A DNA stretch of 64,000 bases from Thermosynechococcaceae cyanobacterium Okahandja (lineage in GTDB: Bacteria; Cyanobacteriota; Cyanobacteriia; Thermosynechococcales; Thermosynechococcaceae), in assembly GCA_041530395.1 (NCBI GenBank), contig CP136945.1, positions 1,178,001 through 1,242,000 of the forward strand, given 5' to 3'. This document shows positions 1 to 64,000 of this stretch, piece by piece (the first letter of the stretch is position 1; the number at the start of each line of letters is the position of its first letter). A model generated the notes under the pieces. It saw only the letters and a program-made list of their open reading frames with translations, was not told where the DNA came from and made no database searches. The position numbers were made by a program, and so were the translations under genes.

Positions 1-2
1 AC

Positions 3-1066
<1,064 letters not shown>

Positions 1067-1077
1067 AGACAGACATC

Positions 1078-1962
1078 CTAAGCGGGTAACGTGGCAATCG
1101 AGGAAACCCCAGTGACGCTAATCTCTGGCGTGGTGCGTTTCACCAATCCCGCAAGGACGTTTCTAGGGCCAACTTCTAGGGCTTCGGTCACTCCTGCGGC
1201 AGCCAAGGCGTGGCAGGTATCCACCCAGCGCACAGAACCGGTCATTTGTAAACGTAAGCGCTCTTTGATCACACTGGCCTCAGTGGTCGGTTGGGGTTCT
1301 ACATTATTTAAGACCGGCATCACGGCATCGTGGAAGGGGCACTCTGCCAAGACACTGGCAAATTCAGCCGCTGCTTCGGCCATAAAAGGAGAGTGAAAGG
1401 CACCGCTAACATTCAGAGGCACCGCCCGCTTGACTTTAATTTGGTTGAGCAGTGTATCAACCGCCGCTGGCGTACCCGAGATAACGACCTGCCCCGGATG
1501 ATTATCGTTAGCGAGGACAACATCAGGGGTGGTGGCGATCGCCCCCATGAGGGCATCCCGATCAAAGCCGATGAGCGCCACCATTTTGCCACCGCCCGCT
1601 ACATTCATCAGAGCGGCGCGTTTTTGCACCAGCTTGAGGCCCGTTACAAAATCAAATACGTTCGCCGCATAAAGCGCCACGTACTCCCCTAAGCTATGGC
1701 CAGCAACAAAATCTGCGGTAGCTCCTCGCTCTTTCAGGGCATCCACCAGTAGGCTCTCCACCACAAACAGGCTGGGCTGCGTGTAAAGAGTTTGGTCGAG
1801 GTCTCCTGTCGTGCCTGCACAGCACTCAATGACCGACCAGCCTAGGATAGATGCAGCCAGAGCGCATCGTTCCTGAGTGGGGGGATAAGCGTCTAATAGA
1901 TCCGCCATCATGCCGCTACGTTGCGAGCCTTGGCCGGGAAACAACCATGCTGTTTTTGTCAT
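1078..1962 (-). CDS. fabD: Malonyl-CoA:ACP transacylase
   Basis: Transfers malonyl from CoA to acyl carrier protein to feed fatty-acid elongation. The N-terminus MTKTAWLFPGQGSQ, the nucleophile elbow GHSLGEY, and the downstream GAFHSPFM segment with the catalytic His are all recognisable. Length is about 294 residues, normal for FabD. The ATG at 1962 is preferred over an in-frame TTG four codons upstream because it places the FPGQG motif at the usual distance. In many cyanobacteria fabD follows plsX-fabH; here the upstream neighbour is a divergent Rpn-type gene, which suggests local rearrangement (inference). Confidence 0.93.
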   Translation of the reverse strand: MTKTAWLFPGQGSQRSGMMADLLDAYPPTQERCALAASILGWSVIECCAGTTGDLDQTLYTQPSLFVVESLLVDALKERGATADFVAGHSLGEYVALYAANVFDFVTGLKLVQKRAALMNVAGGGKMVALIGFDRDALMGAIATTPDVVLANDNHPGQVVISGTPAAVDTLLNQIKVKRAVPLNVSGAFHSPFMAEAAAEFASVLAECPFHDAVMPVLNNVEPQPTTEASVIKERLRLQMTGSVRWVDTCHALAAAGVTEALEVGPRNVLAGLVKRTTPEISVTGVSSIATLPA

Positions 1963-2006
1963 TATGCTGCTCAATCGAAAACAGTTTTGCGGGCAGACAA
2001 GATTAG

Positions 2007-2042
2007 CTACCCAAGATTTCTAGCCTACGGGTAGTTTTTTTT
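2007..2042 (+). terminator. Rho-independent terminator-like hairpin with no gene in front
   Basis: CTACCC at 2007-2012 pairs with GGGTAG at 2029-2034 and is followed directly by eight T. The T-run follows the hairpin on the plus strand, but the nearest plus-strand gene upstream ends at 434. It may be a relic of a lost gene, the end of an unannotated transcript, or insulation of the gene at 2121. Confidence 0.45.
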
Positions 2043-2120
2043 ATTTGAACATTAAAAAATCACAACCAAAGCACCATAACCGTGAATCCATATAAATAAC
2101 GCACCCTCTAGGATGGGGGT

Positions 2121-3005
2121 ATGCGTGATAACCTCTGCAAATACCTCGCCGAACAGTATCCCACTGCCTTTACCCAATGGCTCCTCAAGGATAGCTCCCC
2201 TCAGGTCTCTATTCTCAAAACCGAACTGAGCCTCGAACCCATCCGTGCCGATTCCGTCACCTTTGTCCAAACCCAAGACCGGATTCTGCACCTTGAATTT
2301 CAAGTCGAGCCGCAAACCGAGCCACCCCTCCCCCTCAGAATGCTCGACTATTGGGTACGACTGCAGCGCAAATACGCCTGCGAGATTGTCCAAGTGCTGA
2401 TTTTGCTACGGCGCACAACGATTGACGTCCCCACCGCCTTTGAAACCGAAACCACCCTTCACCGCTATCGCGTCATCAAGCTGTGGGAAGAAGACCCCCA
2501 GCAATTTTTCAGCAATCCGGCACTGCTGCCCTTTGCCGTGTTAGCGCAGACCCGCAATAGTGAAGCGCTACTGCGAGCCGTGGCAGAACGGGTGAATCAA
2601 ATTGAGCCAGAGAGCGAGCGACGGGAGTTGAATACCGTCGTACAACTAATGGCTGGGTTACAGTACAAAGAAGAGCTAATCGAGTCAATTTTTCGGGAGG
2701 GAATGATGCGGGAATCGGTGATGTATCAAAAAATCCTCAAAGAAGGAGAACAACAAGGACTGAAACGAGGATTGGAACGAGGACTGCAACGGGGGCGGCA
2801 AGAAGGACGACGAGAAGGACGCCAAGAAGAAGCTTGCTCCCTCATCCTGCGTCAATTGCATCGACGACTGGGACATCTACCGGATGAGGTTATCGCCCAG
2901 ATTCGTGACTTATCTCTAGAACAGTTAGAAACCTTAGGAGAAGCGCTCTTAGACTTTCAAACGCTGCCCGACCTACAGGCATGGCTGAGAACTTGCCCCC
3001 ATTGA
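2121..3005 (+). CDS. Rpn-family PD-(D/E)XK nuclease-like protein with DUF4351-type tail
   Basis: 294 residues, belonging to the cyanobacterial group of Rpn/transposase-like proteins of unclear function. The N-terminal half has the PD-(D/E)XK-like core, with LHLEFQVE as the likely E-x-Q active-site strand and DYWVRLQRKY after it. The C-terminal third has a highly charged run of short R-x-E-G units from about residue 213 to 237 (12-bp periodicity in the DNA), then a DUF4351-like helical tail (LILRQLHRRLG, LSLEQLETLGEALLDF). Family members are linked to RecA-independent recombination in E. coli and are often mobile. The gene sits divergently from fabD. Confidence 0.72.
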   Translation: MRDNLCKYLAEQYPTAFTQWLLKDSSPQVSILKTELSLEPIRADSVTFVQTQDRILHLEFQVEPQTEPPLPLRMLDYWVRLQRKYACEIVQVLILLRRTTIDVPTAFETETTLHRYRVIKLWEEDPQQFFSNPALLPFAVLAQTRNSEALLRAVAERVNQIEPESERRELNTVVQLMAGLQYKEELIESIFREGMMRESVMYQKILKEGEQQGLKRGLERGLQRGRQEGRREGRQEEACSLILRQLHRRLGHLPDEVIAQIRDLSLEQLETLGEALLDFQTLPDLQAWLRTCPH

Positions 3006-3017
3006 ATAGGGCAATCT

Positions 3018-4799
3018 CTAAGATGAAGGCAACGAAGGCTTGGCAGATGGGTGTTCGGTTAGTTTTGTTGCAACCTGTAGCTCATCTAAGTTCCACAGGG
3101 CACCGCCGAGAGCAGTAGGGTTGGCACCAATGACATGGTTACGAAAGGCGGTGAGTGAAAGCGGGTTAATTAGGTAAATAAACGGTAGATATTCTTGGGC
3201 AAGCCGCTGGGCTTCGGCGTAAATGGGTTTGCGGCGCTCCTCCTGTAGCTCCTGCGCCCCTTGAATATAAAGGTCACTAATGCGTTGCTCCCAGTCGGCA
3301 ATGACATGACCGGTAATGGGGGGCTGGTTGGGGCTAGGCTGTTGATTGAACGTGTGCAACAGGCCATCCACGCGCCAAATATTGGCACTGCCGTTGGGTT
3401 CGCTGCCGCCGCCGGTAAACCCCAACAGGTGACACTCCCACTCAAGGGAATTCGAGAGCCGATCCACCAGAGCACTAAAGGCTAAAAATTGTAAGTCCAC
3501 CTGCATACCAATTGCCGCCAAGTCTTGCTGAATTTGGGTGGCCAGAGCTTCACGGATTTTATTGCCAGCGTTGGTGATCAAGGAAAAGCGCACGTGGTTG
3601 CCTTGGGCATCTAGCAGTTGACCTTGGGCGTTGTACTGGAATCCTGCTGAGCGCAATAAATCTTTGGCCTTTTCGGGGTTGTAGGTGTAGGTGGGCAACC
3701 CGTCTGCGGGGGAAAAATAAAAGGGGCTTTGTACCGGGATGGTGGAGTGCTGCGGCTCCCCTAGTCCTTGATAGATATTGTTAATCATTCGCTGGCGATC
3801 GAGGGCGTAGGCAACAGCTTGACGAAAGCGCACATCGTTGAACCACTCGGATTTCACCGGATCCACAAGGGGTTTACCGTTGCGACGACCCCGGTTAAGG
3901 TTAAAGGCCAAGTAAACGGTGCCGGTACTCGGGCCACTGTTATAAATGCGAAACTGCCCAGGTTTTTCTTCCCGTTTGAGGAGTGAAAACATATCGGGGG
4001 TCACGGCAAATAGGTCTAAGCCGCCCGAACGGAATTGCAGCATCGCCGTATCGGTAGATTCCACAATTTGCCAGATGAAGCGGTCAATGTGAGGCAGAGG
4101 CGATCGCCAGTAGTAGGGATTGCGGCGAAAAATTAAGCGCTGATTGTTAATGTAGCGCTCCATAACAAATGGGCCATTACCAACAATCTCGCGGGGATCG
4201 GTGTCGGTTCCCCACAGGGACAAAAACTTGAGGCGACCGTCGCGATCTCTTTCCCGGACAGCGTTTCGCAATTTGTGCGCGGGTAAAATGGGCAGGCCAG
4301 TATTGCGCAAAAAGGGGGCAAAGGGTTCCGGTAGCTTGAAGGTGACTTGGCGATCGCCTTGGGCAGTAACTGTTGGCAGTAGGCCCGCCTGACCAATACG
4401 AAGGATGTCACGGCTACTGGTGGGAATTTCGGGGTTAAAGTACACCTCGTTGTAAGTAAACACCACGTCCTCGCTCGTCAGCGGCTCACCATCAGACCAC
4501 TTTAGATTGGGGCGCAACCGAAAAACAATTTCAAGGGCTTCTGGGTTAATCTGCCACGATTCTGCTAGGGCAGGTTCGAGTTCTCCCGTCAGGCCATTTT
4601 CTTGAATGAGGCCACTGTAAATGTAGCCAAAAACATTGGGTGACTCTTGGCTGAGGGCGTAGTTAAAGGTTTTGGGGTCGGCGGTAACAGCCGTAACCAG
4701 TTGGTTCGCACGGGGAGCAACGGAGACACCACAACTGCCGAGAATAAGGGTGCAAGAGCACACAAGCAGCGCCAGCAGCCACCAGTGCCGTTGCCCCAT
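3018..4799 (-). CDS. ABC transporter substrate-binding lipoprotein, family 5 (DppA/OppA type)
   Basis: 593 residues with a lipoprotein signal peptide: a hydrophobic stretch followed by the lipobox LGSC with Cys at residue 23, so the protein is expected to be anchored on the periplasmic side. The body has family-5 signatures (SEDVVFTYNEVY, YINNQRLIFRRNPYYW, VRFRQAVAYALDRQRMI, YNPEKAKDLLRSAGF). Family 5 proteins bind peptides, nickel or other solutes; the ligand here cannot be read from the sequence. No permease or ATPase gene is adjacent, so it must work with transporter parts coded elsewhere. Its ATG overlaps the thiS stop (TTAATG), showing translational coupling. Confidence 0.88.
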   Translation of the reverse strand: MGQRHWWLLALLVCSCTLILGSCGVSVAPRANQLVTAVTADPKTFNYALSQESPNVFGYIYSGLIQENGLTGELEPALAESWQINPEALEIVFRLRPNLKWSDGEPLTSEDVVFTYNEVYFNPEIPTSSRDILRIGQAGLLPTVTAQGDRQVTFKLPEPFAPFLRNTGLPILPAHKLRNAVRERDRDGRLKFLSLWGTDTDPREIVGNGPFVMERYINNQRLIFRRNPYYWRSPLPHIDRFIWQIVESTDTAMLQFRSGGLDLFAVTPDMFSLLKREEKPGQFRIYNSGPSTGTVYLAFNLNRGRRNGKPLVDPVKSEWFNDVRFRQAVAYALDRQRMINNIYQGLGEPQHSTIPVQSPFYFSPADGLPTYTYNPEKAKDLLRSAGFQYNAQGQLLDAQGNHVRFSLITNAGNKIREALATQIQQDLAAIGMQVDLQFLAFSALVDRLSNSLEWECHLLGFTGGGSEPNGSANIWRVDGLLHTFNQQPSPNQPPITGHVIADWEQRISDLYIQGAQELQEERRKPIYAEAQRLAQEYLPFIYLINPLSLTAFRNHVIGANPTALGGALWNLDELQVATKLTEHPSAKPSLPSS

Positions 4800-5062
4800 T
4801 AACCGCCCCCTACAATCGTGACAATTTCAAGGCGATCGCCCGCACTCACCTGAGTGGTTGGCCAAAATTGGCGGTGTAAAATTTCGCCATTGTACTCGAT
4901 CGCCACTAGGCGTGGATTGATGCCCAAGACCTGACATAGCTCTGGAATGGCGAGCGATCGCTCAAGGGAGTGAGGAGTGCCATTCACATAAATAGTAATC
5001 GGCTGCTGGGCGGTGACCATGATAACTTGTTGAAGCGCGCTATACGTGTAGGGAACGCACAT
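4799..5062 (-). CDS. thiS: Sulfur carrier protein ThiS
   Basis: Small ubiquitin-fold protein whose C-terminal Gly-Gly is adenylated and thiocarboxylated to supply sulfur for the thiazole of thiamine. The sequence ends IVTIVGGG and contains the ThiS-like TIYVNG and AIEYNGEIL strands. Two starts are possible. ATG 5062 has a well-placed AGGGA that overlaps the trxA stop and gives 87 residues; ATG 5020 (MVTAQQPITIY) gives the usual length of about 73 but has no visible ribosome site. It is 7 bp behind trxA and coupled to the downstream lipoprotein gene. Confidence 0.85.
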   Translation of the reverse strand: MCVPYTYSALQQVIMVTAQQPITIYVNGTPHSLERSLAIPELCQVLGINPRLVAIEYNGEILHRQFWPTTQVSAGDRLEIVTIVGGG

Positions 5063-5069
5063 TCATTCC

Positions 5070-5393
5070 CTAAAGAAATTGCTCCAGAGTTGCTTCAATT
5101 TTGGTTTTTGGCACTGCCCCAACCAGAATATCCACTTTCTGGCCGCCTTTGAAAATCATCAGGGTAGGAATGCTACGAATGCCGTAGTCAGTAGCCACTT
5201 TTGAGTTCTCGTCTGTATTGACCTTAACAACTTTGACTTTGCCCGCGTACTGATTAGCAATTTCGTCAACCACTGGGGCAACCATCCGGCACGGTCCACA
5301 CCACGGTGCCCAAAAGTCAACGAGAACGGGGAGTTCACTGTCTAAAACTTCCTCTTTGAAGGTGGCATCAGTGACCGACAATGCACTGGACAT
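5070..5393 (-). CDS. trxA: Thioredoxin
   Basis: 107-residue dithiol oxidoreductase with the active site WCGPCR, the preceding VDFWAPWCG strand, the cis-proline block [11 protein letters not shown] and the C-terminal helix, all as in m-type/TrxA proteins. It reduces disulfides in soluble targets using electrons from ferredoxin- or NADPH-thioredoxin reductase. It is first in a trxA-thiS-lipoprotein gene string. The long upstream region holds two mutually exclusive hairpins that would lie in its 5' leader if transcription starts beyond 5540. Confidence 0.95.
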
Positions 5394-5694
5394 AGGTCAA
5401 ACCCTTATAACTAATCAGCGGCTATGTAAGGTGTAGAGCGGCCTTTTGGAGACACAGTGCCACCTATCAGACCACTTCACGTTAGCATTTAATTTACCAG
5501 TTTCAGCCCTAGGTGGCCAACCACCTGTGGGCAACAGGTGAGAGCCTGCCGTAAACAGAGCCATTCCGATGGCTTCAGTATATCATCAAAACGTTTACCC
5601 CACACCTGCAACGGGTCGGTAACGGCAAGCTACAGCAGCCCTGTTAAGATCAAAACGCTAAGATCAAAAAGCAAAGCGGTTTGACTGAGTTTTA
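5394..5694. other. Divergent intergenic region between trxA and rlmN with several hairpins
   Basis: About 300 bp without a gene. It carries AGGTGG/CCACCT (5511-5516 with 5521-5526), an overlapping CACCTGT/ACAGGTG hairpin (5522-5528 with 5534-5540), and a perfect stem AGCCAT/ATGGCT near 5558-5573. The rlmN-proximal part is AT-rich, with two near copies of CTAAGATCAAAA/TTAAGATCAAAA close to 5643-5667. Both divergent promoters must lie here, but no confident -10/-35 pair stands out. Confidence 0.6.
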
Positions 5695-6780
5695 ATGCAA
5701 GTAGGCACTATGGTACTGCTGGGGCAATCGGCAGATGAGATCACCGCATGGGTGGAGGCGCAGGGACAACCCCGCTACCGTGGACAGCAACTCCATCAAT
5801 GGCTTTATCAAAAGGGGGTGCGATCGCTCGCCGAAATTACGGTGTTTCCTAAGGCATGGCGCAATGACCTTGCCACCGTTGCAGTGGGTCGCTCTCAAAT
5901 TGGTCATCGTCACTGGGCTAAGGATGGAACCTTGAAGCTGCTCCTTAAGTTGGCAGATGGCGAAACCATTGAAACCGTGGGCATTCCCACCGGCGATCGC
6001 CTCACGGTCTGCGTCTCCTCTCAGGTGGGCTGTCCTATGGCCTGCGACTTTTGCGCCACCGGCAAGAGCGGGTATCGCCGCAACCTTGCGCCCCACGAAA
6101 TCCTAGATCAGGTGCTCACCATTCAAGGGGAAATGCAGCGTCGGGTGAGCCATGTGGTGTTTATGGGCATGGGGGAACCTCTCCTCAACCTTGAGGCTGT
6201 ACTGAAATCTGTGACCTGCCTTAACCGCGATATTGGTATTGGCCAGCGACATATTACGATTTCCACTGTGGGGATTCGCCAGCAAATTCAGCGCCTTGCC
6301 CACTACGAACTACAAGCCACCTTGGCGGTGAGCCTGCACGCGCCCAACCAAGAACTGCGGCAGCGCCTTATTCCCAGTGCGCGGCACTATCCCCTCTCTG
6401 AATTGATGGCCGATTGCCGTGCCTACGTCCAACGCACAGGCCGCCGCGTCACCTTTGAATACACGGTCTTGGCGGGGGTGAACGATCGCCCCCACCATGC
6501 CCAAGAGTTGGCGGCACAGCTACGGGGGTTCCAGAGTCATGTGAACCTGATTCCCTACAACCCCATTGCCGAAGCAGCCTATCAGCGCCCTAGCAGCAGG
6601 CACCTGCAGGAATTTTTGGCTCAGCTAAGGGAGTTGGGGGTTGCTGCCAGTATCCGGCGATCGCGGGGGCTAGATCGAGAGGCCGCCTGCGGTCAGTTGC
6701 GTCACTCGTTGGCGGCCACCGTATCCATGCCGCTGTCTGCCGGTGAATCGACAATTGACTTCCTAAGTAAAGATACTTAG
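5695..6780 (+). CDS. rlmN: 23S rRNA (adenine2503-C2)-methyltransferase / tRNA m2A37 methyltransferase
   Basis: Radical-SAM enzyme that methylates C2 of A2503 in 23S rRNA and A37 in some tRNAs. The [4Fe-4S] motif is the CxxxCxxC in [12 protein letters not shown]; the SAM-binding block [16 protein letters not shown] and the catalytic Cys in EAACGQL near the C-terminus are present. Length of 361 residues is typical. ATG 5695 is given; ATG 5710 is possible. It is monocistronic or leads the desC region. Confidence 0.95.
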
Positions 6781-6866
6781 CCGTAGCTCGCTATACTTGA
6801 GTCTGGTGGTCGTCATGTCCCCGCCGCTGCTGGCGGTATAGGGTGAAGCGGCACGACCTACGGCTA
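6778..6866 (+). promoter_or_regulatory. Folded leader candidate upstream of desC
   Basis: The interval between rlmN and desC can close into one multi-stem structure. TAGCCGTAG at 6778-6786 is perfectly complementary to CTACGGCTA at 6858-6866; just inside, GTCGT 6809-6813 pairs with ACGAC 6853-6857; and CCGCC 6821-6825 pairs with GGCGG 6832-6836. The structure ends 19 bp before the desC start. There is no T-run, so it does not look like a plain terminator. Confidence 0.45.
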
Positions 6867-6885
6867 GAGTGTTTACGGATCCATC

Positions 6886-7719
6886 ATGACCCAAGCAACC
6901 GTTGCTAAACCCCCTTTTTCGTGGCCTACGGCCTCCTTCATTATTTTTGTCCATCTGGGTGCTTTACTGGCCTTTGTACCCGGAATGTTTAGTTGGTCAG
7001 CGGTGCTGCTGGCGCTTGTCCTGCACTGGTTAACGGCCGGTATTGGCATTACCCTTGGCTGGCACCGACTGGTGACCCACCGCAGCTTTCAGGTGCCAAA
7101 ATGGCTGGAATACTTTTTAGTATTTTGTGGCACCCTATCGATGCAGGGCGGGCCTATCTGGTGGGTCGGGTTACACCGTCACCACCACCTTTACTCGGAT
7201 CAACCCAATGATCATCACGACTCCCGCAAGGGCTTTTGGTGGAGCCACATTGAGTGGATGTTTCGCGAGGTACCAGCAGAGGCGGAAATTCCCCGCTTCA
7301 CGAAGGATATTGCTGACGACCCGGTGTATCAGTTCCTCGATAAATATTTCCTGCCCATTCAATTGGTTCTGGCGGTGGTGCTTTACCTCTGGGGCGGTTG
7401 GCCGTTTGTGATCTGGGGTATTTTTGTCCGCTTGGTTACGGTTTACCACACCACATGGCTCGTCAATAGTGCCACCCATGCCTTCGGCTACCGGACGTTT
7501 GACACTACAGATCACTCCACCAACTGTTGGTGGGTTGCCCTGCTCACGTTTGGTGAAGGCTGGCACAACAACCACCATGCCTACCAGTACTCGGCTCGCC
7601 ATGGGTTGCAGTGGTGGGAAATTGATCTGACGTGGCTCACCATTCGCGTCCTACAGGCGTTGGGGTTGGCCTCAAAAGTGCGCCTTGTCGAGGCACCGGT
7701 TACGCCAACCCAAGAGTAG
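6886..7719 (+). CDS. desC: Acyl-lipid delta-9 desaturase
   Basis: Integral membrane di-iron enzyme that introduces the first double bond into C16/C18 chains esterified to membrane glycerolipids, using ferredoxin. The three histidine boxes are clear: HRLVTHRSF, HRHHHLYSD and HNNHHAY. Hydrophobic helices flank the first box and lie between the second and third. 277 residues is the usual size of cyanobacterial DesC. Such genes respond to temperature in other cyanobacteria, which makes the folded leader in front of it notable. The epimerase-like gene follows after 6 bp. Confidence 0.95.
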   Translation: MTQATVAKPPFSWPTASFIIFVHLGALLAFVPGMFSWSAVLLALVLHWLTAGIGITLGWHRLVTHRSFQVPKWLEYFLVFCGTLSMQGGPIWWVGLHRHHHLYSDQPNDHHDSRKGFWWSHIEWMFREVPAEAEIPRFTKDIADDPVYQFLDKYFLPIQLVLAVVLYLWGGWPFVIWGIFVRLVTVYHTTWLVNSATHAFGYRTFDTTDHSTNCWWVALLTFGEGWHNNHHAYQYSARHGLQWWEIDLTWLTIRVLQALGLASKVRLVEAPVTPTQE

Positions 7720-7725
7720 GTTCGG

Positions 7726-8604
7726 ATGCGGCTACTGATTCTCGGCTGCGGTTACACAGGGACATCGCTGGGGCGATCGCTACGGCAGCAGGGGGTCGAG
7801 GTGGTGATCACCAATCGTTCGGGCGTGGCACCCCCAGAATTGGCGGGCGTGCCCTGCTATCCCTTTGCTGACCAAGTGCCCCTCAATCCGGCGGCGCTTG
7901 AGGGGGTCACCCATGTCCTCTCCAGTATTCCTCCGGATCGGGACGGGCAGGATCCGGTGGTCAATCACCTGCTGCCCGAGCTTGAGCGCTGCCCTTTAAG
8001 GTGGTTTGGCTACCTTTCTACCACGGGGGTCTATGGCGATCGCAAAGGGGATTGGGTGGATGAAACCACACCCGTCAACCCTCAGAATCCGCGATCGCGC
8101 CATCGGGTTGCCGTGGAGCAGGCGTTTCTGGGGGCAAATCTACCGACGCATATTTTTCGGCTGCCCGGCATCTATGGCCCCGGGGAGGGGCGCAATCCCT
8201 TCAGTCGAATTCTTAAGGGAACGGTGCAGCTTATTGACAAGCCCGGCCATTACTTTTGCCGTATCCACGTGGCGGATATTGTTCAAACGCTGGCGCGATC
8301 GCTGGCGCAGCCCACTCCCCACGCCATCTATAACCTCAGCGATGATCAGCCTTCAGAATCCCTACCCGTCCTCTTGGAAGCCTATCGGCTGCTGGGTCGC
8401 CCAGCGCCACCCCCGCTGCCCCTGAGGGAGGCTCAGTTGAGTCCCATGGCGCTCTCATTTTGGCAGGAGTCACGGCGGGTGCGCAATGACAAAATTAAGC
8501 AGGTGTTGGGGGTACAGTTGCGCTACCCCTCTTACCGCGAAGGGTTGGCGGCCATTCTAGCCGAAATGCCAGCCAGCGTACTCCAAACTGGCCAAGGCAC
8601 TTAA
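7726..8604 (+). CDS. NAD(P)-binding epimerase-like protein (extended SDR, YeeZ type)
   Basis: Rossmann-fold protein of 292 residues with the dinucleotide motif LILGCGYTGTSLG at the N-terminus, STTGVYGDRKGDW containing the Ser and Tyr region of SDR enzymes, FRLPGIYGPGEGRNPF, and HVADIVQTL. It matches the family annotated SDR family oxidoreductase/YeeZ whose substrate is unknown. The spacing to desC suggests cotranscription. The last 48 bp overlap the convergent flavoprotein gene. Confidence 0.85.
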   Translation: MRLLILGCGYTGTSLGRSLRQQGVEVVITNRSGVAPPELAGVPCYPFADQVPLNPAALEGVTHVLSSIPPDRDGQDPVVNHLLPELERCPLRWFGYLSTTGVYGDRKGDWVDETTPVNPQNPRSRHRVAVEQAFLGANLPTHIFRLPGIYGPGEGRNPFSRILKGTVQLIDKPGHYFCRIHVADIVQTLARSLAQPTPHAIYNLSDDQPSESLPVLLEAYRLLGRPAPPPLPLREAQLSPMALSFWQESRRVRNDKIKQVLGVQLRYPSYREGLAAILAEMPASVLQTGQGT

Positions 8605-9645
8605 CCCCTGTTGCAGGCATAACCCAAAGATGCGGCTGGCGGCAATGGCTGCCGCACCATGGAGGTTTACGCCCAAAAGCGCTCCTTTGGCATCTATGAT
8701 CATCTCGCCCCAACTGCTGTCCTCCGCAAGACTGTAGATGGTCTGAACCTGTACGGCGGATCCCCACCGGCGTTGGGCTTGGCGGCGGTTCCAGCCCACG
8801 CGGGCTAAGGGGGTGGGAATTGGCAGCCACCAGGGTTGATGGCGATATACGAGGGGCTGAGCGTTTCCCAATAGGAGGTTGCGGGCGATCGCCCCCGCTT
8901 CAGCCGCCGTCAGAGCGGGTAGAGTATAGCCTTTCTGCCAGCCGCCACAGGCATAAACTTGTGGGTGACTGGTGCCACCGTAGCGATCTAGGCGCAGCCA
9001 ACCTTGGCCATCGGTCTTGAGGGGGTCGAGGTTGAGATCCCGCAAGTTGGGCGGCAGCCGCGTTGCGGGTTGACCCGTGTGCATCTGAACCCTGATTCCC
9101 ATAGCTTCTAGTGCCCCTTGCAGGCGATCGTTAAACCAAGGGTCTTCGCTGGGGACAAGGCACTTGTCAGGGAGTAACCACTCCTGCGGTTGACCCTCCC
9201 CAGACCAGCGACACCAAGCAAGCACCTCGGCAATCTCTAGCCCGGTACCTTCGAGCCTCTTTTGGGGCGGCAACAGGGCAGGGGGGGCATCCAACAAAAG
9301 ATAACGACGGGCGTAAAGTTGATCCTGCTCAAGTTGGAAATGGCACTGGGGCTGCCAGACAAATTTACCGTTGCCCCTAATGGCATCCACTCCCGCAAGG
9401 TCTAAGACCCTTGGGGCATAGCGGCGCTGCCCTTGGCACACCATGGCCTGAAACTGCTGCCAACTGGCGGCATTAAGCACAGAAGGGGGGCGTAGCGAGA
9501 GCCACCAGCGCTGCCACTGCCAGTCCCACTGCGGGCTGGGGGGCGGCACCACTACACCAATGCGCCCCAAGCGGGCATAGCGATAGGCAATATCCAAGGC
9601 AATGGGGCTGGCTGCCACCATCAGCAGATCATAATCAAAGCGCAT
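8557..9645 (-). CDS. Degenerate FAD/NAD-dependent pyridine nucleotide-disulfide oxidoreductase-like protein
   Basis: 362 residues resembling mercuric/dihydrolipoyl reductase-like flavoproteins but strongly eroded. The N-terminus FDYDLLMVAASPIALDIAYRYARLG sits where GxGxxG should be but lacks those glycines, and no CxxxxC redox pair is present. The late block HPQVYACGGW and the following TAAEAGAIARNLL correspond to the second FAD-binding motif (usually VYAxGD) and adjacent helix; the C-terminus resembles the dimerisation domain (GEMIIDAKGALLGVNLHG). It is likely a divergent flavoprotein without disulfide reductase activity, or a structural relative; the role is unknown. Confidence 0.65.
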   Translation of the reverse strand: MRFDYDLLMVAASPIALDIAYRYARLGRIGVVVPPPSPQWDWQWQRWWLSLRPPSVLNAASWQQFQAMVCQGQRRYAPRVLDLAGVDAIRGNGKFVWQPQCHFQLEQDQLYARRYLLLDAPPALLPPQKRLEGTGLEIAEVLAWCRWSGEGQPQEWLLPDKCLVPSEDPWFNDRLQGALEAMGIRVQMHTGQPATRLPPNLRDLNLDPLKTDGQGWLRLDRYGGTSHPQVYACGGWQKGYTLPALTAAEAGAIARNLLLGNAQPLVYRHQPWWLPIPTPLARVGWNRRQAQRRWGSAVQVQTIYSLAEDSSWGEMIIDAKGALLGVNLHGAAAIAASRIFGLCLQQGLSALASLEYAGWHFG

Positions 9646-9693
9646 AGGGCAGTTGCGCCACGCGACCGGAGTAGCTACTCACCTGAGTGTTCA

Positions 9694-12600
9694 TCAGAGT
9701 TCCCGCAGTTCTTCAGGGGAAATTCCCTCAATCGGGACCGGCACCTTGGCCGATCGCTCAAAGCCATGCAAAATCACGTAAAAACAAGGAATTAAAAAGA
9801 GCGTGAGCAGCGTGGCCACCGCCAACCCCGAAAATACCACAATACCTAAAGGCTGCAAGAATTCTGACCCTTCCCCTAACCCCAGCGCCAAGGGAAACAT
9901 CCCCACCACGGTGGTAATGGTGGTCATCATAATGGGGCGCAAGCGGGCGGGGGCGGCCTTAAGGATGGCTTGGCTGCGGCTACAGCCCTCCTGCAGATAA
10001 ATTTCGTTGGCAAGCTCCACCATAATAATGGCGTTGTTGACCACAATCCCCACCAGCAGAATTGCACCGACAATCACCGTTGCCCCGATGGCCGTCCGGG
10101 TCAGGTACAGCCCCCAAATACCCCCGGCCAAGGCCAGAGGAATCGTAAACATAATGACCAGCGGATCCAACAGGGAGTTGTACTGTACCGCCATCACCAC
10201 AAACACTAAGAAGGCGGCTAGGCTACCCAGAACCACCAGCGCCTGCTGAAGTTGCTGATTGGCGGCAGCGGCGGTACTGGGCATCAGCGACACGCCCGGC
10301 GGGAACTCCAGACTGTTTAGAACCGCCTTAACTTGGGCAAGGGCGGCACTGAGGCTGGCTCCCTCCACGAGGTTACCGGCAATCATAAAGACCTGCTGCT
10401 GGTTAATGCGGCGGATTTCGCCCGGAGCTTGTCCTGCCTCGATCCGCGCCACATCGCCAAGGCGCAGGGGACGGTGACCCTCGGTAAATAGGGGAATTTG
10501 CGCGAGTTGGGTGGGCGCCACGATGCTGTCGCTATCCAGTTGCACCCGAATATCGACGAGGCGATCGCCCCGCTGGAGTCGGGTGGGCACAAAGCCCTCA
10601 AGAGCCGTCTGAATGGTTTGCCCCAGATTCAGGGTGTTCAGGTTCAACTCACTGGCGCGATCCCAGTCCGGCAGAATCTGAATTTCCGGTTGGCGCGGGT
10701 CGGCATCGGGGCGAAAGCGCACGAGGGTTGCGTTTTCATCCAGAACCCTCAGCACTTGGCGACCAAAACGGTTTAAGGTTTCTTCGTCATCCCCCCGCAG
10801 CATCACATCCACATCGGCACCCCGCACCGGTGAGTTGGTCAGGATAATGCCGCGCACTTGCCCCGGACTGAGCCGCAGGCGCACACCCACAAGGTTGAGT
10901 TGATCAAGGGCTTGGGTGGCCTGGGTAATGTAGCGATCTACACTGACTCCGGGCTGGAGGATGATATTACTAGAGCTACGCAGGGCATTGGCGATGGTGT
11001 TCGTGCCAAAGAGTGCTCCACCCGTAGTGGTAAACACATCCTGCGTGCCTGGCTGCGCCATGAGAATGCGATCCACTTCCCGCATCACGCGACGACTGGT
11101 GGGCAGGGGGGTACCCGGCGGAAAAATAGCCGTCAGGTTCACTTGACCCGTATTAATGCGCGGCAGCAATTCCTGTGGCAACTGTTGCGCTAAAAACCAA
11201 CTGCCACCGCCGAGGAGGGCGATCGCCAGCCCGACCACTAGCCAGCGCCCCCCCAAGACCCGCGCTAAAACCCGCTCGTACTGCCCCGTCAGCCAAAGGA
11301 ACTTGGCATTAAAGATGCGTAGGAGCGCCACCTGACGCAATTGATTTTGCACCCGCAGCCCCAACAGCCGCGAAGCCAAGGCGGGCACAACCGTGAGAGC
11401 CACGACTAACGAGGCGGCCACGGCAAAACTAATGGTGAGGATGAGTTCGTTAAACAGTAGGGCAATGAGGCCCCCCAGTAACAAAAACGGCAGAATAGCT
11501 ACAAGGTTGGTTAAGGTGGAGGCCAACAAGGCGGACTCAATGTTGCGACTGCGCCGCTTCACTTCCTCGAGGTACTGCTCTTGACTCATCTGCTGCGGGT
11601 TAATATCCGCCAATGTTTCGAGCATAACGATGGCGTTATCTACCACAATCCCGACCCCGAGTGCCAGCCCTCCCAAACTAAAAACATTGAGGGAAAAGCC
11701 AAACAACCCCATCAGCAGCATGGCTGCCATCGTTGAAAGGGGAATGGCCAAAACAATAATCAGGGTCTGCCGCAGCGAGCCAAGGAACAGCAGCACCGCG
11801 ATCGCCGCCAAAAGAGTACCGGTGACCCCTGCGGTGGCCACATTATTGAGAGAGTTACGGATATAGACCGACTCATCCAAAACCGGCACAATTTGGGCAT
11901 CGGCAGGCACAAGGTTGGCGGCCTGCAACTCCGCTAGGCGGCGTTTAATGCCGTCAGCAACTTCCACCGTATTGGCTTCCGGTTGCTTGAGGATACTCAC
12001 CTTAACGGCAGGCTGGCCATTCAGGGTAACAAATACGCGCTGCTCAGCACTGCCATCCACCACATGAGCCACATCCCGTAGATAGACCCGCTGCCCCTCA
12101 GCCCCCGTGAGGATCACATCTTCAATGTCAGCCGTATTACGAAAACGCCCCACCGTGCGGGTTAACGGTTCTGCCTCACGGCCCCGAATCCGCCCGCCCG
12201 ACACATCCTGATTGCGATCGCTCAGGGCAGTCAAAATTTGGTTTAAGCCCACGCCCGTCGCCTGCAATCGCTCGAGATCCACCAAAATTCGTACTTCCTC
12301 TGGGGTGCCGCCGGAAATATCTACCCCTGCCACCCCCGGGACAATACTTAACTCGCGATCCAAGTCTTCATCGGCAAAGACCCGCAGTTCACGGCCACTA
12401 AGGGTTTCTGACGTGAGGGCAAACTCATAGACGGGCAGTTGGGAGGGGTCAAACTTAAACAGGCGGGGCGATTCAATAATGTCGGGTAAGGTGCTGCGGG
12501 CGCGGTTAAAGGCCGCCGTTGCTTCGTTGAGGGCTTGATCCACATCCCCCCCCGGCTCAAAAAAGAGGTCAATACTGACCTGACCTTCGCGGGTTTGGGA

Positions 12601-12858
12601 ATACACTTGTACCACCCCTTCAGTGCGGCTGAGGGCTTCTTCAAGGGGTTTGGTGACCTCTTCCACCGCGACATTGGGCACCACTCCCGGAATATCGAGG
12701 CGCACTCCAATCCGCGGATAGGTAATGCCGGGCAGTAAATCCACCTGCAGGCGCATTAACATAAAGACCGCCAAAACAATGACGGTCAGTGTGAGCATCA
12801 GGGTGCCAATATGGCGGGTAATGGCAAGGCCGCTCAAACTAAAGCGTGGGGAGTTCAT
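9694..12858 (-). CDS. RND-family efflux permease (AcrB/HAE type)
   Basis: 1054 residues, the full length of an RND pump: an N-terminal transmembrane helix (TLTVIVLAVFMLMRLQVDLLPGI), a large periplasmic porter domain, a helix bundle with GIVVDNAIVMLE, a second porter domain and a second bundle with VVNNAIIMVELANEI and ARLRPIMMTTIT. It exports hydrophobic compounds using the proton gradient. No membrane-fusion protein or outer-membrane channel gene is adjacent, so partners must lie elsewhere in the genome. Confidence 0.93.
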   Translation of the reverse strand: MNSPRFSLSGLAITRHIGTLMLTLTVIVLAVFMLMRLQVDLLPGITYPRIGVRLDIPGVVPNVAVEEVTKPLEEALSRTEGVVQVYSQTREGQVSIDLFFEPGGDVDQALNEATAAFNRARSTLPDIIESPRLFKFDPSQLPVYEFALTSETLSGRELRVFADEDLDRELSIVPGVAGVDISGGTPEEVRILVDLERLQATGVGLNQILTALSDRNQDVSGGRIRGREAEPLTRTVGRFRNTADIEDVILTGAEGQRVYLRDVAHVVDGSAEQRVFVTLNGQPAVKVSILKQPEANTVEVADGIKRRLAELQAANLVPADAQIVPVLDESVYIRNSLNNVATAGVTGTLLAAIAVLLFLGSLRQTLIIVLAIPLSTMAAMLLMGLFGFSLNVFSLGGLALGVGIVVDNAIVMLETLADINPQQMSQEQYLEEVKRRSRNIESALLASTLTNLVAILPFLLLGGLIALLFNELILTISFAVAASLVVALTVVPALASRLLGLRVQNQLRQVALLRIFNAKFLWLTGQYERVLARVLGGRWLVVGLAIALLGGGSWFLAQQLPQELLPRINTGQVNLTAIFPPGTPLPTSRRVMREVDRILMAQPGTQDVFTTTGGALFGTNTIANALRSSSNIILQPGVSVDRYITQATQALDQLNLVGVRLRLSPGQVRGIILTNSPVRGADVDVMLRGDDEETLNRFGRQVLRVLDENATLVRFRPDADPRQPEIQILPDWDRASELNLNTLNLGQTIQTALEGFVPTRLQRGDRLVDIRVQLDSDSIVAPTQLAQIPLFTEGHRPLRLGDVARIEAGQAPGEIRRINQQQVFMIAGNLVEGASLSAALAQVKAVLNSLEFPPGVSLMPSTAAAANQQLQQALVVLGSLAAFLVFVVMAVQYNSLLDPLVIMFTIPLALAGGIWGLYLTRTAIGATVIVGAILLVGIVVNNAIIMVELANEIYLQEGCSRSQAILKAAPARLRPIMMTTITTVVGMFPLALGLGEGSEFLQPLGIVVFSGLAVATLLTLFLIPCFYVILHGFERSAKVPVPIEGISPEELREL

Positions 12859-13007
12859 GCGGGATGGAACGAAAAAACCACTTCTTAGACACCGCTACTG
12901 TAACAAATGGTTTCGACAAAAATAAACACAGCCACCAGCCCAGCGCCGATATACATTAGAGATAGAGAGATACGGGCGCCTTCGACGATAAATGACAGGA
13001 GGCAGCA

Positions 13008-14534
13008 ATGCTTGCTGAACCGCAGACGGTTTCACCCACCGCATTACTTCAGAGTCTTTTAGAGCTACGTCACGAGGTTGTTAAGGAGGGGGAGGCGCGC
13101 TTTCAGCGTTGGCAGCCCCACATTCACCGCCACCAATTTCTGCCGAGTGCCCGCAACTTAGCCTATTACTTGGCACTGCGCTGGCGAGATCTACGCGCCA
13201 TCCAGATGGCGTTGATGCCTTGGGGGTTGTCTTCCCTTGGCCGGATTGAGTCACGGGTCCTAGCGAATCTGGATGCGGTGATCAACACCCTAGGGGCACT
13301 GTGCCATTGTCCGCAGGGGTTACCCCCTCGCCCACCCTTAGCGGCCTTTTTTGCCGGCGATCGCCAACTGCGGCAACACACCGAGGAACTCTTTGGCCCT
13401 ATTCAGGGCAACCGTCACGTCCGCATTATGGTGACGCTACCCACCGAGGCGGCAACGGATCCCCAGTGGAGCATTACGCTGTTGCGCAAGGGCATGAACT
13501 GCGCCCGCATTAATTGTGCCCACGATGATCCGGCCACGTGGCAGGCCATGATTGCCAACTTACGCGCCGCGGTACGCATCACCAACCAACCCTGTAAAAT
13601 CCTGATGGATTTAGGCGGCCCCAAACCCCGGGTGGCCGATGTCTTTCCCGAGGGACTGCGCCTACAGCCCAGCAGTCGCCTGTGGCTGCGGTACCAGATT
13701 GATCCCTCCCTCCCAGGGGTGCCCCAAGTAACCTGCTCGCTGCCGGAAATTTTGCCCCAGCTTAGGGTTGGCGATCGGGTGTGGATTGACGATGGTCATA
13801 TTGGGGGTCGTATTGTGGCCAAGGACGAGCGGGGGGTCGAGCTGAGCCTCACCCATTGCCAAAAGGGGCAACGCCTGAAAAAAGATAAGGGCTTTAACTT
13901 TCCTGATAGCCAGCTTACGCTGTGTCCCCTCACCGATCGCGATCGCCAACACCTAGACGTTGTGGTTCAACACGCGGATCTCGTTGGCTACTCCTACGTT
14001 CAGTCCGCCGCTGACATTGCCCTACTGCAAACCGAACTAGCCCAACGCTGTGGCGATCGCGCCCAGCAGTTTGGCATTATCGCCAAAATTGAAACCCCCC
14101 AAGCCATTCGTGCCCTGCCCGAACTCATCGTCCAAGCCGCCGGAGCGCAACCCTTTGGCATTATGATTGCCCGCGGCGATCTGGCGGTGGAAATTGGCTA
14201 TCAACGCCTTGCCGAAATGCAAGAAGAAGTTCTCTGGCTCTGCGAAGCGGCCCATGTGCCCGTGGTATGGGCCACCCAAGTCTTGGAAACTCTCGTGAAA
14301 AAAGGCGTTCCCTCGCGAGCCGAAATCACCGATGCTGCCATGGCAGAGCGGGCGGAGTGCGTCATGCTCAACAAAGGCCCCTACATTGCCTTAGCGGTCG
14401 ATATTCTCGATGATGTTTTGGCACGGATGGAAGCCCACCAACAGAAAAAAACACCCCAACTGCGCGCCCTGAACTCATGGCGACTGGATGAACGGCTCAG
14501 TGGTCTGCCCGGAACACCACCCCCTGTTCTTTGA
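13008..14534 (+). CDS. Pyruvate-kinase-like protein with an N-terminal extension and no C-terminal domain
   Basis: 508 residues with a strong AGGAGG site 5 bp before the ATG. Residues about 1-135 form a helical extension not found in normal pyruvate kinase. The barrel follows: RIMVTLP, GMNCARINCAHDD, ILMDLGGPKPR, a short B-domain with WIDDGHIGG, GIIAKIETPQAI, MIARGDLAVEIGY, WATQVLETLVKKGVPSRAEITD. The usual MLSGETA block is replaced by MLNKGPYIALAV, and the allosteric C domain is missing because the protein ends soon after. Catalytic K and metal-binding E/D in IAKIE and ARGD are kept, so enolpyruvate chemistry is plausible, but it may not be a true pyruvate kinase. Confidence 0.78.
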   Translation: MLAEPQTVSPTALLQSLLELRHEVVKEGEARFQRWQPHIHRHQFLPSARNLAYYLALRWRDLRAIQMALMPWGLSSLGRIESRVLANLDAVINTLGALCHCPQGLPPRPPLAAFFAGDRQLRQHTEELFGPIQGNRHVRIMVTLPTEAATDPQWSITLLRKGMNCARINCAHDDPATWQAMIANLRAAVRITNQPCKILMDLGGPKPRVADVFPEGLRLQPSSRLWLRYQIDPSLPGVPQVTCSLPEILPQLRVGDRVWIDDGHIGGRIVAKDERGVELSLTHCQKGQRLKKDKGFNFPDSQLTLCPLTDRDRQHLDVVVQHADLVGYSYVQSAADIALLQTELAQRCGDRAQQFGIIAKIETPQAIRALPELIVQAAGAQPFGIMIARGDLAVEIGYQRLAEMQEEVLWLCEAAHVPVVWATQVLETLVKKGVPSRAEITDAAMAERAECVMLNKGPYIALAVDILDDVLARMEAHQQKKTPQLRALNSWRLDERLSGLPGTPPPVL

Positions 14535-14561
14535 TAGATTAGGGATATATCCGCTTTCAAA

Positions 14562-14598
14562 GTGATCAGGATCACAGTTAATGGGTGGTTAGGATCAC
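14562..14598 (+). promoter_or_regulatory. Palindrome and direct repeat, possible operator
   Basis: A perfect inverted repeat GTGATC-AG-GATCAC occupies 14562-14575, and its right part AGGATCAC recurs at 14591-14598, 23 bp on. The GTGA/TCAC half-sites recall CRP-family boxes, though the spacer here is only two bases. It lies about 110 bp before the gene at 14709. Confidence 0.3.
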
Positions 14599-14708
14599 GC
14601 GCAGCAACAGCACCGACCCCTATGATGCTAGATAAGTTCATTAATGTTGCGGTTGCACCTGTGTTCCTGCACTGTCTTGGTACTGCTGCTTAGGAGCGCG
14701 TCACCATC

Positions 14709-15959
14709 ATGAATACCTGGATTAAGGCCAACGACTACCAGTTAATCTACGATCACCTGCTCGAGTGTGTGCAGCGGGAGAGTCCGCAGCAGGTGATTGA
14801 GCGGTTTCGCGCCCTTTTTATCATGGGTTATACGTACCCGGATCGCTTCATTCAGGAGACGATGGATCGCATTGTGACCAGTAGTCATGCAGCTCAGAAT
14901 TTCCGCCCTTTTATGAACCGTTGCTGCCACATTTTAATTAACCGCTGGCAGTCCCGACCCCTCTTGCAGGCGGCGGTATCGGATTTTTTAGCGGTTCTTG
15001 AAACACCCGTGGCCATGCCCGCGGGCGGTCTGAGTCGTGCGCCGGTGGTGCGCAAATTGCGGTTGCTGCTGAAGGATTATCTCGAGAGTGAAGCGTTTCA
15101 AAAGCTACAGCGAATGGTGCAATTCCTGCGGGAAGATGCCCAAGATACGTCTCAAATTCGCAAAAATAGCGATCGCCCCCTAGCGACCCTGATTCGTCGC
15201 TACCCTTACCTGTATAACCACTGTTTAATTGGCGATGAAACCTCCCCCGAAGAACTGCGCCATATCCAGCATTACCAACAGCAGGCGCTGCAACAGTTTG
15301 AGGGCAACCTCAGCCAGTACCTCACGGTTGAGTTTCGCCGCGCCCAAGGTCATGTGAATATTCCCACCGTTAAGAATCCCACACTGCTCACGCCCGAGGA
15401 ACTCAAAGCCTCGGTGCAGCACTTTGTCGGCAAAATTGACCAGCGCCACACCTATCGTGACTTGGCCAGCCAGTTTGAGCAACGGCTGCAACGGTTAAAA
15501 TCAACCCGCGATTTCCGTGAGGAATTTTTCCACTATTTAACCGATACGACCGCCGATATTGGCCGTGGCCGCTTCCGGCAAAAATTTCATCAATACCTCA
15601 ACACCTTGCCCGCCTTTCAGCAGGCGCAGCCCCTGAATGAATTCACAATTGTGCGCACCTGTAGCCAAACCTTGAACTACTTAGTGGTCGATAGCGCCCA
15701 AAACCCAAATCACCTTGTCTTTGTTGACCTCTTGAATAATATTGGTACCGCAGCCACTATTGGCCTACTGCTAAAAATTGTCTTGATTAGCAAAAAGGTG
15801 AAGCCCTACCTCGAAAAACGCTTTGCCATTTTATTTAACCACTATCAATCCTTTAGCCGGGGCAAGGTGCGTTGGCTCGTCAACTGTCTTGAGCATTTTA
15901 ATATCGCCAACGTCACCCACTTTGGCAGGCAGGATTTTTCCTTTTTCGGACGTTGGTAG
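14709..15959 (+). CDS. Uncharacterised 416-residue protein
   Basis: I do not recognise a family. The protein is soluble-looking, rich in aromatic and basic residues and mostly helical. The first 130 residues have repeated helix pairs (LIYDHLLECVQRES, QQVIERFRALFIMGYTYPD, FRPFMNRCCHILINRW) that could be a TPR- or HEAT-like scaffold. The C-terminal third has a hydrophobic helix NNIGTAATIGLLLKIVLISK and an aromatic tail ending FSFFGRW. Composition and HIP1 content match the host chromosome, so it is probably an old cyanobacterial gene. AGGAG lies upstream of the ATG. Confidence 0.6.
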   Translation: MNTWIKANDYQLIYDHLLECVQRESPQQVIERFRALFIMGYTYPDRFIQETMDRIVTSSHAAQNFRPFMNRCCHILINRWQSRPLLQAAVSDFLAVLETPVAMPAGGLSRAPVVRKLRLLLKDYLESEAFQKLQRMVQFLREDAQDTSQIRKNSDRPLATLIRRYPYLYNHCLIGDETSPEELRHIQHYQQQALQQFEGNLSQYLTVEFRRAQGHVNIPTVKNPTLLTPEELKASVQHFVGKIDQRHTYRDLASQFEQRLQRLKSTRDFREEFFHYLTDTTADIGRGRFRQKFHQYLNTLPAFQQAQPLNEFTIVRTCSQTLNYLVVDSAQNPNHLVFVDLLNNIGTAATIGLLLKIVLISKKVKPYLEKRFAILFNHYQSFSRGKVRWLVNCLEHFNIANVTHFGRQDFSFFGRW

Positions 15960-15969
15960 GGTCGTCGCG

Positions 15970-17376
15970 CTACTCTAAGTCCTCTGCCAGCACTTGGGCG
16001 ATCGCCTTGTGGGACTGCTGCTGAAACTGGCTCACATCTACCCGCCGTAGCAAGCTAATGGCTAAAATCATCCCCAGCATGGGCAGACAAAAGACAAAGC
16101 TATAGGCAAAGACCGGTACACCAAAGAGTTGCCGCCCAAGATCTAAGGCGGCACCGCCAACCACTGTGGCCGAGCCGCGGGCAATGGCTTGGGCGAGTCC
16201 CCATGCGCCAATAAACGTGCCAGCGGTTTCAGCGGCGGTTAAATCTAACATTAGACTCAGGGCACCCGTGGTGGTGATTCCCGCCGCAATACCAAACAAG
16301 AATAGCTCTAGCTTAAAGAGCCATGCCTGCTGCGTAAACCCGGCCACAATTAGGAGCAAAAACATGGTGGCCACCCCCAAGCAGCCGTAGGTGGTGGTTT
16401 GAATTTTGCCGAGGCGCGGCACCAACAAAAAACCGGTAAAACTCAGGCCAACGAGGGTTCCCATTCCCCAATAAGCATTCAGGCGGGTGGTTTCAGCAAT
16501 AGTCATACCAAACACTTCGCCGCCGTAAGGTTCTAGCACCGGTTCTTGGATAAATAAACTTAGCGTCATTAGGACTAAGAACATGAAGAACAGCCACGTT
16601 TGGGAGTTGGCCGTCAGAATTTTCAGGGCGCGCCCGAGAGTAATGTTCTCTGTCCGCTGCGGATGGCTGGTGCGTACCCCATAGCGGGAGTACTTGGCCT
16701 CGATGCCCCACGTGCCTGCGATCGCCAGCAGTAGGACAATGGCCAGCACCGTTAAAAAAAGCTGGTTCACACTCCTGCGCAGTAGCTCAATCGGGGTTTC
16801 GGGTGCCAACTGTTGCAACAGCACACCGCTAAGGATGGCACCCACCACAATCCCCACCGTGAGCATTGACCAGACAATGCCCACCAGCTTGCCGCGGTTC
16901 TCTTCCTCAGAAACATCCACCAGTAGGGCCGCAAAGGGAGTCGAACTACTGCTGACACAAATGCCGTAAGCAGCAAACAAAGCGCCTAGGAGGGCAATCC
17001 ACCCTTGGGTTGCGCCACTCCAACCCGACTGCTCTAAACTGGTGCCCACCTGCCAGATCACTTGGACAATGGCGTAGGTGACCACCGTAAAGGCGACGGC
17101 GCCTCCCCACACGTAACCGGTGCGATGATAACCACGAATTGGATGCGCATCTGAGAGTTGACCAAACCACACCCGTACCGGTGAGACAAATTGATGCATG
17201 GCGATCGTCAGCGTGACCAATGTGGCGGGTACCGCTAACTCCTTGATCATGATGCGGTTGAGTACCCCCAACACCAAAATGGACATCATCCCTAACCCCA
17301 TTTGGAATAGACCCAAGCGAAACATCACCCACAGGGGTAACGGGGGGGGCACACGTGTGGCAGAACCGGCAACCAT
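15970..17376 (-). CDS. PucC/LhaA-family (BCD) MFS transporter
   Basis: 468 residues with about twelve membrane helices. The opening LPLWVMFRLGLFQMGLGMM, then IMIKELAVPA, MHQFVSPVRVWFGQLSDAHP and GYHRTGYVWGG are typical of the PucC/LhaA/bacteriochlorophyll-delivery family. Members are linked to assembly of chlorophyll-binding antenna proteins in phototrophic bacteria; cyanobacterial members are little studied. A 31-residue membrane peptide gene ends 52 bp upstream on the same strand and may be cotranscribed. Confidence 0.88.
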   Translation of the reverse strand: MVAGSATRVPPPLPLWVMFRLGLFQMGLGMMSILVLGVLNRIMIKELAVPATLVTLTIAMHQFVSPVRVWFGQLSDAHPIRGYHRTGYVWGGAVAFTVVTYAIVQVIWQVGTSLEQSGWSGATQGWIALLGALFAAYGICVSSSSTPFAALLVDVSEEENRGKLVGIVWSMLTVGIVVGAILSGVLLQQLAPETPIELLRRSVNQLFLTVLAIVLLLAIAGTWGIEAKYSRYGVRTSHPQRTENITLGRALKILTANSQTWLFFMFLVLMTLSLFIQEPVLEPYGGEVFGMTIAETTRLNAYWGMGTLVGLSFTGFLLVPRLGKIQTTTYGCLGVATMFLLLIVAGFTQQAWLFKLELFLFGIAAGITTTGALSLMLDLTAAETAGTFIGAWGLAQAIARGSATVVGGAALDLGRQLFGVPVFAYSFVFCLPMLGMILAISLLRRVDVSQFQQQSHKAIAQVLAEDLE

Positions 17377-17428
17377 TACTCACTCAACCCACATCTATAG
17401 GCAAAAATAAATCAATTTCAGCTATATC

Positions 17429-17524
17429 CTAGATTGCCATCAAAAAGGAAATTGCCAATGATAAAATCAGTGCCAACAGGGTTAAAAAAAGAGAGCGCTT
17501 GAGGGAGTCGGTGTAGGCAGACAT
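17429..17524 (-). CDS. 31-residue single-pass membrane peptide
   Basis: Short reading frame from ATG 17524 to TAG 17429, coding a charged N-terminus (MSAYTDSLKRS) followed by one hydrophobic helix (LFLTLLALILSLAISFLMAI is its 20-residue core and C-terminus). The ribosome site AGAGGTGA is 7 bases before the ATG, stronger than those of most neighbours. Size and topology resemble small photosystem or cytochrome b6f subunits such as PetL, PsaM or PsbT, but the sequence matches none I know. It sits just upstream of the PucC-family gene on the same strand. Confidence 0.55.
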   Translation of the reverse strand: MSAYTDSLKRSLFLTLLALILSLAISFLMAI

Positions 17525-17741
17525 GGTACAGGTCACCTCTTCAAAATGAGCGCCAGTCAGTGTTTTTACAGCAATGTAGTTTCCTATTCTATAACCTTTT
17601 TGGGCGGAGCGATCGCCCGACGGTTCAAAGGGCACAGGGAGGGCTTGAGTTGAGCCGCCCAATTACTGGCTATGTTGGCAGGGGGATGTTTTGTCACAAT
17701 AACAGTACAACACCCCAACGCGCAGGCGAGAGGTTGCAGCG

Positions 17742-18596
17742 ATGACCTATCCTACTGCTCACTCCCATGACCGACCCACCATTTTTGATGTGCGGCAACT
17801 GCGCATCTATTACCGTCAGCAGTGTCTTGTCGATACCCTTAACCTGACAATTCCCGAAAACCAAATTGTTGCCCTTATTGGACCATCCGGTTCGGGTAAG
17901 AGTCTCTTCTTGCGCTGCTTGAATCGCCTAACGGATATGATGCCCCCCCTGCGGGTGACAGGACACATTTTTTATCGGGGTCGGAATCTTTACGATTCGG
18001 GCCAGGACGTAGCCTGTATCCGGCGCCAGATTGGTATGATTTTTGAGCGCCCTCACCTATTTCCAAAGTCAATTTACGACAATGTGGCCTTTGGTGCCCG
18101 GGTGAATGGCTATGCCGGCAATATGGATGAACTGGTGGAGCGCTCACTGCAACAGGTGCATCTGTGGCCGGAGGTTAAAGATCGGTTATCCCATAACGCC
18201 ATGGCACTGCCCCTCGGCCAACAACAGCAACTCTGCTTAGCACGGGCGATCGCCGTCAATCCAACCGTGCTGCTGCTGGATGACCCCACGTTGAACCTAG
18301 ATGCCCTTGCCAGTCGTCGCCTCGAGGCTCTCTTTAGCGAACTGAAGCACCGCTATACCCTGATCATCGCTACCCACGATCTCCAGCAGGCTGCCCGCCT
18401 TTCCGACTATACGGCGTTTTTTCATCTCAAAACTGACACTGGCGATCAGGCGGTGGGCTACCTCGTGGAGTACGCTGAAACTCGCGCCCTCTTTCAGCGG
18501 CCACAACAGTCGCTCACCTACAACTACGTGACAGGACGCTGGGATGACCTCGATGACTGTCCCGTTGCCCCCCCTATCACTGCTGGTGATAATTAA
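17742..18596 (+). CDS. Orphan PstB-like ABC ATPase with altered catalytic motifs
   Basis: 284 residues, aligned along its whole length with phosphate-import ATPase PstB (GPSGSGKS Walker A at 47-54, SLFLRCLNRL, FPKSIYDNVAFG, H-loop His 212). Three motifs are abnormal: the Q-loop reads MIFERPHLFP with Glu for Gln at about 102, the signature LSGGQ is LPLGQ at 156-160, and Walker B is LLLDD with Asp in place of the catalytic Glu at 181. ATP binding should persist but hydrolysis may be weak. No pstS, pstC or pstA is adjacent. A GAGAGG sequence precedes the ATG. Likely a diverged paralogue of PstB; role unknown. Confidence 0.8.
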   Translation: MTYPTAHSHDRPTIFDVRQLRIYYRQQCLVDTLNLTIPENQIVALIGPSGSGKSLFLRCLNRLTDMMPPLRVTGHIFYRGRNLYDSGQDVACIRRQIGMIFERPHLFPKSIYDNVAFGARVNGYAGNMDELVERSLQQVHLWPEVKDRLSHNAMALPLGQQQQLCLARAIAVNPTVLLLDDPTLNLDALASRRLEALFSELKHRYTLIIATHDLQQAARLSDYTAFFHLKTDTGDQAVGYLVEYAETRALFQRPQQSLTYNYVTGRWDDLDDCPVAPPITAGDN

Positions 18597-18852
18597 GTTT
18601 TATTAAAAATTATGATCTTTCCCCTAGGCTTGGGTGCCCCAACAGGTCAAGGCTAGACCTACAGTCAACTCTCAGGCTTTACTCTTAATAAAGTATTTTC
18701 TCGAAACGTGTATAGTATTGAAATACTCAAAGTCAGCTTAACTATAGTGGAGATAAGCAAAAAAGTGACCCTTGGCTGAACCTTTTGGGGGAAAACTTGG
18801 GTACATTAATTGCAAAGTGATTGGATCGGCTGTGGAATAGGACATCATTCCC
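18597..18852. other. AT-rich intergenic region with three inverted repeats
   Basis: Contains TTGGG/CCCAA (18630-18634 with 18638-18642), AGGTC/GACCT (18644-18648 with 18656-18660), and the AT-rich palindrome AGTATT-GA-AATACT at 18714-18727, a possible operator. A segment CCTTGGCTGAA followed by CCTTTTGGGGGAAAAC at 18770-18796 recurs in related form near 31985. The promoter for the FHA gene must be here. Confidence 0.5.
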
Positions 18853-19509
18853 ATGATTATCTGTTCTGAGTGCTGTCACCCCAATCCGGTTGGTGCTGTT
18901 CAGTGTGAAGCCTGCTTTTCGCCAATGCCCATTATGAATACGTGTCCAAATTGCGGTGCACCGGTTCAATCAGACGCTAGTTTTTGCGGCCAGTGCGGGT
19001 TTAACGTGCGTCAATTTACCGTGAGTTCAGCGCCAGTACCGGACTTGCCGGATTTGGCTGCCACGGCAGTTCCGGCCATGCAACCAACGGCGGCGGCGCA
19101 AGGACGAGCCACCACCTTATCGCCACCCCCACCCCCACCGCTGCATCTGTTTCCGACAACGGCTACGCCAACCCGGCCAATTTACGCCAAACTCGTCCAT
19201 GTCCAAACCCGTAGTGAATTAGAACTGCCCCCCGGCCGTGCCGTGATTCACATTGGCAAGCCCAACGATCGCATTCCGCCAGACATTGACGTGGCTGGGT
19301 TCCCGAATTCTGAGGTGGTGTCCCGCATCCACGCCGATATTCGCGTTGAGGGAGATGCCCATTACATTGAGGATGTCGGCAGTGCCAATGGCACGTATAT
19401 TAACAATACCCCCCTCTATCCGGGCAATCGGCATCGCCTCAAAAGTGGCGATCGCATTGCTCTTGGCAAGGGAGATTTAGTGACCTTCATTTATGAACTC
19501 ACCTCCTAA
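18853..19509 (+). CDS. Double zinc-ribbon and FHA-domain protein
   Basis: 218 residues. The N-terminus has two zinc-ribbon halves: CSECCHPN...CEAC and CPNCGAP...CGQCGF. A proline-rich linker with a run of prolines (about 90-98) leads to a C-terminal FHA domain with IHIGKPND, SRIHADI, GSANGTYINN and LKSGDRIALG, the residues that read phosphothreonine. It is probably a phospho-reader that couples to Ser/Thr kinases. The next gene on the strand is an FHA-pseudokinase 46 bp on, so the pair is likely an operon. Confidence 0.88.
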   Translation: MIICSECCHPNPVGAVQCEACFSPMPIMNTCPNCGAPVQSDASFCGQCGFNVRQFTVSSAPVPDLPDLAATAVPAMQPTAAAQGRATTLSPPPPPPLHLFPTTATPTRPIYAKLVHVQTRSELELPPGRAVIHIGKPNDRIPPDIDVAGFPNSEVVSRIHADIRVEGDAHYIEDVGSANGTYINNTPLYPGNRHRLKSGDRIALGKGDLVTFIYELTS

Positions 19510-19555
19510 ACATTCTTTCTTTAGCGTAGTGACAGATAAGAGGCGGTAAGCAACG

Positions 19556-20971
19556 GTGATTACACTAACACTTCTGCATCCGGTTCAAGCAACTCCGGTT
19601 CAAAGCTGGACGTTTGACAGTGAAGCGGTGATCCGCATTGGGCGCGCGGTGGATAACCATGTAGTCCTCTACAGTGCGGTGGTCTCACGGCACCATGTGG
19701 AACTGCGGCGCAATGGACTGCAATGGGAAGTGGTGAACTTGGGCACCAATGGAACCTACCTAGATGGCAAGCGAGTGCAGCAGGCCCCCTTGGCAGATGG
19801 CGGTATTTTACGGCTGGCGCGCTCTGGCCCCAATATTCAAATCCGCCTCGATGGGGATCGGCAGCCGATGCCTCCCAATGCCCGCATGGCCACGATTCCC
19901 GAAACCCCCCAGTCGGATCCCAGTAAAGGCACCTACTCCGGCGCAGAAGAGGCCGTTGGTACCGAGGCTGAACCCATTGCCACGGCTCACGCGGAGGCTG
20001 AGCGGGGGATCACTGAGGAAGAAGAGGCGGTAGAGGAAGACTTTGTCGTTCAAGGGGAACTACCGGTGGAACTGCTGGCGGCGTGGCGGGCACCCCCTGA
20101 GTGCGGCCATCGTCGCGCCGACACCAACGATATTTTCTGCATTGAGTGTGGCGTGCCCCTCAAGGTGTGGAAGACCATTGGCAACTATCAAATTATTAGA
20201 GCGTTGGGCCAAAGTAATACCTACCTAGGTTGGCGCAATGGCCAGACAGCAGTGGTAAAAGGGCATAGCCTCGCCGCCTCGAAGTGGGAGATTCGCGCGT
20301 TTCAGCAGCAGGTCCGCCAATTGTGCCAGATGCGGCATCCGGTGCTGCCGAAATTTTGGGAGGGCTTTCAGGATGGTGCCGACTCGTACCTTGTGTCAGA
20401 AATGGTCTATGGCCAGTCTCTGAAGCAGTGGGTGCAAGATCATGGGGTGATGAATGTTGTGGAAGCCAGCCGCTGGCTCATTCCCATTTGTGACCTGTTG
20501 ACGGTGCTCCACCAGCAGGATCCGCCCATTTTGCACCTGCATATTCGCCCCTCGAACTTAATTCATCCCTATGCCAAACGGGAAACAACAAATGTTGTGC
20601 TGGTGGGCTGGGGGAAAGCATCGGTGTTGACCTCCGAGTCGGGGACGTTTATTGGTACGGTGGGGTACTCTGCCCCAGAGCAGCAGGAAGGGAAACCCGA
20701 ACCTGCCTCAGATTTGTACGCCTTGGGGGCTACCCTTGTTTACCTGCTCACGGGCAATGAACCGGATACCTATTTTCGCTGGGGGGCGCGGGAGTACCGT
20801 CTCTATGCCGAAGATATTCCCCATTTGGATCCGTTGATGGTGGACTTAATTAACTGCCTCACCCATCCGGAACCGCGGGAACGCTATGCCAATGCAACAG
20901 CCGTCAAACAGCGTTTAGAGCAAATTGCCGCTATCTCTGCGCCCACGTCGCCCGTATCGAGTGCCCTTTAG
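19556..20971 (+). CDS. FHA domain fused to a Ser/Thr pseudokinase
   Basis: 471 residues from a GTG start. Residues 1-100 are an FHA domain (VIRIGRAVDNHVV, SRHHVEL, GTNGTYLDG). An acidic linker (120-165) is followed by a small Cys/His cluster (C183, H185, C195, C198) and a kinase fold at 205-465. The VAIK-like lysine survives (AVVKG, K235) but HRDxKPxN reads HLHIRPSN (Asp to His 329, Lys to Arg 331) and DFG reads GWG at 351-353. The APE block (GTVGYSAPEQ) and SDLYALG are intact. It should bind phosphothreonine and act as a scaffold or allosteric partner rather than a catalyst. Confidence 0.85.
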   Translation: MITLTLLHPVQATPVQSWTFDSEAVIRIGRAVDNHVVLYSAVVSRHHVELRRNGLQWEVVNLGTNGTYLDGKRVQQAPLADGGILRLARSGPNIQIRLDGDRQPMPPNARMATIPETPQSDPSKGTYSGAEEAVGTEAEPIATAHAEAERGITEEEEAVEEDFVVQGELPVELLAAWRAPPECGHRRADTNDIFCIECGVPLKVWKTIGNYQIIRALGQSNTYLGWRNGQTAVVKGHSLAASKWEIRAFQQQVRQLCQMRHPVLPKFWEGFQDGADSYLVSEMVYGQSLKQWVQDHGVMNVVEASRWLIPICDLLTVLHQQDPPILHLHIRPSNLIHPYAKRETTNVVLVGWGKASVLTSESGTFIGTVGYSAPEQQEGKPEPASDLYALGATLVYLLTGNEPDTYFRWGAREYRLYAEDIPHLDPLMVDLINCLTHPEPRERYANATAVKQRLEQIAAISAPTSPVSSAL

Positions 20972-20974
20972 GCG

Positions 20975-23539
20975 TTAGCCGCGCAGGCGATCGCCAAAAT
21001 AACGGCGATACAGTTCACAGCGAACCGTCGCGACGCTGCCTTGCAAGTTAATGAGTCCCAAGCTGTGCAGCTTAAAACCAGTGGTTGCTTCGACGCTGAT
21101 GCCTGTTTCACTGTTTACAATGGCGGCAAAGGCGGGTACAAGTTCCTGCCGCTGATGCAGGTGCCACCATTGTCCCCGCAAGTGATCTCGATAAAGCCCC
21201 GTTTCGGAAGCGGCGTTGGCCATCAGTTCCGGCCATGTCACCTCCTTGCGGGCTAAGTGGTACAGGGTCAGCCGAATGAGGTAGGGGTGCCCCCCCACCA
21301 ACTGCTGGAGTTCGCGCAGGTGGTCTGGATCTAAGTCAAGACCGTGCAGGCGGCTGAGCTCCTGAATTTGTTCGTGATTAAACTCGGGCAGATCAATGGC
21401 CAGCCCAACATTAAAGGGGGACTGGTTAATGTCGAGGGGGATATAGACTTCGGTACCATGGACAACAATTAAGCGCAGGTTGCGCCAAATGTCGCGGTTT
21501 TTGCCCTCCTCGTGCCATGCCCGCAGCAGCCCAAAAAAGTCGCTGGCCACCTCCGGGTATTCAAACACCCGATCCACCTCATCTAACCCCAGCACAAGAG
21601 GACGGCCCTCCATCTGGGTGCCGGGCTTTTGACAGTTGGGCAGCAGGTACTCTTCAAAGTAGGCGGTGCAGTTGTACTTACTGCCAAAAATGTCGTCCCA
21701 GTAGTCCTTAATGCGGTTTTCTAGCCCCAGTCGCCGCCCCACGCCAGCACACAGCCAGCGCAGCAGTTTCTCAAGGTCGCTGAAGACGTGAGCATCCGCC
21801 AACTGAAAGCTGAGGGGAACGGTGCCATAGCCCTCTTGGGTGGCTCGGTACATCAACCGCGCCATGAGGGAGGTTTTACCCATTTGGCGGGGGGCCTTAA
21901 TGCGAATGAGGGAGCCGGGCTGTAGCAGAGTTTCGCGGCAGCGCTGCTCGATGGGGGGGCGCTCAATATAAAAGGCGGAGGCCACTTCCACTTGGCCTTC
22001 GGGCAGTTCAGGCTCGGCGACCGGTGCGGGGGCACCATCTCCGACAAGGGTGCCTGTTTGACCCTGTTCAATGGCAGTTTCGTGGAGGCCATCACTGGTG
22101 GGAACCACGGGATCGGCGGTGGCATTGACCATGTCAAGAACGTCTTGAATAAGACTGGCGGTATCCGCGGGCGATCGCCAAAAGCGTTGCTGGAGTCGGT
22201 GCAAGTAGCCGCGCAACTCGTAATTTAGGGGCAGATCGAGGGGAAAGTTCACCCGCACTGGTAAGATGAACGGGCGGCGATCGCTGCGCTGGGCTTGCAG
22301 TTGCTTGACGCTGCGCACTTCTTCGAGCACCATCTCACTCTGAGCGGCAGCTTGGGAGAGCAACAGTAAAAAGAAATCGCACTCCTTTAGGGCCTGATCA
22401 ATGCGATCCGCCCATCCTTCCCCTAAACGGATACTTTGACTGGCCATGAAGGGGCGGTGACCTGCCTTTTGGAGCGCCTCTTGCAGGGTAGTCGCCAGTT
22501 GTAGGTCGGTGCCATCACTGGAATGGCTAATAAATACATGGCGGCCGCGAGCTAGGGTTGCCGCGTTCGCGGCAGAGGGACTGGGTAAGGGCTGTGTTGG
22601 CAGCGGGGTTGAGGGGGGGGGTGAAGGCGCGGCTTTACTTGTGGGCGATCGCCACAGATCCTGCACAGGGGTCTTCAGAAATGTGCCAATCCGACCCCAG
22701 AAGGATTTGGGCGGCTCCACTTGGGCTAAACTAGCCAGCGCCTCTGTGGCCGTGGCAAAGCGTTCGTAGGGGGACGGATGAATTAGCTTATTGACAAACT
22801 GCACGAGGCGATCGCTGACAGGCTCTGCCGCCTCCCAATTCCAGCAGCCGTAGGGATCCTGAGTTAATTGCAGCGGACTGACCCCCGTGAGCGCCTGTAC
22901 CGCAACCATCCCCAGAGAATAGAGATCACTGGCGGGACGGGGTCGCCCTTGGGCTTGCTCGGGTGCCATATAGCCGGGGGTGCCAATGGCAATGGTTTGA
23001 GCCGTGGCCTCGCCCACAAGGGTGCCGCCCCCAATCGAGACCCCCATTTCCTTGACCGCACCAAAATCAATGAGGACAAGGCGCTGATCCAAGTGGCGGC
23101 GGATCAGATTATCCGGTTTAATGTCGCGGTGAATCACACCACACTGATGCACAAAGGCCAAAACGCCCAAGGCATCCTGAAAAAAGTCAAGCACCTCCGC
23201 CTCTGACCACGTGGCACCGGGCATCAGTTGCTGGCGCAAGACTTGGCCTTCAATAAAATCTTGGACAAGATAGAACTCGTTGTCTTCCTCAAAGTAGGCA
23301 AGTAGCCGGGGAATTTGCTCGTGACTGCCCAAGCGCTCAAGGGTTTGTGCCTCCCGCTGAAAGAGCGATCGCGCCAACGGTAAGAAACTGGGATCGGTGC
23401 GAGCCGGGCGCAGGTACTTGACAACACACTTTGCCCGCACCGGCCGATGTGTATCCTCTGCTAAGAACGTTTGACCAAAGTTCCCCGCCCCCAAGACCCG
23501 AATCAATTTGTAACGGCTGCCAAGGGTTTTACCAATCAT
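20975..23539 (-). CDS. Ser/Thr kinase-TIR-AAA-like ATPase fusion
   Basis: 854 residues in three parts. 1-270 is an apparently active kinase: glycine loop GAGNFG, K41, HRDIKPDN at 137-144, DFG at 158-160, GTPGYMAPEQ. A proline-rich linker (300-325) precedes a TIR domain at 333-470 (HVFISHSSDG, MASQSIRLGEGW, CDFFLLLLS, candidate catalytic Glu in QSEMVLEEV). From about 515 an AAA-like ATPase follows, with APRQMGKTS Walker A and LVLGLDEVDRVF Walker B. The fusion joins phosphorylation, TIR (NAD cleavage or assembly) and a STAND-like switch. It converges on the FHA-pseudokinase with 3 bp between stops. Confidence 0.88.
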   Translation of the reverse strand: MIGKTLGSRYKLIRVLGAGNFGQTFLAEDTHRPVRAKCVVKYLRPARTDPSFLPLARSLFQREAQTLERLGSHEQIPRLLAYFEEDNEFYLVQDFIEGQVLRQQLMPGATWSEAEVLDFFQDALGVLAFVHQCGVIHRDIKPDNLIRRHLDQRLVLIDFGAVKEMGVSIGGGTLVGEATAQTIAIGTPGYMAPEQAQGRPRPASDLYSLGMVAVQALTGVSPLQLTQDPYGCWNWEAAEPVSDRLVQFVNKLIHPSPYERFATATEALASLAQVEPPKSFWGRIGTFLKTPVQDLWRSPTSKAAPSPPPSTPLPTQPLPSPSAANAATLARGRHVFISHSSDGTDLQLATTLQEALQKAGHRPFMASQSIRLGEGWADRIDQALKECDFFLLLLSQAAAQSEMVLEEVRSVKQLQAQRSDRRPFILPVRVNFPLDLPLNYELRGYLHRLQQRFWRSPADTASLIQDVLDMVNATADPVVPTSDGLHETAIEQGQTGTLVGDGAPAPVAEPELPEGQVEVASAFYIERPPIEQRCRETLLQPGSLIRIKAPRQMGKTSLMARLMYRATQEGYGTVPLSFQLADAHVFSDLEKLLRWLCAGVGRRLGLENRIKDYWDDIFGSKYNCTAYFEEYLLPNCQKPGTQMEGRPLVLGLDEVDRVFEYPEVASDFFGLLRAWHEEGKNRDIWRNLRLIVVHGTEVYIPLDINQSPFNVGLAIDLPEFNHEQIQELSRLHGLDLDPDHLRELQQLVGGHPYLIRLTLYHLARKEVTWPELMANAASETGLYRDHLRGQWWHLHQRQELVPAFAAIVNSETGISVEATTGFKLHSLGLINLQGSVATVRCELYRRYFGDRLRG

Positions 23540-23717
23540 GACTACTGCTGTTATGTTCGCTGTTTTCCACTCTAGCTCAGCTTCCCAAAAAGCCTAGAGC
23601 GTTTGGCGCATTTAGGCAACATCGACCTTCTCCTATACTGGCTATAAATCTTCCGTCTAGTTGAGCGCAAACAACCGCCGTGCTTAACTAGGTAAAGAGT
23701 TTTTACGATTTGCCCCT

Positions 23718-25121
23718 ATGCCCTTTATTGCGTTACCTTTTGTCCCTTCGCTGGCCGATGTTGCGGCGGAATCCCTGAATTTAGCAGAGGCTGGCCCCCT
23801 AATCCTCGCTGCCGTCCTCCTAAGCTTAGTGGTGATTTACTTTGCCAGTAAAGTGGGTGGCGAAATTTGTGCCCGCATTAATTTTCCACCGGTGCTCGGC
23901 GAATTGGTGGGGGGCGTTGTCGTTGGGATTTCGGTACTGCATCTGCTTGTCTTTTCGGAAGGGGCACTCACCGAACCCTCGGTGCTCACAACCTTTATCC
24001 AGCAAACGGCGGGCATGGATAGCACGGTCGCATCGGTGGTGGCCAATACTGCCAGTGAAGTCATTTCCGTGCTCTCGGAAATTGGCGTGATGATCCTGCT
24101 CTTTGAAATTGGCCTTGAATCGGATCTGCAAGGCTTACTGAAGGTGGGGCCTCAAGCGGCGGTGGTGGCCATTGTAGGGGTTGTTGCCCCCTTTACCGCC
24201 GGTACCCTCGGCCTTGTAACACTCTTCCATGTGGATTTAGTGCCCGCCATCTTTGCGGGAGCCGCCCTAACGGCCACCAGTATTGGTATCACGGCAAAAG
24301 TTTTAGCGGAAATTCAGCGGCTGACATCCCGGGAAGGGCAAATCATTATCGGCGCTGCGGTACTCGATGACATTCTCGGCATTATTGTGCTGGCGGTGGT
24401 GGCTAGTCTGGCCAAAACTGGTACGGTGGAAGTCAATAACGTCATTTACCTGATCCTGAGTTCCGTGGTATTTCTGGTGGGTTCCGTGGTGCTGGGGCGG
24501 CTGCTGAGTCCCTTCTTTCTGGGGATGGTGGATCGGCTGACAACCCGCGGTAGCTTGCTCATCCCCTCCCTGATTTTTGCGTTTGTCCTTGGCTATGTTG
24601 CGGTAATTTTGCAACTGGAGGCGATTTTGGGGGCATTTACGGCGGGGTTGGTTTTAGGAGAAACCGAAAAACGCCGCGAACTGGAGGAGCAAATTTTGCC
24701 CATTGCCGATATGCTGGTGCCGGTGTTCTTTGTCTGTGTGGGTGCCCGCACCGATATTAGTGTCCTGAATCCCCTAGAGCCGGAAAATCGTGCGGGTCTG
24801 ATTATTGCCTCGTTCCTAGTGCTGGTGGCCATTGTTGGTAAGGTGGTTACAGGAGCCACGGTGTTTGGCCAACCCGGCATTAACCGCTGGGCGATTGGGA
24901 TTGGCATGGTGCCCCGCGGTGAAGTGGGCTTAATTTTCGCGGCGGTCGGTTCCGCCAGTGGTGTGCTCTCTAAATCGCTGGAGGCGGGCATTATTGTGAT
25001 GGTGATTTTAACCACTTTCCTTGCGCCACCGTTACTGCGGTTGGTATTTAAGCCGGAGGACGAGGCGGCGCTACTGGCAGAGGGGGCGGAGGTGGCCATT
25101 GAATCACCCCCAGAGGGTTAG
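23718..25121 (+). CDS. Cation:proton antiporter, CPA2/NapA-KefB type
   Basis: 467 residues, about 12-13 membrane helices. The exchanger core is visible: [47 protein letters not shown] and [14 protein letters not shown] with the paired Asp residues typical of electrogenic Na+/H+ exchangers. No RCK/TrkA domain follows, unlike KefB. It likely exports Na+ or other cations against protons. trmFO begins 2 bp after its stop, so the two are cotranscribed. Confidence 0.9.
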
Positions 25122-25123
25122 GT

Positions 25124-26497
25124 ATGGAACCGATTCGGGTCATTGGCGGCGGCTTAGCCGGCACAGAAGCGGCATGGCAAATTGCCCGCGCTGGAGTGCC
25201 GGTGATTCTCTACGAAATGCGTCCCCAGGTGCCCAGCCCCGCCCACCATACGGCAGAGCTAGGGGAACTGGTATGCAGTAATTCCTTTGGAGCCAAGGCC
25301 AGCGATCGCGCCACCGGGTTACTGCACCAGGAATTGCGCGCCTTAGGTTCTCTGATCATTGCCACTGCCGATCGCCACCAAGTGCCTGCCGGGGGTGCTC
25401 TCGCGGTGGATCGCGCCGCCTTTAGTCATGACTTAACCCACGCTCTTGAGGGTCATCCCTTGGTAGAGCTACGCCGAGAGGAAGTCGTGGCCTTGCCGGA
25501 GGAGGGGATTACGGTGTTGGCCACCGGGCCACTCACCAGTGCCGCCCTCAGTGACGATTTGCAGCGATTAACGGGGTTAGAGTACCTGAGTTTTTTTGAT
25601 GCCGCCAGTCCTATTGTGGTGGGGGAGTCCATTAACCGCGAGATTGCTTTTCTGGCCAGCCGCTACGATCGCGGTGAAGCGGCTTACCTCAATTGCCCCT
25701 TTACCGCCCCTGAGTACCAGAGGTTTTGGGAGGTGCTGTGTGCGGCTGAGCAGGCTCCCCTGAAGGATTTTGAGCGGGATCGCGCCCAGTTTTTTGAGGC
25801 CTGTTTACCCGTGGAAGAATTGGCACGGCGCGGAGTCGATACCTTACGCTTTGGCCCCCTTAAACCGGTGGGGTTACGGGATCCGCGCACGGGCGATCGC
25901 CCCTACGCGGTTGCCCAACTGCGCCAAGAGGATCGTCACGGCCAGCTCTGGAACCTTGTGGGCTTCCAGACCAACTTGCGTTGGGGTGAGCAGCAGCGGG
26001 TGTTTCGGATGATTCCGGGGCTTGAGCAGGCGGAGTTTGTGCGCATGGGGGTGATGCACCGCAATACGTTCCTCAATGCGCCAATGCTCCTGAGTGCCAG
26101 TTTACAGTTTCGCGATCGCCCTACCCTCTTGGCTGCTGGCCAACTCACGGGCACCGAAGGCTATACCGCTGCCGCAGCAGGCGGCTGGCTGGCGGGCACA
26201 AATGCGGCACGGCTGGCCCAAGGCTTAGCCCCGTTGGTGTTGCCCCCCACTACCATGGCCGGGGCGCTGTTTCACTACATCAGTACGGCGGAGAGTAAGA
26301 CGTTTCAGCCGATGCCGCCAAACTTTGGCATCTTGCCCCCCTTAGAGCAAAAAATTCGCCAAAAGGCACTCCGCTATGCCGCCTATCGCGATCGCGCCCT
26401 CAGGGAGTTAAGCAACTGGGCAACAGCGCTGTCGCTGCCCCTACAGCCGTTAGTACCAGACGAGTGCGATCGCCCCGTCGCTGAAGCTGGAGCTTAA
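25124..26497 (+). CDS. trmFO: Methylenetetrahydrofolate--tRNA-(uracil-5-)-methyltransferase
   Basis: FAD/folate-dependent enzyme that makes ribothymidine 54 in the tRNA T-loop. The GxGxxG FAD motif is [19 protein letters not shown], followed by [12 protein letters not shown] with the catalytic Cys, [18 protein letters not shown] and [20 protein letters not shown]. 457 residues is normal. Its last 98 bp overlap the convergent tsaE, an unusually long antisense overlap between two translation-related genes. Confidence 0.96.
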
Positions 26498-26864
26498 GAT
26501 AATCCGTTGGCCACTGGGTCAGCCGCTCTGGCCACTCGATGGCCACAATGCCGGGTTCCACCTCCGTGCCGTACCAGTAGCGCTCAGGGGCTAGATCCGC
26601 CACCTCAGCTGGGGTCAAGCGATAAAGGTCAAAGTGATAGAGGGGCACCCGTCCTTCCGGGTACTCCTGCAACAGCGTAAACGTAGGGCTTTGGATCACA
26701 TCGCTAATCCCAAGACCCACCCCCAAGGCCTGCACAAACGTGGTTTTGCCCGCCCCCAACTCCCCCACCAAAAGTAGCGTTGTACCCGCAGGCAGCCGTT
26801 GACCCCACCCTTGAGCCACCGCCTGTAACTCCGCTAAGGTGAACGTCCCCACCTCGGTTGCCAT
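26400..26864 (-). CDS. tsaE: tRNA threonylcarbamoyladenosine biosynthesis ATPase TsaE
   Basis: 154-residue P-loop protein that energises the TsaB-TsaD complex in making t6A37. Walker A is GELGAGKTT, followed by [18 protein letters not shown] and AIEWPERL, all TsaE signatures. It lies 4 bp behind bchM on the same strand. Its 3' third is antisense to the end of trmFO. Confidence 0.95.
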
Positions 26865-26868
26865 GATC

Positions 26869-27567
26869 TTAAGCGCGTACTGCTTCCAACAATCGGGAAA
26901 AGTAAAAGCGGGTTTTGGTCATGGCATTGCGCTCAATTCGCCAGCCAAGGACCTGGAGTTGCTCAACAATCTCCGCTTCGCTGTGGAGGTAGGCGCGGGT
27001 AGCCTTGCTCGACCCCGGGAAAAACTCACCAATTTTTTTCAGGAGCGTGTATTTCGGCGTTTTGGGGGCAAAGCTGAGGATCAGCCGCTCCATGGCAAGG
27101 GAACTGAGGTGTGCCAGCATTCCGGCCATTTGGGCATCCGGATAATGGATAAGCACATCCAAACAGATGACCGTGTGGTACTGTCCCCGCAGGGCTTCTA
27201 AATCACTAACACTGAGGATCAGCTCATGGTGACCATTCAGGGCGGCGGCAGCGCGAGCTTGGGCTTCGGTCACCATTTTTTCAGAAATATCGCTGGCATA
27301 GACCCGCGCCCCCAACTGGGCTAGGGGAATACTCAGGCTGCCAACCCCACAACCGGCATCACAAAAGAGCTTCCCCTTGAGGTTGCCGTCGGCTTGCAGC
27401 CACGCCAAAACCGTATCAATTGTTTGTTGATGCCCAGCCCGAATATCTGCCTGCACCTTGCTAACGGCATCAGTGCCGTAAATCCGCCGCCAGCGGTCAA
27501 AGCCCGTTGTGTTGAAGTAGTTTTGGACAATTGTTTTTTCGTTGAGGGGAGGGGTAGCGTCGGACAT
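26869..27567 (-). CDS. bchM: Mg-protoporphyrin IX O-methyltransferase
   Basis: SAM-dependent enzyme of chlorophyll synthesis that methylates the C13 propionate of Mg-protoporphyrin IX; also called chlM in cyanobacteria. The opening [18 protein letters not shown], the SAM motif [29 protein letters not shown] and FAPKTPKY are diagnostic. 232 residues matches the family. tsaE follows 4 bp downstream, so a chlorophyll gene and a tRNA-modification gene share a transcript. Confidence 0.95.
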
Positions 27568-27692
27568 AACAGCAATCTAATGATAATGAAATGACAAAAA
27601 CGCGTCATGGAGAGGGCAACCGCTATCTTCCCATACTTCTTGGCCAAATACTCCAGCCACCAGCGGAGTGCTCAAAAGGGGTCTCAAAAAAT

Positions 27693-27974
27693 CTATCCGG
27701 GGTTGTCTGCGCCTCCTTCCTGCTGTTTTTTAGGTGCGTGGCTGGGGCAAGGGGGGGCGCTAACCGAGCGGTCTAGCCAGCCCGCGGCTTGCTGGAGGTG
27801 AGCAAGGGCCTCAGCGTCATCTCCTTTCAGCAAATAGACCAGTGCTGCCGCCACCTGTTCCTGTGCCCGCGCCCGGCGATTGTTTTTGAGGCGGTGCCAG
27901 TTTTCAGGGGTAATTTTTAGGGCATCGAGCAAGGCCGTGGCCAGTTCTGGAGCACTCGCTGTCGTTGGGTTCAT
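27693..27974 (-). CDS. Small cyanobacterial protein, 93 residues
   Basis: Starts MNPTTASAPELATALLDALK and has a helical core (ENWHRLKNNRRARAQEQVAAALVYLL, here abridged to its first part) followed by DDAEALAHLQQAAGWLD and a polar tail. It resembles a short conserved cyanobacterial protein of unknown function. ATG 27974 is chosen because GGAG stands 8 bases upstream; an in-frame extension to 28004 lacks such a site. Confidence 0.55.
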   Translation of the reverse strand: MNPTTASAPELATALLDALKITPENWHRLKNNRRARAQEQVAAALVYLLKGDDAEALAHLQQAAGWLDRSVSAPPCPSHAPKKQQEGGADNPG

Positions 27975-28153
27975 CGAAGGATCTCCATCTCCATCAATGG
28001 GCAATGGGCTGCATCTTGTGGTCTAGGGATAGATAACATCGCCTGTCATTCTACCGTGGAGGCTCCAAAGGGCGCATGGGGAAAGGCTCCAAATAGAACT
28101 CGCAGATAAAGTGTTAATCTTTCGGATGGAGAATCAAGGGTGATGCCAACTCC

Positions 28154-29800
28154 ATGTCCTTGAGTGCCACTTCCCCCCATCCTAGCCGCTGGCTGATTCT
28201 GCGGCGCATTGGCCAAATTACCCGGGTTTTGGCTGCCTTTGGCAATCAGTTGCTGTGGGATCAGCTTTGGCAGCGACATCGTCCGGCACAGCAACACCGC
28301 CGTGCCCGCTGGTTAGTACAGCAGTTACTGGTACTCGGGCCGACGTTTATTAAAATTGGCCAGTTTTTGTCCACGCGGTTTGATCTGTTGCCCTTGGCCT
28401 ACATTGAAGCCCTGAAAACCCTACAGGATCAAGTGCCGCCGTTTGACTCCCAACAGGCGATCGCCCTCATTGAACGCCACCTTGGTCAACGGATTGAGGA
28501 TTTGTTTGCTAGCTTTGACCCCACTCCCCTAGCGGCGGCGAGCCTAGGGCAGGTGCACCGCGCTCAGCTTTTTAGCGGTGAAGCGGTGGTGGTGAAGGTG
28601 CAGCGACCCAACCTAGAGTCGCAACTGTATTTAGATTATGTGGCGATTGGCGAACTCATCCGCTGGGGCGATCGCTGGCTACCCTTTTTGCGCCCCTACG
28701 ATCTCAAGGCCATTTACGAAGAGTTTTTTAGTATTTTATTGCGGGAAATTGACTACTTACAGGAAGCGGCAAACGCCGATCGCTTCCAGGCGAATTTCCG
28801 CCACGACCCCCACATTCATGTGCCCAAAGTGTATTGGACCCACACCTGCCGCTATGTACTGACCATGGAGTACGCACCGGGCATTCGTATTGACAATCGC
28901 GCTGCCATTGAAGCCTTGGGTTTGGAACCGCAACTCATTAATCAGCGGGGGATTTGCTGCTACCTCAAGCAGTTACTGGTGGATGGCTTTTTCCACGCGG
29001 ATCCGCACCCAGGGAATTTAGCCGTTAGTCAGGAGGGGGATTTAATTTTCTATGACTACGGCATGATGACCGAGGTGCCCGCCCTCAATCAACAGCAGAT
29101 GGTACAAACCTTTTTTGCCGTCCTCAAAAAGGATAGCGATCGCGTCATTGCGGCTCTGATTGGACTGGGACTCGTAACCCCCATGGCCGATATGACACCG
29201 TTACAGCGGATTATGCAACTCATTTTAGATCGCTTTACAGAACGCCCAGTGGATCTGGCCGCCTTTGGGGAATTACAGCAGGAGGTCTATCGCCTCTTTG
29301 AGCAGCAGCCCTTCCGCTTGCCCGCCAAAATGACCTATATTCTCAAATCCTTGACCACCCTCGATGGTATTGCCCGCGGCCTCGACCCGCAGTACAACCT
29401 CACCGCCGCTGCCCAGCCCTTTGTCAAGCAGTTAATGCAGTCCTCGAAAGGGGGGTGGCGGGAACTGCTGCGGCAAACCCAGACGCTGATTAATCACCGC
29501 CTGCAACACCCCAGCCGCCTTGAGGTGCGTCTCCAACAACTGGAGGAACGCCTAGCCCGTGGCGAGCTACAGGTCTCGGTGCGCAACCCGACCAGCGATC
29601 GCCAACTGCGCCGCATTGAGCACTTACTGGTGTGCCTCCTCTACTTGGGGTTGAGTGGCTTCACCCTGCTGGCGGGGGCGGTCTTGTGGCTTGCCCACGC
29701 CCCCGGGTTGGCGATCGCCTGCTTTACCTTGGCGGCGCTAGCCGGCTTAGGACTGCTGCGCAACTGGCTGCGCTTTCTCTGGTTGCAACGGCTACCGTAG
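28154..29800 (+). CDS. ABC1/AarF (UbiB-family) atypical kinase
   Basis: 548 residues. Family marks are GPTFIKIGQFLSTR, the alanine-rich loop in PLAAASLGQVHRAQL, VVVKVQRPN with the ATP Lys, DPHPGNLAV and DYGMMTE. Two hydrophobic helices at the C-terminus (LLYLGLSGFTLLAGAVLWLA, abridged, then LAIACFTLAALAGLGLL) anchor it in a membrane. In cyanobacteria ABC1K proteins support prenylquinone metabolism, redox stress responses and photosystem maintenance; the specific role here is inference. Confidence 0.93.
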   Translation: MSLSATSPHPSRWLILRRIGQITRVLAAFGNQLLWDQLWQRHRPAQQHRRARWLVQQLLVLGPTFIKIGQFLSTRFDLLPLAYIEALKTLQDQVPPFDSQQAIALIERHLGQRIEDLFASFDPTPLAAASLGQVHRAQLFSGEAVVVKVQRPNLESQLYLDYVAIGELIRWGDRWLPFLRPYDLKAIYEEFFSILLREIDYLQEAANADRFQANFRHDPHIHVPKVYWTHTCRYVLTMEYAPGIRIDNRAAIEALGLEPQLINQRGICCYLKQLLVDGFFHADPHPGNLAVSQEGDLIFYDYGMMTEVPALNQQQMVQTFFAVLKKDSDRVIAALIGLGLVTPMADMTPLQRIMQLILDRFTERPVDLAAFGELQQEVYRLFEQQPFRLPAKMTYILKSLTTLDGIARGLDPQYNLTAAAQPFVKQLMQSSKGGWRELLRQTQTLINHRLQHPSRLEVRLQQLEERLARGELQVSVRNPTSDRQLRRIEHLLVCLLYLGLSGFTLLAGAVLWLAHAPGLAIACFTLAALAGLGLLRNWLRFLWLQRLP

Positions 29801-31891
29801 GCCCCGATGGCGCAGTAAGGGTGCTGTGCTTGGCTGCCGCCCGCGGAAGGCCTTAAAGACCTCCATGGGAGGATAACTGCCCCCCAAGGCCAAGACGGTA
29901 TCGCGATAGCGCCGTCCCATGGCCGTAACCGCCGCCTCATTGTCTAGCCCCGCCTCTTCAAAGGCCGCAAACGCATCGGCACTGAGAACTTCCGCCCAGA
30001 GGTAGCTATAGTAGCCCGCGGCATAGCCTCCGGCAAAAATATGGCTAAAACTACACAGGAAAGCATCTTCGGGTAGAGGCGGCAAAACGGTTGTCACCTG
30101 AGCGAGGCGATCGCGCACCTGTTGAGGGGTTTCACCCCCCTCGGGACGATAGCGGTGGTGCAGCTCCATATCCAACAGACTAAAGTGCAACTGCCGCAGC
30201 AGGGCACTACCAGCGCGGTAAGTACGAGCCGCCACCAGTTTTTCGTAATAGTGCTCGGGCAGGGGTTCCCCCGTTTGATAATGCCGCGCCATACCAAACA
30301 GCGTTGGCCGATGGTAGCACCAATTTTCCATAAACTGGCTCGGCAGCTCCACCGCATCCCACTCCACATTGTTAATGCCCGCAGCACCGGCATCGTCCAC
30401 CCGCGTCAGCATGTGGTGTAACCCGTGACCAAACTCATGGAAAAGGGTCTCCACCTCACCAAACGTCATCAGGCTGGGCTGGCCATCCACCGGCGGCGTT
30501 TGATTGCACACTAAATAGGCTACTGGTAAGCGGGTGCGCCACTCCCCTTGCACCCGGTACTTGGCACGCCCTAAACAGTCATCCATCCACGCACCACCGC
30601 GCTTCTCTGCTGGGCGGCTGTAGGGATCAAGGTAAAAGTGGGCAATCGTCAGGTTATTTTCGTCCAGAATGGCAAAAAAGCGAACATCGGGATGCCACAC
30701 CGGCGCTTGGCCATCGGCGGGGACAACCGTGACCCCAAACAATCGCTTGACTAGGCCAAACAGCCCCTCAAGCACCTGCGGCAAAGGAAAGTAGGGGCGC
30801 AACTCTTCATCGTTAAAGGCAAAGAGGGCTTCCCGCTGCCGTTCTGCCCAGTAGGCCATATCCCAGTGCTGAAGATCATTGGCTTCGGGTGCCCCTTGGC
30901 TAGCGGCAAAGGCTTTGAGTTCCTCAAGCTCCCGCGCTGCTGCCCCGTAGCTGGCTTGGCGCAGTTCCTCCAAAAGGGTTTCAACACTGGCAACACTGTC
31001 GGCCATTTTGCTGGCAAGGCTGAGTTCCGCATAGGTGTCAAAGCCCAGCAGCTTGGCTTCCTCTAGCCGCAGCGCCAAAATGCGCTCAAGGATGGGGCGG
31101 TTGTCCCACTCGCCACTGCTGGCACGGGAAATGTACGCCCGATACACCTGCTCCCGCAGATCCCGCCGTTGGCTGTGCTGCATAAAGGGGCCAAAGCTGG
31201 GAACGTCGAGGGTAATGTGCCAAGGCCCCTGCTCTGGCGTTGCGGTGGCCACCCCATCTTGGCGGGCGGTTTGGGCGGCCAAGGCCAACAGACTCGGGGG
31301 CAGTCCCGCCACCTCATCGGGTTGGGTGAGTTTGAGACGAAAGGCTTTAGTGGCATCCAGCAGATTGTTAGAAAACTGGGTGGATAGCTCCGCCAACTCT
31401 AATTGAATGGCGTTAAAGCGTTCCTTGGCCTCACCGCTAAGGCTCACGCCACTGTGCTCGGCATTGCGAATCGCCGCTGTTACAATCCGTTGGCGCGCTG
31501 GCGGCAGATCCTTGAAGTCTGGACGGCTGGCAATGGCCTTAAACCCCTCGTAGATGGGGCGCGACTGACCCAGTCGGGTGTAGAACTCCACTACCTGCGG
31601 CTGTACCTTTTCGTAGGCTTGGCGCAGTTCAGGACTATTTTTTACCCCCGTTAGGTGGCTAACAATCCCCCATGTCCAACCGAGGCGATCGCTCAGACGT
31701 TCTAAGGGTTCAACCAACCCCTCCCACGTGGGGGTTAGGGACTGCTCAAGCGCCTCCAAATCGTGGCTTAATTCCCTCAAGAGGTGTTCAACCGCCGGTT
31801 CAACGTGGCGAACATCAATCTGATCAAACGGCGGAAAGCCGTCACCGCGCAGGAGTGGATTTTCAATGTGAGGGGTGGTTGCCGTAACCAT
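29792..31891 (-). CDS. prlC: M3-family oligopeptidase
   Basis: 699-residue zinc metallopeptidase of the thimet/oligopeptidase A family, a cytosolic enzyme that degrades short peptides including cleaved signal peptides. The zinc site is HEFGHGLHHML with the downstream Glu in NNVEWDAVELPSQFMENW. Other family blocks are MDDCLGRAKY, FSHIFAGGYAAGYYSYLWAE (20 residues) and GGSYPPMEVFKAFRGR. It converges with the ABC1 kinase and overlaps it by 9 bp. Confidence 0.95.
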   Translation of the reverse strand: MVTATTPHIENPLLRGDGFPPFDQIDVRHVEPAVEHLLRELSHDLEALEQSLTPTWEGLVEPLERLSDRLGWTWGIVSHLTGVKNSPELRQAYEKVQPQVVEFYTRLGQSRPIYEGFKAIASRPDFKDLPPARQRIVTAAIRNAEHSGVSLSGEAKERFNAIQLELAELSTQFSNNLLDATKAFRLKLTQPDEVAGLPPSLLALAAQTARQDGVATATPEQGPWHITLDVPSFGPFMQHSQRRDLREQVYRAYISRASSGEWDNRPILERILALRLEEAKLLGFDTYAELSLASKMADSVASVETLLEELRQASYGAAARELEELKAFAASQGAPEANDLQHWDMAYWAERQREALFAFNDEELRPYFPLPQVLEGLFGLVKRLFGVTVVPADGQAPVWHPDVRFFAILDENNLTIAHFYLDPYSRPAEKRGGAWMDDCLGRAKYRVQGEWRTRLPVAYLVCNQTPPVDGQPSLMTFGEVETLFHEFGHGLHHMLTRVDDAGAAGINNVEWDAVELPSQFMENWCYHRPTLFGMARHYQTGEPLPEHYYEKLVAARTYRAGSALLRQLHFSLLDMELHHRYRPEGGETPQQVRDRLAQVTTVLPPLPEDAFLCSFSHIFAGGYAAGYYSYLWAEVLSADAFAAFEEAGLDNEAAVTAMGRRYRDTVLALGGSYPPMEVFKAFRGRQPSTAPLLRHRGLR

Positions 31892-32278
31892 AGGGATAAC
31901 GTTTCTCGAGTGTCGATAGGGTTAAATTTATTTTTTCATCATAGTCGATCGCCCCTTCTGGTGCCGCTCTCAGGGCATGAATAGCCTTGGCTGAATAGGA
32001 TCAACTGTTCCCTTTGGGGGAAAACGAGACCCAATAAAAACCTTCAATGTGCGAATTCAATGTTTAGCAAATACACCTGTATGCTTTCTCTAGGCGAAAA
32101 AATAACCAAAAGCCCCATCGAGGAAACGACGTGGGGGAGCAGTCCAGCAAACGTTCTGGTTGCTCGGCGAGAATGCCGCCTGTCGCAAGGGCTAATGCCT
32201 TGTCATCAAGACACCACCACTTCGCGTCAGCAAGTGGTTGGAGCATTCATAGGAGTGTCCAGTTAGCAGCAGGAAAAC
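31892..32278. other. Long intergenic region containing a folded RNA candidate
   Basis: 387 bp between the divergent M3 peptidase and cupin genes. The left part is AT-rich and includes CCTTGGCTGAA (31985-31995) and CCTTTGGGGGAAAAC (32011-32025), related to a segment near 18770. The right part is the multi-hairpin candidate described separately. A short open frame on the minus strand (32064-32246) overlaps the hairpins, lacks a visible ribosome site, and I do not treat it as a gene. Confidence 0.55.
32111..32244 (+). ncRNA. Multi-hairpin RNA or leader element upstream of a cupin gene
   Basis: Five hairpins follow one another in about 130 bases: CCCCA/TGGGG with TCG/CGA (32113-32136); GAGCA/TGCTC with CCAG/CTGG (32137-32165); CGGC/GCCG (32165-32178); TGTC/GACA enclosing an AAGG..CCTT stem (32181-32213); and ACCACTT/AAGTGGT (32216-32238). 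The block ends 40 bases before the cupin ATG, where AGGA gives the ribosome site. It could be a cis-regulatory leader, an independent small RNA or a relic of a mobile element; it does not match a riboswitch class I know. Confidence 0.4.
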
Positions 32279-32770
32279 ATGATGGAAAGCAAACACCCTC
32301 TGATTTTACGGGCAGCGCAGATTGCAGCGAATGTCCAGACGTTTTCTCACCCTTGGAACCCAAGGTCTGAACTATCTGGAACCTATCTCGGGCGTACAGT
32401 GGGGCTAGAGCGCACGGGAGTTAACTTTATCAGGGTTGCTCCCGGTAAAGAGTCCTTTGTGTATCATTCCCACCATTGCGAGGAAGAATGGATTTATATT
32501 TTGTCCGGCCAGGGCATTGCAGAAATTGATGGGGAGGAATTTGAGGTTAGCTCGGGAGATTTTATGGGGTTTCCCACCCCCTCGGTGGCTCATCATCTCA
32601 GAAATACCGGTCATGACGATTTGGTTTATTTGGTGGGAGGAGAAAATCTGGACATCGAAATTGCTGAGTTTCCGTACCTTGGCAAGCGGATGCTCCGTCG
32701 TCAAAATTCGGTGGAGATTTATGATATTGCTGATGCCAAGCCTTTTGGGCCATTAGATGCCCCTGTGTGA
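32279..32770 (+). CDS. Cupin-domain protein
   Basis: 163 residues with a single cupin barrel: motif 1 region YHSHHCEEEWIYILSGQGIA (20 residues) with two metal-binding His and a Glu, and motif 2 SGDFMGFPTPSVAHHLRNTG with the second His. No other domain is attached. Such stand-alone cupins include sugar isomerases, dioxygenases and sensory binders; the ligand is unknown. AGGA lies before a double ATG; 32279 is given, 32282 is equally possible. The gene is preceded by the folded leader and followed by a 12-bp tandem repeat. Confidence 0.82.
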   Translation: MMESKHPLILRAAQIAANVQTFSHPWNPRSELSGTYLGRTVGLERTGVNFIRVAPGKESFVYHSHHCEEEWIYILSGQGIAEIDGEEFEVSSGDFMGFPTPSVAHHLRNTGHDDLVYLVGGENLDIEIAEFPYLGKRMLRRQNSVEIYDIADAKPFGPLDAPV

Positions 32771-32824
32771 TCCTCTAGGCAGGGTCAAAGAATGATTTGA
32801 GGCTGTTGCCTTCCTCCTCCTCAC

Positions 32825-32848
32825 TGCATTGGATCGTGCATTGGATCG
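32825..32848 (+). repeat. 12-bp tandem duplication
   Basis: TGCATTGGATCG occurs twice head to tail, followed by a partial third copy (TGTATT). It lies between the cupin gene and the L,D-transpeptidase gene. Possibly slippage product; copy number could differ between strains. Confidence 0.7.
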
Positions 32849-32908
32849 TGTATTTTTATCTCTGAAAACCAGTAGCGTTTTTTCAGGAGAGGTTGGGATC
32901 AGCATCGG

Positions 32909-33436
32909 ATGCAGCAACGATACTCTTGGCGACCAGTACGGCGGGGGTTGGCACTCGTCATCGTCAGCGCCGTTAGCCTACTGGTTGGGCAGCCTAGGCC
33001 GCTTGCGGCTAACACAACCCCCTTGATCACCGACCCAAGGGTAGCCCCCCTGCGCCTAGAAATTAGCTTATCGCGGCGGCAGATCACGCTATATCAGGGG
33101 CCGGTGCGCCTGCGTACCTATCCTGTGGCGGTGGGGCGACCGGGCTGGGAAACGCCTGTTGGCCAATTTCAAATTCAGGAGATGATCCGCGATCCGGCGT
33201 GGAAGAACCCGTTTAATGGTTCGGTGATTGCTGGTGGCCATCCTCGCAATCCCTTGGGGCGGCGTTGGATTGGCTTTTGGAGTGATGGCAAAAATTGGAT
33301 TGGTCTGCACGGTACCCCTAACCCTGACTCGATTGGCCACGCTATTTCCCATGGCTGTGTGCGAATGCACAACCGCGATATTGAGGAACTCTTTGAGAAA
33401 GTGCGCCTAGGCATACCCGTCATCGTCGTGCGTTAG
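32909..33436 (+). CDS. L,D-transpeptidase (YkuD family)
   Basis: 175 residues with an N-terminal hydrophobic signal (LALVIVSAVSLLVGQPRPLA) for export. The YkuD domain has LSRRQITLYQG, YPVAVGRPGWETPVG and the catalytic block HAISHGCVRMHNRDIEEL with the active-site Cys. It would form 3-3 peptidoglycan cross-links or attach proteins to the wall in the periplasm. It converges with the CPBP protease and overlaps it by 4 bp. Confidence 0.93.
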   Translation: MQQRYSWRPVRRGLALVIVSAVSLLVGQPRPLAANTTPLITDPRVAPLRLEISLSRRQITLYQGPVRLRTYPVAVGRPGWETPVGQFQIQEMIRDPAWKNPFNGSVIAGGHPRNPLGRRWIGFWSDGKNWIGLHGTPNPDSIGHAISHGCVRMHNRDIEELFEKVRLGIPVIVVR

Positions 33437-34797
33437 AAGGGGGTGACGAGGCTGGCCCCAAAAAAGACGACGGCAAGGGCATCTACTAGGCCGTGGAGGA
33501 CAACCCCTCCCCAGAGGCGCTGGGTGCAGGCAAACATCAGGCAGTAAAAGAGGGATGCAAGGGTAGCCAAGGCAATGTAGATGAGACGGTAGGCCACCAC
33601 GGGTAGCTCTACGCCGTTGCCGGGGGTGTTGCCCATGTGGACAATGCCAAACAGCAGCGCACAGGTGAGAATGGCACCCCAAGCTATGCTAAAGGGGTCG
33701 AGGCGATCGCCCCCCCACTGGCGCAGGGTATCGCGGACAAGAACCATTAAACCACTGCGAAAGAGAACCTCCTCAAAAATACCAACCCGCATCGAAAACA
33801 GGATGACATAGACCAATACCTGGGATACGTGGGGAGCAAGGTTAAATTGACTGAAGGGCAAAAACCCTAACAGGCTGCCTAAGGGGACAAGTGTGGCTAA
33901 GGCAACGGCCACCATGATTGCTAGCAGGCGGGCATCCTGCCAGCGGGGTTCAAAGCTATAGCCAAAGTGCTGCCGCCCAAGGCGCGTGCCAAACACGACC
34001 GCAAGGATAAAGAGTTGGACGGCAATAAAAGGGCCAAAGCGAACGTAGGGGGTAGAAAACCAGTACAGTGTGAAGATGCAGACCGCCGCCAGAAGTACAT
34101 CCTTCCCTTGCAGGCCTGCGGCAGGGGATGAGGCGCGGGATTGGCGGTGCTGCCAAGCGCACCAGCCGCATAGGACTAGATAGATGGGCGCAAGGATAAA
34201 CCCTTCGGTTCTGTAGGTAGCAAAGGCGGGGGAGATCAACGAGCTATGGCTCAGGAGCAAATACACCGCCGCAAGGCTCACCCAGCCCCAGCGCACCGCA
34301 GCAGACGTGGTGCGATCGCGCAACAAAAAGGGCACCCGCAGGGCGGCTAAAGAACCGAGCAGAAAAAACAGCAGGTTCAGCCACCATGGCTCCGCAACAA
34401 TCAACTGAGAGAGAACCCGCCGCCAGCGAAATAGCTCCGCATGGGGTAAATGGTAGGCTACAACAACGTACAGCAGCAGACTGAAGACGAACCGCCACTG
34501 CCAGCGGCGTGCCACGGCCTCAAGGGAGCGCCAGCGATCGCTCACCGGGGTTGCCCACCACAGCACCGGAAAGCCACCAATGAGAACCACGGCGGTAGCC
34601 TCAACCGCACTTTCTAGGAGTGGCCACGGTTGCTCTGCCCAGTAGTGCAGATAAAGGAACTGTGCCCAAAACCAGAGGAGACAGGCCACAACGGCAGTGC
34701 GTTGTTCCCGCTGGCCATTAAGGTTGCTGGGTCGCAAAAACGATTGCGGTGCGTGGTAAAGCCAGTAGTAAAGCTGAAAGAGGGGATTAGAGGTCAT
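33433..34797 (-). CDS. CPBP-family intramembrane metalloprotease
   Basis: 454 residues with about ten hydrophobic helices. The CPBP (Abi/Rce1-like) core lies near the C-terminus: [10 protein letters not shown] (EExxxR motif) and [15 protein letters not shown] with the metal-binding His. The long N-terminal membrane region is typical of cyanobacterial members. The substrate is unknown; the family includes prenyl-protein proteases and bacteriocin-immunity proteins. It is divergent from pheS. Confidence 0.88.
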
Positions 34798-34835
34798 GCC
34801 AGCACTAGGGTAACTGGTGAGGACTGGGGTAGAGT

Positions 34836-34890
34836 TATAATCAAAGCCTGTCGAACCTCTGCCTCCTGTGTTTTTGCCCTGCGTGCAGGC
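34836..34890 (+). promoter_or_regulatory. Possible pheS promoter and leader hairpin
   Basis: A perfect TATAAT stands at 34836-34841 with no good -35. Downstream, GCCCTGC (34876-34882) pairs with GCAGGC (34885-34890) and is followed by ATTTTATTCTTCTT, a weak attenuator-like tail. An alternative stem TGCCT/AGGCA (34860-34864 with 34887-34891) would exclude the first. A short frame with Phe codons overlaps, ending with its TGA on the pheS ATG. Confidence 0.35.
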
Positions 34891-34923
34891 ATTTTATTCT
34901 TCTTGCATTGGCTGCCGTTTGTC

Positions 34924-35934
34924 ATGACTACCCCCACCCTTGACCGTACTGTTCTAACGACGCAACTGACTGACCTAGAAAGCAAGGCCTTGAGCGCGAT
35001 CGCCACCGCTGCTGACCTTGATAGCCTTGAGCAATTACGGGTTGCCTACCTAGGCAAAAAAGGAGAACTGTCTCAAATTTTAGCCCTAATGGGCAAACTT
35101 CCCGCGGGCGATCGCCCCCACATTGGCACCTTGGCCAACACCCTCAAAGAAAAACTGCTGCAAACCCTTGAGGAGCGCCGCCACGCCCTGCAGGCGGCGA
35201 AGATAGCAGCTCAACTAGCCGCAGAAAGCCTTGATGTAACCATGCCGGGGGTCTTTCGTCCCCAAGGGCACACTCATCCCCTCAACAGCACCATTGACCG
35301 CATCATTGATATTTTTGTGGGTCTAGGCTACACCGTGGACGATGGCCCCGAAATGGAGAGCGACTACTACAACTTCGAGGCGCTGAACACACCGGCGGAT
35401 CATCCGGCGCGAGATATGCAGGATACCTTTTACCTACCCGATGGGAACCTGCTGCGCACCCACACCTCCTCGGTGCAAATCCGTCACATGGAACTCAACG
35501 ATCCTCCCATTCGCATTGTTGCCCCCGGGCGCTGTTACCGTCGCGATACCGAAGATGCCACCCATGCTGCCGTCTTCCATCAAATTGAAATTCTGGCCAT
35601 TGACGAAGGCCTCACCTTTACGGATCTGAAGGGTACCGTCAGCACCTTCTTGGCGGAACTCTTTGGCGATGTTCCTATTCGCTTTCGCGCCAGTTACTTC
35701 CCCTTTACGGAACCCTCGGCGGAAGTGGATGTGCAGTGGCAGGGGCGCTGGCTGGAAGTGATGGGCTGTGGCATGGTGGATCCCGCAGTCCTCAAAAATG
35801 TTGGCTACGATCCAGAAATTTATACGGGCTTTGCCGCCGGTTTTGGCGTAGAGCGGTTTGCCATGGTGCTGCACCAAATTGATGACATTCGCCGCTTTTA
35901 CACCAGCGATCTCCGCTTCCTGCAGCAGTTTTAG
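34924..35934 (+). CDS. pheS: Phenylalanyl-tRNA synthetase alpha subunit
   Basis: 337 residues. Charges tRNA-Phe together with PheT, which is not in this window. The N-terminal coiled arm includes [19 protein letters not shown]; class II motif 2 is [20 protein letters not shown]; motif 3 is GFGVERFAM. The ATG at 34924 is chosen because upstream in-frame extension runs through the leader and is hydrophobic and unlike PheS. The parA-type gene starts 12 bp after the stop. Confidence 0.96.
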
Positions 35935-35946
35935 GGGGGCGCAACC

Positions 35947-36582
35947 TTGAGTGAGCCGCGTCTATTAGCCGTCCTAAACGGTAAAGGAGGAGTGGGCAAA
36001 ACCACCACCGCGATTAACTTGGCTGCCACCTATGCCGAGCAGTACAAGGTACTCCTTGTGGATACCGACCCGCAGGCCTCCGCCACCTGGTGGTTTCAGC
36101 GCAATGGTCAGGCCATGGGCTTTGATCTGGCGCAGGAGGTGAACCCCAAACTGCTCAGTCATGTGCGCAAGCTCTCGGGCTACGAGTTAATTGTGGTGGA
36201 TACGCCCCCCGCCCTAGCCTCTAGCGCCTTGGCGGCGGTGGTGCCGATCGCCGACTATTTGGTACTGCCCACCCCCCCCGCCCCCATTGATTTGGCCGCC
36301 CTCATTGAAACGGTCAAACAGGTGGTACAGCCAGCGAACGTTCCCCACCGCGTCCTGCTGACCCGGGTGGATCCTCGCTGCGTGGCTGAAGCCCTTGAGG
36401 CACAAAATACCCTGTTGCAGTTGGGGGTCGCCGCCTGTCACTCCTTTATTCGCGCCTACAAAGCCCACGAACGGGCGGCTCTCGATGGCGTGCCCATCAC
36501 CCAATGGAAGGGGAAACAGGCCAAGGAAGCCCAAGCCGACTACCGTCGCGTTGCCGAGGAACTACAGCGAGATTGGAGATAA
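35947..36582 (+). CDS. mcdA: ParA/MinD-family ATPase, McdA-like
   Basis: 211 residues from a TTG start. The deviant Walker A is KGGVGKTT with the signature lysine; Walker A' and B regions are [12 protein letters not shown] and [11 protein letters not shown]. Such ATPases position cargo by moving along the nucleoid. The next gene, 5 bp on, codes a small coiled-coil protein with a near-terminal Trp, as reported for McdB partners of carboxysome-positioning McdA proteins. No parS-like array or plasmid genes are nearby, so chromosome or plasmid partition is less likely. The McdA name is inference from pairing. Confidence 0.72.
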
Positions 36583-36587
36583 ACGGC

Positions 36588-37016
36588 ATGGAACACCAGA
36601 ACCTGAGCGATCTGCTACGGGCAGAGGCAGCCAAACAAGCTAACCCTCGCCCCAAGCGCAGTGGCCACCCCACCAAAGCAGAGTTGGAAGCCCAATTGGC
36701 GACCATGACAGCAGCCTTGAGTGCCGCCCAAACCGAGGCCACCGCCCATGCAGATGCAGTGCTTCAGCTACAGCAGGAACTACAGGAGTGGCGCAATCGC
36801 TACGCCCAGTTGCAATTAGACTTTGAGCAACTCCAGGCCAGCCACACTGAGCTACAGGCAGAATTTGAACAGGCCAAGCAAGTTATTCGCGAGCTAACCG
36901 CCCCGCAACCCTACCGCTTTGAAGACATTGGCTTTAAGCCCCTTGTGAACGAGATTCCCACCCCCAATCCCGACGCTTCGCGCCTAGGGGATGCCGAAAT
37001 TGGCTGGTTTGATTAG
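36588..37016 (+). CDS. mcdB: Coiled-coil McdB-like partner of the ParA ATPase
   Basis: 142 residues starting MEHQNLSDLLRAEAAKQANP. A basic, proline-containing N-terminal segment (about 15-32) is followed by a long coiled coil (about 33-105, rich in Q, E, A and L). A conserved-looking tail with RFEDIGFKPL ends DAEIGWFD, placing Trp three residues from the C-terminus. A GGAG lies 9 bases before the ATG. McdB proteins are low-complexity, lie beside mcdA and carry an invariant C-terminal Trp; this gene has all three features, but homology itself was not tested. Confidence 0.62.
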   Translation: MEHQNLSDLLRAEAAKQANPRPKRSGHPTKAELEAQLATMTAALSAAQTEATAHADAVLQLQQELQEWRNRYAQLQLDFEQLQASHTELQAEFEQAKQVIRELTAPQPYRFEDIGFKPLVNEIPTPNPDASRLGDAEIGWFD

Positions 37017-37135
37017 CCTTCGCCCCCGTTCGGCGACGTAAAGATTACTGCCGCTTAGGAAATACTTTGTAATAACTTGGCAAGAGGGCAAAATTGTCAC
37101 GGATACTAGGAGGTGGCGTTACCTAAGGCACAGTT

Positions 37136-39367
37136 GTGGCATATCCCTTACACATTGCCTTTGTCTGGCACCAGCATCAGCCCCTTTATAAAAGCTGTCG
37201 TACAGGTCAATACCTACTGCCGTGGGTTCGCTTGCACGGCACCAAAGATTACTTAGACCTCATTCTGGTCTTGGCGCAGTACCCGCGCCTGAAACAAACC
37301 GTCAATTTAGTGCCATCGCTGATTCTGCAACTGCAAGACTACGCCAATGGAGTGGCGCTGGATCCCTATCTAACTGCCGCCCTCACCCCCGTCGAGCAAC
37401 TCACGGATCAACAGCGCTGGTTTATCATTGAGCATTTTTTTGATGCCCATCACCGCACGATGATTGATCCCCATCCCCGCTATCGCGAGCTTTACGAACA
37501 GCGACAGACGGAAGGGGCCGCATGGTGTTGGCAGCACTGGCAACCCCAAGACTACGGCGACCTGTTGGCCTGGCATAACTTGGCCTGGATTGACCCCTTC
37601 TACTGGCAGGAGCAGGAGGTGGCAGCTTGGTTTGCCCAGGGACGCAACTTTAGCCTGAGCGATCGCCAGCGGATCATTGCGAAGCAGCGGGAGATTTTGC
37701 GGCAAATTGTGCCCCAGCACCGCGCCCTACAGGAGGCCGGCCAAATCGAAGTCACGACCACCCCCTACACCCATCCTATCCTCCCCCTCTTGGTGGATAC
37801 CGATGCGGCCAAAGTGGCGGTTCCTGAGATAGCCCTACCGCAGCAGCGGTTTCAGTACCCTGAGGATGTGCCACGGCACCTGCGGCGATCGCGAGTGCTC
37901 TACGAACAGTGCTTTGGACGGGCACCGCGGGGGCTATGGCCCTCAGAACAGTCCGTCAGCCCTGCCATCTTACCGACCATTGTTGAGCAGGGGTTTGAGT
38001 GGATCTGCTCCGACGAAGCCGTCTTGGGCTGGACAACGGGCACCTACTTTCACCGCAATGAGGCGGGGGTAGTACAGGAAGCGGCAGTGTTGTACCAACC
38101 CTATCGGCTCACCACCCGCAGCGGCGACTTAAACATCATCTTTCGCGATCACCGTCTTTCGGATTTAATTGGCTTTACCTACAGCGCCATGTCACCGGAA
38201 ACAGCCGCCGCAGATTTGCTCCAGCAGTTAGAGGGGATCCGTCAGCACCTGTTAGCCCATGAAAACACTGGTGGCACTGCCCTTGAGCAATCGTGGTTAG
38301 TGACCATTGCCCTCGATGGCGAAAACTGCTGGGAGTACTACCCACAGGATGGGCTGCCCTTCCTGAATGCCCTGTACAAAGCACTCAGTAACAGTACCCA
38401 ATTTGAGTGTGTCTCGGTGGCGGAGTATCTGCACGCCTCACCGCCCCAAGCTGTCCTAGCGGGCGAGTCGCTCCACAGTGGCTCCTGGATTGACGGGAAT
38501 TTCTGTACTTGGATTGGCGATCCCGTTAAAAACAAAGCGTGGGATTATTTGGCAGCCGCGCGGCAAACCCTTGAGCACCACCCTGAAGCAACAGAGCGAA
38601 CCAACCCCGCCGCTTGGGAAGCCCTCTTGGCGGCAGAAGGCTCAGACTGGTTTTGGTGGTTTGGTGAGGGGCACTCCTCCAACCATGATGCTATGTTCGA
38701 CCAACTCTTTCGGGAGCACTTAATTGCCCTGTACGAAGCGTTAGCAGAGCCTGTGCCCGAGTACCTCCACGAACCGCTGGAAGTGCACGAGGCCAAGGAT
38801 AGTTACCCTCCCCAAGGATTCATTCACCCCCAAATTGACGGGCGGGGAGATGAGCAGGACTGGAATTTTGCCGGTCGCATTCAACTGGGCAGTAGCCGCG
38901 GCACGATGCATCGCCAAACGCTACTCAGTCGGCTTTGGTACGGCGTCGATCACCTCAATATCTATCTCCGTTTGGATGCCCCCGCCCAAAAACATCCCTT
39001 TGGCAATGAGATCAGTACCGTTTACCTGTGCTGGTACTACCCGAACATGGTGACCTACAATAGCCCGCTCTCCCTTAAGGACTATCCCAATGAGCCGCCC
39101 CTCAATTACCTGTATCACCACCAGCTTGTCATTGACTTTGAACAACAGGCGATGACCTTTAGCGAGGCGATCGCCCACTACCAGTGGCAACGCCAAGAAA
39201 CTCATGCCCAGTATGCCCTAGACACCTGCCTAGAAATTGCCATACCATGGGCGGATCTCCACCTGCGGCCAGACTGTGGGCTGCATCTTCTGGTGATTTT
39301 GGCGCAGGATGGCTATTACTTAGATCATTTTCCCCAAGAGCAACTGCTGTTTTTAACCACACCCTAG
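37136..39367 (+). CDS. Glycoside hydrolase family 57 protein
   Basis: 743 residues from a GTG start. GH57 motifs: FVWHQHQPLYK near the N-terminus, the nucleophile block RGLWPSEQSVSP with Glu, and WICSDEAVLGW with the candidate acid Asp. The region after about 540 forms a second beta-rich domain (HPQIDGRGDEQDWNFAGRI) that may bind glucan. GH57 enzymes include amylopullulanases, branching enzymes and 4-alpha-glucanotransferases; the activity here is probably on glycogen or maltodextrin. No export signal, so cytosolic. AGGAGGTGG lies 20 bases upstream, rather far; AAGG at 37125 is closer. Confidence 0.9.
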   Translation: MAYPLHIAFVWHQHQPLYKSCRTGQYLLPWVRLHGTKDYLDLILVLAQYPRLKQTVNLVPSLILQLQDYANGVALDPYLTAALTPVEQLTDQQRWFIIEHFFDAHHRTMIDPHPRYRELYEQRQTEGAAWCWQHWQPQDYGDLLAWHNLAWIDPFYWQEQEVAAWFAQGRNFSLSDRQRIIAKQREILRQIVPQHRALQEAGQIEVTTTPYTHPILPLLVDTDAAKVAVPEIALPQQRFQYPEDVPRHLRRSRVLYEQCFGRAPRGLWPSEQSVSPAILPTIVEQGFEWICSDEAVLGWTTGTYFHRNEAGVVQEAAVLYQPYRLTTRSGDLNIIFRDHRLSDLIGFTYSAMSPETAAADLLQQLEGIRQHLLAHENTGGTALEQSWLVTIALDGENCWEYYPQDGLPFLNALYKALSNSTQFECVSVAEYLHASPPQAVLAGESLHSGSWIDGNFCTWIGDPVKNKAWDYLAAARQTLEHHPEATERTNPAAWEALLAAEGSDWFWWFGEGHSSNHDAMFDQLFREHLIALYEALAEPVPEYLHEPLEVHEAKDSYPPQGFIHPQIDGRGDEQDWNFAGRIQLGSSRGTMHRQTLLSRLWYGVDHLNIYLRLDAPAQKHPFGNEISTVYLCWYYPNMVTYNSPLSLKDYPNEPPLNYLYHHQLVIDFEQQAMTFSEAIAHYQWQRQETHAQYALDTCLEIAIPWADLHLRPDCGLHLLVILAQDGYYLDHFPQEQLLFLTTP

Positions 39368-39451
39368 TCACCGGCAGCGGTTTGGTGAGAGGATGGTTTC
39401 AATCTTGTTGCCTAACGTGATTCTGTCTCACCGTTGTTCTCAGCGCTGCTA

Positions 39452-40618
39452 ATGGATACCATTCCCATTCTTGATCTCAAGGCACAGTACCAGAGCCTGC
39501 AAGCAGAAATTGATCGTGCCGTTGCCCAAGTGCTGGCATCCGGCCAGTTTATCCTTGGCCCCGAAGTTTACGCCTTTGAAGCGGAGGTGGCTGCTTATTT
39601 GGGAGTGCGCCATGCCATTGCAGTGAATTCCGGCACCGATGCCCTTGTCATTGCCCTGCGCAGTTTAGGGATTGGCAGTGGCGACGAAGTGATTACCACC
39701 CCTTTTTCTTTTTTTGCAACGGCAGAGTCCATTAGCTTGGTGGGGGCGCGTCCCGTCTTTGTGGACGTGGAACTGGACTCCTTTAACCTCAATCCGGCGG
39801 GTATTGCGGCTGCCATTACCCCTCGCACCAAGGCCATTATGCCCGTCCATTTGTTTGGCCGCCCCGCCGCCATGGGAGCTATCTACGAGCTAGCGCAGCA
39901 GCACCAGTTGGCCATTATTGAAGACTGTGCCCAATCCTTTGGTGCCCGCTATTGCCCTACCTGTGGTCACTGTCAGTGCACCAGCGCAACCCAAGCGAGG
40001 CTGGCCAATCGCTTTACCGGCACGATTGGCACCATCGGGGCATTTTCATTTTTCCCCACTAAAAACTTGGGTGCCTATGGCGATGGCGGCTTAATTACCA
40101 CCAACGATGATCAACTGGCGGCTCAGGCACGGATGCTGCGGGTGCATGGCTCACGGCAGCGCTACCACCACGAAACCTTTGGATATAATTCGCGTCTCGA
40201 TAGCTTGCAGGCGGCCATTTTACGGGTGAAGCTGCCCCATATTGATCGCTGGAACCACGAGCGGCGGCGGGTGGCGGCGACCTATAACTGTGAGTTGGCA
40301 GGCATTGCCGGACTAGTTACGCCAGAGGTGACGAACGGTCATGTCTTCCATCAATATACGGTGCGCGTCCTCAATGGCGATCGCGATCGTTTGGCAGCCT
40401 TTCTCAAAGCCGCCGGCATTAGCTCAATGATTTACTACCCTATCCCCCAAGATCACTGTCCCATGTATAAAGGCCAGTATCCCCCCAATCCTGTGAGCGA
40501 TCGCCTTGCAACAGAAGTCCTGAGTCTGCCTATTTGGCCAGAGTTAAGCGATGCCACCATTACCCACATTGCGGCAACCATCCGCGAATTTTTTGCCGCC
40601 TCTTCCCTGTCTAGGTGA
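39452..40618 (+). CDS. DegT/DnrJ/EryC1/StrS aminotransferase with a Cys-rich insertion
   Basis: 388 residues. PLP-dependent sugar aminotransferase fold: IPILDLKAQYQ, GPEVYAFEAEVAAYLG, NSGTDALVIALRSLG, EDCAQSFGARY and the PLP lysine in FPTKNLGAYGDGG. Between GARY and GTIGAFSF there is an added stretch holding C-P-T-C-G-H-C-Q-C, four cysteines and a histidine that could bind metal. Likely forms a 4-amino- or 3-amino-6-deoxy nucleotide sugar. It precedes the nonulosonate island and might supply its amino sugar step, though composition and HIP1 content match the host. Confidence 0.88.
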   Translation: MDTIPILDLKAQYQSLQAEIDRAVAQVLASGQFILGPEVYAFEAEVAAYLGVRHAIAVNSGTDALVIALRSLGIGSGDEVITTPFSFFATAESISLVGARPVFVDVELDSFNLNPAGIAAAITPRTKAIMPVHLFGRPAAMGAIYELAQQHQLAIIEDCAQSFGARYCPTCGHCQCTSATQARLANRFTGTIGTIGAFSFFPTKNLGAYGDGGLITTNDDQLAAQARMLRVHGSRQRYHHETFGYNSRLDSLQAAILRVKLPHIDRWNHERRRVAATYNCELAGIAGLVTPEVTNGHVFHQYTVRVLNGDRDRLAAFLKAAGISSMIYYPIPQDHCPMYKGQYPPNPVSDRLATEVLSLPIWPELSDATITHIAATIREFFAASSLSR

Positions 40619-40721
40619 ATGATTTGTTCTTGGAACTGCGCAATTTACCGTACCCTATGGCATTGCCAATAAAATATGACGTGCAGAATGACGTGATCAG
40701 CAAGATTAGGGAGTTGTGTCT

Positions 40722-41429
40722 ATGAATATTGCAGTCATCCCAGCCCGGGGCGGCAGTAAGCGGATTCCCCGCAAGAATATTAGGCCTTTTCACGGCAAGC
40801 CAATCATCGCGTACACAATTGAGGCTGCCAAGCAAAGTGGCGTGTTTGACCAGATTATTGTCTCTACTGATGATGAGGCGATCGGTACTATGGCCAAGTC
40901 CTATGGTGCAGAGTTCCCATTTATACGTCCACCCCAGCTAGCGGATGATTATGCAGGAACAGTCGATGTGGTCAGTCATGCAGTTCAGTGGCTAGTTGAT
41001 CAGAAAATAGCGTGTACATATGTCTGCTGCTTGTATGCAACTGCCCCCTTTCTAATGTTTTCTATCGATTACATCCGTAAGGGACTAGATATTCTCCAAA
41101 AGTCTAACCAATGGGACTATATATTTTCGGCAACAACATTCCCTTCATCAGTCTTTCGCTCCTTTTCCCTCACTGATGAGGGTGGCATCGAAATGTTATT
41201 TCCAGAACACCGCAATAGTCGTTCACAAGACTTACCTGAAATGTGGCATGATGCAGCCCAATTTTACTGGGGTACCACCGTGGCATGGTTAGAGAAAAGA
41301 GCTATGGTTGGCGGCAGATCCACAGTGATCAAGTTACCTAGATGGCAGGTACAAGATATTGACACAGAGGATGATTGGTTGATGGCCGAGCGTTTATATG
41401 GTTTGCTTATGACGAAGGAGCCATCCTAA
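40722..41429 (+). CDS. pseF: Pseudaminic acid cytidylyltransferase
   Basis: About 235 residues. Activates a nonulosonic acid as its CMP derivative for transfer. The opening NIAVIPARGGSKRIPRKNIR is the CTP-binding signature of the NeuA/PseF family, and GKPIIAYTIEAA, VSTDDEAIG and DYAGTVDVVSHAV fit PseF better than NeuA. An in-frame GTG lies two codons upstream of the ATG. The gene marks the left edge of an AT-rich island; no HIP1 octamer occurs between about 40500 and 47600. Confidence 0.88.
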   Translation: MNIAVIPARGGSKRIPRKNIRPFHGKPIIAYTIEAAKQSGVFDQIIVSTDDEAIGTMAKSYGAEFPFIRPPQLADDYAGTVDVVSHAVQWLVDQKIACTYVCCLYATAPFLMFSIDYIRKGLDILQKSNQWDYIFSATTFPSSVFRSFSLTDEGGIEMLFPEHRNSRSQDLPEMWHDAAQFYWGTTVAWLEKRAMVGGRSTVIKLPRWQVQDIDTEDDWLMAERLYGLLMTKEPS

Positions 41430-41499
41430 ATTGAACAGTTAACTAGTCACCACCATCAATAGCCCAACGCCCTTGGTGGGGATGCTGCGGTACAAAGGA

Positions 41500-41955
41500 T
41501 TATTCCCAGTCACTGCTTGTATCACACAAAAATTGGTCATCCAGTATTTGCTCAAGTGTATATACATTCTTCTGGGGGAAAACCCTCAAAGGAAGCAAGG
41601 TTTCCCGCAACGCCAAATCTAAGCCACTCTCAAAGCCATCCTCTAGTGCCTCTGCCGTCACTGAACTTAAGCTAGGATTACGCTTCAGATGGCGACGGAT
41701 AGCGCGGCGCTGCTCTCGGATGGTCAAGAACCAACTGCGGCAGCGTCCTTCGGGTTGATACTCCCATTTGAGCAGGTGACCGATGAGAACTGTAAGACGG
41801 CTAACCCACTCACGATACTCCTGCCTGCCTAAAGATTCTAATTCCTGCCTTAAATTTTCCCAATCTAGCTCAGCAGGATTCCTATTGACCAGTGCCTGTA
41901 TCTGCCACTGTGTCCAAGCATAAAAATCTGTATCGTGTAAATAGGCTTTTTCCAT
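41500..41955 (-). CDS. DUF29-family protein
   Basis: 151 residues with the cyanobacterial DUF29 pattern: YLHDTDFYAWTQWQIQALVN (20), LDWENLRQELESLGRQE, LTVLIGHLLKWEYQPE, SWFLTIREQRRAI and an ALEDGFESGLDLA tail. Function unknown; family members are numerous in cyanobacteria and often near mobile or addiction genes. It points against the pse genes and starts 42 bp from pseG, so they share a divergent promoter region. Confidence 0.85.
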   Translation of the reverse strand: MEKAYLHDTDFYAWTQWQIQALVNRNPAELDWENLRQELESLGRQEYREWVSRLTVLIGHLLKWEYQPEGRCRSWFLTIREQRRAIRRHLKRNPSLSSVTAEALEDGFESGLDLALRETLLPLRVFPQKNVYTLEQILDDQFLCDTSSDWE

Positions 41956-41997
41956 GTCGCTATAATACGAGCATGAGTTACAGCTCCATCTTACTTC

Positions 41998-43062
41998 ATG
42001 CTGGTTGTCTTTCGCGTTGACTCATCCCATCAGATTGGTATAGGGCACCTGATGCGCTGCCTTACCTTGGCAACCGCCCTACGGGAGCAAGGTGCGACCT
42101 GTGAATTTATTTGCCGTAGTCACGCCCACAACAGCATTGATCTGATCAGGCAAGAGCACTTCAGGGTTTATGAGCTACCCCAAGGGCTTGAACCCACTGC
42201 TCCTGATTGTTTGGGGGTGGCGCCTGTTATCGATGCCACTGAAACCCTTGCAATCATTAAAGGCCTTTCAGGAGTGCCCGACTGGTTAATTGTGGATCAC
42301 TATGGAATTGATCGGGGGTGGGAGCAAATCTTACGCCCATTTGTGAAGAAGATTTTTGTCATTGATGATTTAGCGAATCGTCCCCATGAATGCGATGTTT
42401 TACTTGATCAGAATTACAGCCATCGCTGGGATCGTTATGAAGGTCTTGTACCAGAGGGATGCTGTGTTCTGTTAGGGCCTGAGTACGCACTTTTGCGGCC
42501 AGAATTCCTGAAAGCACGCCAGAAAATAGAGCAGGAAGGTCGCCCACCCTTTAATCCTCGGAAAGTTCTAGTTTTCTTTGGTGGAACTGATCCTCAGAAT
42601 TACACGGGCAAAGCACTGAGTATCTTAAGGGAAATTGGAGACTTTGCCCCAGAGGTTGTCATTGGTAGCCAAAATCCCCATCGGCTCCAGATTGAAGAGC
42701 AGATGCAAGCGTTTCCTGATGGTCAATTGCATATTCAAACCCAAAAGATGGCTGAACTCATGTGCCGCTGCTCTTGGTATTTAGGCGCAGGCGGCTCGGT
42801 AACATGGGAGCGGATGTGTTTGGGTTTAACGGGAATTGTAATTTTAACCGCACAAAATCAGTACAATTTTTCTGTTGCCCTGTTTGAAGATAAGTTTCAG
42901 ATTATTATTAAGGAACTGTCATTATCTACGATTAGAAATGCCTATAAGGATTATATCCTAAATGGCAACTTTTCAAATTATTCAGAGAAATGTTTAAACA
43001 TTGTTGATGTTAAGGGTAAGGATTATCTTTGTAGTAAGGTACTGTATTTGTCAGGATTGTAA
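41998..43062 (+). CDS. pseG: UDP-2,4-diacetamido-trideoxy-altropyranose hydrolase
   Basis: 354 residues, GT-B fold. PseG removes UDP from the altrose intermediate before PseI condenses it with phosphoenolpyruvate. The diagnostic N-terminus VFRVDSSHQIGIGHLMRCLT (20) has the catalytic His in GIGHLMRC; DWLIVDHYGID, VFFGGTDPQN and GAGGSVTWERMCLG complete the pattern. From about residue 285 the DNA becomes markedly more AT-rich, matching the foreign-looking genes that follow. The next gene starts 3 bp after the stop. Confidence 0.88.
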   Translation: MLVVFRVDSSHQIGIGHLMRCLTLATALREQGATCEFICRSHAHNSIDLIRQEHFRVYELPQGLEPTAPDCLGVAPVIDATETLAIIKGLSGVPDWLIVDHYGIDRGWEQILRPFVKKIFVIDDLANRPHECDVLLDQNYSHRWDRYEGLVPEGCCVLLGPEYALLRPEFLKARQKIEQEGRPPFNPRKVLVFFGGTDPQNYTGKALSILREIGDFAPEVVIGSQNPHRLQIEEQMQAFPDGQLHIQTQKMAELMCRCSWYLGAGGSVTWERMCLGLTGIVILTAQNQYNFSVALFEDKFQIIIKELSLSTIRNAYKDYILNGNFSNYSEKCLNIVDVKGKDYLCSKVLYLSGL

Positions 43063-43065
43063 TTT

Positions 43066-43725
43066 ATGAGCAAATCCCTTAGAATATCAATACTATCACA
43101 AGAAGAATCATGGATAAATAGTTTTTTGAGGAAATGGGTCGAAGAGTTACTAGATAGATTTCAGGTAAATTTTGTTCATCAAGAAATTAATGTGGGGAGT
43201 GGTGATATTTTATTTATACTTTCTTACTGGCAAAAGGTATCAAATAATACACTCGATAAATTCACGTCACCTGTTGTTGTTCATGAAAGCGAATTACCAA
43301 AAGGGCGCGGGTGGTCTCCTGTTAGTTGGGCAGTCTTAGAAGGTAGTAACCAAATATCAATTGTTCTTTTTAAGGCAACTCCTCAAATTGATCAAGGTGA
43401 AATATACCTAAAAGATTATATTTATTTGGAAGGACATGAACTTATTGATGAAATACGAGCGAAGCAAGCTTATAAAACAATTGACTTATGCAACAGATTT
43501 ATTAAGGAATATCCGCAAATTTTGAACTACGGAGTTGCTCAAGCTGGTGAGCCTACTTACCTAAGAAGACGTACACCAAAAGATTCTCAATTAGATATTC
43601 ACAAAAGTATTTATGAACAATTAAATCTTCTAAGAATATCAGACAATGAAAAATATCCGGCTTTTTTCGAGTATCTAGGGAAGAAGTATATTATAAAGAT
43701 ATACAAAGAAGATGCTCAGCCATAA
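43066..43725 (+). CDS. Formyltransferase-like protein 1 of the nonulosonate locus
   Basis: 219 residues, very AT-rich. It has a methionyl-tRNA-formyltransferase-like core: HESELPKGRGWSPVSWAVLE (20) and an Asp in QIDQGEIYLKDY, but the Asn of the usual N-x-H-D triad is replaced by Val. The C-terminal part FLEYLGKKYIIKI resembles the tail of Fmt-like sugar formyltransferases. Probably acts on an amino sugar or nonulosonate rather than tRNA. Located directly behind pseG. Confidence 0.68.
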   Translation: MSKSLRISILSQEESWINSFLRKWVEELLDRFQVNFVHQEINVGSGDILFILSYWQKVSNNTLDKFTSPVVVHESELPKGRGWSPVSWAVLEGSNQISIVLFKATPQIDQGEIYLKDYIYLEGHELIDEIRAKQAYKTIDLCNRFIKEYPQILNYGVAQAGEPTYLRRRTPKDSQLDIHKSIYEQLNLLRISDNEKYPAFFEYLGKKYIIKIYKEDAQP

Positions 43726-43733
43726 TTTGCAAA

Positions 43734-43808
43734 AAAAATACTCTTGCTATTGCCGCCCACCCTGATGATGAAATTCTGGGCTATGTTGACACATTAGCTA
43801 TGTTTTAA
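43734..43808 (+). pseudogene. N-terminal remnant of a PIG-L deacetylase gene
   Basis: In frame, this short stretch reads LAIAAHPDDEILGYVDTLA before a TAA stop. It matches residues 11-28 of the intact PIG-L deacetylase at 44582 (VVAAHPDDEILGCGGTLA) but has no start codon and no continuation. It shows that the locus once had a second PIG-L copy next to the first formyltransferase-like gene. Confidence 0.75.
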
Positions 43809-44097
43809 ACAATGAATGATCTGATTACAGTCTTTTTATTAATAATGGGGTGTCACAGTAACTCTTTCATGATCACTTCATTCTTGAGACAGGCTTTTGC
43901 TATTTCAAATAGATTAAGGGTACCTCTATTAATTTATAAATAGTCCTTGTAGGGGAGCACACCCCGACTCTGGTTCTATGGCTACGCCACGCAAGCTATC
44001 AGCATTCTAGGGATGGACTTCTTTGCCAGTTTCAATCAATTGAGGTGCTCTAGAATCAGGTATAATAGGGGGGTGCTACTTTTATAAGTGACCTTGT
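43809..44097. other. Degenerate spacer between the PIG-L remnant and hicBA
   Basis: About 290 bp with no intact gene. One plus-strand stretch around 43960-44050 can be read as LWFYGYATQAISILGMDFFA, possibly a further decayed coding relic. The right end carries a promoter-like TATAAT. Confidence 0.4.
44040..44066 (+). promoter_or_regulatory. Candidate promoter of hicBA
   Basis: TTGAGG at 44040-44045 and a perfect TATAAT at 44061-44066 are 15 bp apart, somewhat short. The first ATG of the hicB-like gene lies 31 bases downstream. Confidence 0.4.
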
Positions 44098-44324
44098 ATG
44101 CAGAAACATATAAAAATTATTGTTGAAAAGCATACTGATGGGTATGTTGCTTATCCGCTTGGTTGGGGGGAGTTGTGATCAGTGAAGGAGACTCTTATGA
44201 AGAAGTACTAAATAATGTCAAGTCGGCAATAAATTTTCATATTCAGACATTTGGTAAAGAGGCTCTTGACGAAGATTTGTCAGTGCTAGAAGTGTTTGTT
44301 GCAGAAACAGGGGTGGTTGTTTAG
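44098..44324 (+). pseudogene. hicB: HicB-type antitoxin, frameshifted
   Basis: The N-terminal part reads MQKHIKIIVEKHTDGYVAYP then LGWGEL and a premature TGA. In the next frame translation continues VVISEGDSYEEVLNNVKSAI and ends FVAETGVVV with TAG at 44322-44324. The break falls in a run of six G at 44165-44170; one added base would restore a full antitoxin of about 75 residues. It may be a true null allele, a phase-variable tract or an assembly error. The restored stop overlaps the hicA start (TAGTG). Confidence 0.72.
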
Positions 44325-44536
44325 TGAGTAAGTTTCCTGTGGATGCACCCAAAGCTAGAGTCCTCAAAGCTCTAGGCATACTTGGTTTTTGCATCGTTAG
44401 AGAACAGGAGCATATTGCTCTAGTACGAGAAAATTTAGATGGCACAAGGACACCCCTGACGATACCCAATCATTCCTACATCAAGTCTTCCACTCTACGC
44501 ACAATCTGCACCCAAGCAGGCATCTTCTCGATATGA
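44324..44536 (+). CDS. hicA: HicA-family toxin (mRNA interferase)
   Basis: 70 residues from a GTG that overlaps the hicB stop. The sequence MSKFPVDAPKARVLKALGIL (20) followed by GFCIVREQEHIALVREN, TRTPLTIPNH and LRTICTQAGI fits HicA, a small double-stranded-RNA-binding-fold ribonuclease. The usual GSHHIF block reads EQEHIAL here, keeping the catalytic His. With hicB broken, the toxin would be expected to be harmful unless it is inactive, poorly translated, or neutralised elsewhere. Confidence 0.82.
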   Translation: MSKFPVDAPKARVLKALGILGFCIVREQEHIALVRENLDGTRTPLTIPNHSYIKSSTLRTICTQAGIFSI

Positions 44537-44581
44537 ATTTATTAGAGCTTACAACCAAACCTGAATATACTTTTAGCACTT

Positions 44582-45307
44582 ATGGTTAATTACCATTTTC
44601 ATAGAAGAGTGTTAGTAGTCGCCGCTCACCCCGACGATGAAATCCTTGGTTGTGGGGGCACCCTAGCTTTACATTCTGCTAGGGGTGATCGGGTTACTAT
44701 TATGATTATGGCAGAGGGAATTACCAGTCGCAATCAAGTACGTGATGTGACGTTATGTGGGGCTAAATTAACTGATTTACAGCAAACAGCAGTACAAGCT
44801 GCTCAAATCATTGGTGTTTCAGATGTCCGCTTTGCGGGTCTGCCAGACAATCGAATGGATAGCCTAGACTTATTGGACATTGTAAAAATTATCGAACAAG
44901 TTATTGATGACATCCAGCCAGAGATCATCTATACTCATCACTACGGTGACTTAAATATAGACCACCAAATAACCCATCAAGCCACGATGACTGCCGCTCG
45001 CCCTTTACCCAATAGTTCTGTAAAAAAATTATTATTCTTTGAAGTGCCGTCAGCAACTGGCTGGAACACTCCTACGCCTCAAAATGCTTTTATTCCTCAA
45101 TATTATATTGATTTGTCAAAAAAAATAAATGGGAGTGAAACTGCGCTTGATTATAAGTTGGAAGCCTTAAAAATTTACGAAAGTGAAATGCGCCCCTATC
45201 CTCATAACCGTTCTATGAAATCTGTAGAGTATCTAGCTTACTGGCGAGGCTCTTCAGTAGGCTTATTGAGTGCTGAAGCATTTCAAGTTGGACGAATTTT
45301 AATATGA
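44582..45307 (+). CDS. PIG-L/LmbE-family N-deacetylase
   Basis: 241 residues. Zinc-dependent N-acetyl deacetylase fold with AHPDDEILGCGGTLA near the N-terminus and HHYGDLNIDHQITHQ as the second metal-binding block. Its position between nonulosonate genes and before a formyltransferase-like gene (4-bp overlap with it) suggests removal of an N-acetyl group so that a formyl group can be added. This functional reading is inference. Confidence 0.85.
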   Translation: MVNYHFHRRVLVVAAHPDDEILGCGGTLALHSARGDRVTIMIMAEGITSRNQVRDVTLCGAKLTDLQQTAVQAAQIIGVSDVRFAGLPDNRMDSLDLLDIVKIIEQVIDDIQPEIIYTHHYGDLNIDHQITHQATMTAARPLPNSSVKKLLFFEVPSATGWNTPTPQNAFIPQYYIDLSKKINGSETALDYKLEALKIYESEMRPYPHNRSMKSVEYLAYWRGSSVGLLSAEAFQVGRILI

Positions 45308-46011
45308 AAAATCAGAGCGTTATTATTGTAACAAATCGCAAACGAAACGAATTTCTAGAAAGTTCTATTCATAGTAAAACTAAAAGGAAAACTTTCCTGA
45401 TTACCAAAGAAGAACAATTTACCTATGATCAAATAATTGATCTTAATCCCGAATGGATATTTGTTCCTCATTGGTCAAAAATAATACCAGCAGAAATATA
45501 TGAAAATTTTCGTGTTGTTATTTTTCATATGACAGATTTACCATTTGGTCGAGGTGGTAGCCCACTACAGAATCTAATTATTCGTGGATTCGAAAATACT
45601 GTTATCAGTGCTATTCAATGTACAGAAGAACTAGATGCAGGAGATATTTATCTTAAAGAACCCTTAAATCTAAATGGTACTGCTGACGAAATTCTGTTGA
45701 GAGCAAGCTTCGTCATAGAGAAAATGATTATTAGGATATTAGAGGAAAACCCAACACCGATACCCCAAAAGGGAAAGGTTACTTTTTTCCAAAGGCGTAA
45801 ACCAGACCAAAGTAAACTTGATTTTGAAAATATTCAAACCCTTGACCAATTTTATGATTATATTCGTATGCTAGATGGAGAAGGTTATCCGAATGCTTTC
45901 TTAGAAATTGGAAATTTTCGAATAATTTTTTCGTCGCCGCATCGCCGTTCTGGTCATCTTGAAAGTCAAGTGAAAATTGAGTATATTGATCAAAGTTCAT
46001 TAGGAAATTGA
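45304..46011 (+). CDS. Formyltransferase-like protein 2 of the nonulosonate locus
   Basis: 235 residues. Core motif FHMTDLPFGRGGSPLQNLI and ELDAGDIYLKEPL, typical of methionyl-tRNA-formyltransferase-like proteins found in nonulosonate and spore-coat polysaccharide loci. The triad Asn is Ile here. It starts within the last codons of the PIG-L gene (ATGA-type overlap) and is followed 3 bp on by pseI, so the three are one translation-coupled unit. It probably N-formylates the deacetylated sugar. Confidence 0.78.
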   Translation: MKNQSVIIVTNRKRNEFLESSIHSKTKRKTFLITKEEQFTYDQIIDLNPEWIFVPHWSKIIPAEIYENFRVVIFHMTDLPFGRGGSPLQNLIIRGFENTVISAIQCTEELDAGDIYLKEPLNLNGTADEILLRASFVIEKMIIRILEENPTPIPQKGKVTFFQRRKPDQSKLDFENIQTLDQFYDYIRMLDGEGYPNAFLEIGNFRIIFSSPHRRSGHLESQVKIEYIDQSSLGN

Positions 46012-46014
46012 AAA

Positions 46015-47046
46015 ATGAATGTTGACTTTTCCAGTATAAATCAGCCATTCATTATTGCGGAAATGTCTGGCAATCACAACCAATCCTTAGAAAGAGCACT
46101 GGAAATCGTTAAATTTATTGCAGAATCAGGTGCTCACGCTCTAAAGCTTCAGACTTACACTGCTGATACGATGACGATTCCATCAGCCAAGAAAGATTTC
46201 TTCATTGCTGATCAAGGCAGTCTTTGGAAAAATCAATCACTCTATGATCTGTACCAAAAAGCCTATACACCTTGGGAATGGCATCAACCTATTTTTGAGC
46301 GCGCTAAAGAACTTGGTCTGATTGCATTTAGTACGCCTTTCGATCTCACGGCTGTTGATTTTCTTGAAGAGCTAAATTGCCCTCTTTATAAAATTGCCTC
46401 GTTTGAAAATGCTGATTTGATGTTGATCAAGCGAGTGGCTGAAACGGGTAAGCCGGTGATTATGTCCACTGGTATGGCAACGCTTGCTGAGCTTGATGAG
46501 GCTGTGCGCACGATTCGGGCTACAGGTAATGATCAAATCGTGCTCCTGAAATGTACCAGTACCTATCCAGCAGATCCCACTGACTCTAACCTGCGGACAA
46601 TTCCCCACCTGAAGGAGTTATTTGGCTGTGAGGTGGGGTTGTCAGACCATACGTTAGGGATTGGGGTTGCTGTTGCTGCTGTTGCCTTGGGAGCAACGGT
46701 TATTGAAAAGCACTTTACCCTTAGCCGTGGCGATGGTGGAGTGGATGCGGCGTTTAGTATGGAACCCCACGAAATGAAGATGCTCGTGGAAGAAACCCGC
46801 CGTGCTTATCAGGCGCTAGGTTGTGTTCATTATGGCCCCATGGAAGCGGAAAAGAAATCACTGGTCTATCGGCGTTCCTTGTATTTTGTTAAGGATATGG
46901 CCGCAGGGGAGGAGATTACGCCTGAGACAATTCGCTCGATCCGTCCGGGGTATGGGTTACCGCCTAAGTACTACGATGTTCTTTTGGGTAAGCGGGTCAA
47001 GAGGGCTGTGGAGCGTGGTACCCCCGTGTCCTGGGATGTCTTTTGA
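46015..47046 (+). CDS. pseI: Pseudaminic acid synthase
   Basis: 343 residues. Condenses a 6-deoxy-altrose derivative with phosphoenolpyruvate to a nine-carbon acid. NeuB-type barrel: PFIIAEMSGNHNQSLERALE (20), ALKLQTYTADTMT, FSTPFDLTAVDFLE, KIASFEN, MSTGMATLAELDEAV, VGLSDHTLGIGVAVAA, EKHFTLSRGDGGVD; a C-terminal SAF domain (SLYFVKDMAAGEEITPETI) follows. The N-terminal half is AT-rich and the C-terminal half approaches host composition, so the island edge lies within the gene. Confidence 0.93.
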   Translation: MNVDFSSINQPFIIAEMSGNHNQSLERALEIVKFIAESGAHALKLQTYTADTMTIPSAKKDFFIADQGSLWKNQSLYDLYQKAYTPWEWHQPIFERAKELGLIAFSTPFDLTAVDFLEELNCPLYKIASFENADLMLIKRVAETGKPVIMSTGMATLAELDEAVRTIRATGNDQIVLLKCTSTYPADPTDSNLRTIPHLKELFGCEVGLSDHTLGIGVAVAAVALGATVIEKHFTLSRGDGGVDAAFSMEPHEMKMLVEETRRAYQALGCVHYGPMEAEKKSLVYRRSLYFVKDMAAGEEITPETIRSIRPGYGLPPKYYDVLLGKRVKRAVERGTPVSWDVF

Positions 47047-47172
47047 GCACTTGGCCACAACGCTTAGGGGAGCTTTTGGGGATGACTGCGCGTCCTAGAA
47101 TAGATGGCAACCCTGAAGGACTGCCAAGGGTTGCGGTAATCTTTATACCTTAGGCTTGTGCCAGACATCGTA

Positions 47173-48105
47173 ATGCTAAAACTCTCTTTTTTACTGAGTT
47201 CACTGCTGCTAAACGGGCTATCCTCAATGGCTACTGCGGCACCCACCTCCTGGCTGGATCAGCCACTGAAGGACTGGAACGCTCAGGGGGGTACGTTGCC
47301 GACGGCTAATCGCGATGAGCTATGGGGGATGAATGCCGAACAGTGTGCCGAGGTGATCCGTGCCCCCCAATCTCCGGTGGAAAGGGCAGTGCAGCAGGGG
47401 GGCTGGTATCTATTTGGCACAACTGCTAAGCATAAAGCGGTGGAGATTGTGCTGGGCAATATGGGGTTTGATGGTATGTGCCGCCCTATGGCTGCTCAAG
47501 CCTTTGTTTTTGTTGATGGGCGCTATGCAGGCACTCTTTCTCCGGAACTGATGAACGCCCGTAGTGATGGCTCCCTTGTCTGGGATGTTAAGTTTACGGG
47601 CGATCGCGCCTTTGAGGTGGAGTTTACCCGCTATAGTGAAACAGACCCGTTGTGCTGTCCGAGTCGGATGAGTACGGTCACCTACCAACTGAGCAATGGC
47701 AGCCGTCCAAGGGTGATGGCCACAAATGTGACAACGGTACCGGTGCCACCGCCAAACTCATCCACCCCTTCCCTCAGTGGTCAACGCTGGCAACTACGGC
47801 GCATTGGCACAAACCAAGAGGTGAGCGTAGAGAGTGTATTTATCCAGTTTGATGCTCAACAGCAGCGGGTGACGGGCTTTAGTGGCTGTAATTATTTTAA
47901 TGGCGGCTATCGCCTGACGGGGCAAAACCTGACCTTTGGGGCGATCGCCAGTACCAAGCGCGCCTGCTTAGAAGAACCCATTCAAAGTGTCGAAATGAAA
48001 TTTTATGAAGCCCTAGGACAAACCACCCGCTATCATTTGGCGACAGATGAGTTGCACTTTTATGCCGGCGATCGCCTATTATTAACCTTCCGGCCTATGC
48101 CCTAA
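47173..48105 (+). CDS. Exported META-domain protein
   Basis: About 310 residues. An N-terminal signal (MLKLSFLLSSLLLNGLSSMA, cleavage near ATAAP) is followed by a region of unknown fold and then a META/HslJ domain: SLSGQRWQLRRIG, FSGCNYFNGGYRL, LTFGAIASTKRAC and LHFYAGDRLLLTFRP. META domains occur in exported stress-linked proteins. ATG 47173 is preferred to an in-frame GTG at 47158 because it starts directly at the signal peptide. Confidence 0.85.
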   Translation: MLKLSFLLSSLLLNGLSSMATAAPTSWLDQPLKDWNAQGGTLPTANRDELWGMNAEQCAEVIRAPQSPVERAVQQGGWYLFGTTAKHKAVEIVLGNMGFDGMCRPMAAQAFVFVDGRYAGTLSPELMNARSDGSLVWDVKFTGDRAFEVEFTRYSETDPLCCPSRMSTVTYQLSNGSRPRVMATNVTTVPVPPPNSSTPSLSGQRWQLRRIGTNQEVSVESVFIQFDAQQQRVTGFSGCNYFNGGYRLTGQNLTFGAIASTKRACLEEPIQSVEMKFYEALGQTTRYHLATDELHFYAGDRLLLTFRPMP

Positions 48106-48139
48106 CTTTACCTTCCCTACATTTTTGAGACTCCTCTGC

Positions 48140-49045
48140 ATGACTGAAAAACCCCGACTGCGTAAAGTGAACCGCCGCGACGATCGCCCCCAAAAAAGCA
48201 CCGGCAAACCTCGACCCCAGCGCCCCGTTCCGGGCAAGCGGAAACCCGTACAGCGCGAAACACCAGAACTGGTCAATGATGCCCCGGAGTTACTCTACGG
48301 TCGCCATACCGTGCTTTCAGCCCTTGAGAGTGGCCGCCCCTGTAACCGCATTTGGGTCATTCCAACGCTGCGTTACGATCCCCGCTTTCATCAACGGCTC
48401 AACGATGCCAAACAGCAGGGAGCTGTCATTGATACCGTTACACCTGAGCGACTAGATCAACTCTGCCAGCGGGGTCGTCATCAAGGCATTGCCATTCAGG
48501 TGGCTGCCTATAGCTATTGGTCGTTGGAAGATCTGTTAGCCAAAGCCAGTGCAGTTGCCAATCCCGTCTTACTGGCCGCCGATGGCATCACCGATCCGCA
48601 AAATTTGGGAGCCATGATCCGCACTGCCGAAGCCCTCGGGATGCAGGGGATCATTATTCCCCAACGCCGTGCGGTTGGCATTACCGCAACCGTGGCCAAA
48701 GCCGCCGCAGGGGCACTTGATCATCTGCCAGTGGCGCGGGTGGTGAACTTAAACCAAGCCCTCGAAGCCTTAAAGACGGCTGGCTATTGGATCTATGGCC
48801 TCTCAGAGCGGGGATCGGTGCCCTTGTCCAAGGTCACCTTTGATCACCCCACCGTGTTTGTGGTGGGTGGCGAAGGCCAAGGAATTAGCCTGCAAACCCA
48901 AAAGCACTGCGATCACTTGGTGACCATTCCCCTCGCTGGACGTACCAATAGCCTGAATGCCGCTGTTGCCGTTGGTATTGCCCTCTACGAAGTTTGCCGT
49001 CAGCGATCGCCCGCGTGGGATTTAACCCATAGTGATCATGCCTAG
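48140..49045 (+). CDS. rlmB: TrmH-family rRNA 2'-O-methyltransferase (RlmB type)
   Basis: About 301 residues. SpoU/TrmH knot enzyme, likely methylating G2251 of 23S rRNA. A basic N-terminal tail leads to the RNA-binding domain (LLYGRHTVLSALESG), then the SPOUT blocks LAADGITDPQNLGAMIRTAE (20), VVGGEGQGIS and IPLAGRTNSLNAAVAVGIAL (20). It overlaps the start of the cyclo-ligase gene by 8 bp. Confidence 0.9.
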   Translation: MTEKPRLRKVNRRDDRPQKSTGKPRPQRPVPGKRKPVQRETPELVNDAPELLYGRHTVLSALESGRPCNRIWVIPTLRYDPRFHQRLNDAKQQGAVIDTVTPERLDQLCQRGRHQGIAIQVAAYSYWSLEDLLAKASAVANPVLLAADGITDPQNLGAMIRTAEALGMQGIIIPQRRAVGITATVAKAAAGALDHLPVARVVNLNQALEALKTAGYWIYGLSERGSVPLSKVTFDHPTVFVVGGEGQGISLQTQKHCDHLVTIPLAGRTNSLNAAVAVGIALYEVCRQRSPAWDLTHSDHA

Positions 49046-49622
49046 GCCGGTAGAGGACTCCTTTGCCCCAAAAGCAGCTTTACGGCGGCAGTACCTCCAG
49101 TGGCGCGAGCAACTGAGTGAGGCCGAGTGGCAAGAGCGCAGTCATCGCCTCTGTCAGCATTTATCCGCCCATCCCCAGTTTCAGGCCGCAACAACCATCC
49201 TGACCTATGTGCCCCATCGACGGGAACCCGACCTGCGCCCCTTGTGGAGGCTACCAAAGCGCTGGGGGCTGCCGCGGGTGGTGGGCAAGCGCTTAGTCTG
49301 GCATGAATTGGCGGGTCATGCCTCAGGGTTGGCAATTGGCCGCTACGGCATTCTTGAACCGGCAGCAGACTGGCCGACCATTGAGCCAACCACCGTCGAT
49401 CTCTGTTTGGTGCCCGCCATTGCCTGCGATCGCCATGGCTACCGATTGGGATACGGGGCGGGCTTCTTTGACCGCCTCTTTGCGGATCTCCAGTGGCAGT
49501 CTATTCCCCGCTGGGGTATTGTCTTTGCCGCCACCGATCAGGTGACCTTCCCGGTTGATGCGTGGGACTCCCCCCTCACGGCCGTATGCAGCGAAGAGGG
49601 ACTGCGGTTCCCAGCCGCTTGA
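49038..49622 (+). CDS. 5-formyltetrahydrofolate cyclo-ligase
   Basis: About 194 residues. Converts 5-formyl-THF to 5,10-methenyl-THF using ATP. Recognisable blocks are PKAALRRQYLQWREQLS, TILTYVPHRREPDLRPL, DLCLVPAIACDRHGYRLGYG (20) and GAGFFDRLFADL. The overlap with rlmB implies coupled translation. GTG 49032 is an alternative start. Confidence 0.9.
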   Translation: MPRPVEDSFAPKAALRRQYLQWREQLSEAEWQERSHRLCQHLSAHPQFQAATTILTYVPHRREPDLRPLWRLPKRWGLPRVVGKRLVWHELAGHASGLAIGRYGILEPAADWPTIEPTTVDLCLVPAIACDRHGYRLGYGAGFFDRLFADLQWQSIPRWGIVFAATDQVTFPVDAWDSPLTAVCSEEGLRFPAA

Positions 49623-49697
49623 GAGCGCAAGTTGCCCTAGCCGGCTATTACAATTTGCAATTTTGGTTAACCCGACAACAAGCACAAAGGGGAAATT

Positions 49698-49730
49698 GGT
49701 TAAGATAGAGTTAAGGCTAGGTTAATTGAT
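49698..49730 (+). promoter_or_regulatory. Pho-box-like triple repeat
   Basis: Three adjacent 11-bp units start with GGTTAAG, AGTTAAG and GGTTAAT at 49698, 49709 and 49720. Written as 8-mers they are TGGTTAAG, GAGTTAAG and AGGTTAAT with 3-bp spacers, the layout of cyanobacterial SphR/PhoB boxes (consensus CTTAACCT in reverse). The last unit ends 22 bp before the ATG of the small gene at 49753. Confidence 0.5.
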
Positions 49731-49752
49731 GAGAGCCAAAGGATAAAACGTC

Positions 49753-49986
49753 ATGGATAAATACAATTTTTTACATCCCCACAGTCGTTACTATGGTGAC
49801 TTTACCCCTGAAAACTTTGTTTTTAATGCCAACCTACAGGAATTTTCCAGCAAGGTTAACTATATTTCCTGTCTAGAAACCAGTGGCAAGCTCTCGCCCC
49901 AAGAAGCTTTTGACCAGATTAAAAGACTTTGGAAGCAGCTCAAGGCCAGCAAGAAAGAACTCCTGTCGGATCGTCCCCCCAACTAG
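49753..49986 (+). CDS. Conserved cyanobacterial small protein, 77 residues
   Basis: Begins MDKYNFLHPHSRYYGDFTPE (20) and ends with a basic helix QIKRLWKQLKASKKEL. It looks like a known short protein family confined to cyanobacteria (DUF7219-like by memory) without assigned function. No membrane segment. The Pho-box-like repeat directly upstream suggests phosphate-linked expression. Confidence 0.75.
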   Translation: MDKYNFLHPHSRYYGDFTPENFVFNANLQEFSSKVNYISCLETSGKLSPQEAFDQIKRLWKQLKASKKELLSDRPPN

Positions 49987-50002
49987 GGGGCTGTTCAGGG
50001 TG

Positions 50003-51109
50003 CTAGCGTTGCAAGTGCTTGAGGGTGGCCAGAATCAAGTCGGTGGGCACCTCCTCAACAATTTGGGCATGGCCGATTGCCGTCGGTAAGATAAAGCGCA
50101 CCTTTTTTGCCTGTACCTTCTTATCGTGTTGGAGCAGAGCCACTAAGCCCTCGATGTCAAAGTGGCTCGGAATGGTTGTTGGTAGGTGGGTCTTCTCGAT
50201 CAACTGGTTCTGGGCAGCCGCCTCGTCCGCCGACCAATAGCCAAGCGCAACCGCCAACGCTGCTGCTGCCACCATCCCCACCGCGACCGCTTCGCCGTGA
50301 TTAAACAGGCGGTATTGCCCCATACGTTCTAGGGCATGGCCAATGGTATGGCCGTAGTTCAAAATAGCGCGCAGGCCAGCTTCCCGTTCATCTTTGCAGA
50401 CAACCGCCACCTTGGCTTGGCAGGAACGTTGTAAAATCTGATCGAGGGTGTCGCTAGGGATGGCACTGATGCGATCCAAGCCGGGCAACGATTGCAACAG
50501 TGCAAACAGTTGGGCATCCCAAATAACACCGTACTTAATCACCTCTGCCATGCCAGCACGAAATTCGCGGCGGGGCAGTGTTCTCAACACGGCTGGATCC
50601 ACCACCACTAAACGGGGCTGGTGAAAGGCACCAATGAGGTTTTTACCTTGGGGGTGGTTGACCCCTGTTTTCCCGCCAATGGCTGCATCCACCATGGCCA
50701 AAAGAGTGGTGGGAATTTGGACAACCGCAATGCCCCGCAGCCATGTCGCTGCGGCAAAGCCCGCCATATCGCCAATGACCCCGCCCCCCAGGGCAAAGAA
50801 GGTAGAACCTCGCTCTAGGCGCTGCGCTAGGGCAGCATCATAGATTTTTTGCACCGTTTTCAGGGTTTTATAGCGCTCACCTGCCGGTAACACGCAGGGG
50901 GTCACTTGCCAGCCCTGTTCCTCTAGAGCCGCTTGAATAGGGGCACCATAATGCCGCCAAATTTGGGGGTTAGAGACCATGAGGGCAGGGGCGCTGGGGG
51001 TCAGTTGGGTGTGCTGCGCCAGCCACTGTGGCAGTTCAAGGCGAGTGTTGGTGCCAATGGCAATGCTGTAGGGGGAATTGGGCAGAGGGACAGGAATCAG
51101 CGTACTCAT
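50003..51109 (-). CDS. aroB: 3-dehydroquinate synthase
   Basis: 368 residues. Second step of the shikimate pathway. Conserved blocks: [20 protein letters not shown] (20), [20 protein letters not shown] (20), [20 protein letters not shown] and [12 protein letters not shown] with metal-binding His. NAD-dependent, cytosolic. aroH and aroC also lie within the next 7 kb but in separate transcripts. Confidence 0.96.
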
Positions 51110-51190
51110 TAATGAATGGGAGCAACCGTGTTGTTGGGTAGTTTGGATATGGTTCTATTGTCCCATCCCCGAGGCGCGGGATAGCCTCCC

Positions 51191-52717
51191 CTATGGCTCT
51201 TCCGTACTAACGATCTCTCCTAGCCGTTCAATTTGCAGGGGCGTGGTGGGGAAGTCGGCCTCCATGAGACGGCGAATCAGTTGCACGCTGGCAAAGTTTT
51301 GATCAATGTGGGGAATGCCCTGATGATCAATGCGTACCGGAATGATTTTGCCCTGAAGAAAGCGTCCTGAGCCGTCGAGTTCCACATCGAGAATCAATGA
51401 CTTGCCGAGGTTGCCGTAGCTGCCCAAGGTTTGGTAGCCAACAAAGTTACCCAAGGAGTAAGCAATCAGGCGACCCTTGTAGAGTTCGAGGGCACGGGGG
51501 ACGTGGGGACCATGCCCTAGCACCAAGTCAGCGCCGTGATCAATCATTGTGCGGGCAAATTGCACCACATTGCCGCGGTCTTCGCCGTAGAAATATTCGC
51601 TGCGATCGCGGGTGTGGATTTGATCACTGCCTTCCGCTCCACCGTGGAACGAGACAACAACAATATCGGCCTGTTGTTTTGCCTGTTGTACCAGTGCTGC
51701 CCCAGCGTTTAGGTCTTGGATGCGATTTTGGCCATGGTAGGTGGCAAAGCCAATGAAGGCGGTCTTGAGGCCGTTGGCTTCAATGTAGGCAATTTGATTC
51801 AGGTCACCAACGGCAGTCATGCCAGCGGCGTTAATGTGGCGGATGGTGTCCCGAAAGCCCTGCTCATTGAAGTCATAGCTGTGGTTATTGGCAATGCTTA
51901 AAACATCAAAGCCCGTATCCCGCAGCAGTTGGGCATAGCTAGGGGGGGAGCGAAAGGCAAAGCTGCGACCACTGCTGGTGTTTTTGAAGGGATGGGGATA
52001 ATCGGTGAGGGTGCTTTCGTAGTTGCCAAAGAGAATATCTGCCCCCTGTAGGTGGGGCTTGACTTGGGCAAAGAGGGTTTGCGGGTTTGCGGGTAAGCGA
52101 TGATTGGGGAAGTTGGTACCCAACACCATATCTCCCACGGCTTTAATGCGCAAGCGGCGTTCTGCCACCGCAGCCGGGGCTGGCATGATAGGCACGCTCG
52201 GTTCCGGCGGGCTGACGGCGGCAGTTGGCTCTGGTGTGTCTGTAGGGATAACTTCGGCTATAGGCTGGTTTTGCAGCGTCCAAGCAACTACCCCCGTACC
52301 CGCGATCGCCAATAGGCTGAGGGTAAAGGCCAGCACCGCAGAGGGGGTGGAGTCACTCGCTGCGGGGAGGGACGCTGCCGCGGCCAGAGCGGTGGCTGGA
52401 GTGGCTGCCGGTAAGCGTTCCTTCAGTTGTACGGTTTGAGTCCATTCCGGCCAGTCGTCTCCCGCTAAGCGACCGTGGAGACGCACCCGCAGAATTCCTT
52501 GGGGGTCTAACCGCTTTAGCCCCTTGAGGACAAATTGCACACAGGCGTCAGGCGGTAGCGATCGCCCCGCCTCAAACATAATTTGCAAACAGTCATCCCG
52601 CCGCCGCACGAGGGCACGGATACCCTTCAGTTGGAGCGTACGGTTCATTAACTGGGCGATCGCCTCGGCGTGCCCCTGCTGTGCCTGCTGCCAAAGTAAA
52701 TCCAGAGATGCTGCCAT
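51191..52717 (-). CDS. CapA-family protein with cyanobacterial N-terminal domain
   Basis: 508 residues. The first 110 form a small domain (LLWQQAQQGHAEAIAQLMNR, 20; QIMFEAGRSLPPDACVQFVL, 20) seen in other cyanobacterial membrane proteins, then one membrane helix (about 140-160) and a proline-rich linker. The rest is a CapA-type metallophosphatase-like domain: IKAVGDMVLGTNFPN, FGNYESTLTD, SIANNHSYDF, VVSFHGGAEG and DLVLGHGPHVPRALE. CapA proteins act in poly-gamma-glutamate export in Bacillus; the cyanobacterial role is unknown. Confidence 0.87.
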   Translation of the reverse strand: MAASLDLLWQQAQQGHAEAIAQLMNRTLQLKGIRALVRRRDDCLQIMFEAGRSLPPDACVQFVLKGLKRLDPQGILRVRLHGRLAGDDWPEWTQTVQLKERLPAATPATALAAAASLPAASDSTPSAVLAFTLSLLAIAGTGVVAWTLQNQPIAEVIPTDTPEPTAAVSPPEPSVPIMPAPAAVAERRLRIKAVGDMVLGTNFPNHRLPANPQTLFAQVKPHLQGADILFGNYESTLTDYPHPFKNTSSGRSFAFRSPPSYAQLLRDTGFDVLSIANNHSYDFNEQGFRDTIRHINAAGMTAVGDLNQIAYIEANGLKTAFIGFATYHGQNRIQDLNAGAALVQQAKQQADIVVVSFHGGAEGSDQIHTRDRSEYFYGEDRGNVVQFARTMIDHGADLVLGHGPHVPRALELYKGRLIAYSLGNFVGYQTLGSYGNLGKSLILDVELDGSGRFLQGKIIPVRIDHQGIPHIDQNFASVQLIRRLMEADFPTTPLQIERLGEIVSTEEP

Positions 52718-52845
52718 ACAGCCTGCTGTGTGTCCTCACATCCTCGAGGCTGGGGGTGGCGACCCAGCCTCGCTGGCGCTATTCTAGGAGATTCTGCCAA
52801 AGAGAATTCTAACCATCAGGCCAATTTAGTAAACGGCACGCCACG

Positions 52846-53304
52846 CTAGTTGTTGTGCAATGCCCGTAACAAATCATGGCGGCTAATAATGCCCACCAGT
52901 TGCCCCTGCGCATCTACCACCGGCAAACGACTAATGTGGTGGGTTACCATCAACCGAGCCGCTTCAGAAATTGGCGCATCCACCGAGATCGTGTGGGGAT
53001 TAGGGGTCATCACATCCTGCACCTGTTGGCCGAGGGTTTTCTTGAGGTGCTGATGAAATGATTCCGGCGATTCAAAGTAAATGACACTGCCTAAGAACGT
53101 AATGTAGAGCGGTGGCTCAAGGGGGGCTTCGCGGACAATTAAATCTGCCTCCGAGACTAGCCCCACCAGCTTGCCATTGCTGTCGAGAACGGGTAAGCCC
53201 CGCACCTGTTTTTCCTCCATCAGTTGAATTGCATCCGCAATGGCGGCATCGGCGGGAATCGTGTAGGGGTTGGGGGTCATGTAGTCACGAACAGCAGCGG
53301 TCAT
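52846..53304 (-). CDS. Two-CBS-domain protein
   Basis: 152 residues made of two CBS motifs: DYMTPNPYTIPADAAIADAI (20) with LPVLDSNGKLVGLVSEADLI (20), and VMTPNPHTISVDAPISEAAR (20) with LPVVDAQGQLVGIISRHDLL (20). Stand-alone pairs bind adenine nucleotides and regulate partner proteins. Its ATG overlaps the aroH stop (ATGA), so aroH and the CBS protein are translationally coupled. Confidence 0.92.
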   Translation of the reverse strand: MTAAVRDYMTPNPYTIPADAAIADAIQLMEEKQVRGLPVLDSNGKLVGLVSEADLIVREAPLEPPLYITFLGSVIYFESPESFHQHLKKTLGQQVQDVMTPNPHTISVDAPISEAARLMVTHHISRLPVVDAQGQLVGIISRHDLLRALHNN

Positions 53305-53738
53305 AGCGAACCCACAGAATGAGAGGACAGTTCAAGGGGATGGTAGCCACCATTAACCACAAGGTCAGGCCGTAGGTTTTGGGCATGGCGCAAGTAGGCA
53401 TGGTAAATCGGCTGATCCGGATTGGGGGTATTGAAATAAATCAGGCAGCGAATACAGTAGGGTAGCCCCCCCTCAACGTGCATTTGCTGCACATCTAACA
53501 GGGGGATGTTGCGCCAGTGGGGGCACTCCCGGGCGATCGCCGCCGGAAAAATCTGATCCAAATCCCGGGTAACCGAAAACGTGACACTAATCACTTCCGA
53601 GAAATCAAGGGCATTGCGCCGTTCGATTTCGCTGAGGAGTTCCAGCACCGCCTCGCGGATCGCTGGGATAGAGTTTTCAGTGGCGGTAGTTGCTCCACGA
53701 ATTGCTCGGACACGCCAGCCCACGTTATGCTCCTCCAT
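53301..53738 (-). CDS. aroH: Chorismate mutase, AroH class
   Basis: 145 residues. Converts chorismate to prephenate for Phe and Tyr synthesis. AroH-class features: VRAIRGATTATENS with the active-site Arg, VISVTFSVTRDLDQIFPA, LLDVQQMHVEG and CIRCLIYFNT. It lacks the helical AroQ fold. Coupled to the downstream CBS protein, which could sense adenylate status for this branch point (inference). Confidence 0.93.
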   Translation of the reverse strand: MEEHNVGWRVRAIRGATTATENSIPAIREAVLELLSEIERRNALDFSEVISVTFSVTRDLDQIFPAAIARECPHWRNIPLLDVQQMHVEGGLPYCIRCLIYFNTPNPDQPIYHAYLRHAQNLRPDLVVNGGYHPLELSSHSVGSL

Positions 53739-53756
53739 GCGGCTACTGTATCCAGC

Positions 53757-54581
53757 TTAGGGGCGATAGAGCCACAGGGGAAGCCCATGGGTGGCCATTT
53801 CAAATTCCAGCCACTCTAGCCCCGCGCGCCACGGACGCTCTAGCTGCTCCTGCTGGCGTGGAAACAACCGCGCTAGGGGAGATTTAGGCTCTTCAATCGT
53901 TTGCACCTTGGCTTTATCGGGGTCAAGACCCGCCAACTCCGCCAGCCAGCGCCGCGCATCCTCCTCGGTGCCCAAGCGATCCACCAGCCCCAGGGCGAGA
54001 GCCTGCTCCCCCGTAAACACCCGGCCATCGGCAAACTGGCGCACCGTTTCCACCTCAAGGTTGCGGCCTTCAGCGACCGTTTGCACAAACTGGAGGTAAC
54101 TGGTGTCAATTAGTTCCTGAAGAATGCGGGTTTCGTCATCGGTCAGGTCGCGGTCAAAGGCCAAAATATCCTTGTAGGGGCCTGACTTAATCACCTTGAA
54201 GGAGACCCCCACCTTATCCAGCAGCCGTTGCAGGTTATTCCCCCGCAAAATCACACCAATGCTACCGGTAATTGTGCCCGGATTGGCCATAATGTGCTCA
54301 GCGCCCATGCCAATATAGACCCCGCCAGAGGCAGAGATATTGCCAAAGCTGGCAACAATTTTCAGCTTTGAGCGCAGCCGCTTCAGCGCCCCATAAATTT
54401 CTTGGGAGTCCCCCACGGTGCCGCCGGGGCTGTCGATCCGCAACAGAAGTGCCGGGTAACCGCGCTCTTCAATGGTTTTGAGTGCTTTGAGAACCCGCTT
54501 GCGCGTGCCACCGGCGATCGCCCCCGTAATTTCAAGGCGGGCAATTTGATGGCGGTAGTTACGGAACAATGGCCAAGGCAT
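53757..54581 (-). CDS. sppA: Signal peptide peptidase SppA, short form
   Basis: About 274 residues in the S49 family. Serine nucleophile in SASGGVYIGMG, preceded by LLLRIDSPGGTVGDSQEIY and followed by ANPGTITGSIGVI. The general-base Lys should lie in the segment near FKVIKSGPYKD. No transmembrane helix is evident at the N-terminus, as in other cyanobacterial SppA2-like proteins. ATG 54581 (MPWPLFRNYRHQIARLEI) is preferred to the upstream GTG at 54614. Confidence 0.92.
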   Translation of the reverse strand: MPWPLFRNYRHQIARLEITGAIAGGTRKRVLKALKTIEERGYPALLLRIDSPGGTVGDSQEIYGALKRLRSKLKIVASFGNISASGGVYIGMGAEHIMANPGTITGSIGVILRGNNLQRLLDKVGVSFKVIKSGPYKDILAFDRDLTDDETRILQELIDTSYLQFVQTVAEGRNLEVETVRQFADGRVFTGEQALALGLVDRLGTEEDARRWLAELAGLDPDKAKVQTIEEPKSPLARLFPRQQEQLERPWRAGLEWLEFEMATHGLPLWLYRP

Positions 54582-54772
54582 AGGCAAAATCGTCTGAACG
54601 GTTAAGTGAGTCACAGTTTCTTCAGACTTCTACTTTAGCAGTGAGCCGTTCAAGGATTCCATGACCGCTAAAAGCTGCTAGAGTGGCACTAGATTTCAGT
54701 GTGGTTGGCCAGCCACAACTGTAGTGGCGGGTTATCCCACGCTCTTTCGCCTATATCTGGTGTGAGGTCGGA

Positions 54773-55657
54773 GTGAACAACTGGTTCGAGAGTGCCCGAG
54801 GATGTGATCCTGTGGGGTACATTGGTGTGTTTGACAGTGGCGTTGGCGGCTTAACGGTTTTACGGGCGCTCCAAGCGCAGTTACCGGCAGAATCCTTTCT
54901 TTACTTTGGTGATACGGCACGCCTCCCCTACGGCAGCCGCAGCCGGAGCGAAATTCTCCAGTACGTGCGGGAAATTCTGACTTGGATGGGGCATCAGGGC
55001 ATCAAAATGGCGGTGATGGCCTGTAATACCAGTTCTGCCCTTGCCCTCGAGCAGGTGCGCCGCGAATTTCCGTTTCCGATTTTGGGCTTAATTGAACCGG
55101 CGGCTCAAGTGGCCGTCAGCCGCGGTCGCCGGATTGGGGTCATTGCCACCCCTGCCACGGTCAAAAGTGGTGCCTACGCACGGCTGCTGCAAAAGTATGC
55201 CCCCGAGGTTGCGATTGCTCAAGTGGCTTGCCCAGACTTTGTCCCCCTTGTGGAAAGTAACTGCCTCCGCGGCGATCGCGTCCGCCGTATTGTCCGCCAC
55301 ACCTTATCTCCCTTGATTGAATTTCGACTCGACACCCTTGTGTATGGTTGCACCCACTACCCCCACCTGCGCCACATCATTCAGGAGTGCCTTCCCAAAT
55401 CGGTGTATCACCTTGATCCGGCCACGGCAGTGGCCCACACCACCGTCGCCGCCCTAGATGCTCTATCCTTGGCCACCAGTGCTAGCCATGGGCAAGTTCA
55501 CTTCTACGTCAGCGGTCCCCCGGAACAGTTTGCCAGCCTTGCCCGCCAATGGTTGGGCTACTATCCGCGGGTGCAACACCTGCCCCTGAGCGTTCTTTGC
55601 CAACCCACCGGTGACGACATTACCTTGCCCACAGTCCCTGCCGTGATTGCCAGTTAA
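54773..55657 (+). CDS. murI: Glutamate racemase
   Basis: Up to 294 residues. Makes D-glutamate for peptidoglycan. Blocks: IGVFDSGVGGLTVLRALQ, FGDTARLPYGSRS, ACNTSSALAL with catalytic Cys, and YGCTHYPHLRHII with the second Cys. Two GTG starts are possible: 54773 with GAGG close by, and 54812 (reading MGYIGVFDSG) with AGGA 9 bases upstream; the second puts the first motif at the usual distance. Confidence 0.94.
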   Translation: MNNWFESARGCDPVGYIGVFDSGVGGLTVLRALQAQLPAESFLYFGDTARLPYGSRSRSEILQYVREILTWMGHQGIKMAVMACNTSSALALEQVRREFPFPILGLIEPAAQVAVSRGRRIGVIATPATVKSGAYARLLQKYAPEVAIAQVACPDFVPLVESNCLRGDRVRRIVRHTLSPLIEFRLDTLVYGCTHYPHLRHIIQECLPKSVYHLDPATAVAHTTVAALDALSLATSASHGQVHFYVSGPPEQFASLARQWLGYYPRVQHLPLSVLCQPTGDDITLPTVPAVIAS

Positions 55658-55752
55658 GGCCTTGCCAGAAGAAGTTTGGCACAATAGGTAAAGAGGTTGT
55701 CTTGTTTAGGGGACAACCCCACAACCCTATGAACTACCCTCGGAGGAATCTC

Positions 55753-56472
55753 GTGAGTAGTACCAGTAACTTTCAGGAAGCTGTTCGCCGCGCCCGCAGC
55801 AGCGCCTTGGTGGGCCCCAATGTTATCCGCAATGCACTGCCCTTTGTCGGGGGCGGGCTTGTCCTCACTGCCGTGGGTAGCTGGGGTGGCTTGGGGGTAA
55901 TCAGCACCGCACCACAGGTGTTTATGCTGACCTTTATTGTGGCGATCATTGCCGAGATTGCCCTGTTTTTTGTGGCTCGCGGTGTAGCTGCTAAGGGCAA
56001 TACGGGGGCAGCGGTACCGCTGTTGGCCACCTACAGCCTCCTCAGTGGCTATACCCTTGCGGGGCTTATTTATGTGGCCCTCAACACCGTTGGCATCATG
56101 GGCATTATCATTGCCGCCGGTGGCTGTGGCATTACGTTTATGGCCGCTAGCCCGATTGGCTCAAACTTGTCAGAGCGGGATGGCTTTGCCCTCGCGAAAA
56201 CGGTGCAATTGGGGATCATTGCCCTCTTAGTGGTGTTGGTTGCCCAACTCCTGTTTAGCTTCTTTGGCGTGTTTACCCCCACGTTTTTAGAAATTGCTAT
56301 TTCTGGGGTTGGCGTGGTGCTGTTTGTGGGGGCAGCGGTGGTGGACTTTTTTGTCCTGCCCCGCACCTACCGCGATGACCAATACCTCTTGGCGGCATTG
56401 TCGATGTACCTAACCTACATCAACCTGTTTATTTTTATTCTGCGCTTACTGATTGCCCTGAACCGCCGCTAG
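55753..56472 (+). CDS. Bax-inhibitor-1/YccA-family membrane protein
   Basis: About 239 residues with seven hydrophobic helices and a basic C-terminus (LIALNRR). The BI-1 pattern includes [36 protein letters not shown] and [15 protein letters not shown]. Bacterial members are putative calcium-leak channels or protease partners. GTG 55753 is chosen because GGAGGA stands 7 bases upstream; the in-frame ATG at 55729 has no such site. The 3' end overlaps the convergent aroC by 27 bp. Confidence 0.88.
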
Positions 56473-57573
56473 GGGGGTTTCACGAGGCAGTAGATGACAC
56501 TGGGCATGATCCCGCAGCAGGTGGTCACACAGAACCAGCGCCACCATGGCTTCAACCATCGGCACCGCTCGCGGTAACACGCAGGGATCATGCCGTCCTT
56601 TGGCGGCTAAGATAGTTTCTTCACCCGCCTGATTCACTGTTTTTTGGCGTTGACCAATCGTGGCCGTGGGCTTAAAAGCCACCCGCAAAATAATATTTTC
56701 ACCATTGGAAATACCGCCTTGGATGCCGCCCGAACGGTTGGTGCGGGTGCGAATCCGCCCCTGTTCGTCGGCATAAAATTCATCGTTGTGCTCCAGCCCC
56801 GTCAAGAGCGTACCGGCAAAGCCAGAGCCAATTTCAACCCCTTTACTGGCAGGCAACGACATCACCGCCTTAGCAAGGTCGGCTTCTAGTTTGTCAAAGA
56901 CGGGGCATCCCAGCCCGACGGGCACATGGCGGGCAACACATTCAATCACACCACCAATGGAGTTGGCCTTGCGGCGAATTTCATCCACAAGGGCAATCAT
57001 CTGTTCAGCAGTGGCGGCATCCGGACAGCGCATGATATTGGCCTCTACTGCTGCGGCACTGACCGTATCCGGGTCAACGGTGGCTTCAATATCCTTGACC
57101 CGCTTGACGTAGGCAATAATCTCGACGCCGGCCACCTGAGCCAAAATTTTGCGGGCGATCGCCCCGGCGGCAACGCGGCCAATGGTTTCCCGTGCTGAGG
57201 AGCGGCCACCCCCCTGCCAGTTGCGAATGCCGTACTTGCCATCGTAGGTGGCATCGGCGTGGGAGGGACGATAGACCTGCGCCATCTCCGCATAGTGTTC
57301 GGGTCGCGGGTCCTGATTGCGCACCAAAATTGCAATCGGTGTCCCTAAGGTTTTCCCCTGAAACACGCCGGAAATGATTTCACAGCGATCGCTCTCTTGG
57401 CGTGGGGTTGTCAGGCGGCTTTGCCCCGGGCGCCGCCGATCCAGTTCCTTTTGAATATCCGCTTCACACAGGTCCAATTGTGGCGGGCAGCCATCCACCA
57501 CGACACCGACCCCACCGCCGTGGGACTCCCCAAAGGTGGTGACTCGAAATAACTGCCCGAAAGTATTCCCCAT
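56446..57573 (-). CDS. aroC: Chorismate synthase
   Basis: 375 residues. Last step of the shikimate pathway, using reduced FMN. Signatures: [20 protein letters not shown] (20), [37 protein letters not shown] (20) and [16 protein letters not shown]. Length is normal. The IscA-like gene upstream on the same strand ends 12 bp away. Confidence 0.96.
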
Positions 57574-57585
57574 CCCCTACTTCAC

Positions 57586-57951
57586 CTATGCGTGATCCAT
57601 CAAGCGTGAGCCATCGTTGGTGGCTACACTAAAAGCCATGCCACAACCGCAGGTTTGACTGGCATTGGGATTATGAAAACGAAACGCCCCCCCCATTAAA
57701 TCCTCGATGTAGTCCACCCGCAGTCCCCGCAGTAAGGGAACCTGCTCAGCCGCCAAGGCAATGGTCCACCCTTGGGAGTGGGTCACCACATCTGTTGCTT
57801 CCGGTTCGCTCACCAAGGCCAACACATAGCTCCAATCGCCACAGGAACTGGGCTGCACGTGAATCCGAAAGACACTGCTGCCCTGCTGTTTGCCGTGGTG
57901 CGCCTGTAAGCGCTCCAGTTCTTGAACCGCTGCTGTGGTTAGTTCCACCAT
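57586..57951 (-). CDS. IscA/SufA/HesB-like iron-sulfur carrier protein
   Basis: 121 residues. Beta-sandwich A-type carrier with the conserved cysteines: one at SSCGDWSYVL and a C-terminal CGCG (SQTCGCGMAF). DYIEDLMGGAFRFHNPNA is the typical pre-motif strand. Transfers [2Fe-2S] or [4Fe-4S] clusters to target enzymes. Lies upstream of aroC, an FMN enzyme, so the link between them is only positional. Confidence 0.9.
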   Translation of the reverse strand: MVELTTAAVQELERLQAHHGKQQGSSVFRIHVQPSSCGDWSYVLALVSEPEATDVVTHSQGWTIALAAEQVPLLRGLRVDYIEDLMGGAFRFHNPNASQTCGCGMAFSVATNDGSRLMDHA

Positions 57952-58016
57952 AGTGCAGATAAAATCAGCGCCAACCAGTATATCGTGCCGCTTGCCCTTA
58001 AGGGTGATTTTTCACG

Positions 58017-58062
58017 AACCCTAGGGTTTTTGCTACCCTTGAGGCAGGCAAAGGGATAGCTT
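58017..58062 (+). repeat. Palindrome and leader hairpin
   Basis: A gapless palindrome AACCCTAGGGTT followed by TTT starts near 58017, and just after it GCTACCCTT pairs with AAGGGATAGC (one bulged base) across about 58034-58062. The hairpins lie ahead of the operon beginning at 58112 and may belong to its leader. Confidence 0.4.
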
Positions 58063-58111
58063 TGGGGAGCCATCCTCAAGTTTATTCCAGTCATCCGTGG
58101 AGGACTATCCA

Positions 58112-58333
58112 ATGCGAATCAAGGATCTGTTCGTTCCGGTGTTGGTGGTGCTGCTGGTATTTATTGGCTTTGGCGATCGCTTTTTGCCAGCACCCTTAAG
58201 TACGGCTAGTGCCTCTAGTCGCGAGCAAATTAACACCTTTGTTAAGGGATTGTTTGGTGGCTTTTCCACCTATAACCGCTATCATAAAACCGAGGAAATG
58301 ATTCGGCAAGCGGAGCGCGCGGAAGGCAAATAG
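58112..58333 (+). CDS. Small membrane-anchored cyanobacterial protein, 73 residues
   Basis: Starts MRIKDLFVPVLVVLLVFIGF (20), a signal-anchor helix, then a polar tail with SREQINTFVKGLFGGFSTYN (20) and a charged end. Unknown function. GGAGG lies 9 bases before the ATG at 58112, which is preferred to the in-frame GTG at 58097. The next gene starts 3 bp after the stop. Confidence 0.75.
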   Translation: MRIKDLFVPVLVVLLVFIGFGDRFLPAPLSTASASSREQINTFVKGLFGGFSTYNRYHKTEEMIRQAERAEGK

Positions 58334-58336
58334 GGA

Positions 58337-58531
58337 ATGCGGCGTCTGTTGCTGTTTTTGCTATTTATGTTGAGCACGGCGGCGATCGCCCTGTTTTCAG
58401 TTCAAAATGCAACCGCGGTGTCACTGCGCTTTTTGGCGTGGCAGTCTATTCCACTGCCCTTGGGACTACTGTTGGTTCTGGTGGCTATCCTAGCCATGTG
58501 GATTCCCTACTGGGCTAGTGCTGGGCGCTAA
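58337..58531 (+). CDS. LapA/DUF1049-like small membrane protein
   Basis: 64 residues with two hydrophobic helices: LLLFLLFMLSTAAIALFSVQ (20) and LLLVLVAILAMWIPYWA, joined by NATAVSLRFLAW, the pattern of DUF1049/LapA-like proteins. In E. coli LapA acts with LapB in lipopolysaccharide control; the cyanobacterial role is not known. Its TAA overlaps the next start (TAATG). Confidence 0.72.
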   Translation: MRRLLLFLLFMLSTAAIALFSVQNATAVSLRFLAWQSIPLPLGLLLVLVAILAMWIPYWASAGR

Positions 58532-60087
58532 TGCGGTGGCAGAGGGTCGGCTGGGCTATGCTTGTGGGATTGATGGCCATGCTGGTGCCTATGGTCAGTA
58601 CGGCCACAGCGCCCGTGCGCCTAGAGGTGAATCCTCACCATGCCGCGGCCACCGATCGCCAGGGGCAAACCGTCAGCCACCCCTTTCAGACCATTCGGGC
58701 GGCTCTTGCGTGGGCTGAGCAGCACGGCGATCGCCCCATTGAGATTTATATTCACAACGGCATCTACCGCGAAGCCCTCGGTACCCTTGAGAACTACCGC
58801 CGTCCGCTGCGGCTTCTGGCCGAGACCCGCGATCGCGTCATTCTGCGGGGCAGTCGCCAATGGCTCGACTGGGAGTGGCTTCGCCAGCAGGACACCCTCC
58901 AGTATTATCGCCATCCATGGCCCCATCGCTGGGGGACAGCCGGCAACCCTTGGACGAGCTACGGCATTGAGTTACCTAGTCTGGCTCAGCGGGGCGAGAT
59001 GGTGTGGTTGGCCGAGCGACCCCTGCGGCAACGACTGGCGCTTGATGACCTCAAGGGGCATGATTTTTATGTGGATGAGGCAGAGGGACTGATATACGTG
59101 GCGCTGCCCGAGGGGGTTGACCCCGCCGATCTAGAGGTGAGCGTGCATCGGGAAGCCCTGCGGTTGCGCAACAGCGCCCATATCGCCCTTGAGGGATTGC
59201 GCTTTGAGCATTACGGGGGTGCCTTCAGCCAAGCGCTGCGGCTTGAGGGGAGTGAAGCCATTCAGGTGCGCCACTGCACGTTTTGGGGCAATAACTGGGG
59301 TGGCCTCGAAATGCACAATAACAGTCGCGTTCAAATTCGGCACAGCCGTTTTTTAGACAACGGCTGGCGGGGCATAGCCGCTGTGAATCTGCGGGATTTG
59401 GTGGTTGAGGACGTGCTGGTGCAGGGCAATAACTGGCGGGGGGCTTGGGTGGGCTTTTACGACTGGGATGCCGGGGAAAAGTATTTTCATCTGCGGCAAG
59501 CCACGTTTGAGCGCTACCGGGCGATCGCCAACCAAGCGGCGGGGTTATGGCTCGATACCGATAACCAAGGGGTGCACATTCGTCATGCTCAACTCATCGG
59601 CAATGCGGTCGTTGGGCTATTCATTGAGGCTGGCACGGGACCGGTAACCGTTGAGAACTCAGTGATTGCCTACAACTACACCGTGGCTCCCAACTATTTG
59701 CAAACCCCCGGTGTCTTTGGCTGGGCGGCAGCAAATGTTACCTTACGCCATAACTGGATTCTGGAAAATGCGGGGCCGCAAATTGGCGTGCGGGATCCCC
59801 AGCCGCGCACGATCACGCCACCAGACACCGGGCGCACCCTCACCGTGATCTCGAAGGATTGGCGACTGGAGCACAACTACATTGGTGCCCACGATCAACT
59901 GCTACTGACCACGCTGCAAGGACAACCCTTCCTTGAGAGCCTGATGCTAGGGCACAATCAGTGGTGGAGCGATCGCCCCCAGCCGTTTCTGCTTGATGGC
60001 ACCTCCTTGAGTTGGCAGGCATGGCAAGAGCATTACGGTCACCCTAGCGATCGCCTGCGTAGTTTGCCAGAAAGCGTAACCCCATGA
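58531..60087 (+). CDS. Exported right-handed beta-helix protein
   Basis: 518 residues with a signal peptide (MLVGLMAMLVPMVSTATA). The body shows DUF1565/NosD-like beta-helix repeats: HPFQTIRAALAWAEQ, IYIHNGIYREAL, IALEGLRFEHYGGAF, VQIRHSRFLDNGWRGIAA, VEDVLVQGNNWRGAWVG, VTVENSVIAYNYT. Such proteins bind or cleave polysaccharides in the periplasm or outside. Coupled to the preceding small membrane protein and to the following SDR gene by overlapping stop/start codons. Confidence 0.85.
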   Translation: MRWQRVGWAMLVGLMAMLVPMVSTATAPVRLEVNPHHAAATDRQGQTVSHPFQTIRAALAWAEQHGDRPIEIYIHNGIYREALGTLENYRRPLRLLAETRDRVILRGSRQWLDWEWLRQQDTLQYYRHPWPHRWGTAGNPWTSYGIELPSLAQRGEMVWLAERPLRQRLALDDLKGHDFYVDEAEGLIYVALPEGVDPADLEVSVHREALRLRNSAHIALEGLRFEHYGGAFSQALRLEGSEAIQVRHCTFWGNNWGGLEMHNNSRVQIRHSRFLDNGWRGIAAVNLRDLVVEDVLVQGNNWRGAWVGFYDWDAGEKYFHLRQATFERYRAIANQAAGLWLDTDNQGVHIRHAQLIGNAVVGLFIEAGTGPVTVENSVIAYNYTVAPNYLQTPGVFGWAAANVTLRHNWILENAGPQIGVRDPQPRTITPPDTGRTLTVISKDWRLEHNYIGAHDQLLLTTLQGQPFLESLMLGHNQWWSDRPQPFLLDGTSLSWQAWQEHYGHPSDRLRSLPESVTP

Positions 60088-60430
60088 TCAACGAACAATG
60101 CGTCTTGATAACGGGAGCCAGCAGTGGCATTGGTGCGGCCTGTGCCGAGGTGTTTGCCGCCGCAGGCGCACAGCTGATTCTCTGGGCACGGCGGCAGGAG
60201 CGCCTAGAGGCCCTCGCGGAACAGCTACGGCAGCAGTGGCAGAGTAGCGTCTTGACCCAAGTGGTGGATGTGCGCGATCGCCCTCAGATTCTTGCTGCCT
60301 TGGAAGCCTTACCAGCGGCGATGGCCAACGTTCAGATTCTCATCAACAATGCCGGGCTCAGCCGTGGCCTTGAACCCTTTGCGGAGGCGGAGATTAGCGA
60401 TTGGGAAGAAATGATTGATACCAACGTAAA
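60084..60430 (+). pseudogene. SDR-family oxidoreductase, 5' part, split by an insertion element
   Basis: Codes the first 115 or so residues of a short-chain dehydrogenase: LITGASSGIGAACAEVFAAA (20), LILWARRQERLEAL, INNAGLSRGLEPF and EEMIDTNV. The frame then enters foreign DNA and stops at 60482. The start overlaps the beta-helix gene (ATGA). Joining to the 3' part at 61774 regenerates [18 protein letters not shown] without loss of a base. Confidence 0.88.
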
Positions 60431-60600
60431 CTACCCGACTCCGACCGCTAAGCGGTACGGAGCGGGCTTTCAGCAGCCCTGAGAACAACATCCTGCAACG
60501 AACAAGACATTGCTCCCGAACCTCCAGGGCGGTTTACAAGCGCCCCCAATGCAGCGATATTCTTTGCACCGTTAAAATCAGCATCACCCTGCCAACCACA
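60431..60600 (-). ncRNA. Putative omega RNA of the TnpB system
   Basis: In related elements a guide RNA overlaps the 3' end of tnpB and the right end, with its guide in the flanking DNA. Here the tnpB stop lies inside the right-end hairpin (60439-60462), consistent with this layout. The first 20 flanking bases, 60430 down to 60411, would be the guide. Limits are approximate and inferred from family precedent. Confidence 0.4.
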
Positions 60601-61641
60601 GTGCCCGCACGCAAATCGCTTGCCGTTCCGATAGGACTTGTTGGGGTCGGGATGAATATGCAGGCATCGATGACACATTTGAGACGTGTATCTGGGGTTA
60701 ACGGCATAAACCTTCACCCCAGCTCCCAAAGCTTTGTACTCCACAAACAACCTCAACTGGTGGAACGCCCAACTATTACTGCGTCTGCGTTCCGTTTTGC
60801 TGCGAGGCTGCTGGTTGGTACGCTCTCGAATGCCCGTCAAATCTTCAATGGCAATGCTGGCAGAAAGAGACCTAGCGGTTTCAACGATGCGTTTAGAAAC
60901 ATTGTGGTTGACCCATGCTTGGAACCGATGCTCGCGACCAGACAGCCGTTGCAGCAGTTGACGGCATCTCCGTCTCGAACTGCGTGTGCCCTGACTGGCC
61001 TTGTGCTGGAGCGCGGCTCTCAAGTTGGCAAAGTGGTCTCGAACCTTGGTTACGTCTTGCCCATCCCAGTGTTGTCCCTCCGACGTGTGTGCAATGTCTG
61101 TACGTCCTAAGTCCACCCCCAAAACCTTATCGCTATCCTGCGGGGTTGGCAGTTCCGACGCCACGCAAATCTGGATGTAGTAGGAGCCGTCTTGCCGCTT
61201 GACCAGCGTTGCAGACTTAGGGGCAGATCCCTTTAGCATCCCTCTTTGGTAGTTACCAATTGCCAGTTCAAACCGCTCACGACCATCCACGGTAGTGAGC
61301 GAGACCGTCCAGTCCCGCTCACGAAAGGAGAAGATGCGAGCGTCGTAGGTAACAAAACCAGTTTTGAATGCTTTGACTGGGCGTTGTTTTTGCTTAGCCA
61401 CCTTACGAGACCCAGCAACTCGACGGCAAACTTGCTGAGCCAAATTACTCGACAAGCCAAACCGAGCGCGAATCTCGTGATAGCAAAGGGATTGCAGCTT
61501 GACCGCATTGACTATCTTCTGTGGCGTATTCTGGTTTACCCAGTTCAACGCTTTTGCAAATGCATCCACTGTCGCGTCCAGTTTTGCGGCTTGCGACTCG
61601 GATACCTTGAGCTTGCAGGAGATAGTCAGGACTTGATTCAT
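60448..61641 (-). CDS. tnpB: TnpB RNA-guided nuclease (IS605 OrfB)
   Basis: About 397 residues. RuvC-type catalytic residues are all present: Asp in GVDLGRTDIA, Glu in SIAIEDLTGI and Asp in DADFNGAKNIAA. A four-Cys zinc finger lies before the last motif (CHRCLHIH...CGHC). N-terminal wedge/REC segments look complete, so the nuclease is probably functional. ATG 61641 (MNQVLTISCKLKV) is chosen over an upstream ATG at 61659. It lacks its tnpA transposase and would need one in trans to move. Confidence 0.93.
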   Translation of the reverse strand: MNQVLTISCKLKVSESQAAKLDATVDAFAKALNWVNQNTPQKIVNAVKLQSLCYHEIRARFGLSSNLAQQVCRRVAGSRKVAKQKQRPVKAFKTGFVTYDARIFSFRERDWTVSLTTVDGRERFELAIGNYQRGMLKGSAPKSATLVKRQDGSYYIQICVASELPTPQDSDKVLGVDLGRTDIAHTSEGQHWDGQDVTKVRDHFANLRAALQHKASQGTRSSRRRCRQLLQRLSGREHRFQAWVNHNVSKRIVETARSLSASIAIEDLTGIRERTNQQPRSKTERRRSNSWAFHQLRLFVEYKALGAGVKVYAVNPRYTSQMCHRCLHIHPDPNKSYRNGKRFACGHCGWQGDADFNGAKNIAALGALVNRPGGSGAMSCSLQDVVLRAAESPLRTA

Positions 61642-61773
61642 AGCTTTAGTGTATCTCATCAGAAGAAGGTTGTCTGCATGACCGATATCAGGCTTAGTCC
61701 CTATGTCGAACTCGCATTCCTCCCGGCACTCGGCCTTGCCAGAGTGCGGGGCTCCTGCTGCTTTTTAGCTGAA

Positions 61774-62197
61774 GGGGCTACTCTACGTCAGCCGCGCCAT
61801 CTTGCCCCAGATGATTGCCCAACAGCAGGGCCATATCATCAACATTGGCTCCATTGCCGGTCACCAAGTCTATCCGGGCGGCCACGTGTATTGCGCCACC
61901 AAGGCAGCGGTTCAAGCCCTCAGTCAAGGGCTACGGCTGGATTTGCTGGGCACCCCCATCCGCGTCACCGAAATTGATCCCGGCCTAGTGGAAACCGAAT
62001 TTAGTGAGGTGCGCTTCCATGGCGATCGCCCTCGGGCAGCCGCCGTCTATCGGGATCTGACCCCCCTCACAGCGCGGGATGTGGCGGAAGTGGTGCTCTT
62101 TGCCGCGACGCGACCGGCCCATGTCAACCTCAACCAAATTGTCCTAATGCCAGTGGATCAAGCCAGTACAACCGCCATTTATCGGCACAGCCACTGA
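61774..62197 (+). pseudogene. SDR-family oxidoreductase, 3' part
   Basis: Continues the split gene: [28 protein letters not shown] with the catalytic Ser, [20 protein letters not shown] (20) with the YxxxK pair, and [16 protein letters not shown]. The catalytic Tyr and Lys are therefore separated from the NAD-binding part, so the enzyme is inactive while the element is in place. The stop is 7 bp from the convergent menE. Confidence 0.88.
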
Positions 62198-62204
62198 GGC
62201 CGGC

Positions 62205-63536
62205 CTAGGGTTGCAGCCGATCCGCCAGTAACGCCGAGAGTTGGATTTTGCCGTGGGGGGTGCGGGGCAACGCCGAGCAGGGCACCCAGCGTTTTGGACA
62301 TTTGTAGGCACTGCACTGCTGCCGTAACCATGCCGCCAATTGTTCGGGGCCAACTTCCCCTAGGGGCACATAGGCGGCCACCACCTGCTCGCCCCAAGTG
62401 GGATGGGGTTCACCGTAAATGTAAATATCCTTCACCCAGCCGCTACTGAGGAGTAACGCCTCTAATTCTTCTGGGTAGATATTTTCACCGCCACTAATAA
62501 TTTTGCGGCTGGATCGCCCCCAGATGTAGAGGCGATCGCCCCGCCACTCCCCCCGATCGTCGGTACACAACACTGGCGTGGGAAACAAATCTGGATAGTA
62601 GCCCTGCGCCAAGGAACCGGCCTGCACCACCACCTGACCGGCGGCACGAACCTGCACGTGGGCGTGGGGTAATGGCTGACCACAGGAGCGATCGCCCCCC
62701 AAGAAGTCCCCCGCTCTCTGGGCACAGACCATCCCCGCCGTTTCCGTCATCCCATAGCTAAGGCACAAGGGTAACTGCTGCGCCGCCGCCCTATCTAAAA
62801 GCGCTGGCCACGTTGGCCCACCACCCATAAAAATACCGGCCAATTGCGACAACCAAGGAATGGGCGTGTCACCCACCTGCTGCAACTGGCGCGGCACCAG
62901 AGACAGCCACAGGTCAAGGTTGGGAGGCGCAGCCGCACCTTCTAGGTCGCGTAAATGGCGGGCGAGGTAGAGTTGTCCCCCTGTCCACAGAGAACGCAAC
63001 ACTGGCATGAGGCCACTGACGTGGTAGAGCGGCAGAATACTAAGGCAGTGGAGTGCTCCTTGCTGCACATGCTGCTGCAATCCCTGCACTGCGGCATAGA
63101 GGGTGGCGGGGGTGTGCATCGCCCAGCGGAGTCGGCCTTGGCTACCGCCGGTGGGAATTAAGATCAGGCCTGCCCTTAGGGGATCTGGGCTGCCCTGCGC
63201 CGCCAACGGGGGGACGGCTCCCCAGCCGTGATACTCCCGCGGTACAAGAACGGCCACCTGCTGCCATTCGTGCGCCTGCCACTGGGGATTGGCCAGTAAT
63301 AGCGGTGTGCCCGTACCCAATGCCGCCAAGAGGCCACTGAGAAAGTCCAGAGGCTCGGTTTCCGCCAAGATCAATAGGGGTGGGCGGCGCTGCAATAGCC
63401 ACGTTTGCCGCTGCTCAAGTTGCCGTTGTAGGAGATCCACGGCACAGCGCCATCTTCCTGCCTGCCAACACCACAGCCAATCAGGCCGCAGCGGTACAAT
63501 ACTTGATGAATCAAATTGATGAATCAAACGGGTCAC
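62205..63536 (-). CDS. menE: o-Succinylbenzoate--CoA ligase
   Basis: 443 residues, acyl-adenylating family; acts in phylloquinone (vitamin K1) synthesis, needed for photosystem I in cyanobacteria. ANL-family motifs are LILIPTGGSQGRLRWAMHT (A3-like), CLSYGMTETAGMVC, and WGRSSRKIISGGENIYPEEL (20), with the C-terminal Lys in RTPHGKIQ. The choice of MenE over other ligases rests on length, lack of extra domains and host biology. Confidence 0.82.
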   Translation of the reverse strand: MTRLIHQFDSSSIVPLRPDWLWCWQAGRWRCAVDLLQRQLEQRQTWLLQRRPPLLILAETEPLDFLSGLLAALGTGTPLLLANPQWQAHEWQQVAVLVPREYHGWGAVPPLAAQGSPDPLRAGLILIPTGGSQGRLRWAMHTPATLYAAVQGLQQHVQQGALHCLSILPLYHVSGLMPVLRSLWTGGQLYLARHLRDLEGAAAPPNLDLWLSLVPRQLQQVGDTPIPWLSQLAGIFMGGGPTWPALLDRAAAQQLPLCLSYGMTETAGMVCAQRAGDFLGGDRSCGQPLPHAHVQVRAAGQVVVQAGSLAQGYYPDLFPTPVLCTDDRGEWRGDRLYIWGRSSRKIISGGENIYPEELEALLLSSGWVKDIYIYGEPHPTWGEQVVAAYVPLGEVGPEQLAAWLRQQCSAYKCPKRWVPCSALPRTPHGKIQLSALLADRLQP

Positions 63537-63624
63537 TTGTAATAGTTCTTAACAACGCTGCCGAATGCCGTAGAACGAAATCAGTACAATCAAAGGATAA
63601 GGCGTAACTATAGGAGAACGCAGA

Positions 63625-64000
63625 CTGACTATTTCACAGATACAACAGGTGGCCGCGATCGCCGACCCTAGCCTCAAACTAGCGTGGACAGCCGCCTACG
63701 CGGCGGACGATCGCAAGGGGGTGGATATTTGCCTGTTAGATGTCACCGGGGTGTCGTACCTCACCGACTATTTTGTCATTGTGACGGGGCTATCTAAAAC
63801 CCAAGTGCGCGCCATCTATCAAGCGGTTGAGGAGGCGGCTCAGACCCACTGCCAGCGCCAGCCACAGCATACGGAAGGCCAAGGGGATTGTTCGTGGGTA
63901 CTGATGGACTACGGCGATGTCATTGTGCATATTCAGCTTCCCAAGGAACGCCAGTACTACAACCTAGAAGCCTTTTGGGGACATGCGCGGCGCATTCCCT
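63625..64000 (+). CDS. rsfS: Ribosome silencing factor RsfS, cut by window end
   Basis: Blocks subunit joining by binding L14 (uL14) when nutrients are low. The family core is clear: AAYAADDRKGVDICLLDVTG (20), LTDYFVIVTGLSKTQVRAIY (20), EGQGDCSWVLMDYGDVIVHI (20) and YYNLEAFWG. No ATG precedes it in frame. The best-supported start is CTG 63625 with AGGAG 9 bases upstream, reading MTISQIQQVAAIADP; GTG 63649 is the only other candidate after the upstream stop at 63598. The 3' end lies outside the window. Confidence 0.88.
   Translation, partial: MTISQIQQVAAIADPSLKLAWTAAYAADDRKGVDICLLDVTGVSYLTDYFVIVTGLSKTQVRAIYQAVEEAAQTHCQRQPQHTEGQGDCSWVLMDYGDVIVHIQLPKERQYYNLEAFWGHARRIP

Follow-up and report, generated by a model that had tools for sequence, protein, structure and literature searches.

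The closest described counterparts of P0003, the kinase-TIR-AAA_35 protein analyzed here, are TIR-STAND/NLR receptors of the RPP1, RUN1, WRR4A, Avs3/4, and Apaf-1 class. Conflict systems of multicellular prokaryotes (Kaur et al. 2020, PMC7159879) and DGR-linked cyanobacterial systems (PMC7517822, PMC10907252), in which exchangeable TIR, caspase, trypsin, and CHAT domains are joined to NTPases and repeat sensors, served as a further comparison set. For P0002, an FHA-pseudokinase encoded at the same locus, the relevant proteins are the cyanobacterial FHA-kinases, which consist of an N-terminal FHA domain and a kinase domain. Two of these were reported in Thermosynechococcus elongatus by Krupa and Srinivasan in 2005 (PMC1262709), and one was included in the 2007 survey by Zhang, which left out proteins without catalytic domains (PMC2176072). 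An example of a bacterial Ser/Thr pseudokinase is provided by mycobacterial MviN with FhaA (PMC12599244), where a dead kinase fold is part of an FHA-based scaffold.

The window, i.e., the whole 64,000-nucleotide stretch of DNA that was analyzed, derives from a 2.82-Mb single-contig genome (G000). This is one of 11 genomes that we refer to as the genus; we call the genus Thermosynechococcus by inference, as the closest named records to G000 are Thermosynechococcus metagenome assemblies at 81 to 83% protein identity. The locus comprises the following features.

18853..19509, + strand: P0001, double zinc ribbon and FHA protein of 218 residues, first of the FHA pair (ORF, Pfam)
18862..18999, + strand: double zinc ribbon of P0001, residues 4-49 (PF12773, E 9.6e-10)
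19282..19467, + strand: FHA domain of P0001, residues 144-205 (PF00498, E 9.6e-17)
19556..20971, + strand: P0002, FHA domain, zinc-ribbon-like linker, and pseudokinase, 471 residues, GTG start (ORF, Pfam)
19631..19816, + strand: FHA domain of P0002, residues 26-87 (PF00498, E 3.3e-15; alignments)
20237..20905, + strand: pseudokinase domain of P0002, residues 228-450 (Pkinase, E 1.7e-19)
20975..23539, - strand: P0003, kinase-TIR-AAA_35 protein of 854 residues (ORF, Pfam)
22733..23512, - strand: Hanks-type Ser/Thr kinase of P0003, residues 10-269 (PF00069, E 7.9e-35; PknB-like fold)
22229..22537, - strand: TIR domain of P0003, residues 335-437 (PF13676, TIR_2, E 1.5e-19)
22319..22321, - strand: codon for Glu407 of P0003, the putative catalytic Glu (sequence alignments)
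20993..22006, - strand: AAA_35 (STAND/ORC-like) ATPase of P0003, residues 512-849 (PF14516, E 1.3e-144)

The domain assignments that an initial annotation had made for all three proteins were borne out by Pfam, and the ORF coordinates agreed with its description of P0001 and P0002 in tandem (46 bp apart) and of P0003 lying tail to tail with them. The stop codons of the convergent P0002 and P0003 genes are separated by exactly 3 bp (20972-20974). All three are genuine genes with conserved orthologues; dN/dS was ∼0.03 to 0.07 in the P0002 and P0003 domain cores. An Rfam scan of the window gave no match.

The catalytic features attributed to P0003 by that annotation also held up. Its kinase is predicted to be active because all catalytic residues are present; the Gly loop, β3 Lys, αC Glu, HRD, DFG, and APE motifs were invariant in the 24 kinase-bearing homologues (24/24). 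The TIR profile matched AbTIR, BtTIR, Cat1, RUN1, and Roq1, and Glu407, matched in sequence alignments to the catalytic Glu of RUN1, Cat1, and BtTIR, was retained in 41 of 42 P0003 homologues, those lacking a kinase included. We therefore rejected the idea of a TIR domain without its catalytic Glu. Met403 occupies the place of the Trp that commonly precedes the Glu motif. The Walker A (GKTS) and Walker B (DE) motifs of the ATPase are intact and were kept in 42/42 homologues, and within-genus ω values for the kinase (0.064), TIR (0.068), and AAA (0.056) domains indicate purifying selection on each.

A structural model of the AAA_35 domain (pLDDT 87) was matched by Foldseek to PAB2304, ORC2, Avs3/4, RPP1, WRR4A, and Apaf-1, and the modeled fold resembles the STAND/ORC class; the AAA_35 profile found no match among PDB sequences. 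The full-length P0003 model had a low pTM of 0.51, so that the domain arrangement is not readable from it, and only kinases were among the Foldseek matches listed for the whole model. Like the TIR-STAND/NLR receptors, P0003 thus combines a predicted TIR NADase with a STAND-like ATPase having intact Walker motifs, and gating of the TIR domain by the ATPase is plausible. P0003 differs from these receptors by the predicted active kinase fused to its N terminus and by the identity of its ATPase, which belongs to the AAA_35 family that is common in cyanobacteria. C-terminal sensor repeats are absent from the P0003 chain, in which AAA_35 extends to residue 849 of 854 according to Pfam, and instead sit on a second AAA_35 protein, as described below. 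Assignment of P0003 to a known PADLOC system was rejected, as the best matches (PD-T4-6 and mad6) span the kinase only, at residues about 5 to 280. With regard to Thoeris, a ThcB4 match to the TIR domain was weak and below the cut-off. We regard P0003 as a variant of the TIR-STAND and conflict-type proteins and not as a separate category.

The initial annotation had treated the FHA readers, the pseudokinase, and the kinase-TIR-AAA protein as one system and proposed to examine the co-occurrence of the three genes. We searched 291 cyanobacterial genomes for matches to P0001, P0002, and P0003, and the single system was not supported by this survey. P0003 adjoins P0002 in only 2 of the 11 genus genomes, namely G000 and its closest relative, G133, where the gap is 33 bp rather than 3 bp. 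P0003 is ∼20 to 320 kb from the FHA pair in six single-contig genus genomes (distances of 20 kb in G044, 23 kb in G140, 150 kb in G102, and 316 kb in G058), whereas the draft genus genomes have them on separate contigs or do not allow linkage to be scored. An RsbW-like gene follows P0003 on the same strand in the nine other genus genomes but is 79 kb from P0003 in G000, indicating that P0003 was moved against P0002 by a rearrangement. The juxtaposition is thus the product of a recent rearrangement, and P0003 and the FHA pair are chance neighbors. The RsbW-like gene was considered as a functional partner of P0003; it was not found beside P0003 relatives at the loci examined outside the genus and is unlinked in G000, so we treat its position as local synteny. 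Across the survey, P0001 matches were present in 225/291 genomes and P0002 matches in 228/291, compared to about 23 genomes with the full kinase-TIR-AAA architecture; FHA pairs are therefore widespread where the kinase-TIR-AAA protein is absent. Given also that each half of the locus has its own conserved neighbors elsewhere, a conserved three-gene cluster was rejected.

The relatives of P0003 pointed to another partner. Outside the genus, a second AAA_35 gene of a distinct subtype (w-type) was found near the TIR-AAA_35 gene in 30 of 34 testable loci; in 29 of these it lay downstream in the same orientation, and in 19 it was within 700 bp. Some of the 34 loci were picked after the trend had been noticed, and the subset fetched beforehand contained a nearby w-type gene in 16 of 20 cases. 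The sensors of these partner proteins are WD40 repeats in most cases, other propellers, TPR, or, in a single genome (G179), an FHA domain. The N-terminal domain of TIR-AAA_35 proteins is a kinase in Thermosynechococcus and its relatives; Trypsin_2, CHAT, and caspase (Peptidase_C14) domains also occur in this position, as do N termini with no known domain. Because the N-terminal enzymes and the sensors both vary, both ends are exchangeable around constant ATPase cores. Exchangeable TIR, caspase, trypsin, and CHAT effectors and repeat sensors occur in the conflict systems cited above, from which the AAA_35 pairs differ by having two distinct AAA_35 proteins in tandem; no vWA/MoxR/VMAP core was noticed here, short of a scan with dedicated HMMs. 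We also listed 25 AAA_35 pairs without a TIR domain, a hand-picked set from which no rate is derivable. No description of paired AAA_35 genes was found in the literature searched, which mostly did not extend to subscription journals.

Each of the 11 genus genomes encodes exactly two AAA_35 genes, P0003 and a WD40-bearing partner, and exactly one TIR_2 gene. In G000, this AAA_35-WD40 protein (1164 residues, ∼G000:C1:186838-190330) is encoded 1.0 Mb from P0003, has a predicted membrane helix as read by eye, and shares 43% identity across its entire length with the adjacently encoded partner in G188; the copy in G044 contains three in-frame stops. The kinase-TIR-AAA and partner genes are also unlinked in four genomes outside the genus (G069, G112, G154, and G014). 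Since AAA_35-WD40-type genes occur in 191/291 cyanobacterial genomes, finding one in a genome outside the genus says little by itself, and since the two AAA_35 genes are unlinked within it, the partnership rests on the arrangement in relatives together with co-retention. From these sequence comparisons, the likely partner of P0003 is the distantly encoded AAA_35-WD40 protein and not the FHA proteins. We consider it probable, with moderate confidence, that the locus consists of two modules: an FHA phospho-reader pair, and P0003 as the effector half of a STAND-type switch made up of two proteins, the other being the AAA_35-WD40 protein.

In such a switch, the AAA_35-WD40 partner would sense a cue, after which the two AAA_35 ATPases would assemble in an ATP-dependent manner. 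This assembly could bring TIR domains together, leading to NAD cleavage or production of a nucleotide signal. Phosphorylation by the N-terminal kinase, which takes the place of the proteases of other family members, may tune or relay the output. The physical interaction, NADase activity, signal, and outcome in this scheme are all deduced from domain anatomy and gene pairing.

The FHA pair has a history of its own. P0001 precedes P0002 on the same strand in 30/30 of the best P0002 places, with gaps of 2 to 586 bp. Outside the genus, 11 wide loci were compared, and the pair lies downstream of pgl (6-phosphogluconolactonase, identified by eye from its sequence) in 9 of them. The best explanation is that P0001 and P0002 represent an old cyanobacterial phospho-reader pair in a pathway separate from that of P0003. 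FraH (Anabaena alr1603) is an FHA protein that has a zinc ribbon at its N terminus and is encoded near pgl/devB; P0001 has the same zinc ribbon and FHA architecture (Pfam), and its relatives are similarly found downstream of pgl. By this likeness and the suggestive pgl linkage, P0001 may be a FraH orthologue. FraH functions in heterocyst membrane reorganization (PMC11500504), whereas Thermosynechococcus is unicellular. In some genomes, a further P0001 relative neighbors a kinase and a PP2C phosphatase with a zinc ribbon.

P0002 shares the N-terminal FHA and kinase arrangement of the cyanobacterial FHA-kinases but is predicted to be catalytically dead. The phosphothreonine-binding motifs of its FHA domain (GR, SRHH, and NG) are intact and nearly invariant across the family in alignments. 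In the kinase domain, HLH (residues 327-329) replaces HRD and GWG replaces DFG, with the β3 Lys retained; the Asp residues of both motifs are lost, in accord with the annotation of P0002 as a pseudokinase, and both substitutions are conserved in those genus orthologues that contain the motif. An FHA-kinase paralogue with an intact kinase is encoded elsewhere in the same genome (G000:C1:427171-428427). The ω value of the pseudokinase within the genus is 0.066, comparable to that of the live P0003 kinase and well below the 0.16 to 0.28 of the linkers. This equal constraint on a dead domain argues for a fold kept as a scaffold under strong purifying selection after the predicted loss of catalysis in the genus. 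MviN with FhaA offers a likeness for such a role, although P0002 has its FHA domain and pseudokinase in one chain. Functionless decay of the P0002 kinase domain would account for the gradation of motifs across the family, from intact (G015 and G006) through degenerate (the genus) to FHA-only proteins (G018 and G154), and for the splitting of P0002 by an insertion in G030; the ω values speak against it, and we judge decay to be quite improbable.

The proposal that the P0003 kinase marks targets, that the FHA domains of P0001 and P0002 read these marks, and that the AAA module gates the TIR domain draws on the adjacency of the three genes in G000 and G133, on the presence of FHA domains and an apparently intact kinase in the same cell, and on the FHA-bearing AAA_35 partner in G179, which makes FHA reading of this kinase family conceivable. 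We nevertheless consider it highly improbable in view of the rarity of that adjacency within the genus, the different neighbors kept by the FHA pair and P0003 elsewhere, and the abundance of FHA pairs lacking a kinase-TIR-AAA protein. Another reading assigns the real output to the kinase, with the TIR domain acting only as a scaffold that serves oligomerization together with AAA_35. Met403 and the complete preservation of kinase catalytic residues fit this reading, but Glu407 persists even in homologues without a kinase, and it is the TIR domain that stays constant while the N-terminal enzyme is exchanged; a TIR domain serving solely as a scaffold is thus unlikely.

The preferred two-protein switch of P0003 and its AAA_35-WD40 partner could act in housekeeping, as a stress or homeostasis switch, rather than in anti-phage immunity. 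Its occurrence in all 11 genus genomes, where P0003 is the sole TIR protein and one of two AAA_35 proteins, points no less to a cellular stress switch than to defense against phage; this constant presence, under strong purifying selection on all domains, is unlike the patchy spread typical of defense genes. On the other hand, a TIR domain, a STAND-like ATPase, and exchangeable protease or caspase effectors and sensors constitute the set known from conflict systems (cf. PMC7159879). We therefore hold the housekeeping role to be a serious possibility, at slightly less than even weight.

These results correct an operon-style reading of the locus that was plausible but wrong, and they supply a partner with which P0003 can be tested instead. 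The FHA pair allows intact, dead, and lost kinase domains to be contrasted against the constant background of a single FHA reader. We tentatively suggest that cyanobacteria possess widespread paired STAND-like ATPases, one bearing a TIR domain and an exchangeable enzyme and the other an exchangeable sensor, as a counterpart of the paired NLRs of plants, and that Thermosynechococcus may have retained a single, split kinase-TIR pair as a core switch. With the only TIR domain in the genus and just one other AAA_35 gene, P0003 and its partner make an unusually clean system for studying TIR gating, and offer a way to ask how paired ATPases gate a TIR domain and what the fused kinase adds.

The likely partner of P0003, the kinase-TIR-AAA_35 protein, is an AAA_35-WD40 protein encoded in the same genome (G000), where we also found an intact paralogue of the FHA-pseudokinase P0002:

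G000:C1:186838-190330 (= L154:6836-10327), AAA_35-WD40 protein, with a clpS-like gene about 55 bp upstream
G000:C1:427171-428427 (= L132:9172-10428), intact FHA-kinase of 419 aa, HRD and DFG both kept

At five other loci (L012, L014, L015, L016, and L018), about 2.1 to 2.5 kb separates the TIR-AAA_35 gene from that of its WD40 partner; in L014 this gap holds a putative filamentous-haemagglutinin-like exported protein (611 aa), as read by eye. In genome G179, an AAA_35-FHA fusion (L165:6910-8454) adjoins the TIR-AAA_35 gene, and its FHA domain occupies the sensor position of the partner ATPase.

The FHA pair appears disrupted in two other genomes: an insertion interrupts P0002 in G030 (L133), and the zinc-ribbon-FHA gene P0001 carries a frameshift in G133, the closest relative (L114/L055). 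Both changes represent either gene decay or sequence error. Other cyanobacteria (L140, L141, and L142) possess a second zinc-ribbon-FHA locus, with the gene row zinc-ribbon-FHA, zinc-ribbon-PP2C phosphatase, and kinase.

The window also contains consecutive genes that, by eye, appear to specify nonulosonic-acid (pseudaminic/legionaminic-type) sugar biosynthesis:

39434-47046, putative aminotransferase, CMP-sugar synthase, PseG-like, two formyltransferase-like, PIG-L deacetylase-like, and NeuB/PseI-like genes

The GC content falls to 0.38 to 0.40 at 42 to 46 kb, versus about 0.56, which suggests transfer.
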